This document shows, piece by piece, positions 1-64,000 of a stretch of DNA of 64,000 bases. Under the pieces are notes generated by a model, which made no database searches, had not been told where the DNA came from, and worked only from the letters and a program-made list of their open reading frames with translations. Both the position numbers and the translations under genes were made by a program. The stretch is from positions 1-64,000 of the forward strand of contig JACAAZ010000006.1 of NCBI GenBank assembly GCA_013376995.1, written 5' to 3'. The stretch is from Bacteroidota bacterium (GTDB lineage: Bacteria > Bacteroidota > Bacteroidia > Bacteroidales > UBA4417). Each line of letters starts with the position of its first letter. Positions within the stretch are counted from its first letter, which is position 1.

Positions 1-55
1 TCCGGCTTCCGGCTTCCGGCTTCCGGCTTCCGGCTTCCGGCTTCCGGCTTCCGGC
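1..55. repeat. Perfect 7-bp tandem repeat (TCCGGCT)n, about 7.9 copies, running off the window start
   Basis: Direct reading: tccggct repeated without error from base 1 to 55. Confidence 0.98.
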
Positions 56-142
56 ATTTATTCCCTTAAAGATACTCAAAATGCCCAAATGGAAATTATA
101 TTTGTACGGAAATAGGTTTACTACTATCCAATCTATAGGTTT

Positions 143-790
143 ATGAAAAAATTTGCAGTTATACTTGCTGGTTGCGGTGTATACGATGGTGCCGAGATCC
201 ATGAAGCTGTTATGACTCTCTATGCTATTGAAAAGAATGGAGCTGCTTATGAGGTCTTTGCGCCGGATATTAAGCAATATCACGTAAAGAATCACCTTAC
301 AGGCCAGGATATGCCCGAAGAAAGAAATGTGTTGATTGAAAGTGCCCGCATAGCAAGAGGGAATATTAAATCTTTGACTGAACTGGATATCAGGTCATTT
401 GACGCAGTTATCTTCCCTGGCGGATTTGGTGTTGCCAAGAACTTCTGCACTTTTGCTTTTGAAGGAGAGAATTGTTCTGTAAACCCGCAGATTGCAGGTC
501 TGATCCGCGAGGTTGTCAGTCTTCGTAAGCCTTTGGGAGCCCTTTGTATTTCGCCTGTTTTGCTGGTTAAATTACTGGGAGATGTTAAAGTCACAATAGG
601 CCAGGATGCTGGTACTATTCAAGCCATAAGGAATATGGGAGGCCAGCATGTTGAAACAACGCATGGTGAAGTGGTTATAGATGAGAAACACAGGATATTC
701 ACAACTCCATGCTATATGCTTGATGCCTCTGTCACCCAGATTGCGGATGGGGCCATAAATATCGTTAAGAAAATGCTCGAAAGCATGTAA
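143..790 (+). CDS. elbB: Isoprenoid biosynthesis glyoxalase ElbB (DJ-1/PfpI superfamily)
   Basis: MKKFAVILAGCGVYDGAEIHEAVMTLYAI...IFPGGFGVAKN...GALCISPVLL matches ElbB. Confidence 0.93.
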   Translation: MKKFAVILAGCGVYDGAEIHEAVMTLYAIEKNGAAYEVFAPDIKQYHVKNHLTGQDMPEERNVLIESARIARGNIKSLTELDIRSFDAVIFPGGFGVAKNFCTFAFEGENCSVNPQIAGLIREVVSLRKPLGALCISPVLLVKLLGDVKVTIGQDAGTIQAIRNMGGQHVETTHGEVVIDEKHRIFTTPCYMLDASVTQIADGAINIVKKMLESM

Positions 791-795
791 ATATC

Positions 796-1227
796 TCAGC
801 CTGGTTTCTTAACAGCGTATTTAATGATTTCTGCATGATCAAATGCCAGATCCGGTAGTTGTTCTGAGTTAAACCATTTTACTGCATGAGCATCATCTCC
901 TGCAAAGGCAGTGCTGTTTTCAAGACTAACAGTTCCCCAAAAGATTGTACTTATGGTCCGGTGCCTGGGGTCGCGGTTAATTGCGCTATAAGTGTGCAGT
1001 TGTTCCAGGCCTTCCGTTTCAAGCCCGGTTTCTTCCTTCAGTTCCCTTATTACGGCTTCTTCCAGGGTTTCTGTTTCTTCAACAAAGCCACCGGGTAATG
1101 CCCACATTCCCTTGAAGGGTTCGTTGCCACGTTGAATGAGAAGAATTTGCCATTTTCCTTCCAGTTTCCTGAAAACCGCTGCATCTACAGTTACTGCCGG
1201 CCTTGGGTAATCATAGCAGTATTTCAT
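796..1227 (-). CDS. NUDIX hydrolase
   Basis: Nudix box GGFVEETETLEEAVIRELKEETGL; start overlaps the rsmI stop by 4 nt. Confidence 0.93.
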   Translation of the reverse strand: MKYCYDYPRPAVTVDAAVFRKLEGKWQILLIQRGNEPFKGMWALPGGFVEETETLEEAVIRELKEETGLETEGLEQLHTYSAINRDPRHRTISTIFWGTVSLENSTAFAGDDAHAVKWFNSEQLPDLAFDHAEIIKYAVKKPG

Positions 1228-1937
1228 TCTTCATCCTCCCCGGGTTCATCGTCATTGTGCATATTTGCTTTACCTGTTGCTTCTACAACTATAACTATTT
1301 CACCCTTAGGAGGATGTGATTTATACCAGGCAAGGACTTCTACGACAGGCCCTCTCCTGGTTTCCTCATAGATCTTTGTAAGCTCGCGTGAAACACTTAC
1401 ATTCCTTGATGGCCCTAAATATTCCAATAGTTGTTCCAATGTTTTCACCAGCCTGAACGGCGATTCGTAAAGGATTAAGGTGTAGGGATTTAGAGCCAAT
1501 TCCTTTAAACGGGTCTGCCTTCCTTTTTTATGAGGAAGGAACCCTTCAAAGACGAAGCGGTCACATGGAAACCCTGAATTCACAAGCGCAGGAACGAAAG
1601 CGGTTGGCCCGGGCAGGCACTCAACCTCTATACCGGCTTGAATACAAGCTCTCACAAGAAGAAAGCCCGGGTCTGAAATACCGGGAGTACCGGCATCGGT
1701 AATCAAGGCAAATTTCTGCCCTTCATTTATTTGGCGGACGATGGAATCAAGGGCCTTATGTTCATTGAACTGATGATGTGCAAATACCCTCTTTTCAATC
1801 TCATAATGCTTCAATAATTTCGCTGAAGTCCTTGTATCCTCTGCCAGTATGATATCAACTTCCTTCAGAATTCTCAACGCCCGGAGGGTAATATCCTCAA
1901 GATTGCCAATAGGTGTCGGGACCAGGAATAGTTTCAT
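1224..1937 (-). CDS. rsmI: 16S rRNA (cytidine(1402)-2'-O)-methyltransferase
   Basis: LFLVPTPIGNLEDITLRALRILKEVDIILAEDTRTSAKLLKHY...ITDAGTPGISDPG typical RsmI. Confidence 0.96.
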   Translation of the reverse strand: MKLFLVPTPIGNLEDITLRALRILKEVDIILAEDTRTSAKLLKHYEIEKRVFAHHQFNEHKALDSIVRQINEGQKFALITDAGTPGISDPGFLLVRACIQAGIEVECLPGPTAFVPALVNSGFPCDRFVFEGFLPHKKGRQTRLKELALNPYTLILYESPFRLVKTLEQLLEYLGPSRNVSVSRELTKIYEETRRGPVVEVLAWYKSHPPKGEIVIVVEATGKANMHNDDEPGEDEE

Positions 1938-1956
1938 GATTTATATCTTAATGCTC

Positions 1957-2054
1957 AGCGCTTAGGGCATAGCGCATAGCGATGAATTTTTAAACGATTT
2001 TCAATTTCTGATAAATGCATGGCGCTTAGGGCAAATCGCACAGCGATGTTTTTA
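1957..2054. repeat. Imperfect direct repeat of GCGCTTAGGGCAtAGCGCAtAGCGATG (two copies about 65 bp apart)
   Basis: gcgcttagggcatagcgcatagcgatg and gcgcttagggcaaatcgcacagcgatg. Confidence 0.8.
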
Positions 2055-2071
2055 CTTTTTGCAACACCTGC

Positions 2072-2232
2072 CTTCCTGCTTCTGACCTCCGGCCTCCGAT
2101 TCCTTTGTCTTTATCCCTTTATCTTTTGTCTTTTGTCTTTTGTCTTTTGTCTTTTCCGTCAGCTGACGGATTTGACTTTTGACTTTTATCTTTTATCTCT
2201 TATCTTTTATCTTTTATCTTTTATCTTGCCCT
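2072..2232. repeat. Composite degenerate 7-bp tandem array (CTTCCGG-type, then TTTTGTC/TTTTATC-type) containing a 16-bp palindrome
   Basis: cttcctg cttctga cctccgg cctccga ... ttttgtc x4-5 ... tccgtcagctgacgga ... ttttatc repeats; overlaps the stop codon of the M28 peptidase gene. Confidence 0.93.
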
Positions 2233-3554
2233 TTCATCCCATCCATAAAATCCCTAACAAGCCTGAAGATATCCTTATACTCAGACAATGGTAACAGGCT
2301 GCTTTTGTCATCCGGGTTATGATATTCTGTAAACTCCTTACCCATGGAATAGATGAAAGCTGCCGGTACACCCTGTTTATAAAATGGGCAATGATCGCTG
2401 TTGCAAGATTCTCCGCGCTCCTTCACGGCCATAAGGTACTCATTGTCAGCATTTATCTTCACCATTCGCCGGTAAGCATCCTTAAAGATAGTGGCATTTA
2501 CCATCGTTATTCCTTCGCTGCCGGTTCCTACCATATCAATATTCAGAAGGAATTTAACCTGCTTAAGAGGGAAAATTGGATGCTCTGCACAATATGTAGA
2601 TCCCAGGAGGCCGGCTTCTTCACCGCTAAAGCAAAGGAAGATCATTGAATAATATGGCTGGTTTACGGGCTGGGAATAGTATCTTGCGAGGTCTAGCACC
2701 ATGGAGGTGCCGCTGGCATTGTCGTTGGCACCTGGGTAATAGACGGTATTTCCCATTCTGCCTAAGTGGTCGAAATGTGCTGAAAAAACTAGGAATGTAT
2801 CCGGCTGTACTTTCCCGCTCACATATCCGATTACATTTCTTGCCTCATGTACCCTGACGAATGAGCTTTGAATATCCAGGGCAATGTTACGGGGCTTTTT
2901 TGGGGTTGCCTCACGCCTGATATCCAGTACTGCATAGTTCCTGGCTTGCTGCCCGGCCATTACTGACCAGACAAGCTTCTGGTCACTTATAAAGATAAGC
3001 CCTGAAGCATTGAGGAAGTTGGTATATTTCAATGAATCAAGCCTGGAAAGAAGGTGTTTGTCCGTTATTCCCTTTTTGTCAACCATTACAAATTTCCCAG
3101 CATGGTTTCTTGCAACAAAGCGCTTGAATCTTTTAGGATCAGTGATGTTCTTCCCTTTGAGCTCTTCCAGTTTAAATAAGCTATTGATAGTTGGAGCAGC
3201 AGACCATACCTGGAACTGTTCCCCGGCTTTCAGAGGCTTTCCGTTTATGGTAGCTTCAACTTTTCCCGGGAACGTATTCATAGGGAATGTGTAGGCTTGA
3301 AAATAATCCCTGGAAAATGATTTCAGCCTGAACTTGCAGAATTCGCCTGCGATGAAGGAAGCGGCTTTATTATCACCATCATTTACATATCCGCGACCGT
3401 CGAAAGAAGGAGAGCTAAGGGTGTCAATGATACTACGTGCATAGGCGATATCCTGGGAATGAGAGTACATCGATTGTACCAGGAACAAAAATAATATGCA
3501 GTATTTTATCATAGAGGGATAATATCGTTGGCTGCTGGTCCTGATCATAATCAT
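2214..3554 (-). CDS. M28 family zinc metallopeptidase (secreted)
   Basis: Signal peptide; VFSAHFDHLG...PGANDNASGTSMVLDLARYY...FLCFSGEEAGLLGS M28 zinc ligands. Confidence 0.93.
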   Translation of the reverse strand: MIMIRTSSQRYYPSMIKYCILFLFLVQSMYSHSQDIAYARSIIDTLSSPSFDGRGYVNDGDNKAASFIAGEFCKFRLKSFSRDYFQAYTFPMNTFPGKVEATINGKPLKAGEQFQVWSAAPTINSLFKLEELKGKNITDPKRFKRFVARNHAGKFVMVDKKGITDKHLLSRLDSLKYTNFLNASGLIFISDQKLVWSVMAGQQARNYAVLDIRREATPKKPRNIALDIQSSFVRVHEARNVIGYVSGKVQPDTFLVFSAHFDHLGRMGNTVYYPGANDNASGTSMVLDLARYYSQPVNQPYYSMIFLCFSGEEAGLLGSTYCAEHPIFPLKQVKFLLNIDMVGTGSEGITMVNATIFKDAYRRMVKINADNEYLMAVKERGESCNSDHCPFYKQGVPAAFIYSMGKEFTEYHNPDDKSSLLPLSEYKDIFRLVRDFMDGMKGQDKR

Positions 3555-3560
3555 TCAGGC

Positions 3561-4505
3561 TCAGGCTCCAAACTTCCTGCGGATAATTTCAGTAAGAAGT
3601 ATGGCCGCCGGAGATTCAACAGGCCATTTGTGATTCAGTCGCAGAGTGCCGAGATAAGCTTCAGCTTCAGTAAGCCTGCTGGCTCCGTTTAATTGAACGA
3701 TAGCCTTTTCGTAGGCAAGCGGATCTCCGCCGAATAATTCATTGATAAATGAGAATTTCTCGGCAATTCCGATTACTGATTTAAGATCTGTAATGTGCTG
3801 GTGTCCAAGGCGGGATCCAACACTTGCATCATCATTTCCACTCGACATGATCTCTCCAAGCGACTTTTGGCTGTTTTTGTACTTATCGGCAATTGTTTGT
3901 ACAGATTCCTCCCTGGGGAAAGCTTGTTCTGTGTTTGAATGAAATCCGGGATTGGTTTCATTCCTTGAAAGGGGAGGGGCAGCATTCGCCGAATCTTCCT
4001 GTTTTACTTCCTGTTCCTGAGGCTTTACCCGGGTATGGTCTTCGCCGCTGATGACTGCTTTGCTATCTTCAATTACTTCTTCGTCTGCCTGGTATTCGAC
4101 CTCATCGGAAACTTCATTTTCTGTCACAAGTTCATGACGGATAATAGGGGATGAATCAGCAACTGCCTTCTCCTGTTTTACTGGTTCTCTGGGTAATTCC
4201 TGACTTGAAACGGGTGGAGCATCTGTTTTGGGTTCACTTTCTGTAGAAGCTTTTGCTAAGGTTTCCAGCTTACTCTCAGATTGCGAAACTGAGGGCATTG
4301 ATACTTTCTTGTGTTCCTGTTCCAAATGCTGAACGTTAATGTGGCCGATAGTCTTAAATTTTTCATACATCAGGCGCAAATCATCCAATAATAAGTCGAG
4401 GTCAACCTGGGAGATTCCTCCGGCAGGAGAATATAGAGAATTGTACCTCGCAACAACTTTTCTGATCAGTTCATCTGCTTCACGGGTGAGGCGGTTCATT
4501 TCCAT
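3561..4505 (-). CDS. Bacteroidetes-type hypothetical protein with acidic low-complexity linker and conserved C-terminal domain
   Basis: Long ORF; helical N-terminus, Glu/Ser/Pro-rich linker, C-terminus SVIGIAEKFSFINELFGGDPLAYEKAIVQLNGAS... Confidence 0.75.
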   Translation of the reverse strand: MEMNRLTREADELIRKVVARYNSLYSPAGGISQVDLDLLLDDLRLMYEKFKTIGHINVQHLEQEHKKVSMPSVSQSESKLETLAKASTESEPKTDAPPVSSQELPREPVKQEKAVADSSPIIRHELVTENEVSDEVEYQADEEVIEDSKAVISGEDHTRVKPQEQEVKQEDSANAAPPLSRNETNPGFHSNTEQAFPREESVQTIADKYKNSQKSLGEIMSSGNDDASVGSRLGHQHITDLKSVIGIAEKFSFINELFGGDPLAYEKAIVQLNGASRLTEAEAYLGTLRLNHKWPVESPAAILLTEIIRRKFGA

Positions 4506-4643
4506 GGTTAGAACAATCTATATGTTAGGTTTAATTATTCCAGAAGCAGGCTCATTACCTGCATCCTGTTTGTAAAAAATTAGTAAGTTTGTAATGTCAT
4601 CATTTGATGGATAAAAGTAGTAAAGATAAGCCATTCGTAACGT

Positions 4644-5231
4644 ATGTTTCTCGAAAATACTGCAAACCTAACTAAACGGCTTGGTTGGATTGAAGTGATC
4701 TGTGGGTCGATGTTCTCAGGGAAAACCGAGGAACTTATTCGTCGATTAAACAGGGCCAGAATCGCCAAGCAAAGGGTTGAGATATTCAAACCCGAGATTG
4801 ATAAACGTTACGATGAGATCAATGTTGTTTCTCATAATGAAAACAGCATCCGATCCATACCTGTTCAGTCTTCTTCTCAAATACTTATGTTCATTGAGGG
4901 TTGTGATGTTATCGGGATTGATGAAGCTCAATTCCTCGATGCCGACCTTCCGGCTGTCTGTAACTATATTGCCAACCAGGGTATTCGTGTTATTGTGGCA
5001 GGTCTCGACATGGATTTCCAGGGAAACCCTTTTGGGCCAATACCTGCAATAATGTCTGCCGCCGAATATGTTACGAAAGTTCATGCTATTTGCATGCGAT
5101 GCGGAGATCTGGCGCACTATTCCCATCGAACGGTCCAGGGTGACAAACTTGTTATGCTTGGCGAAAAGGAAAGTTACGAGCCCCTGTGCAGAAAATGTTA
5201 TCTGGATCAGAAAGTAGGATGGGCAGACTGA
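4644..5231 (+). CDS. tdk: Thymidine kinase
   Basis: [30 protein letters not shown]...IDEAQFLD...[15 protein letters not shown]; Zn Cys motifs. Confidence 0.96.
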
Positions 5232-5257
5232 TCAATCAATTAATAGAATCTGTTAGA

Positions 5258-6097
5258 ATGAAAAAGATTATCCCCGGGATTATCCTCCTACTCATTATTG
5301 TCGTAGTAGCTTGTAATAAGAAACCAGATGAGGATTTGGTGCAGATATCAACTCCTTATGGTGATATCGTTGTAAAATTATATGACAAGACTCCTTTGCA
5401 CCATAGAAACTTCATGAAACTGGCTGAATCCGGCTACTATAACGGAACACTCTTTCACCGGGTTATCGAGAAGTTCATGATCCAGGGTGGTGATCCGGTT
5501 TCGAGGCATGCAAAACCCGGCCAACTGCTTGGTGAAGGGGATACAAATTATACCATCCCTTTCGAATACGTCCCGGAATATATTCACAAAAGGGGAGTAC
5601 TGGCTGCAGCTCGCGAAAGTGATGATGTAAATCCAGCCAAAGCTTCATCCGGTTCCCAGTTTTATATTGTCCAGGGTAAGAGATTCACGAATGCTGAGCT
5701 TGACGCAGTAGAACTGAAGGTTGAACGCAGAACCAAGCAATATATCCTGATGAGTCTTCTTAAAAAACAGGGAGATTCGACACTTCTCAAAGAATTCAAA
5801 TCCTACGTTGATAAAAAGGATACCGCCAATATACGGGTTATTATCAACCGCTTTCACGATGAAGTAGAAGCAGAATATTTAAGGACCAGGCCATTCAAAC
5901 TTGATGTTTACCAGCGCGAGGTTTACTCAACTGTTGGCGGGACCCCGCACCTTGATGGTGCCTATACAGTATTTGGCGAAGTGGTCAGTGGCATGGATGT
6001 TGTTGATAAGATTGCCTCTGTTCAGAAAGATACGAACGACCGCCCTTTGAAAGATATTCCTATGTCCATGAAAATAATTCATCGAAAGGGGAAATAA
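5258..6097 (+). CDS. Peptidylprolyl isomerase, cyclophilin type, probable lipoprotein
   Basis: Track ORF starts at 5186 inside tdk; ATG at 5258 gives MKKIIPGIILLLIIVVVACNKK (lipobox). FHRVIEKFMIQGGDP...SSGSQFYIVQG cyclophilin signature. Confidence 0.93.
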   Translation: MKKIIPGIILLLIIVVVACNKKPDEDLVQISTPYGDIVVKLYDKTPLHHRNFMKLAESGYYNGTLFHRVIEKFMIQGGDPVSRHAKPGQLLGEGDTNYTIPFEYVPEYIHKRGVLAAARESDDVNPAKASSGSQFYIVQGKRFTNAELDAVELKVERRTKQYILMSLLKKQGDSTLLKEFKSYVDKKDTANIRVIINRFHDEVEAEYLRTRPFKLDVYQREVYSTVGGTPHLDGAYTVFGEVVSGMDVVDKIASVQKDTNDRPLKDIPMSMKIIHRKGK

Positions 6098-6144
6098 ATA
6101 TCTTCCTGAACTGTTAACCAACTTTAGATAAAGCCATATTAACC

Positions 6145-6762
6145 ATGAAAAAAGTAACATTCATTTCAATCATACTCTTATTCTTCTTCTCAATGGAAAT
6201 AGATGCTCAAAATCAAACCAAGGTGCAAATTCATACCGATTACGGTGATATCACCGTTGAACTTTACAATGACACTCCTCTGCACAGGGATAACTTCATT
6301 AAGCTTGCCAATGAAGCCTTCTTTAATGGCTCTGTCTTTCATCGTGTCATAAACGGATTTATGATCCAGGGTGGGGGAGCCCCAGCCGGTAAATCAGAGA
6401 AAGATTACCTCATCCCGGCCGAAATCCTCCCCAATCATATTCATAAGAAAGGTGCTTTGGCTGCTGCCAGAACCAATAATCCCAAAAAAGAATCCAGCGG
6501 TTCACAGTTTTACCTTGTTCAGGGGCAGGTATTTACAGATGCACAATTGAATCAGTTCGAAGCACAGAGAGGTGTTAAATTTTCGGCTGAGCAGAGATCT
6601 GCCTATACTACAGTTGGAGGTACTCCTCATCTCGACGGAGAATATACGGTATTTGGTGAAGTTGTTTCCGGCCTGGACGTGGTTGATAAAATCGCAGCAG
6701 TCAAAACAGGGCCTGGAGACAGGCCGGTCCAGCCAGTCACAATGACTATAAAGGTTCTGTAA
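6145..6762 (+). CDS. Peptidylprolyl isomerase, cyclophilin type, periplasmic
   Basis: Signal peptide; FHRVINGFMIQGGGAPAGK...ESSGSQFYLVQG. Confidence 0.95.
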   Translation: MKKVTFISIILLFFFSMEIDAQNQTKVQIHTDYGDITVELYNDTPLHRDNFIKLANEAFFNGSVFHRVINGFMIQGGGAPAGKSEKDYLIPAEILPNHIHKKGALAAARTNNPKKESSGSQFYLVQGQVFTDAQLNQFEAQRGVKFSAEQRSAYTTVGGTPHLDGEYTVFGEVVSGLDVVDKIAAVKTGPGDRPVQPVTMTIKVL

Positions 6763-6813
6763 ATCCATATCCTAAACATAAAGGATAGGAACCATTTTTT
6801 TTCCGAACTTTGC

Positions 6814-6848
6814 AAACCTGTCGCACAAAACGGCAGGTTTGTTTTTTT
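6814..6848 (+). terminator. Rho-independent terminator after the PPIase genes
   Basis: aaacctgtcg cacaaaa cggcaggttt followed by gttttttt. Confidence 0.8.
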
Positions 6849-6928
6849 ACCGGAAGCATTCAATCGCTAAACGTGTTTCTTGGTTCTGTGTAGAGATCAG
6901 AATCTAGAATCGACCAAAATACGAAGCA

Positions 6929-7951
6929 ATGAAAAATAAAGTCAACCTCCTGTTTGAAGAGATCAATCAATTTGCAACTGAGAATTCCGAAGCCCTGGAG
7001 CAGTTCAGGATCAGGTTTCTCGGACGGAAGGGACTTTTACAGGATCTGTTTGAAGAATTTAAAACACTCTCGAATGATCAGAAAAAAGAGGTTGGCCAAT
7101 TGCTGAACCAGTTAAAAAATGCTGCTCAGGATAAAATAAATCAGCTAAAGGAATCCGTTGAAGGCAGCGCTTCTTCTGAACAAGCAGACATAGATCTGAC
7201 CAAGCCGGTGATGTTTCGTGAAGCCGGTACACGCCATCCAATCAATCTGGTCAGGAACGAAATAATCAGGATTTTTGCAAGACTGGGATTTACTGTTAGT
7301 GAAGGCCCTGAGATAGAAGATGACTGGCATAATTTCTCTGCCCTCAACTTTCCGCCGGAGCATCCGGCCCGCGACATGCAGGATACTTTCTTCATTGAAA
7401 AGGATCCTGATATCGCATTGCGTACGCATACCTCTTCTGTGCAAATCCGGACTATGGAAACAACCAAACCACCGATCAGGGCTATTTTCCCGGGAAGAGT
7501 ATACAGGAATGAAGCTATATCAGCACGTGCACATTGCTTTTTCCACCAGGTTGAAGGTTTGTATATCGACAAGAATGTTTCCTTTGCTGACCTGAGGCAG
7601 ACTCTATTGTATTTTGCAAAGGAAATGTTTGCAGCTGATACACAGATCCGCCTTCGCCCTTCTTATTTTCCTTTTACCGAACCTTCTGCAGAAATGGATA
7701 TATCATGCAACTTATGCGGAGGTAAAGGATGCGGGTTCTGCAAGTACACAGGCTGGGTCGAAATTCTCGGTTGCGGTATGGTTGATCCCAACGTGCTTGA
7801 GAATTGTGGTATAGACAGCAAAGTCTACAGCGGATTTGCTTTCGGTATGGGAATAGAGCGCACAACTAACCTGAAATACCAGGTAAAGGACCTGCGGATG
7901 TTCTCCGAAAATGATATCAGGTTCTTAAGGCAGTTTGAGTCCTCATTCTAA
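6929..7951 (+). CDS. pheS: Phenylalanine--tRNA ligase subunit alpha
   Basis: RFLGRKGLLQDLF...HPINLVRNEIIRIFARLGFTVSEGPEIEDDWHNFSALNFPPEHPARDMQDTFF; GFAFGMGIERT. Confidence 0.97.
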   Translation: MKNKVNLLFEEINQFATENSEALEQFRIRFLGRKGLLQDLFEEFKTLSNDQKKEVGQLLNQLKNAAQDKINQLKESVEGSASSEQADIDLTKPVMFREAGTRHPINLVRNEIIRIFARLGFTVSEGPEIEDDWHNFSALNFPPEHPARDMQDTFFIEKDPDIALRTHTSSVQIRTMETTKPPIRAIFPGRVYRNEAISARAHCFFHQVEGLYIDKNVSFADLRQTLLYFAKEMFAADTQIRLRPSYFPFTEPSAEMDISCNLCGGKGCGFCKYTGWVEILGCGMVDPNVLENCGIDSKVYSGFAFGMGIERTTNLKYQVKDLRMFSENDIRFLRQFESSF

Positions 7952-7986
7952 ATGAAAGTCAGGATTCAATCCTGTAAATCCTTGTT

Positions 7987-8427
7987 TTAGTATATGAAAG
8001 GTAAGATCCGGTAGGTAACTGACCGGTAACCTTTGTATTGTGAGAACTTCGTTAACAGGAGCCTTTCTTCATAATTCAATTTAATCAACAGGTCTATAAT
8101 CAGAAGTATAGCCAGGAAAAGTCTCAGCAGGCTGAATTCATGAATTACCAAAGGGATTGCAAGAAGCAGGATCGAAGAATACATCGGGTGGCGAATGATC
8201 CTGTATGGTCCTGAAGTGATTAACCTGGCATTCTCACCCGGGCTGGGTGTGACTTTCAGGTTATTAAGCTGCATGCTCAGGATAGCCCAAAAAGCCAGGG
8301 ACGCAGATATTGCTACTATGATCAGGGCCCAGGCTGGCATCGTTCGCCAGGAAGAGCCCAGTACCAGGTATCCTAACGTTGAAAACTGAACAGCAACAAG
8401 TGTATATTCCAGGATTTTCTTATTCAT
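7987..8427 (-). CDS. Isoprenylcysteine carboxyl methyltransferase-family (ICMT/PEMT-like) membrane protein
   Basis: LITSGPYRIIRHPMYSSILLLAIPLV...NYEERLLLTKFSQYKGY. Confidence 0.85.
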   Translation of the reverse strand: MNKKILEYTLVAVQFSTLGYLVLGSSWRTMPAWALIIVAISASLAFWAILSMQLNNLKVTPSPGENARLITSGPYRIIRHPMYSSILLLAIPLVIHEFSLLRLFLAILLIIDLLIKLNYEERLLLTKFSQYKGYRSVTYRILPFIY

Positions 8428-8448
8428 TTGCTAATTTTTAAAGGCATA

Positions 8449-8925
8449 TCAGCCCTTGCGCCCGTCTTCTTTCTGCTTTAGTTCCAGGATATGCAGTTCA
8501 AGATCTTCAAGGATAGGACCAAAGTCCTTTGTGGTGGATTGGTTTATGGAAATTGCTGCCTGAACCCCCTGGATTTTCCTGATCAGGCTGATCATTTCGT
8601 CAATGTGATGCCTGTAAGCAGCTCCTTGTAAAATAAGAAAAAAGTTTATCTGTTTGAGTGAAGCTACCATTGGTCCTATCCCATTAGTATTGGAAACCAG
8701 GCAGATGTCGGTCCGTAGATCAGGATGATGGTAATGGAATAGGGTAAAGTAGGAAAATGAATCAGTTTTGACATTATATACCGGCAGGTTCTCAACATTT
8801 GCCAGGTCGGTATTCAAAGACTTATTGATAAAGTGAACTAACCTGTAATCCCTTAATTGTGTAGCAATGCCCACAATAGCATTGGCTTCTCCGGAAGCAA
8901 CTTCCAGGCGGATTTTCTTTGCCAT
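8449..8925 (-). CDS. IPExxxVDY family protein
   Basis: Small Bacteroidetes-type protein downstream of pyk; NANAIVGIATQLRDYRLVHFINKSL... Confidence 0.65.
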   Translation of the reverse strand: MAKKIRLEVASGEANAIVGIATQLRDYRLVHFINKSLNTDLANVENLPVYNVKTDSFSYFTLFHYHHPDLRTDICLVSNTNGIGPMVASLKQINFFLILQGAAYRHHIDEMISLIRKIQGVQAAISINQSTTKDFGPILEDLELHILELKQKEDGRKG

Positions 8926-9140
8926 GCGTTTGAAATTTTATAATAGACAAAGATAGTTTGAAAATGCAACCGCAATCTCAATCCCTCAGATTCCCGGGAA
9001 TTTCGAATTCTTATTTAATTTTTAACTATTGACTAACTTTAGACCCAATCACGTCTCCTTTTACCTGAATTACGCTTCACTCCTCAAACCACCTGTCACC
9101 TGCCTCCAGTCTATTACTGACACATGACACCTACTTTCTA

Positions 9141-9223
9141 CTTCCGGCTTCCAGCTTCCGACTTCTACTTCGTACTTCTGACTTCCCGCTTCCGGCTTCC
9201 CGCTTCTGACTTCCAGCTTCCTG
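9141..9223. repeat. Degenerate 7-bp tandem array (CTTCCGG-type), about 12 units
   Basis: cttccgg cttccag cttccga cttctac ttcgta cttctga cttcccg cttccgg cttcccg cttctga cttccag cttcctg. Confidence 0.95.
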
Positions 9224-9239
9224 CTACTTCTCAATCCCC

Positions 9240-10667
9240 TCACGCAAAGCTCAGCTTCAGCATATTCGTTTTCCCCGAAATATAGATAGGCGTACTGGCA
9301 ACATTCACCAAAAGATCACCTTGTTTAATCAACCCGGAGGCAATCAGCTTTTCTGTTATTTTTTTCAGGGTTCGGGTTGTAGAATGTTCAATCTCATCAA
9401 AGAATATCCCATTGATCCCCCACACTAGATTGAGCGTGCACAGCAGCTCATGGTCGTTGGAGAAAATATATACATCCGTTTTAGGCCGCTGGCTGCTGAT
9501 CCTGAATGCAGAATAACCCGTGTGCGTCATGGCAAGAATTGCCTTTGCATTTGCTTCCCATGCTATATTGCAAGCCGAGAATAATATTGAATCACTGATA
9601 AGATATTCCTTGTTTTCCAGGTTCGCTTCATGATGTTTGTTGTAGATGTCCTGGAATTCTTCCACTTCGCGGATAATTTTCTTCATTGTCTGAATCACTT
9701 CCACAGGATATTGACCTATAGAGGTTTCTCCACTGAGCATTAATGCATCAGCTCCGTCGAGTACAGAATTAGCTACATCATTCACCTCAGCACGCGTTGG
9801 GCGAATGTTGGAGATCATGCCTTCCATCATTTGAGTTGCAATGATGACTGGCTTACAGGCTTTAATACATTTGTTAACCAGGGTTTTTTGAACAAGCGGA
9901 ACCTGTTCCAGAGGTAATTCAACACCCAGGTCTCCTCTTGCCACCATGATCCCATCTGTTGCTTCCACGATGGCATCCATGTTTTTTACCGCTTCAGGTT
10001 TTTCAATCTTTGCAATGATTCGCACGCTAAGGCCTTCTTCAGCATATTGACTGATCGACTTCCGAAGTTCAATGATATCATTTGCTGTTCTGACAAACGA
10101 AAGAGCAATCCAGTTCACCCTGTTCTTTAGAGCAAATTGCAAATCCCTGAGATCTTTCTCAGTCATGGATGGTAAAGAAATTATTGTGTTTGGCAGGTTA
10201 ACCCCTTTTTTAGAAGAAAGGATGCCTCCATGGATCACCTTTGCTTTCACTTCATCAATTTTATTAGTCTCCAGAACACGGAAGAGGAGTTTCCCGTCGT
10301 CAAGCAAAATATCTTCACCTGGTTTAACATCCCTGGCAAATTCAGGGTAGGTGATAAAAAGCCGGTCAGAATTGCAGGTACATTCGTTAGTGGTAAAAAC
10401 AAGTTCATGCCCATCCTCCATAAATGCCTGCCCGTTTTCCATCAAGCCAATCCTTAGCTTGGGACCCTGGAGATCTGCCAGGATTGCAATATTTGTCCCA
10501 AGTTCAGTATTTAATTTATGTATCCTGTCAATTACCAGTTGGTGATCTTCATACGAACTGTGTGAAAAATTCAGCCTGAATACGCTAACCCCATTTATGA
10601 TGAGGTTTCTGAGCATCTCTTCTGATGAGGATGCAGGCCCGATAGTGGCAACAATTTTAGTTTTCAT
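9240..10667 (-). CDS. pyk: Pyruvate kinase
   Basis: KTKIVATIGPASSSEEML...FRLNFSHSSYEDH...IIAKIEKPEAVKNMDAIVEATDGIMVARGDLGVE...MLSGETSIGQYP. Confidence 0.97.
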   Translation of the reverse strand: MKTKIVATIGPASSSEEMLRNLIINGVSVFRLNFSHSSYEDHQLVIDRIHKLNTELGTNIAILADLQGPKLRIGLMENGQAFMEDGHELVFTTNECTCNSDRLFITYPEFARDVKPGEDILLDDGKLLFRVLETNKIDEVKAKVIHGGILSSKKGVNLPNTIISLPSMTEKDLRDLQFALKNRVNWIALSFVRTANDIIELRKSISQYAEEGLSVRIIAKIEKPEAVKNMDAIVEATDGIMVARGDLGVELPLEQVPLVQKTLVNKCIKACKPVIIATQMMEGMISNIRPTRAEVNDVANSVLDGADALMLSGETSIGQYPVEVIQTMKKIIREVEEFQDIYNKHHEANLENKEYLISDSILFSACNIAWEANAKAILAMTHTGYSAFRISSQRPKTDVYIFSNDHELLCTLNLVWGINGIFFDEIEHSTTRTLKKITEKLIASGLIKQGDLLVNVASTPIYISGKTNMLKLSFA

Positions 10668-10672
10668 TTTTC

Positions 10673-11590
10673 CTATATTTTCTGGTTCCTCACGGAATCT
10701 TTAATTTCAATATAAATATTCTCTATTCCATTGACTTTGGCAATGATATCCACCTTAATCTGCTCAACAAGATCCTCGGCCTGGTATACGGAAAGTCCAT
10801 CATCCAGGTCCAGGGAAAGCAGAACCAGGTATTGGTTGTTACCCATTACCATGGTCTGGACCCTGTTAATATGTTTCACCTGTTTGTATGAGCGTATGAC
10901 TTCCTTCATTTGGCTTCGCTCCTCACGGGGGATGCTTTCACCTATGATAAGGCCTTTTACTTCGATGATAAGTAACAATGAAATAACGAGCAATAGGACT
11001 CCAACAGAAATACTGCCTATTGCATCGAATACAGGATTCACCTGCCAGGCAAGAAATGTAGTGATTAATACTATGACCAGCCCTGTTAATGCAGCTGCAT
11101 CTTCCATGATCACGACAATCAGGTTGACGTTCTGAGAGTCCCGGATAGCCCTGAAGAGTCTTTTTTTTGTTCCTTTTCTGAACTCCTTGTAAGCAACCTG
11201 GAAGGATTTGCCTTCTATGATAACTGAAGATCCAAGTACTATGAAGATCCATTTAATGTTCGTAATTTCTTCCGGATGCAGCACTTTCTCAACCCCTTCA
11301 TAGATTGAAAAAAGTGCGCCAATGAAAAACAGGAGCACTGCCACGATCAGCGACCAGAAGAATATTTCCCTGCTGTAGCCAAAACTGTGCATTTCGGTAA
11401 CTGTGCGTTTAGCCCTTTTATTACCAATAAGCAACAGGATTTGATTGAAAGAATCTGCAGTAGAATGAATAGCTTCTGCCAGCATAGCGGCGCTTCCAGT
11501 AATAAACGATACGAGAAATTTAATGATAGCGATGAGCAAATTACCCCCCAGGGCAAATACAACAGCTTTTGGAGATTCATGAGCGCTCAT
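10673..11590 (-). CDS. Cation diffusion facilitator family transporter
   Basis: SAAMLAEAIHSTADSFNQILLLIG; multiple TM; C-terminal cytoplasmic domain. Confidence 0.93.
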   Translation of the reverse strand: MSAHESPKAVVFALGGNLLIAIIKFLVSFITGSAAMLAEAIHSTADSFNQILLLIGNKRAKRTVTEMHSFGYSREIFFWSLIVAVLLFFIGALFSIYEGVEKVLHPEEITNIKWIFIVLGSSVIIEGKSFQVAYKEFRKGTKKRLFRAIRDSQNVNLIVVIMEDAAALTGLVIVLITTFLAWQVNPVFDAIGSISVGVLLLVISLLLIIEVKGLIIGESIPREERSQMKEVIRSYKQVKHINRVQTMVMGNNQYLVLLSLDLDDGLSVYQAEDLVEQIKVDIIAKVNGIENIYIEIKDSVRNQKI

Positions 11591-11680
11591 CAGGAAAGGC
11601 TTTTGTTAAAAATACAAATTACTGCGGTCAGAAAAATCAATAATTAAAATGATAATGCACCCTAAACCAATTCAATCATC

Positions 11681-11800
11681 AATAACCATTGAGTGATCCA
11701 CCAGCTGGCGGAAATGACCATAGAATGACAACAGAATGACAATTGAATGACTAATGAATGACTAATGAGTGACAATTGAATGACCATCGAATGACTATTG
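11681..11800. repeat. Degenerate 11-bp tandem array (AATGACNATTG), 8 phased units plus a partial copy, interrupted by a 16-bp near-palindrome
   Basis: aatgaccatag aatgacaacag aatgacaattg aatgactaatg aatgactaatg agtgacaattg aatgaccatcg aatgactattg from 11713 to 11800; preceded by tccaccagctggcgga and aataaccattg-agtga. Confidence 0.95.
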
Positions 11801-11853
11801 AGTGAGCTCTTATCCGCCCTTCGCCCTCAACCCTTCGCCCTAAGCTCTTCGCG

Positions 11854-12591
11854 CTATGCCTTCGAAATATCCAGCTCAATCAGTGCTTTCATCGCAGCAT
11901 TTTGCTCGGCACCTTTGATCGAATAATCACGACCTTTACCGTGGGCTTGTTTGTCGATCAGGACTTCAACCACATACTGTTTGGTGTATCCGTGTCCAAC
12001 CTCACTCAACAGGAGAAACTCGACTATCCTCTTTTCTCTTTGAGCCCACTCTATCAGCCTGCTTTTAAAATTGGTGTCGTTATTTTCGAGTTCATCAAGG
12101 TCGAAATGCTGCTGGATTACTTTCTCAATAATAATCCTTCTTGTGAATTGGTATCCCTTATCCAGGTAAATAGCGCCAATTACAGCCTCAAAGGCGTCTC
12201 CGTTCATCGATTTGTAAACATTGTTGCCTTCTGAATTAGCCTGGATAAGTTTATCAAGCCCTAATTTTTGTGATACTTTGTTCAATGCCGACCGACTCAC
12301 AATGCGGGAGCGCATCTCCGTGAGGAATCCTTCGCCTTTGATCGGGAACATCTTGAACAGGTGATCTGCCACGACAGCGCTCAGGATTGCATCACCTAGA
12401 TACTCCAGCCTTTCATTGCTAACTTTAGCACCATTATTAAGCTCTTTGGCAAGTGATTTATGTCGGAAAGCGAGTTTATACAAAAAAATATTTCCAGGAT
12501 AGAACCCGAAAATATTCTTTAAGGATGAGTATAACTCTTTGTCTTCTGAAAGGATAACCCGTATGGGCTTAATGACGTCGAACGGTGACAA
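11854..12591 (-). CDS. rnc: Ribonuclease III
   Basis: NERLEYLGDAILSAVVADHLF; DAFEAVIGAIYLDKG; C-terminal dsRBD. Confidence 0.96.
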   Translation of the reverse strand: MSPFDVIKPIRVILSEDKELYSSLKNIFGFYPGNIFLYKLAFRHKSLAKELNNGAKVSNERLEYLGDAILSAVVADHLFKMFPIKGEGFLTEMRSRIVSRSALNKVSQKLGLDKLIQANSEGNNVYKSMNGDAFEAVIGAIYLDKGYQFTRRIIIEKVIQQHFDLDELENNDTNFKSRLIEWAQREKRIVEFLLLSEVGHGYTKQYVVEVLIDKQAHGKGRDYSIKGAEQNAAMKALIELDISKA

Positions 12592-12593
12592 GG

Positions 12594-13850
12594 CTATTGT
12601 TCGAATTTTTTGAAGATAATGGAAGCATTGTGCCCGCCAAAGCCGAAAGTATTACTTAATGCAGCATTAACGGTTCGCTTGGAGGCAGTATTAAATACGA
12701 AGTCAACGTTCTGGTCAATTTCATCATCATCTGTGAAATGGTTGATGGTAGGAGGGATAATATCATTCTGAACTGCCAGGATGCAAGCTACAGCTTCAGC
12801 AGCACCTGCAGCTCCCAGTAGATGCCCGGTCATAGATTTTGTTGAGTTCACGGCGATCTTTTTCGCGTGCTCACCAAAAAGCCCGGTAATTGCTTTGATC
12901 TCTGCTATATCACCAAGAGGGGTAGACGTGCCGTGAGTATTGATATGATCAATAGCTTCTAGCTTCATTCCGGCATCCTCAAGTGCGTATTTCATGGCAT
13001 TCTTAGCACCTAATCCTTCAGGGTGAGGAGCAGTCATGTGGTGAGCATCAGCACTCATGCCGGCACCGGCCATTTCGCAGTAAATGCGGGCACCACGTGC
13101 AAGAGCATGCTCCATCTCTTCAAATACAATGGCAGCACCTCCTTCACCCATAACAAAACCGTCACGATCCTTGTCAAAAGGCCTGGATGCTGTTAAAGCA
13201 TCATCATTCCGGGTTGACAGGGCATGAAGTGAGTTGAACCCGCCAATTCCGGCAGGGTTGATCGTAGCCTCAGAGCCGCCGGTTATAAACATATCTGCTT
13301 TTCCAAGCCTGATATAGTTATACGCATCAATCAAGGCATTTGCAGAAGACGCACAGGCAGAAATAGTTGCAAAATTGGGCCCCCTGAATCCATATTTAAT
13401 CGAAATATGACCGGCCGCAATATCGGCAATCATTTTCGGGATAAGGAAAGGCGTGAACCTGGGAGTGCCATCACCGGTCACAAAACCGGCAACTTCATCG
13501 TAAAATGATGACATTCCGCCGATTCCAGAAGCCCATATAACACCAACCCTGTCAAGATCCACTTTTTCTAAGTCAATGCCAGAATTAAGAACAGCTTCAT
13601 CAGCTGCAACAAGCCCAAACAAAGTGAAAGGGTCATACTTGCGTACTTCCTTGCGGTCGAAGAAATTAAGAGGATCAAAATTCTTGACCTCACATGCAAA
13701 TTGCGATTTGAACTTTGACGCATCGAAACGCGTGATAGGACCAGCACCACTAACCCCGGATACCAAACCATTCCAATATTCAGAAACGGAATTGCCTACC
13801 GGAGTTAGTGCGCCAAGGCCCGTAACTACTACTCGCCTTAACTTCATCAA
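12594..13850 (-). CDS. fabF: Beta-ketoacyl-ACP synthase II
   Basis: RRVVVTGLGALTPVGNSVSEYWNGLVSGVSG...SACASSANALIDAYNYI...NTHGTSTPLGD...GHLLGAAGAAEAV. Confidence 0.97.
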   Translation of the reverse strand: MMKLRRVVVTGLGALTPVGNSVSEYWNGLVSGVSGAGPITRFDASKFKSQFACEVKNFDPLNFFDRKEVRKYDPFTLFGLVAADEAVLNSGIDLEKVDLDRVGVIWASGIGGMSSFYDEVAGFVTGDGTPRFTPFLIPKMIADIAAGHISIKYGFRGPNFATISACASSANALIDAYNYIRLGKADMFITGGSEATINPAGIGGFNSLHALSTRNDDALTASRPFDKDRDGFVMGEGGAAIVFEEMEHALARGARIYCEMAGAGMSADAHHMTAPHPEGLGAKNAMKYALEDAGMKLEAIDHINTHGTSTPLGDIAEIKAITGLFGEHAKKIAVNSTKSMTGHLLGAAGAAEAVACILAVQNDIIPPTINHFTDDDEIDQNVDFVFNTASKRTVNAALSNTFGFGGHNASIIFKKFEQ

Positions 13851-13861
13851 ACGTGATTTAC

Positions 13862-14098
13862 TTATTTCGCGTTGTTTTCGATGTAAGCAACAGCTTCACT
13901 TACAGTACCGATCTTCTCGGCTTGATCGTCGGGAATAGCAATGTTGAATTCTTTTTCGAATTCCATAATCAACTCAACGGTATCCAGTGAATCGGCACCG
14001 AGGTCGTTGGTGAAACTTGCTTCTGGGGTAACTTCTTTTTCGTCAACTCCAAGCTTATCAACGATAATAGCTTTAACTCTTGTTGCAATGTCGGACAT
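13862..14098 (-). CDS. acpP: Acyl carrier protein
   Basis: [44 protein letters not shown]. Confidence 0.97.
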
Positions 14099-14128
14099 TG
14101 TTGAACTCTTTTAATTGGTTTTGGGCTG

Positions 14129-14160
14129 CAAAGAAAAAGCATTTACCGTAACAAAACAAA
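14129..14160 (-). promoter_or_regulatory. Candidate Bacteroidetes-type promoter for acpP-fabF-rnc
   Basis: Minus strand TTTTG...TTTCTTTGCA; -7 box is one mismatch from TAnnTTTG. Confidence 0.4.
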
Positions 14161-14184
14161 AAATGATTTAAATATTTTGGTCTC

Positions 14185-14204
14185 TACTGATATAACTATC
14201 AGTA
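14185..14204. promoter_or_regulatory. Perfect 8-bp inverted repeat TACTGATA-taac-TATCAGTA in the acpP/purN intergenic region
   Basis: Direct reading. Confidence 0.45.
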
Positions 14205-14342
14205 AATTAGAAGTGTATGAATTGATATCTTAATCTTGGCTGCCTGCGGGAGGCCATAGGTGTACAATACAACTAAGGTTTCATTCCTGCAATTTCACTT
14301 ACTTTGTACAATCATTAATTTTACCCTAATAATCCTGGCTGA

Positions 14343-14927
14343 ATGGCTGAAACACCCACTATTGCCATATTTGCTTCCGGAAATGGAACTAATGCTCAGA
14401 ACCTGGCTGAATATTCCCGGGGGAAGGAAAGTCTCAATATTTCCGCTATTTATTGCAATAATCCTGATGCTTATGTGCTTGAAAGGGCGAGATCTCTTGG
14501 CATCCCATCCGTCCAATTTGGCAGGAACAACTTTTACCAGGAGCGTTGGATACTGGATGACCTTCGGAATCGAAAAACAGATTGGATCATCCTGGCTGGC
14601 TTTTTATGGCTGATTCCCGGGTACCTGCTCAAAGAATTCCCGAATAGGATTGTTAATATTCACCCTGCTCTACTTCCCAATTTCGGGGGCAAAGGCATGT
14701 ACGGTTCCAGGGTTCATGAGGCTGTTATCGCTTCCGGGGTGAAGGAAAGTGGCATTACCATTCATTTTGTGAACGAAAATTACGATGAGGGCCAAATCAT
14801 ATTCCAGGCAAAATGTAAGATTGAAGCTGATGATACTCCCATTACTCTTGCCAATAAAATCCATGGTTTGGAACAGGCTCACTTCCCTGAAGTTGTCGCC
14901 AAACTTATTTCAATGAATAATACGTAG
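14343..14927 (+). CDS. purN: Phosphoribosylglycinamide formyltransferase
   Basis: IAIFASGNGTNAQNLAEY...LAGFLWLIPGYLLKEFPNRIVNIHPALLPNFGGKGMYG. Confidence 0.95.
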   Translation: MAETPTIAIFASGNGTNAQNLAEYSRGKESLNISAIYCNNPDAYVLERARSLGIPSVQFGRNNFYQERWILDDLRNRKTDWIILAGFLWLIPGYLLKEFPNRIVNIHPALLPNFGGKGMYGSRVHEAVIASGVKESGITIHFVNENYDEGQIIFQAKCKIEADDTPITLANKIHGLEQAHFPEVVAKLISMNNT

Positions 14928-14960
14928 AGCAGAGAAATGGCAATTTGCTTAAGAGATTGT

Positions 14961-16037
14961 TCAGATATATTCCTTCACTTCAACTTCCCCTTTTAGTACC
15001 ATGAGGCCATTGAAGGCAAGAGCCCTCATTTCATCCTCCCCGGGATAGGTATATACCGGTGCGAATTTGAAGACGCGCTCAATGATCATATTGGTGATCC
15101 ATTTGCTATGTGCTACGCCTCCAGTTAGCAGGATGGCATCAACTTCGCCTCTGAGGACAGGAACCATGGATCCGATCGATTTTGCAACCTGGTAGGCAAG
15201 TGCTTCCAGAATGAACTTTGCTTCCTTGTCTCCATTCTGAGCCCGCTGTTCTGCTTCATAAGCGCTATTGGTTCCAAGGTGAGCTACAATACCACCATTG
15301 CCCACTACCATCTTGATCACTTCCTTTTCTGTTAGTTTCCCGCTGAAACAAAATCGGACAAGATCACCTGTCGGCAGGGTACCACTGCGTTCGGGCGAGA
15401 AAGGACCTTCCCCATCCAACCCCTGGTTGACATCAATTACACGTCCTTTCTGATGGGCCCCGACGGTAATTCCCCCACCCATATGAACTACAATGAGATT
15501 AAGGTCCTCATAACGTTTCATAATGCTTTTGGCATGCTGGCGTGCAATGGACTTCTGGTTCAAAGCATGAAAAATAGATATGCGCTTAAAGGCTGGATGA
15601 CCTGAAATTCGGGCAATATCATCCAATTCATCAACTACGACAGGATCTGCAATATAGGCTTTGGCATTGGGAAGAGAGTTTGCTATCTCATCTGCTATCA
15701 ACCCACCCAGGTTACTGGCATGCTCTTTTATGGGATGTTCATAAAGATCACGCTTCATGGCCTCATTTACCAGGTATACCCCGGATGCAATGGGTTTAAG
15801 CATGCCTCCCCTTCCAACAACAGCTTGAATTTTATCAAGTTGAATTTCTGCTTCTTCAAGTTCACGGTAAATAATCTCCTTCCTGAAATGGAACTGATCG
15901 GCAACATGCTCAAACTTTGCAATCTCCTCGCTAGGATGTGTAATGTTCTTTACAAATACCGGGTTCGTATTCTGGTAAACCGCTATCTTGGTAGAAGTGG
16001 AACCTGGATTAATCGCCAGAATGCGGTAATCTTCCAT
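14961..16037 (-). CDS. buk: Butyrate kinase
   Basis: RILAINPGSTSTKIAVYQN...VHMGGGITVGAHQKGRVIDVNQGLDGEGPFSPERSGTLP. Confidence 0.95.
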   Translation of the reverse strand: MEDYRILAINPGSTSTKIAVYQNTNPVFVKNITHPSEEIAKFEHVADQFHFRKEIIYRELEEAEIQLDKIQAVVGRGGMLKPIASGVYLVNEAMKRDLYEHPIKEHASNLGGLIADEIANSLPNAKAYIADPVVVDELDDIARISGHPAFKRISIFHALNQKSIARQHAKSIMKRYEDLNLIVVHMGGGITVGAHQKGRVIDVNQGLDGEGPFSPERSGTLPTGDLVRFCFSGKLTEKEVIKMVVGNGGIVAHLGTNSAYEAEQRAQNGDKEAKFILEALAYQVAKSIGSMVPVLRGEVDAILLTGGVAHSKWITNMIIERVFKFAPVYTYPGEDEMRALAFNGLMVLKGEVEVKEYI

Positions 16038-16082
16038 AAAATGAGATCAGTTAGTGACTGAATAACAATGAAAAGCGATGTT

Positions 16083-16985
16083 CTAAGCGATCAGCGCTGC
16101 TAAAGCGATGGAATAGGTTTTGGTAAGGGCACTGTCACCCCTTGAGGTCAATACACAAGGAACGCGAGCACCAGCTACATAAGCAGCAAGCTCGGCACCG
16201 GCAAGTTTGGTTCCTCCCTTGAAGAATACATTACCTGATTCAATATTTGGGAATAAAAGGCAGTCAGCATCACCTGCAACTGGCCCAGAAACTTTCTTGA
16301 TTTCAACAGATTCCTTGTCAATGGCGCAATCCAGGCTTAAGGGGCCATCAATCACACATCCGGCAATCTGGCCGCGGTCACTCATCTTGGCAAGCATGGC
16401 TCCTTCTACACATGCCGGCATTCCTGCAAGCATTTGTTCTGTAGCTGCAATGACAGCAACTTTTGGCTTTTCAACTCCTATAGCCCTGGCAGTCTTGACA
16501 AGGAAATCCACAATTTTAATCTTTTGTTTGAAGTCAGGTTGTGGAATGATGGCTACATCACCAATTGTAAGAAGTTTATGATAGGTTGGGAATTCCATCA
16601 CTGTGATATGTGTAAGTATAGATCCTTCGGAACATAATCCCTTTTCCTTATTCAGGATAGCCCTCATGTACTTGTCAGTACTAAGGGAACCTTTCATCAG
16701 CAAGTTAGCCTTACCATCATTAATGAGCTGAACCGCCATCATGGCAGCTTTTATTTCATTGGGTTCATTAACAATTTCGAACTTATTGATATCAAAACCA
16801 CATTCCTGGCATATTTTCCTGATGTTAGACTCGTCGCCTGTAAGGGTTGCATCAATTATCCCCTTCTCAACTGCAGCATAAACAGCTTCAATAGTATGGG
16901 CATCGTTGGCAAAAGCAGCAACAAGGCGCTTTTTTGTTTTGGTTTTCAATACTTCGAAAATCTGGTCGAGCTTGGTAATAGACAT
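16083..16985 (-). CDS. ptb: Phosphate butyryltransferase (phosphate acetyl/butyryltransferase family)
   Basis: LLMKGSLSTDKYMRAILNKEKGL...HITVMEFPTYHKLLTIGDVAIIPQPD...; adjacent to buk. Confidence 0.9.
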   Translation of the reverse strand: MSITKLDQIFEVLKTKTKKRLVAAFANDAHTIEAVYAAVEKGIIDATLTGDESNIRKICQECGFDINKFEIVNEPNEIKAAMMAVQLINDGKANLLMKGSLSTDKYMRAILNKEKGLCSEGSILTHITVMEFPTYHKLLTIGDVAIIPQPDFKQKIKIVDFLVKTARAIGVEKPKVAVIAATEQMLAGMPACVEGAMLAKMSDRGQIAGCVIDGPLSLDCAIDKESVEIKKVSGPVAGDADCLLFPNIESGNVFFKGGTKLAGAELAAYVAGARVPCVLTSRGDSALTKTYSIALAALIA

Positions 16986-17225
16986 TGTATAATTGGTTTA
17001 AGTGTTGTTAAAGCGATAACATCAGAATAGTGGTAGTTATCAAGAAAATAGAGTGCAAAATTAGATAATTGCCCAGCAAGAATGAAAGGCATTTAACAAA
17101 TTACCGATTATTTATACTGAATCTTAGCTATGGCATTGATAAACATATAGTAATCCAGTCTATGCGCTGATAGACAGATAAATATATTAAGTAAAAAATC
17201 GTTACCTATTCAGGTATTAAAAGAA

Positions 17226-18494
17226 TTATTGTGACTGGTAATCTATCATTTCCTGTATCGCTTTTCGGCAAACCGGGCAAAATTCGTTTCCCGAAAACGA
17301 CCGCATAAGGCAATCTGTTGAAGGACGGTAAATCCCTTTGCTCACATAACCACCCCCCTCAAAAACTCCAAGTTTTAGAGGATTATCATGATCAGGCTCT
17401 GATGGTATTTTGGTATGTGCCGGAAGCATTTTCTTCCATTTGGAAGAGAAATTAACCAATGTTGTAAGGTTTGGCTCCCAAGGCTCAATACCTAAGGGAT
17501 ACATATCATTGTAAGAAGTTGAGCCATCGTCATACTCATCGGCAAGTCCGGCAAAACCATGCCCAAACTCATGAACATAGATCTTTGCAGAATAGGTATT
17601 GCTGTTAACAGAAGTGCTGTAAAGGTTATAGATAGATCCGCCTCCATACTTGCTACTGTTCACCAGGAGGTAAATCTGGTCATAGGGTACATTTGCAGCC
17701 AGATCACGCACACTTTTGTTATCAGTGGTCATAAGATAGCGCTCAGAGTCAAAGGTGTAAAAACTGCTGTTTAGAACAGTAGACTTCCAGGTACCTGTTC
17801 CGGGAATATCTGTTCCGCTCTCTTCAGAAGGGGCCAGGACAGCCGAAACATTGAATTTATCCTGATTTTCCTTATAAGGAGAGAAGGAAAACAGATCAGA
17901 GGTGAATTTCTGGCAATCCGCTTTGAATTTTTCCAATTCTGCCTGGGTATATCCTTCAGGTAGTATCACGATGTCAATCTTGTTTGAAGGATCCCCGTTT
18001 TTCAATATGGTTAAAGCACTGTGGATCATTCGACTCTGAGTCTTGATAAAATAACTTTTTACATCAACCTGGTATTCAAATTTTTTCTCATACACTCCCT
18101 TGGAATTCCTGCTGTAGAGTTCAATCCGAATATCTTTCTTAGGCAACGGCATCTGAACGGTTTCTGAAAAACTGCGCCGGGTATGCTTTGCTTCTTCTGT
18201 AAACTTCCACTCATCGAAAAGTGAACAGAAGCCATGACTGAATATCAGCGTATTTGTTTCCAAATCAAAAGCCTTGAAATAGAACTGACCCAAATTCATC
18301 GAGTCAACCAGGTTAACATGCGATCCTCCCCAAAGCGGTTCATTGATTAGCTCATCGATGGAATAAATCTCATCCGTTGAATTGCCGGTATGGTAAAGAT
18401 CAATTCTAAGGGCTCTTGCATAAAACCAGTCATTATAAGTTGCCTTGACAGTGAATGTGCAAAGAATGAGCAGGAATAACAGGAAGGATTTCAT
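17226..18494 (-). CDS. M64 family (IgA-peptidase-like) metallopeptidase, secreted
   Basis: Signal peptide; DIVILPEGYTQAELEKF...KIYVHEFGHGFAGLADEYDDG. Confidence 0.92.
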   Translation of the reverse strand: MKSFLLFLLILCTFTVKATYNDWFYARALRIDLYHTGNSTDEIYSIDELINEPLWGGSHVNLVDSMNLGQFYFKAFDLETNTLIFSHGFCSLFDEWKFTEEAKHTRRSFSETVQMPLPKKDIRIELYSRNSKGVYEKKFEYQVDVKSYFIKTQSRMIHSALTILKNGDPSNKIDIVILPEGYTQAELEKFKADCQKFTSDLFSFSPYKENQDKFNVSAVLAPSEESGTDIPGTGTWKSTVLNSSFYTFDSERYLMTTDNKSVRDLAANVPYDQIYLLVNSSKYGGGSIYNLYSTSVNSNTYSAKIYVHEFGHGFAGLADEYDDGSTSYNDMYPLGIEPWEPNLTTLVNFSSKWKKMLPAHTKIPSEPDHDNPLKLGVFEGGGYVSKGIYRPSTDCLMRSFSGNEFCPVCRKAIQEMIDYQSQ

Positions 18495-18566
18495 AGGAAA
18501 AGGATTTTTGTACGAAAGTACAAAAGAATCTTCCCTGCAATAATGCAGTAATCAAAACAAAACGGT

Positions 18567-19376
18567 TCAATAGATTGTATAGAGCGACCTGGGGGAAGAG
18601 CTATTATAGCTACCCCTGCCTGAATAGGATTGAAGTGTGCGTTTCAACTGATTCATAACCTTACCGCTGCCCGAAATATTCTGTTCCAATTCAGGTTTTC
18701 CTTTGTAGTATACTGATCCTGAACCAGCAATTGAGGCATATAATTTTTCTTTAACATAGGTGAAAACATTTCCTGAGCCTGTTAAACGGGTATGACAGGT
18801 GTCAAGGTCCAGGCCATAGGATTCGATACTCCCTGAACCTGAATTGTCCATCCTGGCTTCACCTGCTTTACCCCATAACTCCAAATTTCCTGACCCGCTC
18901 ATAACGACCTTGAGATTTTGTGTTTTGACTGCCGATCTGATATTGCCCGAACCTGATATGTTTAGAGCAAGGGCTTCTGAAATAAGAGTATCGGAGGTAA
19001 TGCTTCCCGATCCGTTTAATTCCAGTTCCTTTAAGTTACTTGCGAAAACCCTTATGATGATAGGTTTTCGTGGATTCAGGCATGCATTGTCAGCTGTCTT
19101 TATAACCAACTTACCATTGATAGTTTCTGTAATAATATCTTTGATTAGATTGGATTCGGATTCAATGGAAATGCTGTCTTTTGAGCTCCTGCTTATAAAA
19201 ACGGTGAAATCGGAATTAAGGCATACCGATTCCAGCATTGTGTCAGTCTGCCTGGACTGAATGGTCATTTCATTGTTGCCTTCCTTACAGTGAAGATCGC
19301 TGCATGAAGGCAGCAATAATAGAATGCAATAAAAATGAATAAGATAGAGTGACAGGGCTGATATGCTCTTCTTCAT
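18567..19376 (-). CDS. Head GIN domain (DUF2807) lipoprotein
   Basis: Lipobox LLLLPSCSD; repeated GSGS/SGSGN motifs about 20 aa apart typical of the DUF2807 beta-helix. Confidence 0.9.
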   Translation of the reverse strand: MKKSISALSLYLIHFYCILLLLPSCSDLHCKEGNNEMTIQSRQTDTMLESVCLNSDFTVFISRSSKDSISIESESNLIKDIITETINGKLVIKTADNACLNPRKPIIIRVFASNLKELELNGSGSITSDTLISEALALNISGSGNIRSAVKTQNLKVVMSGSGNLELWGKAGEARMDNSGSGSIESYGLDLDTCHTRLTGSGNVFTYVKEKLYASIAGSGSVYYKGKPELEQNISGSGKVMNQLKRTLQSYSGRGSYNSSSPRSLYTIY

Positions 19377-19446
19377 AACTGTAATTACCAGTATTGGGAG
19401 CGATTATGACGAGAAATGATCAGTGAAGGTTACAAGAAATGGATTA

Positions 19447-20649
19447 TTATTTGCCTGGGCCGGTTGGCAGATCATTTATCCTGTAAATCGTTCCTGTAGT
19501 CAGCCCTGCAACATAGAGACGACCTTTTGAGTCTTCTCCGAAAGTACTGAAATGATTTCCGTCATAATGGCCGAATTCCTCCGATGCCCATACTCCATTT
19601 TGCTTGTAGAGCGTCCATATCTTATCTGAGCAATAATCGGCAAAGAAATAGTGGCCATAATAAGGTGATTTATCTGACCCCCTGTAAACAAAGCCTCCCG
19701 TAATGGAGCATTCAGGCCCGTGCGGATAGGTGTAAACCGGGAATACAAAGTTTGAACCTTCCTTTGCTTTCTCTGGTTTGTAGCTCTTATTCCCTTCATA
19801 AATTCTCCAGCCATAATTCTCGCCGCCTTTACTTGAGGCAGGCTGGCAGTCAATCTCTTCAATTTCATTCTGCCCGACATCTGCAATCCAAAGATCACCG
19901 GTAAGTCGATCGAAACTGAATCTCCAGGGATTTCTTAGCCCAAGTGCCCAGATCTCACCACGGGCATTCAGTGAGTGGACAAAAGGATTGGATGCTGGTA
20001 TCCTGTATGAATTACCACTATCAACATTGATCCTGAGCATTTTCCCAAAATATTCCATCAGGTTCTGGGCACGGTTTCCCGGATCCCCTGCACTTCCTCC
20101 ATCACCCAACCCTATATATAAATCTCCGTCAGGGCCAAAAATCAGGTTTCCACCGTTGTGATTTTCAAAAGGTTGTTTGAGAGTTAGCAGCTTGACTTCG
20201 CTTGAAGGGTCTGCATGGTTGGGATTATCCCTGCTGACTGAAAATCTCGAAATATGAGTACTATCGTTCTCGCCAATATAATTAACAAAGAAATAACCAT
20301 TCTGCCGGTAGTTCGGGTGGAATGCTAGGCCAAGCAACCCCCTTTCACCGCCGTAAACGACCCGTTCATGAATATCAAGAAAAGGCGAATCCATAACGTT
20401 GCCTGAACTGTCAACAATATAAACCGACCCTAACTGACCAACTACAAACAGCCTGCTGTCACCCGCATTAGCAATGGAAACGGGTTGTTCGATCCCTGTT
20501 GCAAAGGGAATAAGATTAGGATAAATTTTAGTCTTTTTGCAGGAAGTTGTTAGCATGAAAAGTGTCAATATCACAAACAAGTATTTGATCCGTTGATATT
20601 TCATAGAATACGATTTAAAAGTTGGATTAAACCAAAAGATCTGCACCAC
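19447..20649 (-). CDS. PQQ-dependent sugar dehydrogenase family (soluble glucose dehydrogenase-like) lipoprotein
   Basis: GIEQPVSIANAGDSRLFVVGQLGSVYIVD...GERGLLGLAFHPNYRQNGYFFVNY...GLRNPWRFSFDRLTGDLWIADVGQNEIEEID. Confidence 0.92.
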   Translation of the reverse strand: MVQIFWFNPTFKSYSMKYQRIKYLFVILTLFMLTTSCKKTKIYPNLIPFATGIEQPVSIANAGDSRLFVVGQLGSVYIVDSSGNVMDSPFLDIHERVVYGGERGLLGLAFHPNYRQNGYFFVNYIGENDSTHISRFSVSRDNPNHADPSSEVKLLTLKQPFENHNGGNLIFGPDGDLYIGLGDGGSAGDPGNRAQNLMEYFGKMLRINVDSGNSYRIPASNPFVHSLNARGEIWALGLRNPWRFSFDRLTGDLWIADVGQNEIEEIDCQPASSKGGENYGWRIYEGNKSYKPEKAKEGSNFVFPVYTYPHGPECSITGGFVYRGSDKSPYYGHYFFADYCSDKIWTLYKQNGVWASEEFGHYDGNHFSTFGEDSKGRLYVAGLTTGTIYRINDLPTGPGK

Positions 20650-20702
20650 TGTTAAAGTGTTATAAAGAAAACATCACATTCATCAAATTGTTGACCTGAT
20701 AT

Positions 20703-22103
20703 TTATTTGTTGAGCAGTTTCATAAAAGTTTTGTCCTGGTGAAGGGCAGTGAATACAGGGTCATTTGTTAATCTTTGAATATCCTTGAAACCCAGTTGAA
20801 ATGCATCACCAAGTTCTTTCAAGGCCTCATCTTTTTTGCCCTGCTTCATACTTACTGTGGCAGCCATATACCTATGTTCTGCGTTGGTTGGGTCAACTAA
20901 CCGGTACAATTCTATAAACCGGGAAGCCGTATTCAGATCGGATTGTTTTAAAGCTGAATTGCATAACATGTAGGTGTTAAGGCTCAAAAATCCAAGCAAG
21001 CGTTTATACATCCTGCTTTCATCTGTTACAGGCTGTTTGTCAGAAAGCGAACTCAGGTTTTCGGCTGTTTTTTCCCACCATTTCGGAGATTCTGATTGGA
21101 GTTTTGAGGCATAGTCTGATTGTAAGGTTCTTTCCCTGTCAAAGAGTATGGCCAGCTTATCTTTTTGCTGCTTGACTTTTGGATCAAGGTTGAGTTTGCT
21201 GATCTCGGTTTCAAGGGGAGATACATCAGTAAGCCCGGATAAATAATCTCTCAGCATTTCCAGGATTGAAAGTTGGTTAAGGAAATCGCCTTTTTTACCT
21301 GCCTCTTCTGACCTGGTATAGTTTACATCTATAAAAGTATTGATAGCAGCCCGGTCTGTAGGGATGGACTTAGTTCTCATCCTGTCAAAATTGAGCCAGG
21401 TGAAGATGTCGGGAACTACTTCCTTCAGCGGCCATTCATGCTTGCCGTCAAAGAGGAGAAGGTGATGGGTATAGCCAGCCTTTTCAAGGGATTCATCAAC
21501 CTGCTTCAGATCATTGTAGTTGAAATCCTGTAATCCTGCCACACCCAGGTAACTAAAGGCTTTAACAGGCTGTTTGTTAACATTTGGCAATCCGGCTCCG
21601 CAACCGATGACCCCGGCAACATTTCCTTCGGTAATAGCTGCAGCTCCTGCAACCCTGGATCCGCCTGAAAAACCTGCAAGATAGACTGATGTCACATCTA
21701 TTTTGAACCTGGATTCGAGATCAGAACGTATCTTCCGGTATATCTCAGTGGTTTCTTCCATTGTCATCCCATTTTTTGAATTATTGGAACCGGCAACAAT
21801 GAAACCATACTTATCACATTGTTCCCTGAACAGGTTCACCGGTAACAGTCCTTCTGCATGGGGATCGAAGCATATCAGCAACGGGCAGGATTTATCCGGA
21901 TTATAATTTAATGGGATATAAAGGGCATATGATGAGAGGCTGTCCGCCTCATACAGCACTTTCTTCTGTACTTCGCCGGGTTTGAAATTGTTTTGTGTTC
22001 TTGTGCCTTCTCTGTTTCCGGAAGCGCAGCTCAGGAAAACACTGAAAACGAGAACAGGGAAAAGAAAAGGAAGAAATGATCTGTTCATAGTATGGAGAAT
22101 CAA
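20703..22103 (-). CDS. Alpha/beta-hydrolase-like lipoprotein with C-terminal TPR-like region
   Basis: Signal peptide with Cys; YLAGFSGGSRVAGAAA nucleophile elbow; C-terminal helical repeats. Confidence 0.75.
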   Translation of the reverse strand: MILHTMNRSFLPFLFPVLVFSVFLSCASGNREGTRTQNNFKPGEVQKKVLYEADSLSSYALYIPLNYNPDKSCPLLICFDPHAEGLLPVNLFREQCDKYGFIVAGSNNSKNGMTMEETTEIYRKIRSDLESRFKIDVTSVYLAGFSGGSRVAGAAAITEGNVAGVIGCGAGLPNVNKQPVKAFSYLGVAGLQDFNYNDLKQVDESLEKAGYTHHLLLFDGKHEWPLKEVVPDIFTWLNFDRMRTKSIPTDRAAINTFIDVNYTRSEEAGKKGDFLNQLSILEMLRDYLSGLTDVSPLETEISKLNLDPKVKQQKDKLAILFDRERTLQSDYASKLQSESPKWWEKTAENLSSLSDKQPVTDESRMYKRLLGFLSLNTYMLCNSALKQSDLNTASRFIELYRLVDPTNAEHRYMAATVSMKQGKKDEALKELGDAFQLGFKDIQRLTNDPVFTALHQDKTFMKLLNK

Positions 22104-22159
22104 TGGTAAGATGAATCGAAAGTCGCATTAATCAAGACTTTCCACAAAATTGAGCATTT

Positions 22160-22189
22160 TTTGTTTTTTATCAAAATAATGTATATTTG
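22160..22189 (+). promoter_or_regulatory. Bacteroidetes-type promoter for tnaA
   Basis: TTTG at 22160-22163 and TATATTTG (TAnnTTTG) at 22182-22189, 18-bp spacer. Confidence 0.65.
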
Positions 22190-22209
22190 ACCCGTTTCAT
22201 TCATCAACT

Positions 22210-22302
22210 ATGCATCTGCTTCTGAAAACGAATTCAAGGAAATTAATATTCCGGAATATTAAGGAGCGGGATTTTTTTCAACCTATCCATCGTTTTATAT
22301 AA
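22210..22302 (+). CDS. Candidate 30-codon leader ORF upstream of tnaA (MHLLLKTNSRKLIFRNIKERDFFQPIHRFI)
   Basis: ATG 22210, TAA 22300-22302, between predicted promoter and tnaA ATG; no recognisable RBS checked, no Trp codon. Confidence 0.25.
   Translation: MHLLLKTNSRKLIFRNIKERDFFQPIHRFI
22243..22262. promoter_or_regulatory. Perfect 20-bp palindrome TTAATATTCCGGAATATTAA in the tnaA leader
   Basis: Direct reading; left half is the exact reverse complement of the right half. Confidence 0.7.
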
Positions 22303-22339
22303 TCAACACCTTTTACTCATATTTCAATACCTAAGTTAG

Positions 22340-23740
22340 ATGGAATTACCCTATGCTGAGCCTTTCAAAATAAAAATGATTGAAACTATCCGTCGTTCAA
22401 CACGTTCTGAGCGCGAAGAGTGGATTTCAAAAGCTAATTTCAACCTCTTTAATCTCCGTTCAGAACAGGTCTTCGTTGATTTGCTTACCGATTCCGGTAC
22501 CGGCGCAATGAGTGATCTTCAATGGGCAGAAATCATGAAAGGTGATGAAAGCTATGCCGGATCCGCTTCTTACTACAAACTCAAAGCTGCCGTTAAGGAT
22601 ATCTTTGGGTACGATTATTTTCTGCCAACTCACCAGGGAAGGGCAGCTGAAAATGTGCTGTTCAGTGTTTTAGTCAAGGAAGGGAACCTTGTTCCAGGAA
22701 ATTCTCATTTTGATACTACAAAGGGGCATATTGAGTTCAGGAAAGCCCATGCTATTGATTGTACAATTGATGAGGCCTTTGACACCACAGTTGATCATCC
22801 TTTTAAAGGAAATGTAGACCTTGGGAAGCTGGAAGCAGTACTTAAAAATAATCCTAAAGAAAGTATTCCTTTTATCATTGTTACCCTCACTTGTAATTCT
22901 TCTGGTGGACAGCCTGTTTCACTTGAGAATCTCAGGCAGGTTAGTGCTCTTGCCAAAAAATATGGGATCATGCTACTGTATGATTCAGCAAGGTATGCTG
23001 AAAATGCCTATTTCATTAAAAAGCGCGAACCAGGCCAGCAAAATAGAAGTATTAAGGAAATTGTAGCAGATATGTATGCCCTGGCTGATGGTATGACCAT
23101 GAGCAGCAAAAAAGATGGGATTGTTAATATAGGCGGATTTATTGGGCTGAAGGACGCAGGCATATTTGAGCAAGCCTCCGTCTTCAACATAATGTTCGAG
23201 GGATTTGTGACCTATGGAGGCATGGCCGGGCGTGATATGGCTGCGCTTTCACAGGGGCTTTATGAAGCACTGGATTACAATTTCCTGGAAGCAAGGGTGG
23301 GCCAGGTGGCATATCTTGGAAAATTGTTGACATCTTACGGTGTCCCTGTCCAGATGCCCTATGGCGGGCATGCCATCTTCATTGATGCAAATAAAATATT
23401 ACCTCATATTCCAAAGGAACAATTCAGGGCGCAGACATTGGCTGTTGAATTATATATTGAAGGTGGTGTAAGAGGGGTAGAAATTGGAGCCATCATGGCT
23501 GATCGTGACCCGGTAACGCATGAAAACCGCTATCCTGATCTTGAATTGGTGAGGCTGGCAATTCCACGCAGAGTTTACACGAACAATCACATGGAATATG
23601 TTGCTGCTGCAGTGGCAAATGTCTTTGAGCGTCGCTCCTCCGTTACTTGTGGTATGGAGATAGAATACGAGGCTCAAATCCTGAGGCATTTTACAGTTCG
23701 CTTGAAACGGACTGCTGCTCTAATGGCTCATGCAAAATGA
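22340..23740 (+). CDS. tnaA: Tryptophanase
   Basis: YAEPFKIKMIETIRRSTR...LLTDSGTGAMSDLQWAEIMKGDESYAGSASYYKL...PTHQGRAAEN...YDSARYAENAYFIKKRE (DSAR as in TnaA, versus DATR in tyrosine phenol-lyase). Confidence 0.93.
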   Translation: MELPYAEPFKIKMIETIRRSTRSEREEWISKANFNLFNLRSEQVFVDLLTDSGTGAMSDLQWAEIMKGDESYAGSASYYKLKAAVKDIFGYDYFLPTHQGRAAENVLFSVLVKEGNLVPGNSHFDTTKGHIEFRKAHAIDCTIDEAFDTTVDHPFKGNVDLGKLEAVLKNNPKESIPFIIVTLTCNSSGGQPVSLENLRQVSALAKKYGIMLLYDSARYAENAYFIKKREPGQQNRSIKEIVADMYALADGMTMSSKKDGIVNIGGFIGLKDAGIFEQASVFNIMFEGFVTYGGMAGRDMAALSQGLYEALDYNFLEARVGQVAYLGKLLTSYGVPVQMPYGGHAIFIDANKILPHIPKEQFRAQTLAVELYIEGGVRGVEIGAIMADRDPVTHENRYPDLELVRLAIPRRVYTNNHMEYVAAAVANVFERRSSVTCGMEIEYEAQILRHFTVRLKRTAALMAHAK

Positions 23741-23835
23741 TCCTGTGCCTGGCCAAGCTGGAATCAATCCTTTTTAAGCCCGGCCAATAATCTATTTTCA
23801 ACATCAGATTCATTGAGTAGCCAAGAATTTTGCTG

Positions 23836-23867
23836 AAAAACCCTTTCGCCCTTTGAAAGGGTTTTTT
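23836..23867 (+). terminator. Rho-independent terminator of tnaA
   Basis: aaaaaccctttc gcccttt gaaagggttttttg; 12-bp perfect stem. Confidence 0.9.
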
Positions 23868-24111
23868 GATGAATACAAATTTATGCCTAACAATTTTTAC
23901 TATTCTTTGTTATTTAAAGAACAGTAACCTCGGCAAATTCAGATTAGAATAGAATTTGAGGAAATATTTTTTCAAAATGCTACAATTTTTGCACTCAGTT
24001 TTAGTTTATTGAGAGGTAGCTTAATCTTCTGCCATACTCAATTTATCATATACAGGTTTCTTGTAGCTCAAAGTTTAATTATTTCAACCCCAACAAAGAA
24101 ATTTCCACCTT

Positions 24112-26940
24112 ATGACCATTCGATTCAAGTATCTGCTTGTGATACTTTTTGCAATCCCGAACATCCTTTTTGCTCAAAATCCGGCCAAAGTTACTATCCG
24201 GTGCACTCTGCGTGATACAGCAAATGCAGAGGTCCCTTTCGCTACAGTTATGTTGCTGACCCCTAAGGATAGCACTCTTATCAATTTTACAACCAGCGAC
24301 GGAAAAGGGAATTTCAGTTTTAATAATATCCGTAATGGTACATACCTGTTGAAGGTTACCCATATCGGTTTTTTACCCTTACAGAAGATGATAGTGCCTT
24401 CCTCTATAGCTGTGAATGACCTGGGTGTGCTAACTATAAAACCAATTTCCAATGTACTGATGGAAGTTGTTGTGCGGGCGGCTAAAGCTCCGCTCAGGAT
24501 AAGGGGCGATACGGTTGAGTATGATGCTACTACATTCAAGGTACCACCTGGTTCAACAGTTGAGGATCTGCTTCGAAGGTTACCGGGCATTGAGGTAGAT
24601 GCTGAAGGGAACATCCGTACACAGGGAAAGGATGTGAAAAGGATATTTGTTGATGGTAAAACATTTTTTGGTGATGACCCTAAAAGTGTTACCAAAAACC
24701 TGGGAGCTGAAACTGTATCCAAAGTGCAGGTATATGATCAGAAATCGGAACAAACCCAGCTAACCGGGATTGACGATGGAACTAAAGAGAAGGCTATGAA
24801 CCTTGAATTGAAAGATGAATTCAAGAAAGGATCCTTTGGGAAACTTACAGCTGCTGTCGGGACTGATGACCGGTGGGCCGGAAGGGGCAATTACAATCGG
24901 TTTAATGATAAAAACCAGCTTTCATTCATTGGCTATGCAAACAATATCAATCAAACCGGGGTAAATTGGGAAGATTATGGTGAATTTAAAGGCCAGAATG
25001 CGTTTAACGATTACGATAACGGCGATTTTGGGTTTAGTTCCGGCGGTGGACGTTACTACTATTTCAATGGAGAAGATTCTCCCCTGAATCAATTCGATGG
25101 CAGGGGCTTTACCAAAAACTTCGGGGCAGGGAGCAATTATAACTATGACCATAAGAAGACGAAATTGAACCTGAGCTATTTCTATAATCAGTCCAGGCTC
25201 AATCTTGACCAGTATTCTTATAAGAAAACGTTCCTTAACGATAGTTCATTTGTTGATAACGATACCCTTTCACAGGAAAATTTCAGAGGTGCACACAGCG
25301 TTGCAACCCGTTTTGAGAAAGAACTCGATTCAAATAATATCATTATTGCGAAGGCTAATTTCAGGGTGAGCGGATCCAATTCAACGGATATCCAGCAAAC
25401 TTTAACCTCTACATCAGCATTAGGCTCGGAGATGGTCCCAAGTAATCATTTATCCATGAACAATCATACAGAACTTGACTCCTGGCGAATCACCAGTGCA
25501 GCCATATTCCGGCACAGGTTCAAGAAAAAAGGACGCTCTCTGGCATTGAGTGGAGGATATAACATCAACCGGTCAAACGGATCTGATTCACTTTTGTCTG
25601 TGACCGAGTTTTTTAAGGCTAAAACGGTAACCGACCAGGTTCGCCTACTCAAACGAAATGCAAGGTCAAACGATGCATCCCAGGTTAAATCCAGCATTCT
25701 TTATACAGAACCTTTATCTAAGATCTGGTACTGGGAATCATTCTACAATTTCAGCCTTAGTAATAATGGAGTGAACCGGCAGGTTAAAGACAGCAATGAT
25801 CTGCGAATGCCGGATTACAGTGTCTATTATACGGATGATGTGCTCTATAACAGGGTCGGTTCAAGTATCCGCTATTCCAATAAAGGGTTGAATGTTGCAG
25901 TGGGTGCAGCTTTGCAGCAATTACAAATTAAAGGGGATTATTCAATTGATAAAGGCCTGCCACTCCTGGATTCCCTGGACAAGAAATACAACAATTGGGC
26001 ACCTAATTTGTCAGCAAGTTACCAGCTGCCTCATAATATGTGGGTCAGTTTGAATTATAGCTATGAAATTAATCAGCCTTCTATAACTGATTTACAGTCA
26101 GTTCCAAACTCTGACAATCCTTTGTACCTTACAAAGGGGAATCCCAACCTTAAGCCGGAACGTTCACATTCCGTAAATTTTAATTTCAATTACTGGAACC
26201 CTTCCAGTTTCGCAAATGTTGGAATCGGTAGCAATTTCAGTATCTACGATGAAAACATAGTTTATGACCAGACAATCGAAATGGTTGAAAATCTCGGTTT
26301 GCGCACTACTATGATGCCAAGCAATGTTCAGGACGGCTCAAATTTCAACACTTATTTATGGTGTAGCTTCCCAATCATCAAAACCAAGTTGACAGTCGAA
26401 ATGAATGGAAACCTGGGTGTTACGAATTCACCTGCTAAAGTGAACGACGTTCTTAATGAAACAAAAAGCAGGAATTATTACCTGGATTTTGGGGTCAATC
26501 TTACGCCTTCGCCAAAATTGCTTGTTTATGTCAGTCAGAATGTCACGCTTAACAATATTGATTATTCTATTAAAAAAGAGCAAAATCAAAAGATCAGGAG
26601 CTATAATACAAATGCTTCAGTAAAGTGGCAATTTGCAAAGAAGTTCTTCCTTGAAACTAACTTCGATTACGAAATCAACAGGAATGACAAATTGAATTTT
26701 AACCGCGATATGCCCATATGGAATGCCTCAGTCAGGAAAATAATGGGTAAAAAGAACAGGGTGGAAATAAGGCTGGCAGCATTTGACCTTCTGAATAAGC
26801 GGGTATATATCAGCCAATATGGATCTGCCAACTACATCTCACATGTTAATGCCCCGACGCTGGCCCGCTATTATATGCTTAGTGCAACCTATAACCTGAG
26901 GGGATTTGAGGATAAACTCAAAAAGAATAATTTCTGGTAG
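24112..26940 (+). CDS. Outer membrane beta-barrel / TonB-dependent receptor-like protein with N-terminal carboxypeptidase-regulatory-like domain
   Basis: Signal peptide; FATVMLLTPKDSTLINFTTSDGKGNFSFNNI; LLRRLPGIEVDAEGNI plug-like; alternating beta strands. Confidence 0.92.
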   Translation: MTIRFKYLLVILFAIPNILFAQNPAKVTIRCTLRDTANAEVPFATVMLLTPKDSTLINFTTSDGKGNFSFNNIRNGTYLLKVTHIGFLPLQKMIVPSSIAVNDLGVLTIKPISNVLMEVVVRAAKAPLRIRGDTVEYDATTFKVPPGSTVEDLLRRLPGIEVDAEGNIRTQGKDVKRIFVDGKTFFGDDPKSVTKNLGAETVSKVQVYDQKSEQTQLTGIDDGTKEKAMNLELKDEFKKGSFGKLTAAVGTDDRWAGRGNYNRFNDKNQLSFIGYANNINQTGVNWEDYGEFKGQNAFNDYDNGDFGFSSGGGRYYYFNGEDSPLNQFDGRGFTKNFGAGSNYNYDHKKTKLNLSYFYNQSRLNLDQYSYKKTFLNDSSFVDNDTLSQENFRGAHSVATRFEKELDSNNIIIAKANFRVSGSNSTDIQQTLTSTSALGSEMVPSNHLSMNNHTELDSWRITSAAIFRHRFKKKGRSLALSGGYNINRSNGSDSLLSVTEFFKAKTVTDQVRLLKRNARSNDASQVKSSILYTEPLSKIWYWESFYNFSLSNNGVNRQVKDSNDLRMPDYSVYYTDDVLYNRVGSSIRYSNKGLNVAVGAALQQLQIKGDYSIDKGLPLLDSLDKKYNNWAPNLSASYQLPHNMWVSLNYSYEINQPSITDLQSVPNSDNPLYLTKGNPNLKPERSHSVNFNFNYWNPSSFANVGIGSNFSIYDENIVYDQTIEMVENLGLRTTMMPSNVQDGSNFNTYLWCSFPIIKTKLTVEMNGNLGVTNSPAKVNDVLNETKSRNYYLDFGVNLTPSPKLLVYVSQNVTLNNIDYSIKKEQNQKIRSYNTNASVKWQFAKKFFLETNFDYEINRNDKLNFNRDMPIWNASVRKIMGKKNRVEIRLAAFDLLNKRVYISQYGSANYISHVNAPTLARYYMLSATYNLRGFEDKLKKNNFW

Positions 26941-26992
26941 TCCCGGATCTGTAAAACGAATTATTAATTGTCGGAAGTTTATAACCCTATTT

Positions 26993-27787
26993 ATGAAAAG
27001 CATATTTAACAGACTGGTTATTAGTCAATTATTCAGGAGCATTATTGTTTTGTTTATCCTGGTTGGCCCCTTTTTCATATGGAAAGCAAACGGGCAGGCG
27101 ACGGAAGGAAAGATCCGGTATCTTATGACTCACAACTGGACCAAGCAGATGGCGGCAGTTGAATACCTGAGCAAGGAACAACGCGACAGGGTAACTTATA
27201 TGTGGGGTAACCGGGCTGAGTGGAAAGAGTATTCCGAGATGTTTTTTACACCTGTGCGAACCCGCTACCAGGATTCTGAAGAAAGGGCCGAGCCGGATGA
27301 TAATGGCTATTCATGGAGGATGGACGTATATGATATCAACCGGGATTTTGAAAAGCAAACTATCTATGATAGGATACAGTTGCTTGGAAAGATGTATATC
27401 ATTGAGGATACCTTAAGGCCTCAGCAGTGGAAGATACTGAATGATATTAAGGAAGTGGCCGGTCATATTTGTATGGATGCATTTTGGAATGATACCTTAA
27501 AACAGCAGAAGGTAACAGCTTGGTTTGCAATGGATATACCAGTTAGCGGCGGCCCGGAGCGGTTTTGCGGCTTGCCTGGGATGATCCTGGAGGTTGAGAT
27601 AAACGACGGGGCTTTACTGATTACTGCAGATAAAATCGAAATGAAAACACTCACCACTGAGATGGTGCTTCCCAAGAAAATAAAAGGCAAACATATTCAT
27701 GAGCAGGATTATTTCCAGGTTCTCAAAAGGCATATGGATGACAGGAAAAAGGATGAACAACCTCCTTTCTGGGGAATTCGGTATTAA
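26993..27787 (+). CDS. GLPGLI family protein
   Basis: ERFCGLPGMILEVEINDG; the track start 26906 overlaps the upstream gene, ATG 26993 gives a signal anchor. Confidence 0.9.
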   Translation: MKSIFNRLVISQLFRSIIVLFILVGPFFIWKANGQATEGKIRYLMTHNWTKQMAAVEYLSKEQRDRVTYMWGNRAEWKEYSEMFFTPVRTRYQDSEERAEPDDNGYSWRMDVYDINRDFEKQTIYDRIQLLGKMYIIEDTLRPQQWKILNDIKEVAGHICMDAFWNDTLKQQKVTAWFAMDIPVSGGPERFCGLPGMILEVEINDGALLITADKIEMKTLTTEMVLPKKIKGKHIHEQDYFQVLKRHMDDRKKDEQPPFWGIRY

Positions 27788-27832
27788 TGGGGTTATAAGT
27801 TATTGGTTTGAAGAGGAGAAGTCGGATCCGGA

Positions 27833-28360
27833 TCACTTGGTTTGTTCGTTTCCCAGGATCATTTCTTTGGCTTTTTCGCTGTATTTCTCCATGACCGGAT
27901 AAATTTCCATTGCAATACTTGAAAGGGGCTTGTAAAGAACAGAGCCCTTTTTTAATTCAGAAGAGATCAGGTAGGATTTAGGATCAATCTTGCCGAACAG
28001 CACTAAGAAGGCACTTACAATCAATACGCCTTTGGCAATTCCCAGCAAAAGGCCGGCAATGCGGTTAAGAAGCCCAAGCCCAGTTGTTTTTACAATTCCG
28101 GTAAGAAATTGTCCCAACAGGTATACCAGCACAATTACAGTAATAAAGGTCAACAGGTAGGCGATCCAACGGATATTGGTGCTGTGGAAGTGAAGGTCAT
28201 TTTGTAATAGGTTACTTGTGTATTCCGACAAGTGAATAGCAGCATACAATCCCAGCAGCAAACCTGCAAGCATAGCCAGCGTTATGATAAAGCCTTTCGA
28301 GAATCCCCTGTATGCAAAATAAGCCAGGGGTATCAACATGATGATATCGAGGGTGTTCAT
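27833..28360 (-). CDS. CvpA family protein
   Basis: NTLDIIMLIPLAYFAYRGFSKGFIITLAMLAGLLLG, 4 TM CvpA/colicin V production-like. Confidence 0.9.
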   Translation of the reverse strand: MNTLDIIMLIPLAYFAYRGFSKGFIITLAMLAGLLLGLYAAIHLSEYTSNLLQNDLHFHSTNIRWIAYLLTFITVIVLVYLLGQFLTGIVKTTGLGLLNRIAGLLLGIAKGVLIVSAFLVLFGKIDPKSYLISSELKKGSVLYKPLSSIAMEIYPVMEKYSEKAKEMILGNEQTK

Positions 28361-28386
28361 CGGTTATTCGGATATAAGCAGAATTA

Positions 28387-29136
28387 TCAGGTAGGCTTTA
28401 GTCTACGGGTTAATTCCGAATTAAAGACGAAAGCTTCAAGTTCAGGATTCCCTGTGTGAAGAATATTGTCGCGGGTGCCATCCCACCATAGCTTACCCTT
28501 ATAGATAAAGTAGATCTTTTCACCAATTTCAAGTACAGAGTTCATGTCGTGAGTCACCACTACTGTGGTCATATTATATTCAAGCGTAATCTCAGAGATC
28601 AGTTCATCGATAAGGTTAGCCGTCTGCGGGTCCAGTCCTGAGTTAGGCTCATCGCAAAACAGGTATTTCGGGTTGAGGGCAATAGCCCGGGCAATGGCTA
28701 CACGCTTCTTCATCCCTCCGCTTAATTCAGAAGGATATAGTTTATTGACATTTTCCAGGTTAACACGGGAAAGGCAGAAATTAGCCCTTTCCAGCTTTTC
28801 TGCCTGCGACATCCGGGCAAACATGGTTAGCGGGAACATCACATTTTCTTCAGCTGTAAGTGAATCAAACAATGCCCCACCCTGGAAAAGCATCCCGATT
28901 TCCTGGCGGATGGATTTCTTTTCAAAAAAAGATAGCGAAGTAAACTCCCTGTTGTCATATAACACATTGCCTTCCTCGAATTCATAGAGGCCAACCAGGC
29001 ATTTTAACAGCACGGTTTTACCCATCCCGCTTTGGCCAATGATGAGATTGGTTTTCCCCTGTTCAAACCGCACGGATATGTTTTCCAGAACAGTATGATC
29101 ACCAAACCTCTTTGTAATATTTATTCCCTCGATCAT
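28387..29136 (-). CDS. ABC transporter ATP-binding protein (MlaF-like)
   Basis: Walker A IGQSGMGKTVLLK; LSGGMKKRVAIARAIALNPKYLFCDEPNSGLDP. Confidence 0.94.
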   Translation of the reverse strand: MIEGINITKRFGDHTVLENISVRFEQGKTNLIIGQSGMGKTVLLKCLVGLYEFEEGNVLYDNREFTSLSFFEKKSIRQEIGMLFQGGALFDSLTAEENVMFPLTMFARMSQAEKLERANFCLSRVNLENVNKLYPSELSGGMKKRVAIARAIALNPKYLFCDEPNSGLDPQTANLIDELISEITLEYNMTTVVVTHDMNSVLEIGEKIYFIYKGKLWWDGTRDNILHTGNPELEAFVFNSELTRRLKPT

Positions 29137-29879
29137 GCAAGCAGAAGTTGGGTGAGTATAAGGTTTGAAAAGATTATGGCAATGCTGCTGTATACTACTC
29201 CTGAAGTACTTGCATTCCCTACTTCCAGGGCGCCGCCTGAAGTATGGTATCCATGATAAGCTGAAATGGATGTTATGATAAAGGCAAATACAACAGTCTT
29301 AGTCAGGGCATACCAAACATCATACATATGGAAGAAGGACTGAATGCCATAAATGTACCCGAATGATGTAATCAAACCGGTTGTAGTCCCGGCAACCCAT
29401 CCGCCGATCACACCCAGTACCATGCTCATCATGATCAGAAACGGAAAAATGAACATGGCAGCCATGATCTTGGGTAATATCAGGAAAGATGCTGAGTTGA
29501 TTCCCATCACCTCCAGTGCATCGATCTGCTCTGTTACCCTCATGGTGCCGATTTCAGACGCAATCCGGGATCCTACTTTTCCACAAAGAATCAAGCTGAT
29601 GATAGTGGGTGCAAATTCGAGTACCATACTCTGGCGGGTGGCAAATCCGATGGTGTATAAAGGAACCAGCGGAGAGTCAATGTTAAAAGCCATCTGGATG
29701 GTTAAAACAGCACCCATAAACACTGAAATGATGGCTACGATCCAAACAGAGTCAAGTCCTAGTTTTTCCACCTCAACGAGGAATTGACGGCGGTATACAG
29801 TCATTTTTTCCGGTTGCCTGAACACCTTCTTCAACAGCATCAGGTAACGGCCGAAATGGTATAATATCTTCATGTGCAC
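29133..29879 (-). CDS. ABC transporter permease (MlaE-like)
   Basis: MlaE-like EFAPTIISLILCGKVGSRIASEIGTMRVTEQIDALEVMGINS; 4-nt overlap with ATPase gene. Confidence 0.94.
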   Translation of the reverse strand: MHMKILYHFGRYLMLLKKVFRQPEKMTVYRRQFLVEVEKLGLDSVWIVAIISVFMGAVLTIQMAFNIDSPLVPLYTIGFATRQSMVLEFAPTIISLILCGKVGSRIASEIGTMRVTEQIDALEVMGINSASFLILPKIMAAMFIFPFLIMMSMVLGVIGGWVAGTTTGLITSFGYIYGIQSFFHMYDVWYALTKTVVFAFIITSISAYHGYHTSGGALEVGNASTSGVVYSSIAIIFSNLILTQLLLA

Positions 29880-29972
29880 AATAATTACCGCTAAATTAGC
29901 GTAAATTTATCCACTATCTCCATTAATCTGCTGCCAAAGATTTACTTCCTTTGTAACATTAAACTCATCAAG

Positions 29973-30185
29973 ATGCATCTAGGGACCTGTTTGCGTAAGC
30001 ATTACCTCTTCATTTTACTTGTCGGGGCCATTCTTATCCTGGCTTCAAGTTGTGTTACTACAACCTACAATAACAGAAACTGGCGCAGGCTTCCGCCTTC
30101 AACCGGGCACAGCAAGTGTGGCTGCCTGATCCAAAAACATACGATTTCTTTTTCAGAGCAAAATGGCGAAACTATCCGGGCTTGA
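29973..30185 (+). CDS. Small lipoprotein-like hypothetical protein
   Basis: Hydrophobic N-terminus with LASSC lipobox; stop overlaps the downstream start. Confidence 0.5.
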   Translation: MHLGTCLRKHYLFILLVGAILILASSCVTTTYNNRNWRRLPPSTGHSKCGCLIQKHTISFSEQNGETIRA

Positions 30186-30822
30186 AAGTCCGTCTCTTCT
30201 GCTCTTACGATTCCCGGAAGAATCCCGCTACCTTATAGCTGAGTACCTGCAGAAATACAACTTCCGGATCAAGATTACAACTCCCAGGAAACTAAGGTTA
30301 GGCTCATTCAAGGCCACTAACAAGGGAGAACTTCCGCTGATCCACATTAACAACGACCTGGGTCCATATTCTTTTTTGCTGGTATTCCTGCACGAATTGG
30401 CTCATCTCCAGGTATGGCTGACCCATGGCCGGAAAGTTCTGCCCCATGGTAAGGAATGGAAGAATTCATATCATCAGCTGGTTCTTCCGCTTCTTGCAGG
30501 CGATGCTCTTTCCTTTGATCTGCAAGCCTGCCTGGCCCGATTTTTCACAAATTCAAAAGCTTCTTTCCATCGCGATATTGTTTTTCAGCGATTGTTACAC
30601 CAACTTGATGGAAAGGGTGAACTGCTTATGTTAAAAGATATCCCGGGGAAAAGCGACTTCTGCTTATCTGATGGTCGCAGGATGATAAAACTTGAAAGGA
30701 TCCGCACAAGATACAAATGCTATTGCCCTTCAAACCGGAAATATTACCTCGTATCGCCTGCAGCCCAGGTGTTCCTTAACAACATTCCGGGAGTAGAACA
30801 GCTGGGAATGGCTAATTCGTGA
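30163..30822 (+). CDS. SprT-like zinc metallopeptidase domain protein
   Basis: VFLHELAHLQVWLTHGRKVLPHGKEWKNSYHQL; HExxH with second His. Confidence 0.85.
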   Translation: MAKLSGLESPSLLLLRFPEESRYLIAEYLQKYNFRIKITTPRKLRLGSFKATNKGELPLIHINNDLGPYSFLLVFLHELAHLQVWLTHGRKVLPHGKEWKNSYHQLVLPLLAGDALSFDLQACLARFFTNSKASFHRDIVFQRLLHQLDGKGELLMLKDIPGKSDFCLSDGRRMIKLERIRTRYKCYCPSNRKYYLVSPAAQVFLNNIPGVEQLGMANS

Positions 30823-31050
30823 GAAAGGTAAAATGGCTATGCATGGATGCAATGACAGTCATTGCCAGTCATTACAATTTCGGTTTTACTTAAGCGGAAT
30901 TTCGGCAGGTTTCTGGATAAAAACAGATGCTAATTCGCAGAGTTATAAATTATTTAGGATTAAAGTATGCATTGATCAGGCTTTTTTTATTTTTGTAGAA
31001 AGGGGTTGAACAGATAATTAGGAAGTGACTAATAAATTAATGCTATTAAG

Positions 31051-32142
31051 ATGAATAAAAAGAACTATTGTGTAATCATGGCGGGAGGAGTCGGAGCCCG
31101 TTTCTGGCCTATGAGCCGAACACTTCGCCCTAAGCAGTTCATAGATATACTTGGAACCGGGGAAACTCTTATTCAACAAACTTTCAGGAGGTTTTCTTCT
31201 ATTTGTCCCCCTGAAAATATATTCGTCGTTACTAATGATTTATACAGGGATCTTGTTATTGAACAGCTGCCAAATATAGTTCCTGATCATGTCCTTTGCG
31301 AACCGGTCAGGAGGAACACAGCTCCCTGTATTGCTTATGCTTGTCACAAAATTGCGAAACTTGATCCGGAGGCTTCTATTGTTGTTGCTCCTTCCGATCA
31401 CATTATTCTCAAAGAGGAGGTTTTTAATAACACCATCAATACTGCCCTTCAAGCTGCAGGTGAAAATGACTGGCTGCTTACCTTAGGCATTATGCCAAGC
31501 CGGCCTGATACCGGTTATGGATATATACAATTCGACGATACCAACTCATTCCCACCGGATGGTTTGGTTCGCAAAGTGAAAACTTTCACTGAAAAGCCAC
31601 ATTATGACCTTGCAGTTTCATTTCTGCAATCAGGTGATTTTCTGTGGAATTCAGGGATCTTTATCTGGTCATTAAAAAGTATTCTCAAAGCTTTTGATAG
31701 CCATCTTTCTGACGTCAATTCCATTTTCAAGGATGGGGATAAACTCTACTTTACCAAGGGTGAAAATGATTTCATCAAAAGAGCGTATACCATCTGCAGC
31801 AATATCTCAATCGATTATGGTGTGATGGAAAAAGCAGATAATGTGTATGTTATTCCCGCTGATCTTGGTTGGTCCGACCTTGGAACCTGGGGCTCCTTAT
31901 ACGAAGCCCGGACCAAAAATGCTAATGAAAATGCCATTGTCGGAAATAATGTACTTACTTTCGATACAAACAATTGTATTATCACCTTACCAGGTAATAA
32001 AGTTGCGTTGATCCAGGGTTTAAAGGACTTCATCGTTGTCGATGAAAATGATGTATTGCTCATTTGCGAACGAAATGAAGAACAAAGGATACGGGAATTC
32101 GTTGAAACCGTCAGGGAACATTTGGGCGAAAAATTTGTATAA
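31051..32142 (+). CDS. Mannose-1-phosphate guanylyltransferase
   Basis: VIMAGGVGARFWPMSRTLRPKQFIDILGTGETLIQQTFRRF...PSDHIILKEE...FTEKPHYDLA. Confidence 0.95.
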   Translation: MNKKNYCVIMAGGVGARFWPMSRTLRPKQFIDILGTGETLIQQTFRRFSSICPPENIFVVTNDLYRDLVIEQLPNIVPDHVLCEPVRRNTAPCIAYACHKIAKLDPEASIVVAPSDHIILKEEVFNNTINTALQAAGENDWLLTLGIMPSRPDTGYGYIQFDDTNSFPPDGLVRKVKTFTEKPHYDLAVSFLQSGDFLWNSGIFIWSLKSILKAFDSHLSDVNSIFKDGDKLYFTKGENDFIKRAYTICSNISIDYGVMEKADNVYVIPADLGWSDLGTWGSLYEARTKNANENAIVGNNVLTFDTNNCIITLPGNKVALIQGLKDFIVVDENDVLLICERNEEQRIREFVETVREHLGEKFV

Positions 32143-32275
32143 ATTTTCTTCTTTTTCAATAACCAGGCTGGCCTTTTGTGAAAGGGCTGGCGCGGCTTTT
32201 AGTTTGCCGATAATCAACTCAAACCCGCTTATTAACTCTTAATCCGTTTCACCCCCGAAAATTCATCAAAACACA

Positions 32276-34426
32276 ATGAAAAGGACTTTTGCACTAATTA
32301 TCACTCTCCTGGCTTTCTTCATAAACACAAAGGCTGATGAAGGTATGTGGCTTCCCCTGTTTATCGAAAGGCTTAACTATGTAGATATGCAGAAAGAAGG
32401 ACTGCACCTTACCGCCGAAGAGATTTACAGTGTCAATCATAACAGTCTTAAGGATGCCATTATCATGTTTGGTGGCGGATGCACCGGTGAAATGGTGTCA
32501 GCGGAAGGGTTGGTGTTTACTAACCATCACTGCGGTTATGGAGCCATACAGTCGCATAGCTCCGTCGACCACGATTTCCTTGCTGATGGCTTCTGGGCCA
32601 TGCGAAAGGAAGAAGAATTGCCCAACGATAATCTCACAGCCCGCTTCCTCGTGAGGATCGAAGATGTAACCAATGCAGCTCTTCAAAATATCACTCCCGG
32701 GATGTCAGAGGCTGACCGCCTTTCCCAGATCAGGGAGAACACAAAAAAACTGGAAGCTGATGCTGTTAAAGGAACTCAATATGATGCCCGTGTTGGCTCA
32801 TTCTTTAATGGTAATGAATATTATCTGTTTGTTTACGAGGTATTTAAAGATGTCAGGCTGGTAGGTGCACCGCCTTCTTCCATAGGTAAGTTTGGGGCAG
32901 ATACCGATAACTGGATGTGGCCACGGCATACAGGCGATTTTTCCATTTTCAGGGTGTATGCAGGACCGGATAATAAACCAGCTGCTTATTCAAAACAAAA
33001 TGTTCCTTATAAACCCAATCATTTTCTGCCCGTCTCCAATAAAGGTGTTAAAAAGGATCAATTTTCAATGATCATGGGTTATCCGGGAACAACAGACCGG
33101 TATGCTACATCATATACGATTGATTGGGCGTTGGAACACAATAATCCCGCAGTTGTGAAGATCCGGACCAAAAAATTGGAAATACTCAGGCAAGATATGG
33201 ATGCCGATCACGATGTAAGGATAAAATATGCATCCAAATATGCAGGCACAGCGAATTATTGGAAGTTTTTTATCGGGCAGAACAAAGGTCTCCGCAACCT
33301 GAAGGTCCTGGATAGAAAAAGAGCACAGGAAAAAGAATTTACAGCATGGGTGAATGCCAGTCCTGGTAGGATTGGGACCTTTGGCGAAGCCTTGCCGGAT
33401 ATAGAGAAAGCATATGCTGTCATAGATAAATATGAAACCTCTGTCCGTTATAACTCTGAGGCCATACTCAGAGGATGCGAAATCATAGCTTTTGCCCGGC
33501 AGTTGGCTGGCCTTCAGGCAGAATTATCGAAGGAAAAACCTGACCCAAAAGCTTTACAGGACCTTGTGAATAAAGCAAGAATGAATGCGGCAGCTTACTT
33601 TAAAAATTACAATGCACCTACAGATCAAAAAATGCTGGCTGCAATGCTTGACCTGTATTATAAAGATGTTCCCCCTGATCAGCAGCCTCCCTTGCTTTCA
33701 GAAATTTTTAAAAAGTCAAAAAGCGATTTTTCAGAATTTTCGATGAAGGTATTTGAAAAGAGCATGTTTGCTGATGCCGGCCGCCTGGAAGTTTTCCTGG
33801 CAAATCCTTCATTGAAAAAGCTTTCCAAGGATCCGGCCTTTGTGTTGCAAAAAGTTTTTGCCAGCAATTCTGAAGCAATCGATAACCTGGTGAAACCCGG
33901 GCAAGAACTACTAACTAAGGGCAGAAGACTCTATGTTAAAGGTTTGCAGGAGATGAACCCGGATACAAAGTTTTACCCGGATGCAAATAGTACGATGAGG
34001 CTGACATACGGCAAGGTGCTGGATTATAGCCCTGCAGATGCCGTTGATTACGGCTACCAGACCACATTGAGCGGTGTGATGCAGAAAGAGGATCCTACAA
34101 ACTGGGAGTTCACAGTGCCTGAAAAACTTAAGCAATTGTATAAGGATAAAGATTATGGCCCATATGCTGAAAAAGGTGAAATGCCAGTTGCTTTCCTAAC
34201 AACGAATGATATTACAGGGGGAAATTCAGGAAGCCCTGTTTTGAATGGTGATGGAGAGCTTATTGGGCTCGCATTTGACGGAAACTGGGAAGCAATGAGC
34301 GGCAATTATGCTTTTGAGCCAGAACTTCAACGGACTATTTGTGTTGATGTGCGTTATGTTCTCTTTATCATTGATAAATTTGCAGGGGCAAATAACCTGA
34401 TACATGAACTTGATATCAGGAATTAA
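32276..34426 (+). CDS. S46 family dipeptidyl-peptidase (DPP7-type)
   Basis: DEGMWLPLFIERLNYVDMQKEGLHLT; NHHCGY; TGGNSGSPVLNGDGELIGLAFDGNWEAMSG. Confidence 0.95.
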   Translation: MKRTFALIITLLAFFINTKADEGMWLPLFIERLNYVDMQKEGLHLTAEEIYSVNHNSLKDAIIMFGGGCTGEMVSAEGLVFTNHHCGYGAIQSHSSVDHDFLADGFWAMRKEEELPNDNLTARFLVRIEDVTNAALQNITPGMSEADRLSQIRENTKKLEADAVKGTQYDARVGSFFNGNEYYLFVYEVFKDVRLVGAPPSSIGKFGADTDNWMWPRHTGDFSIFRVYAGPDNKPAAYSKQNVPYKPNHFLPVSNKGVKKDQFSMIMGYPGTTDRYATSYTIDWALEHNNPAVVKIRTKKLEILRQDMDADHDVRIKYASKYAGTANYWKFFIGQNKGLRNLKVLDRKRAQEKEFTAWVNASPGRIGTFGEALPDIEKAYAVIDKYETSVRYNSEAILRGCEIIAFARQLAGLQAELSKEKPDPKALQDLVNKARMNAAAYFKNYNAPTDQKMLAAMLDLYYKDVPPDQQPPLLSEIFKKSKSDFSEFSMKVFEKSMFADAGRLEVFLANPSLKKLSKDPAFVLQKVFASNSEAIDNLVKPGQELLTKGRRLYVKGLQEMNPDTKFYPDANSTMRLTYGKVLDYSPADAVDYGYQTTLSGVMQKEDPTNWEFTVPEKLKQLYKDKDYGPYAEKGEMPVAFLTTNDITGGNSGSPVLNGDGELIGLAFDGNWEAMSGNYAFEPELQRTICVDVRYVLFIIDKFAGANNLIHELDIRN

Positions 34427-34445
34427 AGCCTGAAAACGAAATTCC

Positions 34446-34928
34446 ATGGATTATCATGTCCCATATGAAATAGAACGGAAATTCCTTGTGAAGAATGCCC
34501 ATTTGCCTGATTTGGACAAGGGGGTGCAAATTTCTCAGGGATACCTATATGCCGGAACTGAAAAAACCATACGTCTGAGGATTAAGGAACAACAAGGATT
34601 TATCACTATCAAAGGGCCATCTGATAAAGGAGCGAGACCTGAGTTTGAATATGCCATTCCTTTCATGGATGCACAATTTATGCTCGAAAATTATTGCCGG
34701 GAAGGAAGGATTGAAAAGATAAGAAGAGAAATAGCCTGGGCAGGGAAAACCTGGGAAATTGATGAGTTCCTCGGCGAAAACAATGGACTTTGGATAGCAG
34801 AGGTTGAATTGTTGACACAGGATGAGGATGTTGAACTGCCACCATGGATCGGTGCTGAAGTTACTGGAGATAACCGCTACCATAACTCCTCCCTTTCTGT
34901 CCATCCTTATACCCATTGGGAATTATAG
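34446..34928 (+). CDS. CYTH domain protein (adenylate cyclase/thiamine triphosphatase-like)
   Basis: YEIERKFLVKNAHLPDL...YLYAGTEKTIRLRIKEQQGFITIKG. Confidence 0.93.
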   Translation: MDYHVPYEIERKFLVKNAHLPDLDKGVQISQGYLYAGTEKTIRLRIKEQQGFITIKGPSDKGARPEFEYAIPFMDAQFMLENYCREGRIEKIRREIAWAGKTWEIDEFLGENNGLWIAEVELLTQDEDVELPPWIGAEVTGDNRYHNSSLSVHPYTHWEL

Positions 34929-34987
34929 GTGAATCAAAGACCAAATTGCAAATTCAATCGTTCTAACAATATCCAAAAAGTACAACA

Positions 34988-36145
34988 ATGAATTTTAGAA
35001 TCCTTATACTCTTTGTCCTATTAGCAATTACCTTTTCGTCATGTAAAAAGGATCATTTCACTGAAAGCTATCTCAGGGCTGGGAACGCAATGGTATATTC
35101 GCTGGATGGCAACCTGCTGATCGCAGGTTACAATTACTCATCCCAAACCGGTTTTGATGGCTGCCTTATGAAAGTTACTACAGATGGTAATGTGGTTTGG
35201 TCGAAGACGTTTGGCGGATCCAATACTGACGGTTTCTACAAATTGATCAATACATCTGATGGTGGAATTGTAGCTGTTGGTTTTCAATCGCAGTTCTCTT
35301 ACGGCAAGCCTGACCTTTATATCGTCAAAACTAACGGCGATGGGGTAGTTGATTGGGAGTACAATAACAATTCAATCGTTATCACCCAAGGATATAGCAT
35401 TACAGAAACTCCGGATAAAGGTTTTATCGCCTGTGGGTATATACAGACAGACCAGGGTAGTGACAGGGATCTATTTGTAATAAAAGTGAATTCCCTCGGC
35501 AAGGAGGTATGGGAAAAACGTTACGGTACCAAAACAGGTGCAGCCTTATCCGGAGCTTACGATGAAGCTTACGCTATATTGCCTGCTGCTGATTCAGGAT
35601 TCTATCTGACAGGTTCCATAGCGGGCAATGTTAGTTGCTGTGGCAAATCCTTCCTGATGAAAATATCTGCCAAAGGAGATAGCCTCTGGACAAAAAGTTA
35701 TATAGAATCGATAGGTTATTCCATGATCAATACCGCCGATAATAACATCCTGATATGTGGATCAGCCTATTCAAACGGACAGGATGCCTATCTTATCAAA
35801 GTTGATACACTTGGGGTAAAGATTTGGGAGAACACTTACGGTACAACTGGGTACGACTATGGCACTACTGTCATACAAATTCCAGGAGGATATGCTTTTA
35901 CAGGGATTTCAAGTAAATCAAGCTCTACAAACCAGGATGTAATGTTGTATAACATCACAGAAAACGGAACTAAGAATTGGGCAGCTACCTATGGCGGTTC
36001 TGAAGTAGAACAAGGGTTTGGACTTGTCAGGAATGAGGATGGAGGATACTGTATAACGGGGCTATCAAATACCGGTGGAAGCTATATATTCCTGAACCGG
36101 GTTTCCAGCGATGGTACTGCCAGGTGGCAAAAAAATCTTAATTAA
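34988..36145 (+). CDS. Lipoprotein with WxxTYGG-type beta-propeller-like repeats
   Basis: Lipobox FSSCKK; repeats WSKTFGGSNTDGF, WEKRYGT, WTKSY, WENTYGTTGYDYG, WAATYGGSEVEQG. Confidence 0.8.
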   Translation: MNFRILILFVLLAITFSSCKKDHFTESYLRAGNAMVYSLDGNLLIAGYNYSSQTGFDGCLMKVTTDGNVVWSKTFGGSNTDGFYKLINTSDGGIVAVGFQSQFSYGKPDLYIVKTNGDGVVDWEYNNNSIVITQGYSITETPDKGFIACGYIQTDQGSDRDLFVIKVNSLGKEVWEKRYGTKTGAALSGAYDEAYAILPAADSGFYLTGSIAGNVSCCGKSFLMKISAKGDSLWTKSYIESIGYSMINTADNNILICGSAYSNGQDAYLIKVDTLGVKIWENTYGTTGYDYGTTVIQIPGGYAFTGISSKSSSTNQDVMLYNITENGTKNWAATYGGSEVEQGFGLVRNEDGGYCITGLSNTGGSYIFLNRVSSDGTARWQKNLN

Positions 36146-36223
36146 TTCAACCCTTTTCTTTATTGGCATAATGTTTGCCAAAACGAGGTGTAAAAAATTA
36201 TCAATCACTTAAAACTATCAATC

Positions 36224-36793
36224 ATGAAAACAATGAAGTTCTTATCGTCAGTCCTTGCATTGGGCCTTATTATGTTGTTTACACAGGTTCAGGCTCAAAA
36301 CGTTGGAATTGCTGCAGATAAGCAAAAGCAAGCCAATCTTGAAAAGAACAAAAAAAGACAGGCAGAATTAAAGCAAAAGTTTAATTCCATGACGCCGGAA
36401 CAACAGGCTGAGATGAAAAGGAAAGCTGATCAGTACAAGAGAAATGGCGGGAAAATTAACCCAGGTACAGGAACTAAACCGACAACTACAACCAATCAGA
36501 ATACTACCCCAAAGACATCCGGAAATCCTGCATTGCAAAGTAAGCCGGCTTCAGAGCCTGCACAACAGGGGACAGCAGCCAAAAAAATTCATTCTGGAAA
36601 GCCTTACTGGGCTGAACAACATGGCCAGAAAAAAGAAAACGCCACTGCTGAACCAGTAAAAACCGGAAACAAAGTAGCTGTTTCTGAAAAATTAAAGAAT
36701 TCTACCAGGACCACAACAAAAGTAACTCCAAAACCATCTGTAAAAGTGGTCAAAGCTGCTGAAAAAGCTCCTGCCGACAAACCAAAGAAATAG
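36224..36793 (+). CDS. Secreted basic low-complexity hypothetical protein
   Basis: Signal peptide ending VQAQN; Lys/Gln-rich helical segment then Thr/Pro/Lys-rich tail. Confidence 0.7.
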   Translation: MKTMKFLSSVLALGLIMLFTQVQAQNVGIAADKQKQANLEKNKKRQAELKQKFNSMTPEQQAEMKRKADQYKRNGGKINPGTGTKPTTTTNQNTTPKTSGNPALQSKPASEPAQQGTAAKKIHSGKPYWAEQHGQKKENATAEPVKTGNKVAVSEKLKNSTRTTTKVTPKPSVKVVKAAEKAPADKPKK

Positions 36794-36805
36794 CTCATTT
36801 CGAAA

Positions 36806-36850
36806 ATAATAATTAGGGAAGTCTCTTACAAGGCTTCCCTTATTATTTAT
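36806..36850. terminator. Terminator-like bidirectional hairpin between convergent genes
   Basis: aataataattagggaag...cttcccttattatt with a 3-nt bulge. Confidence 0.6.
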
Positions 36851-36868
36851 GTCCTTCGATACGTATTC

Positions 36869-38095
36869 TTAATACCTGGTCTTAATTAACGAGAACCGCT
36901 GTTTGAGTTTGAGGAATGGCTTCTCAAGCAGTTCATAGCTTGCAACCGGGATCAGTAAGGAAGCTATAAAGATGATCAAAAAATATAGGTAGATATTGTT
37001 ATGTCCCAACAAAGGGAGGACCTTTTTAATCACGATAAGCACCAGGATATTGCCATACATATAAATGCCGTAAGACACCTTTCCCAGGTAGAGCAAAGGC
37101 TTGAATTGGCCAATAGCACTCTTTCGGTCAGGATTAAACAACAGATCCATCATTATCAATCCAAGCAATACAATGTAAACAACCCTGCGGGCTACTCCAT
37201 TCAATATGTTGTCAAAGTTGCTCATGTCATCAAATGATAGCAGAATGATAACCACGCCCAGGATCATGAGCATGGTGGACCAATGCAGTTTGAAAACAAA
37301 AGGTTTCTTTATATAGAATACGGCAAGCAGGCCGCCAAGCAAAATGACATCCATCCTGCTGAAAGTATGAAGGTAGAGCTCAAACCAATTATTGGAAAGA
37401 AACATATAAGTATAGAGTTTGTAGCACCAGCTAAAACCTAATAATAAGGTTATAGCAAAAGGAAGTTTTTTTGAAGGAATGAATGCAATGATAATCGGCC
37501 AGAAGAGATAGAAATGTTCCTCGATGCAGATGGACCAAAAGTGTGCAAACGGATACGACCACTCATGCGACTGCATTGTATAGAAGTTATTTACCAGTGC
37601 GATGGTAGGCCAATAAACCGGCTGTTTTTCACCAAGCCACATAACCAGGAAAGGTGCCAATGCGACAAGGAAAAAATAGAGTGGCCAGATTCGAAGCCCT
37701 CGGCGGATATAAAAGTTCGGAATATTAACTTTCCCAAACCTGTCTTTTTCAACTACCAGGAGATAAGTTAAGAGGTAGCCACTGATGAAGAAGAAGATAT
37801 CAACCCCTATAGGCAGATTCCTGATGAACTGATCAAGATGTTGTCCGAAGGACGTGAAGGTCTTGTAATCTCCTGTAGAAATGACGCCTGGCAATCCAAA
37901 CCATCCTTTCCAGGCAATGTAGGAATGATATATCACAATCATGAAGGCCGCGAAGAATCGGATTATATCAAATTGTGGGATATAAACAGTTGAATTTGAT
38001 TTCTCTTGCAATGGGATCAGTGTTAAATGTGGATATGATTCAAAAGTAACAAGTTTTTCATTTCCTAAAGATGCAGGATTGGAAAATGCAGGCAA
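36869..38095 (-). CDS. Acyltransferase family 3 membrane protein
   Basis: FDIIRFFAAFMIVIYHSYIAWKG...FFFISGYLLTYLL; multiple TM. Confidence 0.92.
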   Translation of the reverse strand: MPAFSNPASLGNEKLVTFESYPHLTLIPLQEKSNSTVYIPQFDIIRFFAAFMIVIYHSYIAWKGWFGLPGVISTGDYKTFTSFGQHLDQFIRNLPIGVDIFFFISGYLLTYLLVVEKDRFGKVNIPNFYIRRGLRIWPLYFFLVALAPFLVMWLGEKQPVYWPTIALVNNFYTMQSHEWSYPFAHFWSICIEEHFYLFWPIIIAFIPSKKLPFAITLLLGFSWCYKLYTYMFLSNNWFELYLHTFSRMDVILLGGLLAVFYIKKPFVFKLHWSTMLMILGVVIILLSFDDMSNFDNILNGVARRVVYIVLLGLIMMDLLFNPDRKSAIGQFKPLLYLGKVSYGIYMYGNILVLIVIKKVLPLLGHNNIYLYFLIIFIASLLIPVASYELLEKPFLKLKQRFSLIKTRY

Positions 38096-38151
38096 GGAAA
38101 GAAGAAAGGCTCCCGATCTGGAAGCCTTTCATGAAAAAATGTCAGTATGAT

Positions 38152-40314
38152 TTATTTTATGATGGTAAGCTCATTTATCAGGTTGTGAGCTCCGGCATAT
38201 TTATCAATCACAAACAGGACGTACCTGATATCAACATTGATTGTACGTTGCAAAGAAGGTTCAAAGGCAATGTTGCCACTCATAGCTTCCCAGTTCCCAT
38301 CAAAGGCAATGCCGATTAGTTGTCCATCCCCATTAATAACAGGACTTCCCGAATTTCCCCCGGTAATGTCATTATCAGTAAGGAAGCAGGTATACAGCTT
38401 GCCATTTTCTCCATACATTCCATAGTCCTTGGCATTGTATAGTTCCTTGAGTTTTGCTGGTACGATAAATTCCTCGTTGGTCGGGTCTTCCTTCATCATT
38501 ACACCATCAAGAGTAGTGAAATAGTTATAATGAACCGCGTCAGCAGGGAAATAATCAAGCACTTTACCATAGGTCATGCGCATTGTACTATTTGCATCTG
38601 GATAATAACTCTTATCGGGTTGCATTTCCCTCAACCCGGCAAGAAATAAACGCTGTGCTTTCTTAATCCTTGATGACAATTGCTGGTTTGCAGCTTGTGC
38701 CTTCTGGAAGTTGGCCATAAATGAGGAATAGGTCTGAGAAGCCAGGTCTTTTTGCAATTTCTTCAGGGAAGGCTTTTGAATAAATTCATCAAAATTCTCC
38801 TTGCTGCAGAAGATGGATTCATCAAACATTTTATCAACAAATTTCTTGATATCGCCTTTGTATTTCTTGTCTATTAGCGTATAAATATCCGGTTGCTGTT
38901 CTGCAGGAATATCTGCACGGAACATCTCGAGCAGTGCTGTGTAGATATTTTTCTCTATCTGCAGATTGTATTCCTTGAAATGGTCAGCCGAAGTTTTCGA
39001 GTACTTTTCCATCTGCTTCTTCAGTTCATCCCCTTTTGCTCCGCTTTTCAGGATGGTTTCAATTGCTGCGGCCTGCTGAGGGAAAGAAAAAGCCTGTGAT
39101 CCAAAAAAGCAAAGTTGGGTATGCCATAGCAAAGGGTAAAGATTTTGCTGCTTGTATTGTCCATATACATCGGCAAATGTGCTAAGCACTTCACCATATT
39201 TTTCCTTTCTTTGGGGATCAGCATTTACCCATGTGCCAAAATCTTTCTCAATGCCCTGTTTCAGGGCAATTACATTTAATCGTTTCAAATCCCTGCTTTC
39301 ACCCACCTTATTCTTCCAGAAATTAGCAATGCCAGCGTAGTTTGAAGCATAGGCAATCTGGACTGCCTTGTCAGCATCCATCCCGGCTTTTTGGATTTCA
39401 AGGGTTTTACCCAGGATCTTAATAATTGAAGGATTGATGGCGTTCAAGGTTGCATCAACTCCCCAGGAAGTGCGGTAACGGTCAGTTTGACCGGGGTATC
39501 CCCAGATCATGGCAAAATCATCTTTTTTATATCCCTTGATGGAAACCGGTAAAAACCTGCTGCTCTTCATTGGAACATTATCCTTGGAATACTCTGCAGG
39601 AGAACCGTCAGGTGCAGTATAAATGCGGAATACGCTAAAATCACCGGTATGACGCGGCCACATCCAGTTATCTGTATCACCGCCGAATTTACCAATGCTT
39701 GATGGAGGCGCACCAACAAGGCGAATGTCCTTATAAACATTGTAGATAAATCTGTAATATTCATTCCCGTTGAAGAAGCTCTTTACTTCAACATTGTATT
39801 TCCCATCTTCAGAAGCTTCTTTTTTAAGAGATTCGAGCTTCTTGGTGATGGCAGCAGCCCGGTCCTTCTCTTCCATGTCAGGAGTCACAGCTGCAAGTAC
39901 TTCTGTTGTAACATCATCCATCCTCTTAAGGAATGATACTGTCAGTCCTTCATTGCTCAGCTCTTCATTTTTACTTGTTGCCCAGAAACCATCAGTTAGA
40001 TAGTCATGGTCAACCGAACTGTGATTTTGAATTGCATCGAATCCGCAATGATGATTGGTGAAAAGCAGCCCCTCTGGAGAAACAACTTCCGCAGTGCAGA
40101 ATCCGCCAAGGCTGACAATAGCATCTTTCAAACTTGAATGATTGATACTGTATAGCTCATCTGCAGTCAGGTGAAGTCCCATCTTCTGCATATCCACATA
40201 ATTTAATCTCTCTACAAACATTGGGAGCCACATTCCTTCATCGGGGGCAACCCATGCAAATGATTGTAATCCAAGACTAGCAACAAGGACTAGCGACAAT
40301 AGCCATTTTTTCAT
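38152..40314 (-). CDS. S46 family dipeptidyl-peptidase (DPP7-type)
   Basis: DEGMWLPMFVERLNYVDMQKMGLHLT; TNHHCGFDAIQ; TGGNSGSPVINGDGQLIGIAFDGNWEAMSG. Confidence 0.95.
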   Translation of the reverse strand: MKKWLLSLVLVASLGLQSFAWVAPDEGMWLPMFVERLNYVDMQKMGLHLTADELYSINHSSLKDAIVSLGGFCTAEVVSPEGLLFTNHHCGFDAIQNHSSVDHDYLTDGFWATSKNEELSNEGLTVSFLKRMDDVTTEVLAAVTPDMEEKDRAAAITKKLESLKKEASEDGKYNVEVKSFFNGNEYYRFIYNVYKDIRLVGAPPSSIGKFGGDTDNWMWPRHTGDFSVFRIYTAPDGSPAEYSKDNVPMKSSRFLPVSIKGYKKDDFAMIWGYPGQTDRYRTSWGVDATLNAINPSIIKILGKTLEIQKAGMDADKAVQIAYASNYAGIANFWKNKVGESRDLKRLNVIALKQGIEKDFGTWVNADPQRKEKYGEVLSTFADVYGQYKQQNLYPLLWHTQLCFFGSQAFSFPQQAAAIETILKSGAKGDELKKQMEKYSKTSADHFKEYNLQIEKNIYTALLEMFRADIPAEQQPDIYTLIDKKYKGDIKKFVDKMFDESIFCSKENFDEFIQKPSLKKLQKDLASQTYSSFMANFQKAQAANQQLSSRIKKAQRLFLAGLREMQPDKSYYPDANSTMRMTYGKVLDYFPADAVHYNYFTTLDGVMMKEDPTNEEFIVPAKLKELYNAKDYGMYGENGKLYTCFLTDNDITGGNSGSPVINGDGQLIGIAFDGNWEAMSGNIAFEPSLQRTINVDIRYVLFVIDKYAGAHNLINELTIIK

Positions 40315-40360
40315 CTTTACTTTTATTAATTGATTTAGAGTTTAATTTCAAATTGAGGGG

Positions 40361-42022
40361 TTAGAGTCCCAGGGTTTTAATACCCTGATCAAAGACTATA
40401 TCTTTCGGGATATTAGCTGATTTTAGTTTTTCAATTCCTGCCTTCAGGTCATTTCCCACTATACCATTCTTGTTCAGGTAACTTACAGCCTGATCATAAT
40501 CGCCATCACCTTCTATCTGGAGAATAAATGAACTCCATTCGTTCATGGCTACCTTTATCTTCTCAAAATCAACCTTAAAAGTGCCATCGGGGTTCAGGCT
40601 GAATGCACCTTTCTTTTCAAAGAAGTTGAAGCACATCATGTTAGCTTTTCCATGAGCTTCACCAGCACCGAAACGAACGGAACGGATCAAACCAGCCATG
40701 TAGGTGACGTAAGCATCTTCTGTAGTAATACCTTGTAATTCTCCTTTTTCGATAAGTTTTGTAACCAGGAACAAGCCCAGGATATCTGCCTTGCCTTCTT
40801 CCCAACCGGAATATTGTTCTTTTAGGGCTTCCCTGACGGTCCCTTTACCAGTAATGGTGTTTTTTATCCCTATTCCATGGGCGACTTCATGAAACATAAC
40901 ATTATCAAAGAAGGCATCAAACTTAATGTTCTTTCTTTGAGCCGGATCAATCAGGATATTGGATATTGGAACCAGGATGTTATCAAATTTAGCCTTCATT
41001 GCATTCTTCAGTTGTAATCTCCTGGAACCTTTGGCCAACTGAACTTTTTCATCATTCGGCAGGTTGATGGCAATGGTTTTTCCCCCGCTATTACTGTTTC
41101 CTGCATAATACACTATATCATAGGCATTAAGATCAGAGCTTGAGCCAGGGACTTCCTTTTTATATTTAGGGTCGCAAGGCAATTCTTTCTGAAGAGCAGG
41201 GAGCATAGCAATGTATTTCTCCAATTTCTTGCTCCAGTCTTTATCCTTCACCAACACAGAAGCTTCATGGGCAGTCTTGATTCCGAAAAGTTCATCTTCA
41301 TAATTTTCAATAGGTCCGGCTACGAGATCGAGCGTGTTCGACTTCATATCCATCCATGCCATGTCGCTTTTGAAATAATCATCCGTAAGCAAAGCTTCAG
41401 CCCGCAAATTGAGGTAATTCTTTAAGCCCGTATCTTCAGCCAATTCTGCAGCTTTTTTCAACAGTTCGGCAGCTTTTTGAATTTTTTCCTTGTAGGCTTC
41501 ATGATACCATACGCATTTCAGTTTGCCTGATTCGTCCCGCCTTAGAAGAGTGTATTGATTGTTTTTATTTTTATCCTGGAAGGCATTGAACTCTTCTTTG
41601 GTCATGTCGGCAGGATAGAAGTTAGCACCTTTTGGTTTCTCACCAATGCCTTTGATAAAGGATTGATTGTTATCAAGGCGATCCCATGGGCCATAATTGA
41701 TGATGGCGAATTGTTTGGCGGCAGGATCAGATATTGTATCCAGGAATGCGTTCTTATTTCCAAGCGTTTGTTCCCAGAAAATATCATCCATTAACTGAGC
41801 AATCTCGATAAAGATTGGCAGCATCTGTTTCTCCTTATCCGATAGTTTACTCAAATCAGTGGTAAGTTTTACGACTGAATATTCATCTACTTTCTGTTGC
41901 ATTTCACTTTTCATGCTATCGGAGTTAGATGTGTTGCTGGTTCCTGACTTTTTTCCGCATCCTGAAACCAATAGGACCAATGTCAAGAATAGAATAATTG
42001 GAAGCGTGGTGATTTTTGACAT
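40361..42022 (-). CDS. M49-like (dipeptidyl-peptidase III family) lipoprotein metallopeptidase
   Basis: Lipobox LLVSGCGKK; NVMFHEVAHGIG and EEGKAD zinc-binding pair; overall DPP III-like organisation. Confidence 0.82.
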   Translation of the reverse strand: MSKITTLPIILFLTLVLLVSGCGKKSGTSNTSNSDSMKSEMQQKVDEYSVVKLTTDLSKLSDKEKQMLPIFIEIAQLMDDIFWEQTLGNKNAFLDTISDPAAKQFAIINYGPWDRLDNNQSFIKGIGEKPKGANFYPADMTKEEFNAFQDKNKNNQYTLLRRDESGKLKCVWYHEAYKEKIQKAAELLKKAAELAEDTGLKNYLNLRAEALLTDDYFKSDMAWMDMKSNTLDLVAGPIENYEDELFGIKTAHEASVLVKDKDWSKKLEKYIAMLPALQKELPCDPKYKKEVPGSSSDLNAYDIVYYAGNSNSGGKTIAINLPNDEKVQLAKGSRRLQLKNAMKAKFDNILVPISNILIDPAQRKNIKFDAFFDNVMFHEVAHGIGIKNTITGKGTVREALKEQYSGWEEGKADILGLFLVTKLIEKGELQGITTEDAYVTYMAGLIRSVRFGAGEAHGKANMMCFNFFEKKGAFSLNPDGTFKVDFEKIKVAMNEWSSFILQIEGDGDYDQAVSYLNKNGIVGNDLKAGIEKLKSANIPKDIVFDQGIKTLGL

Positions 42023-42384
42023 GACTTTTAAGGATTAGAGGCTTAGTGATTTTTGATGCGAAAGTACTCAAATCGTGCTAACCAGCTGCTAATTGGCAGG
42101 ATGTAAATCTCTTTTCATCTAGTCTGAAGTTCAGGAATCAAAGAACGCGATTTTTCAAATTGGCTGCGTTGATAATGGGGGATAAATCGATAAACTGACC
42201 AATTAAGAGGTTAAGCTGTATGAAATTTCCGGTAAAACAATTCAATGTTTGTTTTAGTTGTAGATCACAGGGATAGAGGACGGAAATAAGAAGTTGATAT
42301 ACAGAAAGATGTAGTGTATTTTAATAAAGATTGAATTACAAAATTAATTTCGGTAAATTAAAGAATGATATAATACTTTATTTA

Positions 42385-42438
42385 TAATTTTGTATTGTTA
42401 TTGAAATAACAGATTCAATTGTTAATTCAATAACAATA
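42385..42438 (+). promoter_or_regulatory. Candidate -7 box (TAATTTTG) followed by a 13-bp perfect inverted repeat
   Basis: TAATTTTG 42385-42392; tattgttattgaa 42393-42405 and ttcaataacaata 42426-42438. Confidence 0.5.
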
Positions 42439-42483
42439 GACAGAGCGGCAACAGGATTTTTAGAATTAACTGATAACTATTGC

Positions 42484-44220
42484 ATGAAAAAGCGACTCTT
42501 AATCCGCGATGTTACCCTGCGAGACGGGCAGCAATCTCTTTTTGCGACAAGGATGAACCAGGACCAGGTTGACAGGACCTTACCAGGGTTCAAGGATGCT
42601 GGGTTTTACGCTTTGGAAGTCTGGGGAGGCGCCGTTCCTGATTCTGTTATGCGTTACCTTCACGAAAATCCCTGGGCAAGGTTAGAGATTATACATAAAG
42701 AGATAGGAGATACCTCTTTACTGACTGCCTTATCAAGAGGAAGGAATCTTTTTGGATATAATCCTTACCCGGATGATGTAATCGAAGGGTTTAACCGGAA
42801 TGCAATACGCTCAGGCATTTCTATCATGCGTATTTTCGATGCGCTGAATGATACCGATAATATACGTTCAACTGTAAAATTTGTTAAGGAAAATGGTGGC
42901 ATTGCCGATTGCACAGTGGTGTACACTGTGGATCCTAAATATTCAACCAAGGAAAAGTTAAGGGCTCTTCTTCATGCCAGGCTACTCCCATCGCATATCT
43001 TCTCGAAAGAATACTTCTTGGGAAGGGCAAAGGAATTTGAAAAAATGGGTGCTGACATGATCACGGTTAAGGACATGGCAGGGCTGATAACACCAGGTAA
43101 AGCAGGCAGGTTGATTCGCCTTCTGAAACAAAATATATCTGTCCCGATTGATTTTCATACCCACTGTACTCCGGGATATGGGCTTGCCTCTACATTGATG
43201 GCTATTGTTAATGGAGTAGATATCGTTGACACCGCATTGGCTAGTTTTGCAGGAGGTTCTGCTGCACCATCCTTTGAATTGATCCAGCTCTTCTGCAACA
43301 GGATGGACATTGATACGGGCGTGAACCTTCAAGCTGTTGTAGATTTGGATCCAATACTTAGGGATATAAGGAAGGAACTGGCAGAATTTGATTCTACTAA
43401 ACTCTTCCCAAGGGAGTTCAATATTCTAACAGATACTTTGCCAAGGGATATTGAACAGATGTTTGAGCTAGCAATAGCTTATGCAAAAGCTGATAAGGAA
43501 GATGATCTCCTCGAAGTTTGCCACCGCATTGAAAGCTGGTTTGGTTTTCCCGATCCTGACGACAAGATCAAGGAAGCGGAGATTCCCGGTGGTATGTATT
43601 CCAATATGCTGGCGCAATTGAAAGCGTTGAAGCTTGAAAAACTTCTTGTAAGGGCTATGGAACTGATCCCAATGGTTAGGCTTGTTTCAGGTTGCCCCCC
43701 ACTGGTAACTCCCACCAGCCAGATTGTAGGTGTGCAGGCCGTAAATTGTGCAATTGATGAGGCCAAAGGGGATTCAATGTATACTACAAAATCCATCCAG
43801 TTTGTCAACCTTGTTAAGGGCGTTTACGGGCATACCCCGGTTCCCATCGATCCTGAATACAGGTACAAGATTGCAGGGGTAAGGGAAGAGACGCCTTATG
43901 ATACCAAGTATTATCGCAGGCAGGACAACCCCATATTTGAAGAATATGGAGGTGTCAGGCTTGCCAGGGATGAGAAAGAGGAACTCCTTCTTGAATTATT
44001 CCCTTCCGTTGCAAATGACTTTCTGAAAAAAAGGGTTGAAGATACCTACCTGGCTGAAATTTACAGGATTGAGGAGGAAAAATACAAGAAGATTGAGGAA
44101 GAGAAGCTTAAGTATGATATCCTAACTCCTGAACAAAAAGAGCAGCGTTTACTGGACGGACTTTATAATTATCATTGGTCCAGTTATACTGAAGACGACC
44201 CTTCCATTGGTCATTCATAG
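42484..44220 (+). CDS. Pyruvate/oxaloacetate carboxyltransferase (PycB/OadA-like) lacking a biotinyl domain
   Basis: IRDVTLRDGQQSLFATRM...HTHCTPGYGLASTLMAIVNGVDIVDTALASFAGGSAAPSFE; C-terminus has no AMKM-type biotinylation motif. Confidence 0.92.
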   Translation: MKKRLLIRDVTLRDGQQSLFATRMNQDQVDRTLPGFKDAGFYALEVWGGAVPDSVMRYLHENPWARLEIIHKEIGDTSLLTALSRGRNLFGYNPYPDDVIEGFNRNAIRSGISIMRIFDALNDTDNIRSTVKFVKENGGIADCTVVYTVDPKYSTKEKLRALLHARLLPSHIFSKEYFLGRAKEFEKMGADMITVKDMAGLITPGKAGRLIRLLKQNISVPIDFHTHCTPGYGLASTLMAIVNGVDIVDTALASFAGGSAAPSFELIQLFCNRMDIDTGVNLQAVVDLDPILRDIRKELAEFDSTKLFPREFNILTDTLPRDIEQMFELAIAYAKADKEDDLLEVCHRIESWFGFPDPDDKIKEAEIPGGMYSNMLAQLKALKLEKLLVRAMELIPMVRLVSGCPPLVTPTSQIVGVQAVNCAIDEAKGDSMYTTKSIQFVNLVKGVYGHTPVPIDPEYRYKIAGVREETPYDTKYYRRQDNPIFEEYGGVRLARDEKEELLLELFPSVANDFLKKRVEDTYLAEIYRIEEEKYKKIEEEKLKYDILTPEQKEQRLLDGLYNYHWSSYTEDDPSIGHS

Positions 44221-44271
44221 TTCGCAGTAAGCATCTCAGGTTTTGGTATCTTTGCGGCTTATTCAATACTA

Positions 44272-45876
44272 ATGAACAGGCTGACCAAAATTGCACTTTC
44301 CATTCTGTCAGGCGCATTGCTTTCTTGCGCATGGCCCGAGCACGGATTTCCACTTTTGCTTTTTGTTGGATTCATTCCCCTGTTACTGGTCGAAAACGAC
44401 CTCTTTAATAAGAAAAAGGAGGTAAACTCCTTCTCTGTTTTCTGGTATGCAGCCATTGCTTTTTCTATTTGGAACAGCTTTACCACGTTCTGGATTTATA
44501 ATGCAGCACTTGTAGGTGTTGTAGCAGCTGTTATTATCAACACCCTTTTAACCTCTTTTGCCTTTTATCTTTTTCATGTCACTCATAGAGTATTGGCGGG
44601 AAAGGCAACAGCATATGTCGCATTGATCGGGTATTGGTTATCCTATGAATTTCTTCAGTTGAACTGGGATCTGAACTGGCCATGGTTAAACCTGGGGAAT
44701 GGATTCGCATCCTATCCTTCCTGGATTCAATGGTATGAATATACCGGGATCTTTGGGGGTTCACTTTGGGTGCTGGTTGTGAATATTTTGCTGTTTCATT
44801 TCATCTACCAGCGATTCTTCCAGAAGATATGCAGCCGTGCGGTTGGTATGAAGCTTGGCATTGCTGTTATTCTGACAGTGATTCCCATCATTTATTCCTA
44901 TTATATATACAGGGGTTATAAAGAGGTAAAATCATCCATTGACGTTATTGTTGTTCAACCTAACCTGGATCCATATTCAGAACAATATTCGGTAGATCCT
45001 CAAATGGTAACGGCTCAGATGCTGGCTTCAGCAAAAATAAAAGCTGACAGCCTGGCAGATTTCATTGTTTTCCCCGAAAGTGCCATACAGGAACATGCCT
45101 GGGAGGATCAACTGGATTCTCTGTCAAGTGTTCGTCAAATAAGGGCATTTAATAAACAATATCCACTTATGAAGGCAGTGGTTGGGATGTCCACATACAA
45201 GATTTTCAATACCGGGGAGCCTTTGACGATCAGCGCCAGGAAATTCAGTGATGCTGACAAGTATTATGACGCATATAACACTGCACTGTATGTGGCAAAT
45301 AATGGTAGCCTGCAAAAGCATCACAAGTCCAAACTTACTCCCGGCGTAGAAAAAATGCCTTATCCCAGATTATTCAAGTTCCTGGAAAAGTTTGCCCTCG
45401 ACCTGGGCGGAACAGTGGGAACCCTCGGTTCAGATGCTGAACAAATTCCTTTTATGATCAATGATTCACTTAAGATTGCCCCGGTCATCTGCTATGAATC
45501 CGTTTATGGAGAGTTTGTAAATGAATTTGTCTCGAGGGGTGCAAATGCCATCTTCGTCATCACCAATGACGGATGGTGGGGAAATACTCCCGGCCACAGG
45601 CAACACTTGCTTTTTTCTGTCCTGAGAGCGATTGAGACAAGAAGAAGTGTTGCCCGCTCTGCAAATACCGGCGTTTCATGTTTTATTAACCAAAGGGGAG
45701 ATATTTCCCAGCGAACCGACTATTGGGTTCCAGCAGCTATTCGTTCAAAGATGAATACCAACTCAGAAATTACATTTTATGTTAAACATGGTGACTATAT
45801 AGGCAGGTTTTTCCTTGTGATTGCCGGTCTTATGTTTATTCTGACCCTTGGCATTGGCGTTTTTCGAAAGACATAG
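44272..45876 (+). CDS. lnt: Apolipoprotein N-acyltransferase
   Basis: N-terminal TM; VVQPNLDPYSEQY...FPESAIQE...PVICYESVYGEFVNEFVSRGANAIFVITNDGWWGNTPGHRQHLLFSVLRAIETRRSVARSANTG. Confidence 0.95.
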   Translation: MNRLTKIALSILSGALLSCAWPEHGFPLLLFVGFIPLLLVENDLFNKKKEVNSFSVFWYAAIAFSIWNSFTTFWIYNAALVGVVAAVIINTLLTSFAFYLFHVTHRVLAGKATAYVALIGYWLSYEFLQLNWDLNWPWLNLGNGFASYPSWIQWYEYTGIFGGSLWVLVVNILLFHFIYQRFFQKICSRAVGMKLGIAVILTVIPIIYSYYIYRGYKEVKSSIDVIVVQPNLDPYSEQYSVDPQMVTAQMLASAKIKADSLADFIVFPESAIQEHAWEDQLDSLSSVRQIRAFNKQYPLMKAVVGMSTYKIFNTGEPLTISARKFSDADKYYDAYNTALYVANNGSLQKHHKSKLTPGVEKMPYPRLFKFLEKFALDLGGTVGTLGSDAEQIPFMINDSLKIAPVICYESVYGEFVNEFVSRGANAIFVITNDGWWGNTPGHRQHLLFSVLRAIETRRSVARSANTGVSCFINQRGDISQRTDYWVPAAIRSKMNTNSEITFYVKHGDYIGRFFLVIAGLMFILTLGIGVFRKT

Positions 45877-46106
45877 CATCAGGTAGCCTTTTCCTTGACC
45901 ATTTCCTGCATGAAATAATTTTTAATTCTGAGTTTCTGTTATTCACCACCCTATTTCCGGGGTTCACCGATTTTTTATTTCTCAAAACATTCGTGCTGTA
46001 CAATTTTGCAGAACAAAAATGGATTTGTGCTGTTTATCTGTTATAAACGAAACGCGCTTGGGAAACGAAATAAGTATAAAAACGTATCCTGTGTTTCCTA
46101 AATGTT

Positions 46107-46114
46107 TATCTTTG
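46107..46114 (+). promoter_or_regulatory. Putative -7 box TATCTTTG upstream of the TetR-efflux operon
   Basis: TATCTTTGCAG matches TAnnTTTG, 21 bp before the TetR start. Confidence 0.4.
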
Positions 46115-46134
46115 CAGTTCAATTTTGAAAAGGT

Positions 46135-46755
46135 ATGGATGAGAAACTAAAAATGATTTTGAAAGAAAGCTCGCATTTGTTCATCAAATTCGGCATTCGA
46201 AGCCTTTCAATGGATGATCTGTGTCGGGAAATGGGTATTTCGAAGAAGACCCTGTATCAATTCGTTGAGAACAAGACAGACCTCATTTCTCAAACACTTG
46301 ATTTCGTTGTTCAAGATGCAGTTTGGGCAGTTGAATCAGCAAATAATGAAGGCCGCAATGCAATTGACCAGTTACTAATAGTGAGCAGGAAAGTATGCAC
46401 CGAAATGCAACATTTTAATCCTTCCATCACTTTTGACCTGCAGAAATACTATCCTGAGATTTACCGAAAGTTCAATCATGGTAAGAAAGAGGTCATTTTC
46501 AACAAGATAGTTAAGAACATGCAGCAGGGTATAGCAGAAGGGTTTTACCGTGATGATCTTCCAATTGAGCTAGTGGCCAGGCTTTATGTTCAGAAGCTTG
46601 AGTATATTAATGACCCGGAATTTCTACAATCTGAGGACTTTTCCTTTAGTAATATGTTCCAGGTTATGTTCGACAACCATATACGTGGTATTTCAAATTC
46701 GACGGGCTTGGAATACTACGAAAAGCAGCTTGCCAATGTCCCTCAATCCAAATAA
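46135..46755 (+). CDS. TetR/AcrR family transcriptional regulator
   Basis: FIKFGIRSLSMDDLCREMGISKKTLYQFVENKTDL HTH. Confidence 0.94.
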   Translation: MDEKLKMILKESSHLFIKFGIRSLSMDDLCREMGISKKTLYQFVENKTDLISQTLDFVVQDAVWAVESANNEGRNAIDQLLIVSRKVCTEMQHFNPSITFDLQKYYPEIYRKFNHGKKEVIFNKIVKNMQQGIAEGFYRDDLPIELVARLYVQKLEYINDPEFLQSEDFSFSNMFQVMFDNHIRGISNSTGLEYYEKQLANVPQSK

Positions 46756-46793
46756 TTGAACACTCAATCAGAAAAATAAAAAGTACATATACA

Positions 46794-48188
46794 ATGAAAC
46801 AGCTGATTATTCTACTATCGCTCACGTTAACCTGGTCACTTGCAAATCCTTTAAAAGCGCAGCAAGCCCAACAGATGAGCCTGAGTTTGAAACAAGCCCA
46901 GGAATATGCAATTCAGCATAACCTGAATATGAAAAATGCGCAAATCGATATAGAACTGGCAAAGAAGAAAATTTGGGAAACCAAGGCTATAGGCCTTCCC
47001 CAGATAAGTGCCACCGGATCCTACCAGCATTTATTTTCTGTTCCGGAATTAAGTTTTGGAGGCTTAACGACTATATCGGATAACCGCAAGAGCCAATCAT
47101 ACTCTGTTGCATCTACTGGAACCCCGGGAGACTCTGTCTACCTGAACTATTTCCCTTACGATCCTGTTAAACTGGGTGTTAAGGATAATGCAACCTTAGA
47201 TATTACTCTATCACAGTTGATTTTTAGCGGCGAATATATTGTCGGTTTGCAAGCTACCAAGGTATTCCTTGAAATCTCCCAGAATAGTCTGCAGTCTGCT
47301 GAAACAGATATGAAAGAATCGGTTGCCAATACCTATTACCTGGTTCAGATTCTTGACAGGAACAAGCAAATTTTGTCGCAATCACTCGAAAATCTTACTG
47401 CTACACTTGGCCAGATGAAAGAAATGAATAAAGCAGGGTTTATTGAGGATACGGATGTTGACCAGATCGAACTAACTCTCCATACTCTTGAAAATGGGGT
47501 TAAGACAATAGATAACCAGATTACAGCTGCATCAGATCTTTTGAAATTCCAATTGGGATTGCCTTTTGAAACAGAGGTGGTGCTTACTGAAAGCCTCGAC
47601 AACGTCATACAATCCTCTGATATCATGTCTGTTGTTATGAAGCAATTCCAGGTTAAGAACCACATTTCGTACAAAATACTGGAAAACCAGGAAGCAGCCG
47701 GCACGTTAAACCTTAAACGTCAGAAAAGTGCTTATCTGCCAAATATGGCCGCATTCTACAAGCATTCTGAGAAAGCTAAAAAAGCCGGTATTGACTTTAC
47801 CATGAAAGATATGGTAGGGGTTTCTCTTAATATTCCCATTTTCTCCAGTGGTCAGAGGAATGTAATGGTTCAGGAAAGGCAGCTTGAGCTCGAGAAGATA
47901 AAGAATAGTAAAGAAACTGTTGCCCAGGGATTACAGCTCGATTTCATCAAATCACGGAATGACCTGAACTCTTCATACGATAAATTCATGAATGAAAAGA
48001 GAAATATAGAGCTTACTGACCGGATCTACAAAAAGACATTGGTTAAATACAAAGAGGGTGTTTCTTCAAGTATGGATCTGACAAATGCTCAAAATCAATA
48101 CCTGACTGCCCAAAGTAATTATTTCAATTCCTTGTATTCCTTGCTTACTGCAAAGAATAAGCTGGAGAAAATGCTGAACATCCAATAA
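46794..48188 (+). CDS. TolC family outer membrane efflux protein
   Basis: Signal peptide; LSLKQAQEYAIQHNLNMKNAQIDIELAKKKIWETKAIGLPQISATGSY. Confidence 0.94.
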   Translation: MKQLIILLSLTLTWSLANPLKAQQAQQMSLSLKQAQEYAIQHNLNMKNAQIDIELAKKKIWETKAIGLPQISATGSYQHLFSVPELSFGGLTTISDNRKSQSYSVASTGTPGDSVYLNYFPYDPVKLGVKDNATLDITLSQLIFSGEYIVGLQATKVFLEISQNSLQSAETDMKESVANTYYLVQILDRNKQILSQSLENLTATLGQMKEMNKAGFIEDTDVDQIELTLHTLENGVKTIDNQITAASDLLKFQLGLPFETEVVLTESLDNVIQSSDIMSVVMKQFQVKNHISYKILENQEAAGTLNLKRQKSAYLPNMAAFYKHSEKAKKAGIDFTMKDMVGVSLNIPIFSSGQRNVMVQERQLELEKIKNSKETVAQGLQLDFIKSRNDLNSSYDKFMNEKRNIELTDRIYKKTLVKYKEGVSSSMDLTNAQNQYLTAQSNYFNSLYSLLTAKNKLEKMLNIQ

Positions 48189-48248
48189 TCAAACATAAAT
48201 ACCTGATACAGATCAATATAAATCACTGACAACATAAACCTTATTTAT

Positions 48249-49382
48249 ATGAAAACCAATCTTATGCAATTGAAAAAAGGAATCAGCATCTGCCTGATCA
48301 TCCTGTTGGCAGCATGCAGCAGCACTGTTGATAAAAAAGCAGAACTCGACAAACTCAAGAAACAACACGATGACATTGCTGACCAGATCAAAAAGCTGGA
48401 AACTGAGCTCAAACTCACAGATAGTGCATCGGTTAACTATACGGATGTAGTAGTAACAGAAGTGAAAGCATCAGAATTCAATCATTATATAGAAGTTCAG
48501 GGAAAGGTTGACGGGGAGGATAATGTTGCAGTTGCGCCCCAGGCTCCAGGCATTGTAACCAATGTTTACGTTAAGGAAGGTGACATGGTTCGTAAAGGCC
48601 AGGTTCTTGCTCAACTTGATGATAATGTTTTACAGCAGCAGATTGCTGGCCTTAACCAGCAACTTGCCTTTGCAACCAATATTTTCAATAAGCAAAAAGC
48701 TTTATGGGATCAGAAAATTGGTAGTGAAGTTCAGTTCCTTACAGCTAAGAATAACAAGGAGTCCCTGGAGAAAAACCTGGCAACTATTCAGCAGCAGGTG
48801 GATATGTACAAAATCAAATCCCCTATCAATGGTTCTGTTGAAGAAGTTGGTGTAAAGGTAGGTCAGATGGCTGCTGCCGGTGCTGTTCCAGTGTTCAGGG
48901 TAGTGAATTTCAGTTCCGCCAAGATCGTTGCTGATATTGCTGAAGTTTATGCTCCCAAAGTAAAGCCCGGCAACGAAGTCCTGGTTTATTTCCCTGATTT
49001 TAAGGAAGAGATGAAATCAAGCATACGTTTTAGCAGTAAGTATATCAATCCAACTAACAGGACTTTCCAGGTAGAGGTTCGTCTCGGACAGGGTAAGGTT
49101 GACTTCAGGGCTAATATGATAGCTGTTGTTAAGATCAATGACTATCATAATTCACATGCAATAGTTTTGCCTGTCAACCTGGTGAAGGATTCGCAGGATG
49201 GAAAATTTGTTTATACAACAGCCCTGGAAGGTGGGAAAACTGTTGCCCGAAAATTGAAAGTTGAGGTTGGACAGATCTATAACGGACTTGCAGAAATCAC
49301 CTCGGGGTTGAAGGATGGAGATAAAGTAATCAGTACTGGTTTCAATTCACTGGTTGAAGGACAAGCTGTTAAGATTAAATAA
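48249..49382 (+). CDS. RND efflux periplasmic adaptor subunit (lipoprotein)
   Basis: Lipobox LLAACSS; GIVTNVYVKEGDMVRKGQVLAQLDDNVL; HlyD-like architecture. Confidence 0.95.
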   Translation: MKTNLMQLKKGISICLIILLAACSSTVDKKAELDKLKKQHDDIADQIKKLETELKLTDSASVNYTDVVVTEVKASEFNHYIEVQGKVDGEDNVAVAPQAPGIVTNVYVKEGDMVRKGQVLAQLDDNVLQQQIAGLNQQLAFATNIFNKQKALWDQKIGSEVQFLTAKNNKESLEKNLATIQQQVDMYKIKSPINGSVEEVGVKVGQMAAAGAVPVFRVVNFSSAKIVADIAEVYAPKVKPGNEVLVYFPDFKEEMKSSIRFSSKYINPTNRTFQVEVRLGQGKVDFRANMIAVVKINDYHNSHAIVLPVNLVKDSQDGKFVYTTALEGGKTVARKLKVEVGQIYNGLAEITSGLKDGDKVISTGFNSLVEGQAVKIK

Positions 49383-49464
49383 TCAGGCTCTTTCTCACTG
49401 AAGATAATAATAACATATCACCTGGATGTTCCGCATACAGGTGTAGACAATAACAATATGTTTT

Positions 49465-52400
49465 ATGGAAAAGAAGAAATTTAAGGAATTCTTTGCTACC
49501 AGTTGGGCAATTGATAACAAGACCAGTATTTATGTGCTGGCGATCTTTATCACATTGTTGGGTATCCAAAGTTATATGAACATTCCCAAGGAACAGTTCC
49601 CTGAGATCATTATTCCTACAATCATGGTGAATACGGTGTACCCGGGAACTTCACCATCGGATATGGAAAACCTGGTTACCCGGCCAATTGAAAAACAATT
49701 AAAAGGGGTAAATGGAGTAAAAAAGATCACCAGCAATTCCTTACAGGATTTTTCGATTGTAGTTATTGAATTTTATACTTCTGTTGATGTAGCAGAAGCA
49801 AAGCAGAGGGTAAAAGATGCTGTTGATAAAGCAGGAACCGACCTGCCTAACAACCTGCCCAAGTCACCGGATGTCATGGAGATCGATTTCTCCGAAATCC
49901 CCATCATGTATATACAGCTATCCGGAAAATATGACCTGGAGCGGCTGAAGAAATATGCGGATGTTGCTCAGGATAAGATTGAGGGATTGAAGGAAATAAC
50001 CCGAGTGGATATTGTTGGAGCACTGGATCGTGAGATCCAGATAGATGCAGATATTTATCGCATGCAGGCTGCAAATGTCACATTTTCGGATATTCAGCGA
50101 GCTATATCTTCAGAGAATCTTACCATATCAGCTGGAAGCATAAGCAGTTATGGTATGAAAAGGTCTATCCGGGTTGTTGGTCAGTTTAACAACATAGATG
50201 TGATCAGGAACCTGGCGTTCAAATCATCGAGCGGGGCCCTTGTTTATCTCAAGGATATTGCAACGATCACTGATGGGTTTAAGGAACAGGAAAGTTTCTC
50301 AAGGTTAAATGGTGAGAATGTTATCACCCTGAATGTTATCAAGAAATCCGGGCAAAACCTGATCAATGCTTCTGATAAGATCAAGGATCTCATTAAGAAG
50401 GATCTGCAGGGGAAGGCCTATCCTACTGACCTGAAAGTAACGGTTACAGGTGATATGTCGCGTTACACCCGCAACACACTTGAAGAGCTGAACAATACCA
50501 TTGTGCTGGGATTCATCCTGGTAACCATCATACTTATGTTCTTCATGGGATTCACCAATGCATTTTTTGTCGGTTTATCCGTTCCCTTGTCTATGTTTGT
50601 GGCGTATATGATCATGCCAAGCCTGGGATTTACCATGAACATGATCGTGATGTTCGGGTTCATCTTTGCCCTTGGGATTGTAGTGGATGATGCTATTGTT
50701 GTTATTGAGAATACGCACCGCATCCATAAGAAGGAGCCTGACATTATCAAGGCTGCCAAGCAGGCGGCTGGTGAAGTTTTCCTGCCTATCCTCTCAGGTA
50801 CTCTCACAACACTGGCACCATTCTTTCCGCTTGCGTTCTGGCCCGGTATTGTTGGGAAGTTCATGTATTACATGCCAGTAACCCTCATTTTGACCCTCTT
50901 TGCTTCACTTTTCGTAGCTTACGTTTTCAACCCCGTTTTTGCCACAACATTCATGCGTCATGAATATGATGAACCCGATACGAAAAAATCGAGGCGAATT
51001 ATGTGGAGGAACATTTTCATTGCCCTTGGATTATCTGTTATCCCTTACCTGGTTTTTGCCGCAAAACATTCTGAGGTTGCATTTGGAATCGGGAATTTCT
51101 TCGTGTTTGTTGCTTTGCTTATCCTCTTCTACCACAGGGTTCTAAAGCTTATGATTGCATGGTGGCAGGAAACAGCCTGGCCTTACCTGATGGAGATCTA
51201 TCACCGTCAGCTTGTATTCTTCCTGAAGGGTAAGAATCCTTATGTACTCCTTGGTGCAATTACCGTCTTATTCTTTGCAACCTTTTTCCTTGTAGGTGCC
51301 AGGAAACCAAAAGTGTTGTTCTTCCCTGATAATATGCCGAATACAATTAATGTTTTCGTCAAATTGCCGGTTGGAACTGATCAGAAGGTAACGGACTCAG
51401 TTACTAAAGTGGTTGAAGGCAGGATTAATGGTGTCCTTGGTAAGAACAATCCCAATGTTGAATCTGTAATCACAAATGTAGCCACTGGTGCCGGTGAAGG
51501 AATGTTCGACCGTTCTTCCTCCTCTGAAAAGGGTAAGGTGACTGTTAATTTTGTTGAGTATAAATTCCGGCAAAAAGGAATCAATACAACCAATTACCTT
51601 GATCAGTTCCGTGAAGCCGTTAAAGGTATTCCAGGAGCCGAAATCAATGTAGAAAAAAACAGGATGGGTCCTCCGACCGGTAAACCGATCAACATTGAAG
51701 TAACAGGTGAGAACCTTGATGACCTGATCCATGATGCTGAAGCTTTCCAGAATTACCTGGATTCCATCCAGATACCGGGAGTGGAAGATCTGAAGACTGA
51801 TTTCACTGCCATCAAGCCGGAAATAGTCCTGAATATTGATCGTACCCGTGCCAACATTGAAGGAATCTCGACGGGCCAGATCGCTCAGGAGATTAGAACT
51901 GCAGTTTTAGGACTGGAAGTGTCGAAGTACAAGGAAGGGGAAGATGAGTACCCGATCCAGCTTAAATATTCAAAGGAGACCAGGGAGAATGTCAATAACC
52001 TGCTCAACCTGAAGATCACTTACAGGGATATGAACAGCGGCTTGCTTCGTTCCATCCCGTTATCATCGGTAGCAACCATTGGATACACTGATACCTACGG
52101 TGGAATTAAGCGTCAGAACCTGAAAAGGATCATTACCATCTCGAGTGATGTGCTCTCTGGCTATACTGCAAATGAGATCGTGCCTCAAATCGAGAAGCTG
52201 GCAGCTTCATTCCCAAAACATGAAGGAATTGATATTTCACTTACCGGTGAACAGGTTGACCAGCAGGAGGCAGCAAGTTTCCTCTCGATGGCCATGATGA
52301 TAGCCATTGGATTGATATTCTTTATCCTGATCACACAGTTCAACTCTCTGAGTAAGGCGTTACTGATCCTTAGCGAAGTATTCTTCAGCATTATTGGTGT

Positions 52401-52881
52401 GCTGCTGGGAATTGTGATTTTCAATATGGATATTTCAATCATTATGACCGGTCTGGGTATAGTAGCCCTGGGAGGAATTGTTGTAAGAAACGGAATCCTG
52501 ATCGTTGAATTCATTGACACGCTCAAGGAGAGAGGATTAAAAACCAGGAACGCTATCATACAGGCTGGTAAAATCCGTGTTACCCCGGTAATTCTTACTG
52601 CTTCAGCAACCATCCTCGGATTGGTTCCTTTAGCTATCGGATTGAACCTTAACTTTATGACCCTCTTAACTGAGCTGAATCCACATATTCATGTAGGGGG
52701 TGATAATGTAATGTTCTGGGGCCCATTGTCCTGGACAATCATATTTGGCCTTAGCTTCGCTACCTTCCTTACACTGATCTTTGTTCCCGCCATGTATTAC
52801 ATCACCTATGTGATGAAAATCAGAATGGCCAGGAGAAAGTCAAACAGGATTTACCGGAAACAATTAGCCAAAACAGCGTAA
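49465..52881 (+). CDS. RND family efflux permease (HAE1/AcrB-like)
   Basis: 1138 aa; ATSWAIDNKTSIYVLAIFITLLGIQSYMNIPKEQFPEI...GIVVDDAIVVIEN. Confidence 0.96.
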   Translation: MEKKKFKEFFATSWAIDNKTSIYVLAIFITLLGIQSYMNIPKEQFPEIIIPTIMVNTVYPGTSPSDMENLVTRPIEKQLKGVNGVKKITSNSLQDFSIVVIEFYTSVDVAEAKQRVKDAVDKAGTDLPNNLPKSPDVMEIDFSEIPIMYIQLSGKYDLERLKKYADVAQDKIEGLKEITRVDIVGALDREIQIDADIYRMQAANVTFSDIQRAISSENLTISAGSISSYGMKRSIRVVGQFNNIDVIRNLAFKSSSGALVYLKDIATITDGFKEQESFSRLNGENVITLNVIKKSGQNLINASDKIKDLIKKDLQGKAYPTDLKVTVTGDMSRYTRNTLEELNNTIVLGFILVTIILMFFMGFTNAFFVGLSVPLSMFVAYMIMPSLGFTMNMIVMFGFIFALGIVVDDAIVVIENTHRIHKKEPDIIKAAKQAAGEVFLPILSGTLTTLAPFFPLAFWPGIVGKFMYYMPVTLILTLFASLFVAYVFNPVFATTFMRHEYDEPDTKKSRRIMWRNIFIALGLSVIPYLVFAAKHSEVAFGIGNFFVFVALLILFYHRVLKLMIAWWQETAWPYLMEIYHRQLVFFLKGKNPYVLLGAITVLFFATFFLVGARKPKVLFFPDNMPNTINVFVKLPVGTDQKVTDSVTKVVEGRINGVLGKNNPNVESVITNVATGAGEGMFDRSSSSEKGKVTVNFVEYKFRQKGINTTNYLDQFREAVKGIPGAEINVEKNRMGPPTGKPINIEVTGENLDDLIHDAEAFQNYLDSIQIPGVEDLKTDFTAIKPEIVLNIDRTRANIEGISTGQIAQEIRTAVLGLEVSKYKEGEDEYPIQLKYSKETRENVNNLLNLKITYRDMNSGLLRSIPLSSVATIGYTDTYGGIKRQNLKRIITISSDVLSGYTANEIVPQIEKLAASFPKHEGIDISLTGEQVDQQEAASFLSMAMMIAIGLIFFILITQFNSLSKALLILSEVFFSIIGVLLGIVIFNMDISIIMTGLGIVALGGIVVRNGILIVEFIDTLKERGLKTRNAIIQAGKIRVTPVILTASATILGLVPLAIGLNLNFMTLLTELNPHIHVGGDNVMFWGPLSWTIIFGLSFATFLTLIFVPAMYYITYVMKIRMARRKSNRIYRKQLAKTA

Positions 52882-52943
52882 TTGCAACACATTATTTTGT
52901 GTGAAAAATATGATATAATTATGTTTTAAATTCTTAGTGAATT

Positions 52944-53015
52944 CTTTGTGGCTTTGTGGCTTCGTGGCAGATTTTATTGCCACAAAGTCACAAAAACACA
53001 AAGTAAACACAAAGG
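52944..53015. repeat. Inverted array: (CTTTGTGG)3 opposed to (CCACAAAG)-type units, potential long hairpin
   Basis: ctttgtgg ctttgtgg cttcgtgg ca gattttat tg ccacaaag tcacaaaa acacaaag taaacacaaagg. Confidence 0.9.
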
Positions 53016-53201
53016 AATTGCTTCAGACCTATCTCAGGCTGTATAAATCATTAGAGGAAGTTTGCAAATTTGGTAAGCTGCTCTGATGATTTTTTTATTC
53101 GAACTGGCAGCATTCGGGATAAGAAGTTGATCTTTTTATTATTTTAGCATAGATTTGCTTGAAGCTACCTTAACTCATCCTTCCAATAGTCGTTTTCATT
53201 C

Positions 53202-56195
53202 ATGTTTCCAACTAAGAAAGAAGCCGGGCATTTAACGAATCAATTTCTTACCAGTGCTGCCCGCTATTTTACTGCAACCGAAAACTGGCAAAACGACATC
53301 AGGCATCTCCTTGCCAAACTCACACTGATTACAGGGTCCAGCAGGGTTAGTCTTCAACAATGGCAGTCAAAATCAAATTCAGAACATCAAGTCTTTGAAT
53401 TAACCCGAACCTGGTGCAGATCCAGCGACCTGGACAATGAAGGACTGTATGTTGTCTGCAGGGGCAAAGCAAAAGTCGAACTTCTCAAATTGCTTTGTTC
53501 CGGCCAGCAAATTCATCTATTATCTTCTGAAGCTAAGGCAGGCTGGAATGTCGAACTCAATGAATTTGGTATAGAATCATATTCAGGATTTCCCATCCTC
53601 GTAAATGAGAAACTATGGGGTGTTCTTGGTTTTGAGTTTACTTTGGGAAGCAAAACATGGGACTCATCTGAACTGAGTATATTGTCTGCTTTTACTGCAC
53701 TCCTGGGAAGTATAATTGAAAATGAACAGACTTCGCCAGCCGATCACCTTAATAATTCCTATTTTGAAGAACTTTTCCACAGTTCGCCTGCCGCGATTGT
53801 TGTGCTTGACCAGAATGGAATTGTTGAGAGCGTGAACAGGGAATTTACCAGGCTGTTTCAATATGAGCAGGCTGAGATCAAAGGACGTAAAATTGATGAG
53901 TTTTTGCCTTCTGATTTTGACAAGGAATCCGCTGTCCAACTTACCGACAGGATACTTGAGGGTGAACGGATAGCGCATGAAGGAGTAAGATACAGAAAAG
54001 ACGGTTCCCCGGTTTTCGTTACCATTGTTGGAACCCAGTCGCAGCCTGATCATAAGCAGCCTCGGGTATACAGCATCTATTACGATATCACCGATAAGGT
54101 AATTGCACAGGAAAAGCTGAAGGAGAGCCAGGCTCGTTTCGAATTATTGTTTGAATCAGCCAATGATGCAATATTTCTTTTGAAGGAAGGGATTGTTTTT
54201 GAGTGCAATGCCCGTACCCTTGAGATGTTTAAATGTACACGTGAAGAGATCATTGGCAGGACGGCTATAGATCTAAGCCCCCAACGTCAGCCAAACGGAA
54301 TTCCTTCTTTAAAGCTTGCCGTCAAATATAACAAGGCTGCTCAAGGCCATGCGCAACAATCATTTGAGTGGATGCATCAGCGTCTTGACGGCTCCCAGTT
54401 TATGGCCGAAGTAAGTATAAACGTCTTTGAATGGAAAGGTGAATCCTTTGCACAGGCAATTGTGAGGGATATCACAAGGCGAAAGAAAACAGAAACATTA
54501 CTCAGGCAGCGATTTGAGTTCATAACATTTCTCAGCAGGGTTTCTGCAGATCTGATAAATCTTGAATCTGATAAGATTGATGAATCCATAAATGAATTGC
54601 TGGCATATTCAGGTTCCTTTAGCGGAAGCAACAGAGCTTTCGTTTATTTGATCAACCATGAAGCAATTCAACTTCACTTATCCTACAAATGGATTGCAGA
54701 TACTTCGGTATCAGCTTTTGTTCTGGATCAGATACTAATTTCCGATCTGCCGGGAGTTTATCAGAAATTAGTAAAGGGGGAAACGGTAATTAAAGCGGTT
54801 CCTCTTATGAATACCAGGTCAGAAGAGGCATTGCTGGCTGAAATATTGGATTTGTCCAACATTGTTTCCTATGTGATTACCCCCCTGACCGTTTCCGGAA
54901 AGTTCATGGGAATGATCGCTTACTTTGCTGATAAGGAATTTGAGGAATGGAATGATGAGGCCGTCAATCCGCTCAAACTTACAAGCCAGATGATAGCAAA
55001 TGCTATTGAACGGAGCAGGGTAGAGCATGAATTGAAAAATGCAAAGGAAAAAGCCGTAGAATCTGATAAGTTGAAAACCGCTTTCCTTTCCAGCATGTCG
55101 CATGAGATCCGTACTCCTATGAATCACATCCTGGGATTTATAGAGTTACTGAAAGATCCCGGGCTTACGGAAAAGGAAAAGAAGGAATTCATGACCATTG
55201 TAAAAAGCAGTGGGAACCTCCTTCTCAAACTGATCGATGATATTATCGATATTGCCAAGCTTGAATCCGGGCAGTTACTGATTAACCAGGTTGACCTTGA
55301 CCTCGATAAATTCATGGATGACCTGTATATTTCCTTCAGTGATCAACTGAGGTCTATAGGAAAAGGCAGGATTGAATTCAAGATTTTGAAGCCGGAAAGG
55401 CTGGCTACCAAGACCATAAAAACGGATCCCCTGCGCCTTCAACAGATTGTTTCAAACCTGCTTTCAAACGCTTTGAAGTTTACACTTGAAGGGAAGATTA
55501 CATTCGGTTACACACTGTATTCAGATAATAAGCTGCATTTCTTTGTAGAAGATACGGGGATAGGAATACCTGAAGAAAAGCACTTGGAAGTTTTTGAGAG
55601 ATTCAGGCAACTGGACAGCAGTTACGCCAGGGAATACAGCGGGACCGGGCTGGGTTTGGCCATATCAAAAGGGTTGGTAGAATTGATGCAGGGAGAAATC
55701 GGGTTGGATTCGGAACCAGGTATGGGATCAAGATTCTTTTTCACAATCCCGTTTACACCTGTCAAACACAAGACCGAAGATACAGGATTGAAGTCATTGG
55801 CTACCAATGAATACAATTTTTCTGGTAAAACAGTTCTGGTAGTTGAAGACGATGAAATCAATTTCAGGTTCCTCGAGATCGTCATTCACAAGACGAAAGC
55901 GAAAGTGATCCGTGCACTTACAGGTAGGGAAGCTATCGATATTTCACTGGGACAGGCTATTGACCTTGTCCTGATGGATATTCAAATCCCTTTGATAGAT
56001 GGTTATATTGCGACAGCTGAAATTAAAAAGGTGAAGCCTGATTTGCGGATTGTTGCACAAACCGCGCATGCCCTGGCTGAAGAAAAGACCAAATGCCTGG
56101 AATCAGGTGCTGATGACTATTTATCAAAGCCAATCAATCGCAGGGACCTTCTCTCAAAAATGTCATTATTTCTCGGTGAAAAGAAAAATTCTTAA
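53202..56195 (+). CDS. Hybrid sensor histidine kinase (GAF/PAS-PAS-GAF-HisKA-HATPase-REC)
   Basis: FLSSMSHEIRTPMNHILGF; FVEDTGIGIPEEKHLEVFERFRQ; ISKGLVELMQGEIGLDSEPGMGSRFFF; VLMDIQIPLIDG receiver. Confidence 0.94.
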   Translation: MFPTKKEAGHLTNQFLTSAARYFTATENWQNDIRHLLAKLTLITGSSRVSLQQWQSKSNSEHQVFELTRTWCRSSDLDNEGLYVVCRGKAKVELLKLLCSGQQIHLLSSEAKAGWNVELNEFGIESYSGFPILVNEKLWGVLGFEFTLGSKTWDSSELSILSAFTALLGSIIENEQTSPADHLNNSYFEELFHSSPAAIVVLDQNGIVESVNREFTRLFQYEQAEIKGRKIDEFLPSDFDKESAVQLTDRILEGERIAHEGVRYRKDGSPVFVTIVGTQSQPDHKQPRVYSIYYDITDKVIAQEKLKESQARFELLFESANDAIFLLKEGIVFECNARTLEMFKCTREEIIGRTAIDLSPQRQPNGIPSLKLAVKYNKAAQGHAQQSFEWMHQRLDGSQFMAEVSINVFEWKGESFAQAIVRDITRRKKTETLLRQRFEFITFLSRVSADLINLESDKIDESINELLAYSGSFSGSNRAFVYLINHEAIQLHLSYKWIADTSVSAFVLDQILISDLPGVYQKLVKGETVIKAVPLMNTRSEEALLAEILDLSNIVSYVITPLTVSGKFMGMIAYFADKEFEEWNDEAVNPLKLTSQMIANAIERSRVEHELKNAKEKAVESDKLKTAFLSSMSHEIRTPMNHILGFIELLKDPGLTEKEKKEFMTIVKSSGNLLLKLIDDIIDIAKLESGQLLINQVDLDLDKFMDDLYISFSDQLRSIGKGRIEFKILKPERLATKTIKTDPLRLQQIVSNLLSNALKFTLEGKITFGYTLYSDNKLHFFVEDTGIGIPEEKHLEVFERFRQLDSSYAREYSGTGLGLAISKGLVELMQGEIGLDSEPGMGSRFFFTIPFTPVKHKTEDTGLKSLATNEYNFSGKTVLVVEDDEINFRFLEIVIHKTKAKVIRALTGREAIDISLGQAIDLVLMDIQIPLIDGYIATAEIKKVKPDLRIVAQTAHALAEEKTKCLESGADDYLSKPINRRDLLSKMSLFLGEKKNS

Positions 56196-56274
56196 CCTTT
56201 ATTAATCTCTTCAATTCAAACAGGTTATTTAAGATAATTCAGTATTTTTTCTTAAATTTGCCCTCCATTTAAAG

Positions 56275-57108
56275 ATGGGCAAATCTATGGAGAAAACAAA
56301 GGTTTTATTTGTCTCACAAGATATCACTCCGTTCCTGAAGGATAGCCCTATGGGTTTAATATCCAGGCATTTGCCTCAGGGGATCCAGGAAAGGGGGCGT
56401 GAAATACGCACGTTCATGCCACGATTTGGTAGCATCAATGAACGACGTAACCAGCTTCACGAAGTTATCCGCTTGTCGGGTATGAACCTGATCATAGATG
56501 ATACTGACCATTCCCTGATCATTAAAGTTGCCTCGATACAGTCTGCCAGGATGCAGATTTATTTCATAGACAACGAAGATTATTTCCATCGGAAATTTGT
56601 ATTCCGGGATAAGAATAATGCTTTTTTCAACGATAATGATGAGCGATCAATATTCTTTTCCAGGGGGGTAATTGAAACTGTGAAAAAACTTGGATGGGCC
56701 CCTGATATCGTGCATTGTCATGGATGGATGACCAGCCTGGTGCCTTTGTATATTAAGAAAGCCTACAATGACAATCCATTGTTCAGTGACACACGGATAA
56801 TCATGTCGATTTATGATGATGACTTTTCTGAGGCATTGGATGTTAATTTTGCTTCGAAAATCAAGTATGAAAATATCGCGGCCAAAGATCTTAAACACTA
56901 TAAGAAGCCAAACTTCGTTAACATGATGAAGGCAGCCATTGATTTTTCAGACGGAGTTGTGATCGGGAGCCAGGAAATAAATCCTGAAATTTCGGAATAC
57001 CTTGCACAAGTAGGGAAACCCGTTCTTCCGTTTAATTCTTCTGATAAGTATATTGATGCCTATAATGAATTTTATGAAGAAGTTCTCCAGGCGCAACCTG
57101 TCGAATAG
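56275..57108 (+). CDS. Starch/glycogen synthase N-terminal domain-like protein (truncated GT5-like)
   Basis: KVLFVSQDITPFLKDSPMGLISRHLPQGIQERGREIRTFMPRFGSINERRN...PDIVHCHGWMTSLVPLYIK; ends at 277 aa. Confidence 0.82.
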   Translation: MGKSMEKTKVLFVSQDITPFLKDSPMGLISRHLPQGIQERGREIRTFMPRFGSINERRNQLHEVIRLSGMNLIIDDTDHSLIIKVASIQSARMQIYFIDNEDYFHRKFVFRDKNNAFFNDNDERSIFFSRGVIETVKKLGWAPDIVHCHGWMTSLVPLYIKKAYNDNPLFSDTRIIMSIYDDDFSEALDVNFASKIKYENIAAKDLKHYKKPNFVNMMKAAIDFSDGVVIGSQEINPEISEYLAQVGKPVLPFNSSDKYIDAYNEFYEEVLQAQPVE

Positions 57109-57157
57109 TTTTTCAAACCGTTAACGATTTAAATTAACTGATCTAATTCTGCCGGCC

Positions 57158-58477
57158 TTGAATGCATACCGATTTGCCAAACGTTTAGTTTTTTCCCTGG
57201 TTTCTTTGTTGATTGTATTTTCCTGTAAGAAGGATCTCAATCTTGTTGGATTGGATTTGATATCTCCGGATGAACTCCTGAAGCTTGGTTATGTTGACAC
57301 TGTTCATATCGATGCTTATTCTGTAGCTGACGATTCAATCAAAACTTTCGATTTATCCGCAGCTCTTGTGGGTAGTACAAACGATCCTGTTTTTGGACGT
57401 ACAACTGCTAACTGGTTTGGGCAGATCAATCTTGCGGTCGAACCTACCAATTTTGGTACAAATGCAGTCTGTGATTCAGCCTTTCTTATGCTTCCCTATT
57501 CGGGTTCCTACGGTGATACTATGAGTAATATGACAGTCCATATTTATCCCCTTCTGGAAGATATTCTGGACTCGGTTCACAAATATTCAAATGCCACCAT
57601 TCAATACGATGTAAATAACCCACTTGGCGAACTCACTTTTACTCCCCGTCCACACGACAGCATTTATTTTGATGGAGCAAAGAATGCCCCTTACCTTCGT
57701 ATCCGTCTGAATTATCACTTTGGTGCAAGCATTGTCAATGCTGATACATCCGATCTTGCTACCAATGCAAAATTTGTGAAGTTATTTAAAGGCATTGCCA
57801 TGGTAGCTGATCCATCTCAAGGTGTCGGTACCGGTGCAATCCTCCAGTTTGCTGTTACGAGTGGTACCAGCAGGATTGATATGTATTACCACAATGCTAC
57901 CGATACCTCCACCTATAAGTTCTATATCAATTCGAATTGCAAGAGGTTCAATCATTTTGAACACGAAAACTACCAGGGGGCGTCACCAATACTTCAGCAG
58001 CAGATTGCCGGTGACAGCCTGCTCGGGGATAAGTTCCTGTTTGTTCAGGCGAATGGGGGGATTAAAGTAAAGCTGCGATTCCCTTATATCAAGAATTGGG
58101 CGAAATCACAAAAAGTAATCATCAACGATGCCAGGTTGATACTAACAAATGCTTCGCCTTCAGCAAGCTTTCCAGCACCGTCTACCATCTCCATATACCC
58201 GATTGCAGATGATGGAACAATCTCTACTTCCTACCTGATTGACGACTCCGAAACCTATTATGATTTTGGAGGAAGCTATATGGCTTCAGGAAACTATGAA
58301 TTCAGGCTGACAAGGTATATCCAGCAGATATTGACAGGAGCCGGGAAGGATAACGGCCTGTTCCTGTTAATTCCGGGTTCGTCAGTACAAGGTGGCCGCC
58401 TCGTTCTTAATGGTACCAAGTCGCCTTCTTCACCTCTTAAGTTGTATATTAAATACACAGTAGTCAAGGACAATTAA
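57158..58477 (+). CDS. DUF4270 family lipoprotein
   Basis: LIVFSCKKDLNLVGLDLISPDELL lipobox; position between starch-synthase-like gene and glmS as commonly seen in Bacteroidetes; TTG start in track. Confidence 0.85.
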   Translation: MNAYRFAKRLVFSLVSLLIVFSCKKDLNLVGLDLISPDELLKLGYVDTVHIDAYSVADDSIKTFDLSAALVGSTNDPVFGRTTANWFGQINLAVEPTNFGTNAVCDSAFLMLPYSGSYGDTMSNMTVHIYPLLEDILDSVHKYSNATIQYDVNNPLGELTFTPRPHDSIYFDGAKNAPYLRIRLNYHFGASIVNADTSDLATNAKFVKLFKGIAMVADPSQGVGTGAILQFAVTSGTSRIDMYYHNATDTSTYKFYINSNCKRFNHFEHENYQGASPILQQQIAGDSLLGDKFLFVQANGGIKVKLRFPYIKNWAKSQKVIINDARLILTNASPSASFPAPSTISIYPIADDGTISTSYLIDDSETYYDFGGSYMASGNYEFRLTRYIQQILTGAGKDNGLFLLIPGSSVQGGRLVLNGTKSPSSPLKLYIKYTVVKDN

Positions 58478-58815
58478 TTGTCGGATCAAATCGTGAATCA
58501 TCTGGTATTTAAAATAATTGTATGAGATATCAATTCCGGTTTCTTTGAGTTTACTGGTAATAATTGATTCACAATATGCAGGGACAGGGATTTCTTAAGA
58601 ATATGGTTTTCAGCAAACTGTTTTACCGGAATACCAGCTTTCAAATAAATTAATGATAATGGTTTATGTCCGCTTATTTCGGATACCATTCATTTCAACT
58701 TCAGCCTTGAAATGATACTGATTTACAAGGCAATCACAAAGAAATTCAACCAGTCTATTACAAATCAGGGTTGTGTAAATTAATGTTCTAAGAACTTACG
58801 TTAAGAAAGAAATAG

Positions 58816-58823
58816 TAAATTTG
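58816..58823 (+). promoter_or_regulatory. Putative -7 box TAAATTTG upstream of glmS
   Basis: Matches TAnnTTTG, 72 bp upstream of ATG; no clear -33 box. Confidence 0.35.
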
Positions 58824-58895
58824 ACAAGCATTATAAAAGGTTCGATTTAAAGTTGTTGTTGATTTTCTAATGTCTCATCCAGATACTCTACTCAT

Positions 58896-60734
58896 ATGTG
58901 CGGAATCGTTGCTTATTTAGGCCCTAAAGAAGCCTACCCGATATTAATGAATGGATTGAAAAGGTTGGAATACCGCGGGTACGACAGCGCAGGTATTGCA
59001 CTGCTCAACCATGGTTTACAGGTTTTCAAGACCAAGGGAAAAGTTTCTGATCTTGAATTGCTTTTAGAAGATAAAGATGTTGCCGGGACTATAGGAATAG
59101 CCCATACCCGATGGGCCACCCATGGTGAACCCAATGATGTAAATGCTCATCCGCATGTTTCACCCGATGGGAAGCTTGCCATCATTCATAACGGGATTAT
59201 TGAGAATTATGCGATCCTCAAGGAGGAAATGAAGCAAAGAGGTTATGTATTCAAAAGCGATACCGATACCGAAGTTCTTGCATACCTTATACAGGATGTA
59301 CGTGAACACGAAAAGACCGATCTCCCTGAAACCGTAAGGTTAGCGCTTAGCCAGGTTACCGGTGCCTATGCCATCGTAGTATTATCCCTCGAAGATCCGG
59401 GAATGCTGGTAGCAGCCCGTAAAGGAAGCCCGCTGGTTGTAGGTATAGGCGAAGGAGAATATTTCATGGCTTCGGATGCAGCTCCAATTGTGGAATATAC
59501 GCGCCAGGTTGTTTATCCTGGTGAAGAAGAGATCGTGGTTGTTGACCTCAAGGAAGGAATCAGGATCATTACCATTGCCAATACAGAAAAGACCCCTTAT
59601 ATACAGACCCTGGAACTAAACCTGAGTGCCTTGGAAAAGGGAGGCTTTCCGCATTTCATGCTTAAGGAGATTTATGAACAGCCACGCACAGTGCGCGACA
59701 GTATGAGGGGACGACTTAACATGGAGCAGGGAATAGTTGTGCTTGGGGGTATGCAGGATTATTCACGTAAGCTTATCAATGCCAGGCGAATCATTATTAT
59801 TGGGTGCGGGACTTCCTGGCATGCCGGCCTGGTTGGGGAATACCTCATTGAGGAACTGGCAAGGATACCTGTCGAAGTAGAATATGCCTCTGAATTCAGG
59901 TACCGCAATCCCATCATTTATGAAGACGATGTGGTAATTGCAATTTCGCAATCTGGTGAAACGGCAGATACCCTTGCTGCCATTGAAATGGCCAAGTCGA
60001 AAGGTGCCACTATACTAGGAATTTGCAATGTTGTTGGATCCTCCATTGCCCGGGCCACACATGCAGGTTCCTATACCCATGCCGGGCCGGAAATCGGCGT
60101 GGCATCAACCAAGGCTTTTACCAGCCAGGTAACCATTCTCACCCTGCTGGCGCTAATGTTAGCTGAAAAGAAAGGCTGCATTGCTGCCTCGCGTTATTAC
60201 AGGCTGCTTCACGAACTGAATTCCATCCCCGAAAAACTTGAGCGGACCCTGCAATTCAGCGACCAGGTAAAACATATAGCCGAGATTTTCTGCAAAACTT
60301 CAAATGCATTATATCTCGGAAGGGGGATCAATTTCCCAGTTGCCCTGGAAGGCGCTTTGAAGCTTAAGGAGATATCCTACATCCATGCTGAAGGTTATCC
60401 TGCGGCAGAAATGAAACATGGCCCTATCGCCCTGATTGACGAAGCCATGCCCGTGCTGGTCGTTGCCACAAGAAAAGGGCATTACGATAAGGTGGTTAGC
60501 AACATCCAGGAGGTAAAGGCCCGTAAAGGCGTTATCATCGCCATTGTTTCAGAAGGAGATGAGCAGGTTTGCAGTTTGGCGGATCATTGCATCGAAATTC
60601 CAGAGACTGATGAAATGCTGGTGCCGCTGCTCGCTGCTGTTCCGTTGCAACTGCTTGCTTATCATATGGCCCTTCTTCGCGGTTGCAATGTTGACCAGCC
60701 AAGGAATCTGGCAAAGTCGGTGACCGTGGAGTAG
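58896..60734 (+). CDS. glmS: Glutamine--fructose-6-phosphate aminotransferase (isomerizing)
   Basis: MCGIVAYLGPKEAYPILMNGLKRLEYRGYDSAGIAL...HTRWATHGEPNDVNAHPH; two SIS domains; C-terminus LAKSVTVE. Confidence 0.98.
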   Translation: MCGIVAYLGPKEAYPILMNGLKRLEYRGYDSAGIALLNHGLQVFKTKGKVSDLELLLEDKDVAGTIGIAHTRWATHGEPNDVNAHPHVSPDGKLAIIHNGIIENYAILKEEMKQRGYVFKSDTDTEVLAYLIQDVREHEKTDLPETVRLALSQVTGAYAIVVLSLEDPGMLVAARKGSPLVVGIGEGEYFMASDAAPIVEYTRQVVYPGEEEIVVVDLKEGIRIITIANTEKTPYIQTLELNLSALEKGGFPHFMLKEIYEQPRTVRDSMRGRLNMEQGIVVLGGMQDYSRKLINARRIIIIGCGTSWHAGLVGEYLIEELARIPVEVEYASEFRYRNPIIYEDDVVIAISQSGETADTLAAIEMAKSKGATILGICNVVGSSIARATHAGSYTHAGPEIGVASTKAFTSQVTILTLLALMLAEKKGCIAASRYYRLLHELNSIPEKLERTLQFSDQVKHIAEIFCKTSNALYLGRGINFPVALEGALKLKEISYIHAEGYPAAEMKHGPIALIDEAMPVLVVATRKGHYDKVVSNIQEVKARKGVIIAIVSEGDEQVCSLADHCIEIPETDEMLVPLLAAVPLQLLAYHMALLRGCNVDQPRNLAKSVTVE

Positions 60735-61117
60735 ATTTCAGTAGTAAATCTTTGGTCGTTTAGAGGCCCTTGACTTTCAGAAGTTTTTTCTGATCTCACT
60801 TCAGGAAAATATCAATATGTATTTGTAGTAGCGAAAGGTAGTTTGAAATTCATTTTTAAACGGTGTACCTTATCTACCAAATGTAGTCGACTAATATAAA
60901 GTCAATAACCTTGCTGAGAAAGTGAGGTTTCCAGTTACAGGTAGCCATCATTTAACCCAAATGCTAAGCAGCTGAGCAATACAGGATAAGGAAAGATTTT
61001 TATATAATTTTCGGTGGCTGAGTGTTAAGGTTATATATTAGTTAGCCACTATGCAATGATAGGCACAGAGGACATTCATTACATAACTGCTCATAACCTT
61101 AACAATTACAATAATAA

Positions 61118-62524
61118 ATGAAAACCATATATTCGAATTTTGCACTACTGCTTTTTTTTGCCTTTACACTCACTTCTTATGCACAGAATGGTCAGACGCT
61201 ATCAATTGATGAGGGTGGCGATTATCCTATCCTTAGAAATGATGCAAATCATCCTTGTATTACACCAGAACAATATAAAATTATTGAGAAGCAATGTGTC
61301 GCTAATATTAAATTACTTGGTCTTGAAAATGTCGGTCACAAAGGAACAAATACTACATCTTTCATCTGGCCGCTAAAAACAGCTAATGGCTTAAACGATT
61401 GCAGCTATTATTATATTGGTAATTATCTTGATCAGGATTCTACAAGCCCAGGAATAAAAGATTGGAATTGCGGATTGGTTACCTATGATGGTCACCAAGG
61501 GACGGATATATGCACATATCCATACCCGTTCTATAAAATGGATAACAATCAAGTAGAAATAATTGCAGCAGCTTCTGGTACTATTATAAACAGAGTTGAT
61601 GGAAATTATGACAAGAACTGCGATTGGAGTAATGGGAATGCAAATTATATTACAATTCAGCATGCTGATGGTTCAGTTGCTATGTACTGGCATATGAAAA
61701 TGAATTCTCTTACAACGAGGCAAATTGGCCAAACGGTTGTTGCCGGAGAATATTTAGGCATAGTTGGCAGTTCAGGGGCATCTTCAGCGCCACATCTTCA
61801 TTTTGAGGTCCTGAGCGGGATTACAATTAACACGTTAAACGATGCTTATTCCGGACCATGCAATACTTTAAATGCTAATTCATGGTGGGCAGTCCAAAAG
61901 CCATATACCGAACCTGCAATAATTGAGGCTTCCGTTCATCCCATGTTGGCTGTTCTTCCTCCTTGCCCTGCTACGGAAACTCCAAATGAGGATAGTTGTT
62001 TTGCAGCCGGAAGTTCGGCTAAGTTTTATACTTTTTACAGAAATGAAACTGCAGGAATGGTTGACAGTATGCGTATAGCCAATCCGGATGGGACAACATT
62101 CACCAGTTGGACGCACACTAGCAATGTGAGTCATTTATGTTCTTATTGGATTTCAACAAAAACATTACCTACAGTTGCGGGAACGTATAATTTTGAAGCA
62201 AAATACAATGGAATGATGTGCTCTAAAAGTTTTACTATTGAATGTGGCACAGCAGGAATATCAGAGAATAAGTCTGGCTCAGCTATTTATGCTTATCCAA
62301 ATCCTTTATACTCTTCAACAACCTTATGGTCAGACAAAACATTTAAAAACGCTATCCTGACAATCTACAACTCATTCGGGCAACAAGTGAAACAAATAAA
62401 AAATATTTCTGGACAAACAGTTACTTTTCATCGTGAATACTTGCCATCTGGGCTATATTTTCTTCATCTAATTGAAGGTGATGAAATATATACAACATAC
62501 AAATTACTCATCACAAACAATTGA
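61118..62524 (+). CDS. M23 family metallopeptidase with C-terminal T9SS-type sorting domain
   Basis: YDGHQGTDI...SSGASSAPHLHFEV M23 ligands; C-terminus AYPNPLYSSTTLWSD...LPSGLYFLHLIEGDEIYTTYKLLI. Confidence 0.92.
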   Translation: MKTIYSNFALLLFFAFTLTSYAQNGQTLSIDEGGDYPILRNDANHPCITPEQYKIIEKQCVANIKLLGLENVGHKGTNTTSFIWPLKTANGLNDCSYYYIGNYLDQDSTSPGIKDWNCGLVTYDGHQGTDICTYPYPFYKMDNNQVEIIAAASGTIINRVDGNYDKNCDWSNGNANYITIQHADGSVAMYWHMKMNSLTTRQIGQTVVAGEYLGIVGSSGASSAPHLHFEVLSGITINTLNDAYSGPCNTLNANSWWAVQKPYTEPAIIEASVHPMLAVLPPCPATETPNEDSCFAAGSSAKFYTFYRNETAGMVDSMRIANPDGTTFTSWTHTSNVSHLCSYWISTKTLPTVAGTYNFEAKYNGMMCSKSFTIECGTAGISENKSGSAIYAYPNPLYSSTTLWSDKTFKNAILTIYNSFGQQVKQIKNISGQTVTFHREYLPSGLYFLHLIEGDEIYTTYKLLITNN

Positions 62525-62940
62525 CGATTAAACAATTGTAACTGAACAGAAGCTAACAGTAACTGCAAGAAATTGGCGGTACAGAGGTTAAATGTAATTA
62601 TGTACTTCGAAATCGCTTACTTCTTGTAGATGCTTAACGTTAACATTCCAAAAATACGCCTCCACAAATAAACAGGTCTCCCGGGGCAGCGCTTTTATCC
62701 AGTCTAAATGTATTGCGATTTAGTTTCGCATAACTTGATTTTTTTTATTCCCGAAATACGAAAACAATTTACAGCCATAAGCTTTCTTCCAAAATCAATA
62801 AGAGCATTCATAACCCGGAGATATTCAAATACTTTACCAGTGTTTGAGAATTATAAAGGCTTTTGGAAACGTTAAAAGTTCCGATGGACCACTATATTCA
62901 GGTTCATAGGGCGGGTATGGAGCCAGGCTGAATCAAAATC

Positions 62941-64000
62941 TCAGTTCTTCGTAAACCTGAGCAGCTGTTTAAGTGCCGAGTCTTTCATGCACTTCAGCAA
63001 ATAATTACCTGGAGGCAGGCTGCTGATATCTATGGAATCACTCTTAGGACGGTCAATGGTCAGTACCTGCCGTCCCTGAAAATCAGAAACTTCCAGCCTG
63101 TCATAGAAGGCATTCCCGGGAGTTTTCAGGTAAATTATATTTGCTGCCGGGTTTGGGAAGACAGTAACAATTTCACGAATACCCGGCTCATTTATTGAAT
63201 TGGCAAATGAATTGAAAAGCCAGAGATAAGCTTCCCCAAATGCTTCTCTCCAAAGCTGCTCATTGTGTTGCCCGCCCAGGACAATCTTGTTAAAAATATT
63301 TGTCTGCTGAAACCCAATACCAATAAGGGAATCATTCATCCGTTGCATCTCACCCACCATGCCTGTACTTTCATTCGTTCCGCACAACTGGTAAATGCGC
63401 ATATCAGCCTGTTTGCCTGCCTGTCGGGTAAAATCCCAAATGCTGTCGGAATACCAATAGGAAGGCGAAAACAATCCAAGTTTGCTGAATACTTCCTGGT
63501 TGGCAAGCCCTCCATAATGCGATATCAATCCTCCCAGCGAACTACCCATCAGGGCTGTGTGCTCCCTGTCTGGATTTGTACGATAATGCTGGTCAATATA
63601 AGGCTTGAGTGTTTCCACGATAAACTGCATATATTTTTCCCCATCTCCTCCGCCATAGTCGGGGTTAAACCAGGGAGTATATTCCCCTATACGGTCTGCT
63701 CCCCCGTTATCGATACCGACTACCAGTGGAACCTGGTAACCCTGGCCTGCTAGATTGTTCAGTGTTTCATCCACTTCCCATTCCCCGGCAAATGAAGTAT
63801 AAGAATCGAACAGGTTCTGGCCGTCATGCATATACAGCACAGGATAATCTTTCCCCGAAGTTTCATAATCAGGGGGGAAGTATAGCCAAATCCTGCGGTG
63901 GCGGTCAAATTGTGGCATGTAGAAATCGGTGCTCATTACTATCACATTGGAAGCCGCTGTTGTTCCACCACCGCTGTTATCCGCCCAGTTGAGTATGCTC
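62941..64000 (-). CDS. Alpha/beta hydrolase (esterase D-like) with C-terminal T9SS-type sorting domain; 5' end truncated by window edge
   Basis: VLYMHDGQNLFD...ALMGSSLGGLISHYGG; C-terminus VFPNPAANIIYLKTPG; the frame stays open from the track start (63945) to the window end (SILNWADNSGGGTTAASNVIVMSTDF...). Confidence 0.88.
   Translation of the reverse strand, partial: SILNWADNSGGGTTAASNVIVMSTDFYMPQFDRHRRIWLYFPPDYETSGKDYPVLYMHDGQNLFDSYTSFAGEWEVDETLNNLAGQGYQVPLVVGIDNGGADRIGEYTPWFNPDYGGGDGEKYMQFIVETLKPYIDQHYRTNPDREHTALMGSSLGGLISHYGGLANQEVFSKLGLFSPSYWYSDSIWDFTRQAGKQADMRIYQLCGTNESTGMVGEMQRMNDSLIGIGFQQTNIFNKIVLGGQHNEQLWREAFGEAYLWLFNSFANSINEPGIREIVTVFPNPAANIIYLKTPGNAFYDRLEVSDFQGRQVLTIDRPKSDSIDISSLPPGNYLLKCMKDSALKQLLRFTKN

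Follow-up and report, generated by a model that had tools for sequence, protein, structure and literature searches.

Bacterial heptamer arrays have been known for years, and their period and placement have lacked an explanation. The GGGAATC repeats of Xanthomonas and the GGGGA(C/T)T repeats of Nostoc lie almost exclusively nearer to the ORF on their 5' side, in whichever direction that ORF runs, and include cases that overlap the stop codon (Rehm et al. 2015, PMC4692102). The same report cites the proposal that a 7-bp period corresponds to the length of DNA held by a polymerase (PMC4692102). Oriented direct repeats of TAACTGA have been described in Beggiatoaceae, Cyanobacteria, and some Bacteroidetes, and some of these also overlap stop codons (MacGregor 2015, PMC4679880). 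Heptamer-based families scattered within one species are illustrated, in the part of the work on prokaryotic satellites that treats them, by GATAGRA in Chloroflexus (PMC6749651). In this study, we analyzed a 7-bp array at the 3' edge of a gene in an uncultured Bacteroidales bacterium. Its main units, AAAAGAT and AAAAGAC, are without GGG, and the array therefore belongs to the heptamer kind and not to the quadruplex sub-kind.

The window is a 64,000-nucleotide stretch of genome G000. A composite 7-bp array occupies positions 2069-2227, between an M28 peptidase gene (PF04389, 2214-3554) and an rsmI-like 16S rRNA methyltransferase gene downstream of it (TP_methylase, PF00590, 1224-1937), both on the minus strand. 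TRF and reading of the sequence placed the 7-bp periodicity at 2118-2227; the distal block at 2069-2117 falls under the array-finding threshold and was recognized by eye. Outward from M28 on the minus strand, the order is AAGATAA units, AAGTCAA, a 16-bp palindrome, AAAAGAC units, and degenerate GGAGG/GGAAG units. The proximal block (2171-2227, minus strand) reads outward as (AAGATAA)n and then (AAGTCAA)2, corresponding to TTTTGAC/TTTTATC units on the plus strand. The M28 gene ends GGG CAA GAT AAA AGA TAA, in which GAT AAA AGA TAA is repeat sequence, so the proximal block encodes the final D-K-R and contributes the TAA stop, which lies within a repeat unit (2214-2216, minus strand). The perfect palindrome TCCGTCAGCTGACGGA at 2155-2170, which has no strand, splits the array. 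It is followed by the middle block (2118-2155, minus strand; outward (AAAAGAC)n, plus-strand TTTTGTC units) and the distal block (minus strand; outward GGAGG/AGAAG/GGAAG-type heptads, plus-strand CTTCCTG/CTTCTGA/CCTCCGG). The sequence, TRF, and the open reading frame thus confirm the composite array with an internal M28 stop codon described by the first-pass annotation. The CTTCCGG-type units that it listed are present as variants, and exact CTTCCGG copies lie not in this array but at 1-55. Its statement that every unit carries TAA, with stops in all frames, is true of the GATAAAA block but not of the GACAAAA units, which hold no stop.

Other repeats accompany the array. A second short 7-bp block of GGGCATA/GCGCATA units (1953-1981, plus strand) adjoins the rsmI start; it belongs to another family and has the opposite polarity. 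A diverged copy is found at about 2022-2046, and the two are diverged copies of GCGCTTAGGGCATAGCGCATAGCGATG, each followed by T-rich sequence. The TAGGGCT/TAGCGCA family to which they belong also forms stop-abutting arrays at C2 170778 and C40 250174. The contig begins within a further array of the same class as the M28 array, with perfect CTTCCGG units (1-55, minus strand), and another lies at 9118-9225 (minus strand), separated by 14 bp from the stop codon of a gene on the same strand (9240-10667). An 11-bp array of AATGACAATTG type is present at 11713-11805, and similar GGTCATTCAAT units occur again at C2 170400 and C1 485577. About 60 copies of TCCGTCAGCTGACGGA with at most one mismatch were found in G000, together with a variant, TCCGCCAGCTGGCGGA. 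With at most two mismatches, 31 of 33 copies in 1.62 Mb of G000 were intergenic, sometimes within arrays. The palindrome is nearly missing from the 15 other genomes of the genus, and five exact copies occur in G021, which belongs to another family. The terminator scan at the M28-rsmI junction gave candidates only on the plus strand and none on the minus strand, which both genes use. An intrinsic terminator was rejected because the minus strand has no G+C-rich hairpin with a T run. Folding of the minus-strand RNA was only mildly above that of shuffled sequences (z -1.86), and no Rfam family was found in window positions 1-15000.

The junction was compared among relatives, all of the genomes compared being MAGs. 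Among named records, Bacteroidales/Lentimicrobiaceae MAGs are the closest. Several relatives also have M28 next to rsmI. G000 has 276 bp between the two genes, and the syntenic, array-free junctions of G005 and G003 measure 3 bp and 5 bp, respectively; in L083, which is more distant, M28 and rsmI overlap by 4 bp. G000 has gained intergenic sequence here relative to these genomes. In the near relative G014, the unrelated units AAATTGC and AAAATGT lie straight 3' of M28, and a TGA stop is located in the first unit. The comparison of M28 C-termini proposed in the first-pass annotation therefore found the stop within the first unit of the array in both G000 and G014. Among M28 orthologues of the genus, the protein is kept up to F-M-(D/N) and only the last few residues vary. 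These results indicate that the array replaced dispensable C-terminal codons and gives the last three residues and the stop. Of the two origins suggested earlier, expansion of a repeat from the gene 3' end fits best with the short-gap orthologues and with unrelated arrays that hold the stop in their first unit.

Two further array-bearing gene pairs of G000, nuoJ-nuoK and korB-korC, were compared across the genus. Between nuoJ and nuoK, G003 and G005 have 12 bp, and G000 has 251 bp that include a GGAAG array. At the same junction, G002 and G013 have 7-bp GTTAATC-type arrays, and G006 has 8-bp-type TGTGATAA/ACATTAAC arrays, with similar units in G011. The last nuoJ codons of G006 and G011 (AATGCGATAATTAAATAA type) are the first array unit. 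Most species have about 40 bp between korB and korC; the gap measures 164 bp in G014 and 386 bp in G000. G000 KorB ends ...EE-TAG at the array start, and the nearest tail type, ...EEK-stop, is one codon longer. These results indicate that the same junctions gained arrays of different units in different species. The C-terminal tail of G000 NuoJ (KIEEKEIRREN; L117 11056-11595) is longer than those of relatives and appears by eye to be array-derived, with AAGGAGN heptads; the lag-7 score of the coding part is not raised.

We then surveyed 1.62 Mb, or 32% of G000, using a home-made gene caller whose stops are exact and whose starts are approximate. All 68 lag-7 runs were intergenic and none was coding; five Markov-simulated intergenic sets gave 0. 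Lags 8 and 11 gave 16 runs each, every one of them intergenic, and lags 5, 6, and 10 gave 1, 1, and 0 intergenic runs. The M28 array is thus one member of a genome-wide intergenic class, mostly of 7 bp with some of 8 and 11 bp, located at gene edges, where the arrays lengthen the gap. Among gaps of at least 100 bp, arrays were present in 5% of divergent, 9% of tandem, and 18% of convergent gaps. Units forming perfect doublets were common to several loci at 29 of 40 loci, compared with 12.6 for shuffled, composition-matched units; TAACTGA was not among these 40 units. Contig ends and N-gaps fall inside arrays at window positions 1-55, at the start of G000:C16, at about 227150 in C1, and at about 4550 in C3. 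Repeat instability caused by loss of mismatch repair was rejected, as G000 has a MutS open frame of 879 aa and MutS is present in 14 of 15 relatives.

The arrays are anchored at stop codons. Of the 37 array spans in tandem gaps, 14 lay at most 10 bp from the upstream stop (4.8 expected), and 8 touched or overlapped it (0.8 expected); arrays were not enriched on the start side. A random distance from array to stop, which the first-pass annotation had named as counting against its reading, is therefore not what is seen. TAG was the stop codon in 14 of 21 array-abutted genes compared with 257 of 1143 overall, three times too often (Fisher p 1.5e-5). Lag-7 matching also extended into the last 7 nt of abutted genes (0.42 vs 0.29, p 0.002), a test that is partly circular because the cases were picked for closeness.

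The arrays are oriented with respect to gene edges. Of the segments no more than 50 bp from a gene edge, 42 of 45 in G000 and 18 of 19 in four relatives had a G-rich outward-reading strand, at starts and stops alike; because segments sharing a gap and related species are not independent, a simple binomial reckoning would overstate the certainty. All 30 gaps with two arrays of opposed skew began G-rich and ended C-rich. At a looser threshold, there were 34 G-to-C and 5 C-to-G transitions, the contrary ones being mostly AT-rich segments. When array-bearing tandem gaps were divided into sextiles, the mean GC skew fell from +0.31 to -0.30, and it changed in the same direction in convergent and divergent gaps. 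Array-free gaps had a GC skew near zero, with weak skew at starts only: it was -0.146 in normal 30-nt leaders and -0.007 in array-free trailers. At more than 50 bp from both gene edges, the polarity relative to the nearest gene faded (17/29), and an order rule far from genes stood at 5 to 1 or 4 to 0 depending on the threshold, with too few pairs. The 11-bp arrays alone did not follow the nearest-gene rule (6/14). A purine bias of the sense strand was weak overall (23 vs 13 segments) and became strong only once edge distance was counted. Polarity follows the gene edge and not transcription. A process tied to the direction of transcription or replication would not be expected to be mirror-symmetric about the gap. 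The loci L141 (G011:C374:1324-1485) and L134 (G002:C66:68624-68659) have TTTAGGG/TTTTAGGGG units that equal or closely resemble telomere repeats of the plant type, with the G-rich strand outward from the gene. A fold-back or hairpin origin of opposed arrays was rejected. As reverse complements, two arrays in one gap were not significantly more alike than arrays of different gaps (p 0.12), which indicates that they are not in general one folded-back array.

We tentatively favor an origin by 7-nt slippage or extension of outward 3' ends combined with selection, while holding it at somewhat short of an even chance. Such an array would arise at the 3' edge of the M28 gene, run through its last codons, and then provide D-K-R and TAA. 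Its units would come from repeated copying of a DNA 3' end facing away from the gene at an intergenic nick or break, each time out of register by 7 nt, roughly the stretch that a polymerase contacts. The strand so made would be C-poor and G-rich. On one side, selection would keep the array from passing the last functional codon, and on the other from reaching the next start; two such ends face to face would produce the G-to-C head-to-head gaps. The GC skew of CDS ends is only +0.07, so the composition of the seed is too weak to explain the polarity bias. The sharing of unit families among loci above the shuffled expectation speaks against local copying alone, and the fading of polarity far from genes also fits selection acting near genes.

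Plain heptanucleotide slippage followed by selection only is nearly as likely. Arrays would then arise anywhere between genes and both ways, and some orientations would be removed: a G-rich sense strand before a start, through mimicry of ribosome sites or quadruplex formation, and a C-rich sense strand after a stop. This agrees with a polarity that is strong only up to about 50 bp from an edge and close to chance farther away, with ordinary leaders that are already skewed, and with the rarity of arrays in divergent gaps. However, the rule also holds in convergent gaps, and we know of no demand for a G-rich sense strand after stops there. Moreover, array-free trailers are without skew. It is rather improbable that the arrays are scars of break-healing, in which C-poor, G-rich repeats were added to outward intergenic 3' ends in the fashion of telomeres and the ends were then rejoined. 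If true, this would explain both the head-to-head unrelated arrays and the same polarity in Bacteroidota, Xanthomonas, and Nostoc.

We consider it unlikely that the arrays are functional mRNA-end elements, with purine- or G-rich 3' trailers that shield transcripts and C/A-rich leaders that leave the starts accessible. Stop edges in G000 carry mostly GGAAG/AAAAG and start edges mostly outward GTTATTG (CCAATAAC in sense; p 0.002), as such elements might, but this split of units by edge is missing in four relatives. Most Xanthomonas repeats are transcribed (Rehm et al., PMC4692102); however, the same junction has unrelated units in different species and no array in others. The functional 3'-end element raised as the second possibility by the first-pass annotation is disfavored by these wholly different units, together with the mild folding and the lack of a terminator-like site on the minus strand. 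The arrays may still have a subtler role in RNA or DNA, given how strongly their orientation is tied to the gene edge.

A mobile cassette with inverted ends that inserts at stop codons, its ends turning into arrays, is quite unlikely. It would agree with net insertion at the same junctions, outward G-rich ends, TAG enrichment at the junction, and unit families common across loci, but paired arrays within a gap are mostly unrelated to each other, and gap sequences read by eye had no common core and no target duplication. An assembly artefact of repeats in a metagenome-assembled genome is very improbable: one array is cut by a contig start and two arrays contain N-gaps, but independent arrays occupy the same syntenic junctions in different species and many are imperfect with unique flanks.

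A rule of orientation that depends on the gene edge and not on transcription, applies to many unrelated units, and recurs in three phyla points to a single general process, mutational or selective, at gene ends. The stop-codon takeover also shows concretely how non-coding repeats can come to alter stop codons and C-termini. Like the TAACTGA repeats, the arrays are intergenic heptamers with a mostly fixed orientation to genes, sometimes over the upstream stop, and their short-gap relatives are repeat-free; the TAACTGA repeats differ in having one fixed unit, mostly in 2-6 copies and mostly before starts. For prokaryotic satellites, the part that treats heptamer microsatellites does not describe polarity or gene-edge anchoring (PMC6749651). 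The likeness to telomere repeats is in strand polarity only, the G-rich strand running 5' to 3' outward, with TTTAGGG-like units in some relatives; unlike telomere repeats, the arrays are internal and their units are variable. The closest likeness is to the Xanthomonas and Nostoc heptamers, which also have a 7-bp period, are intergenic, and have the 5' end of the G-rich strand next to the ORF whatever its orientation. Those repeats are under-represented between divergent ORFs, arrays here are also rare in divergent gaps, and overlap with stop codons is common to both. Xanthomonas and Nostoc have one quadruplex-capable GGG unit type per species, whereas many unit families, mostly without GGG, occur here, with composite arrays and head-to-head pairs in one gap. 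The polarity rule itself was reported earlier for Xanthomonas and Nostoc; its demonstration in the arrays of this bacterium and four relatives is new here.
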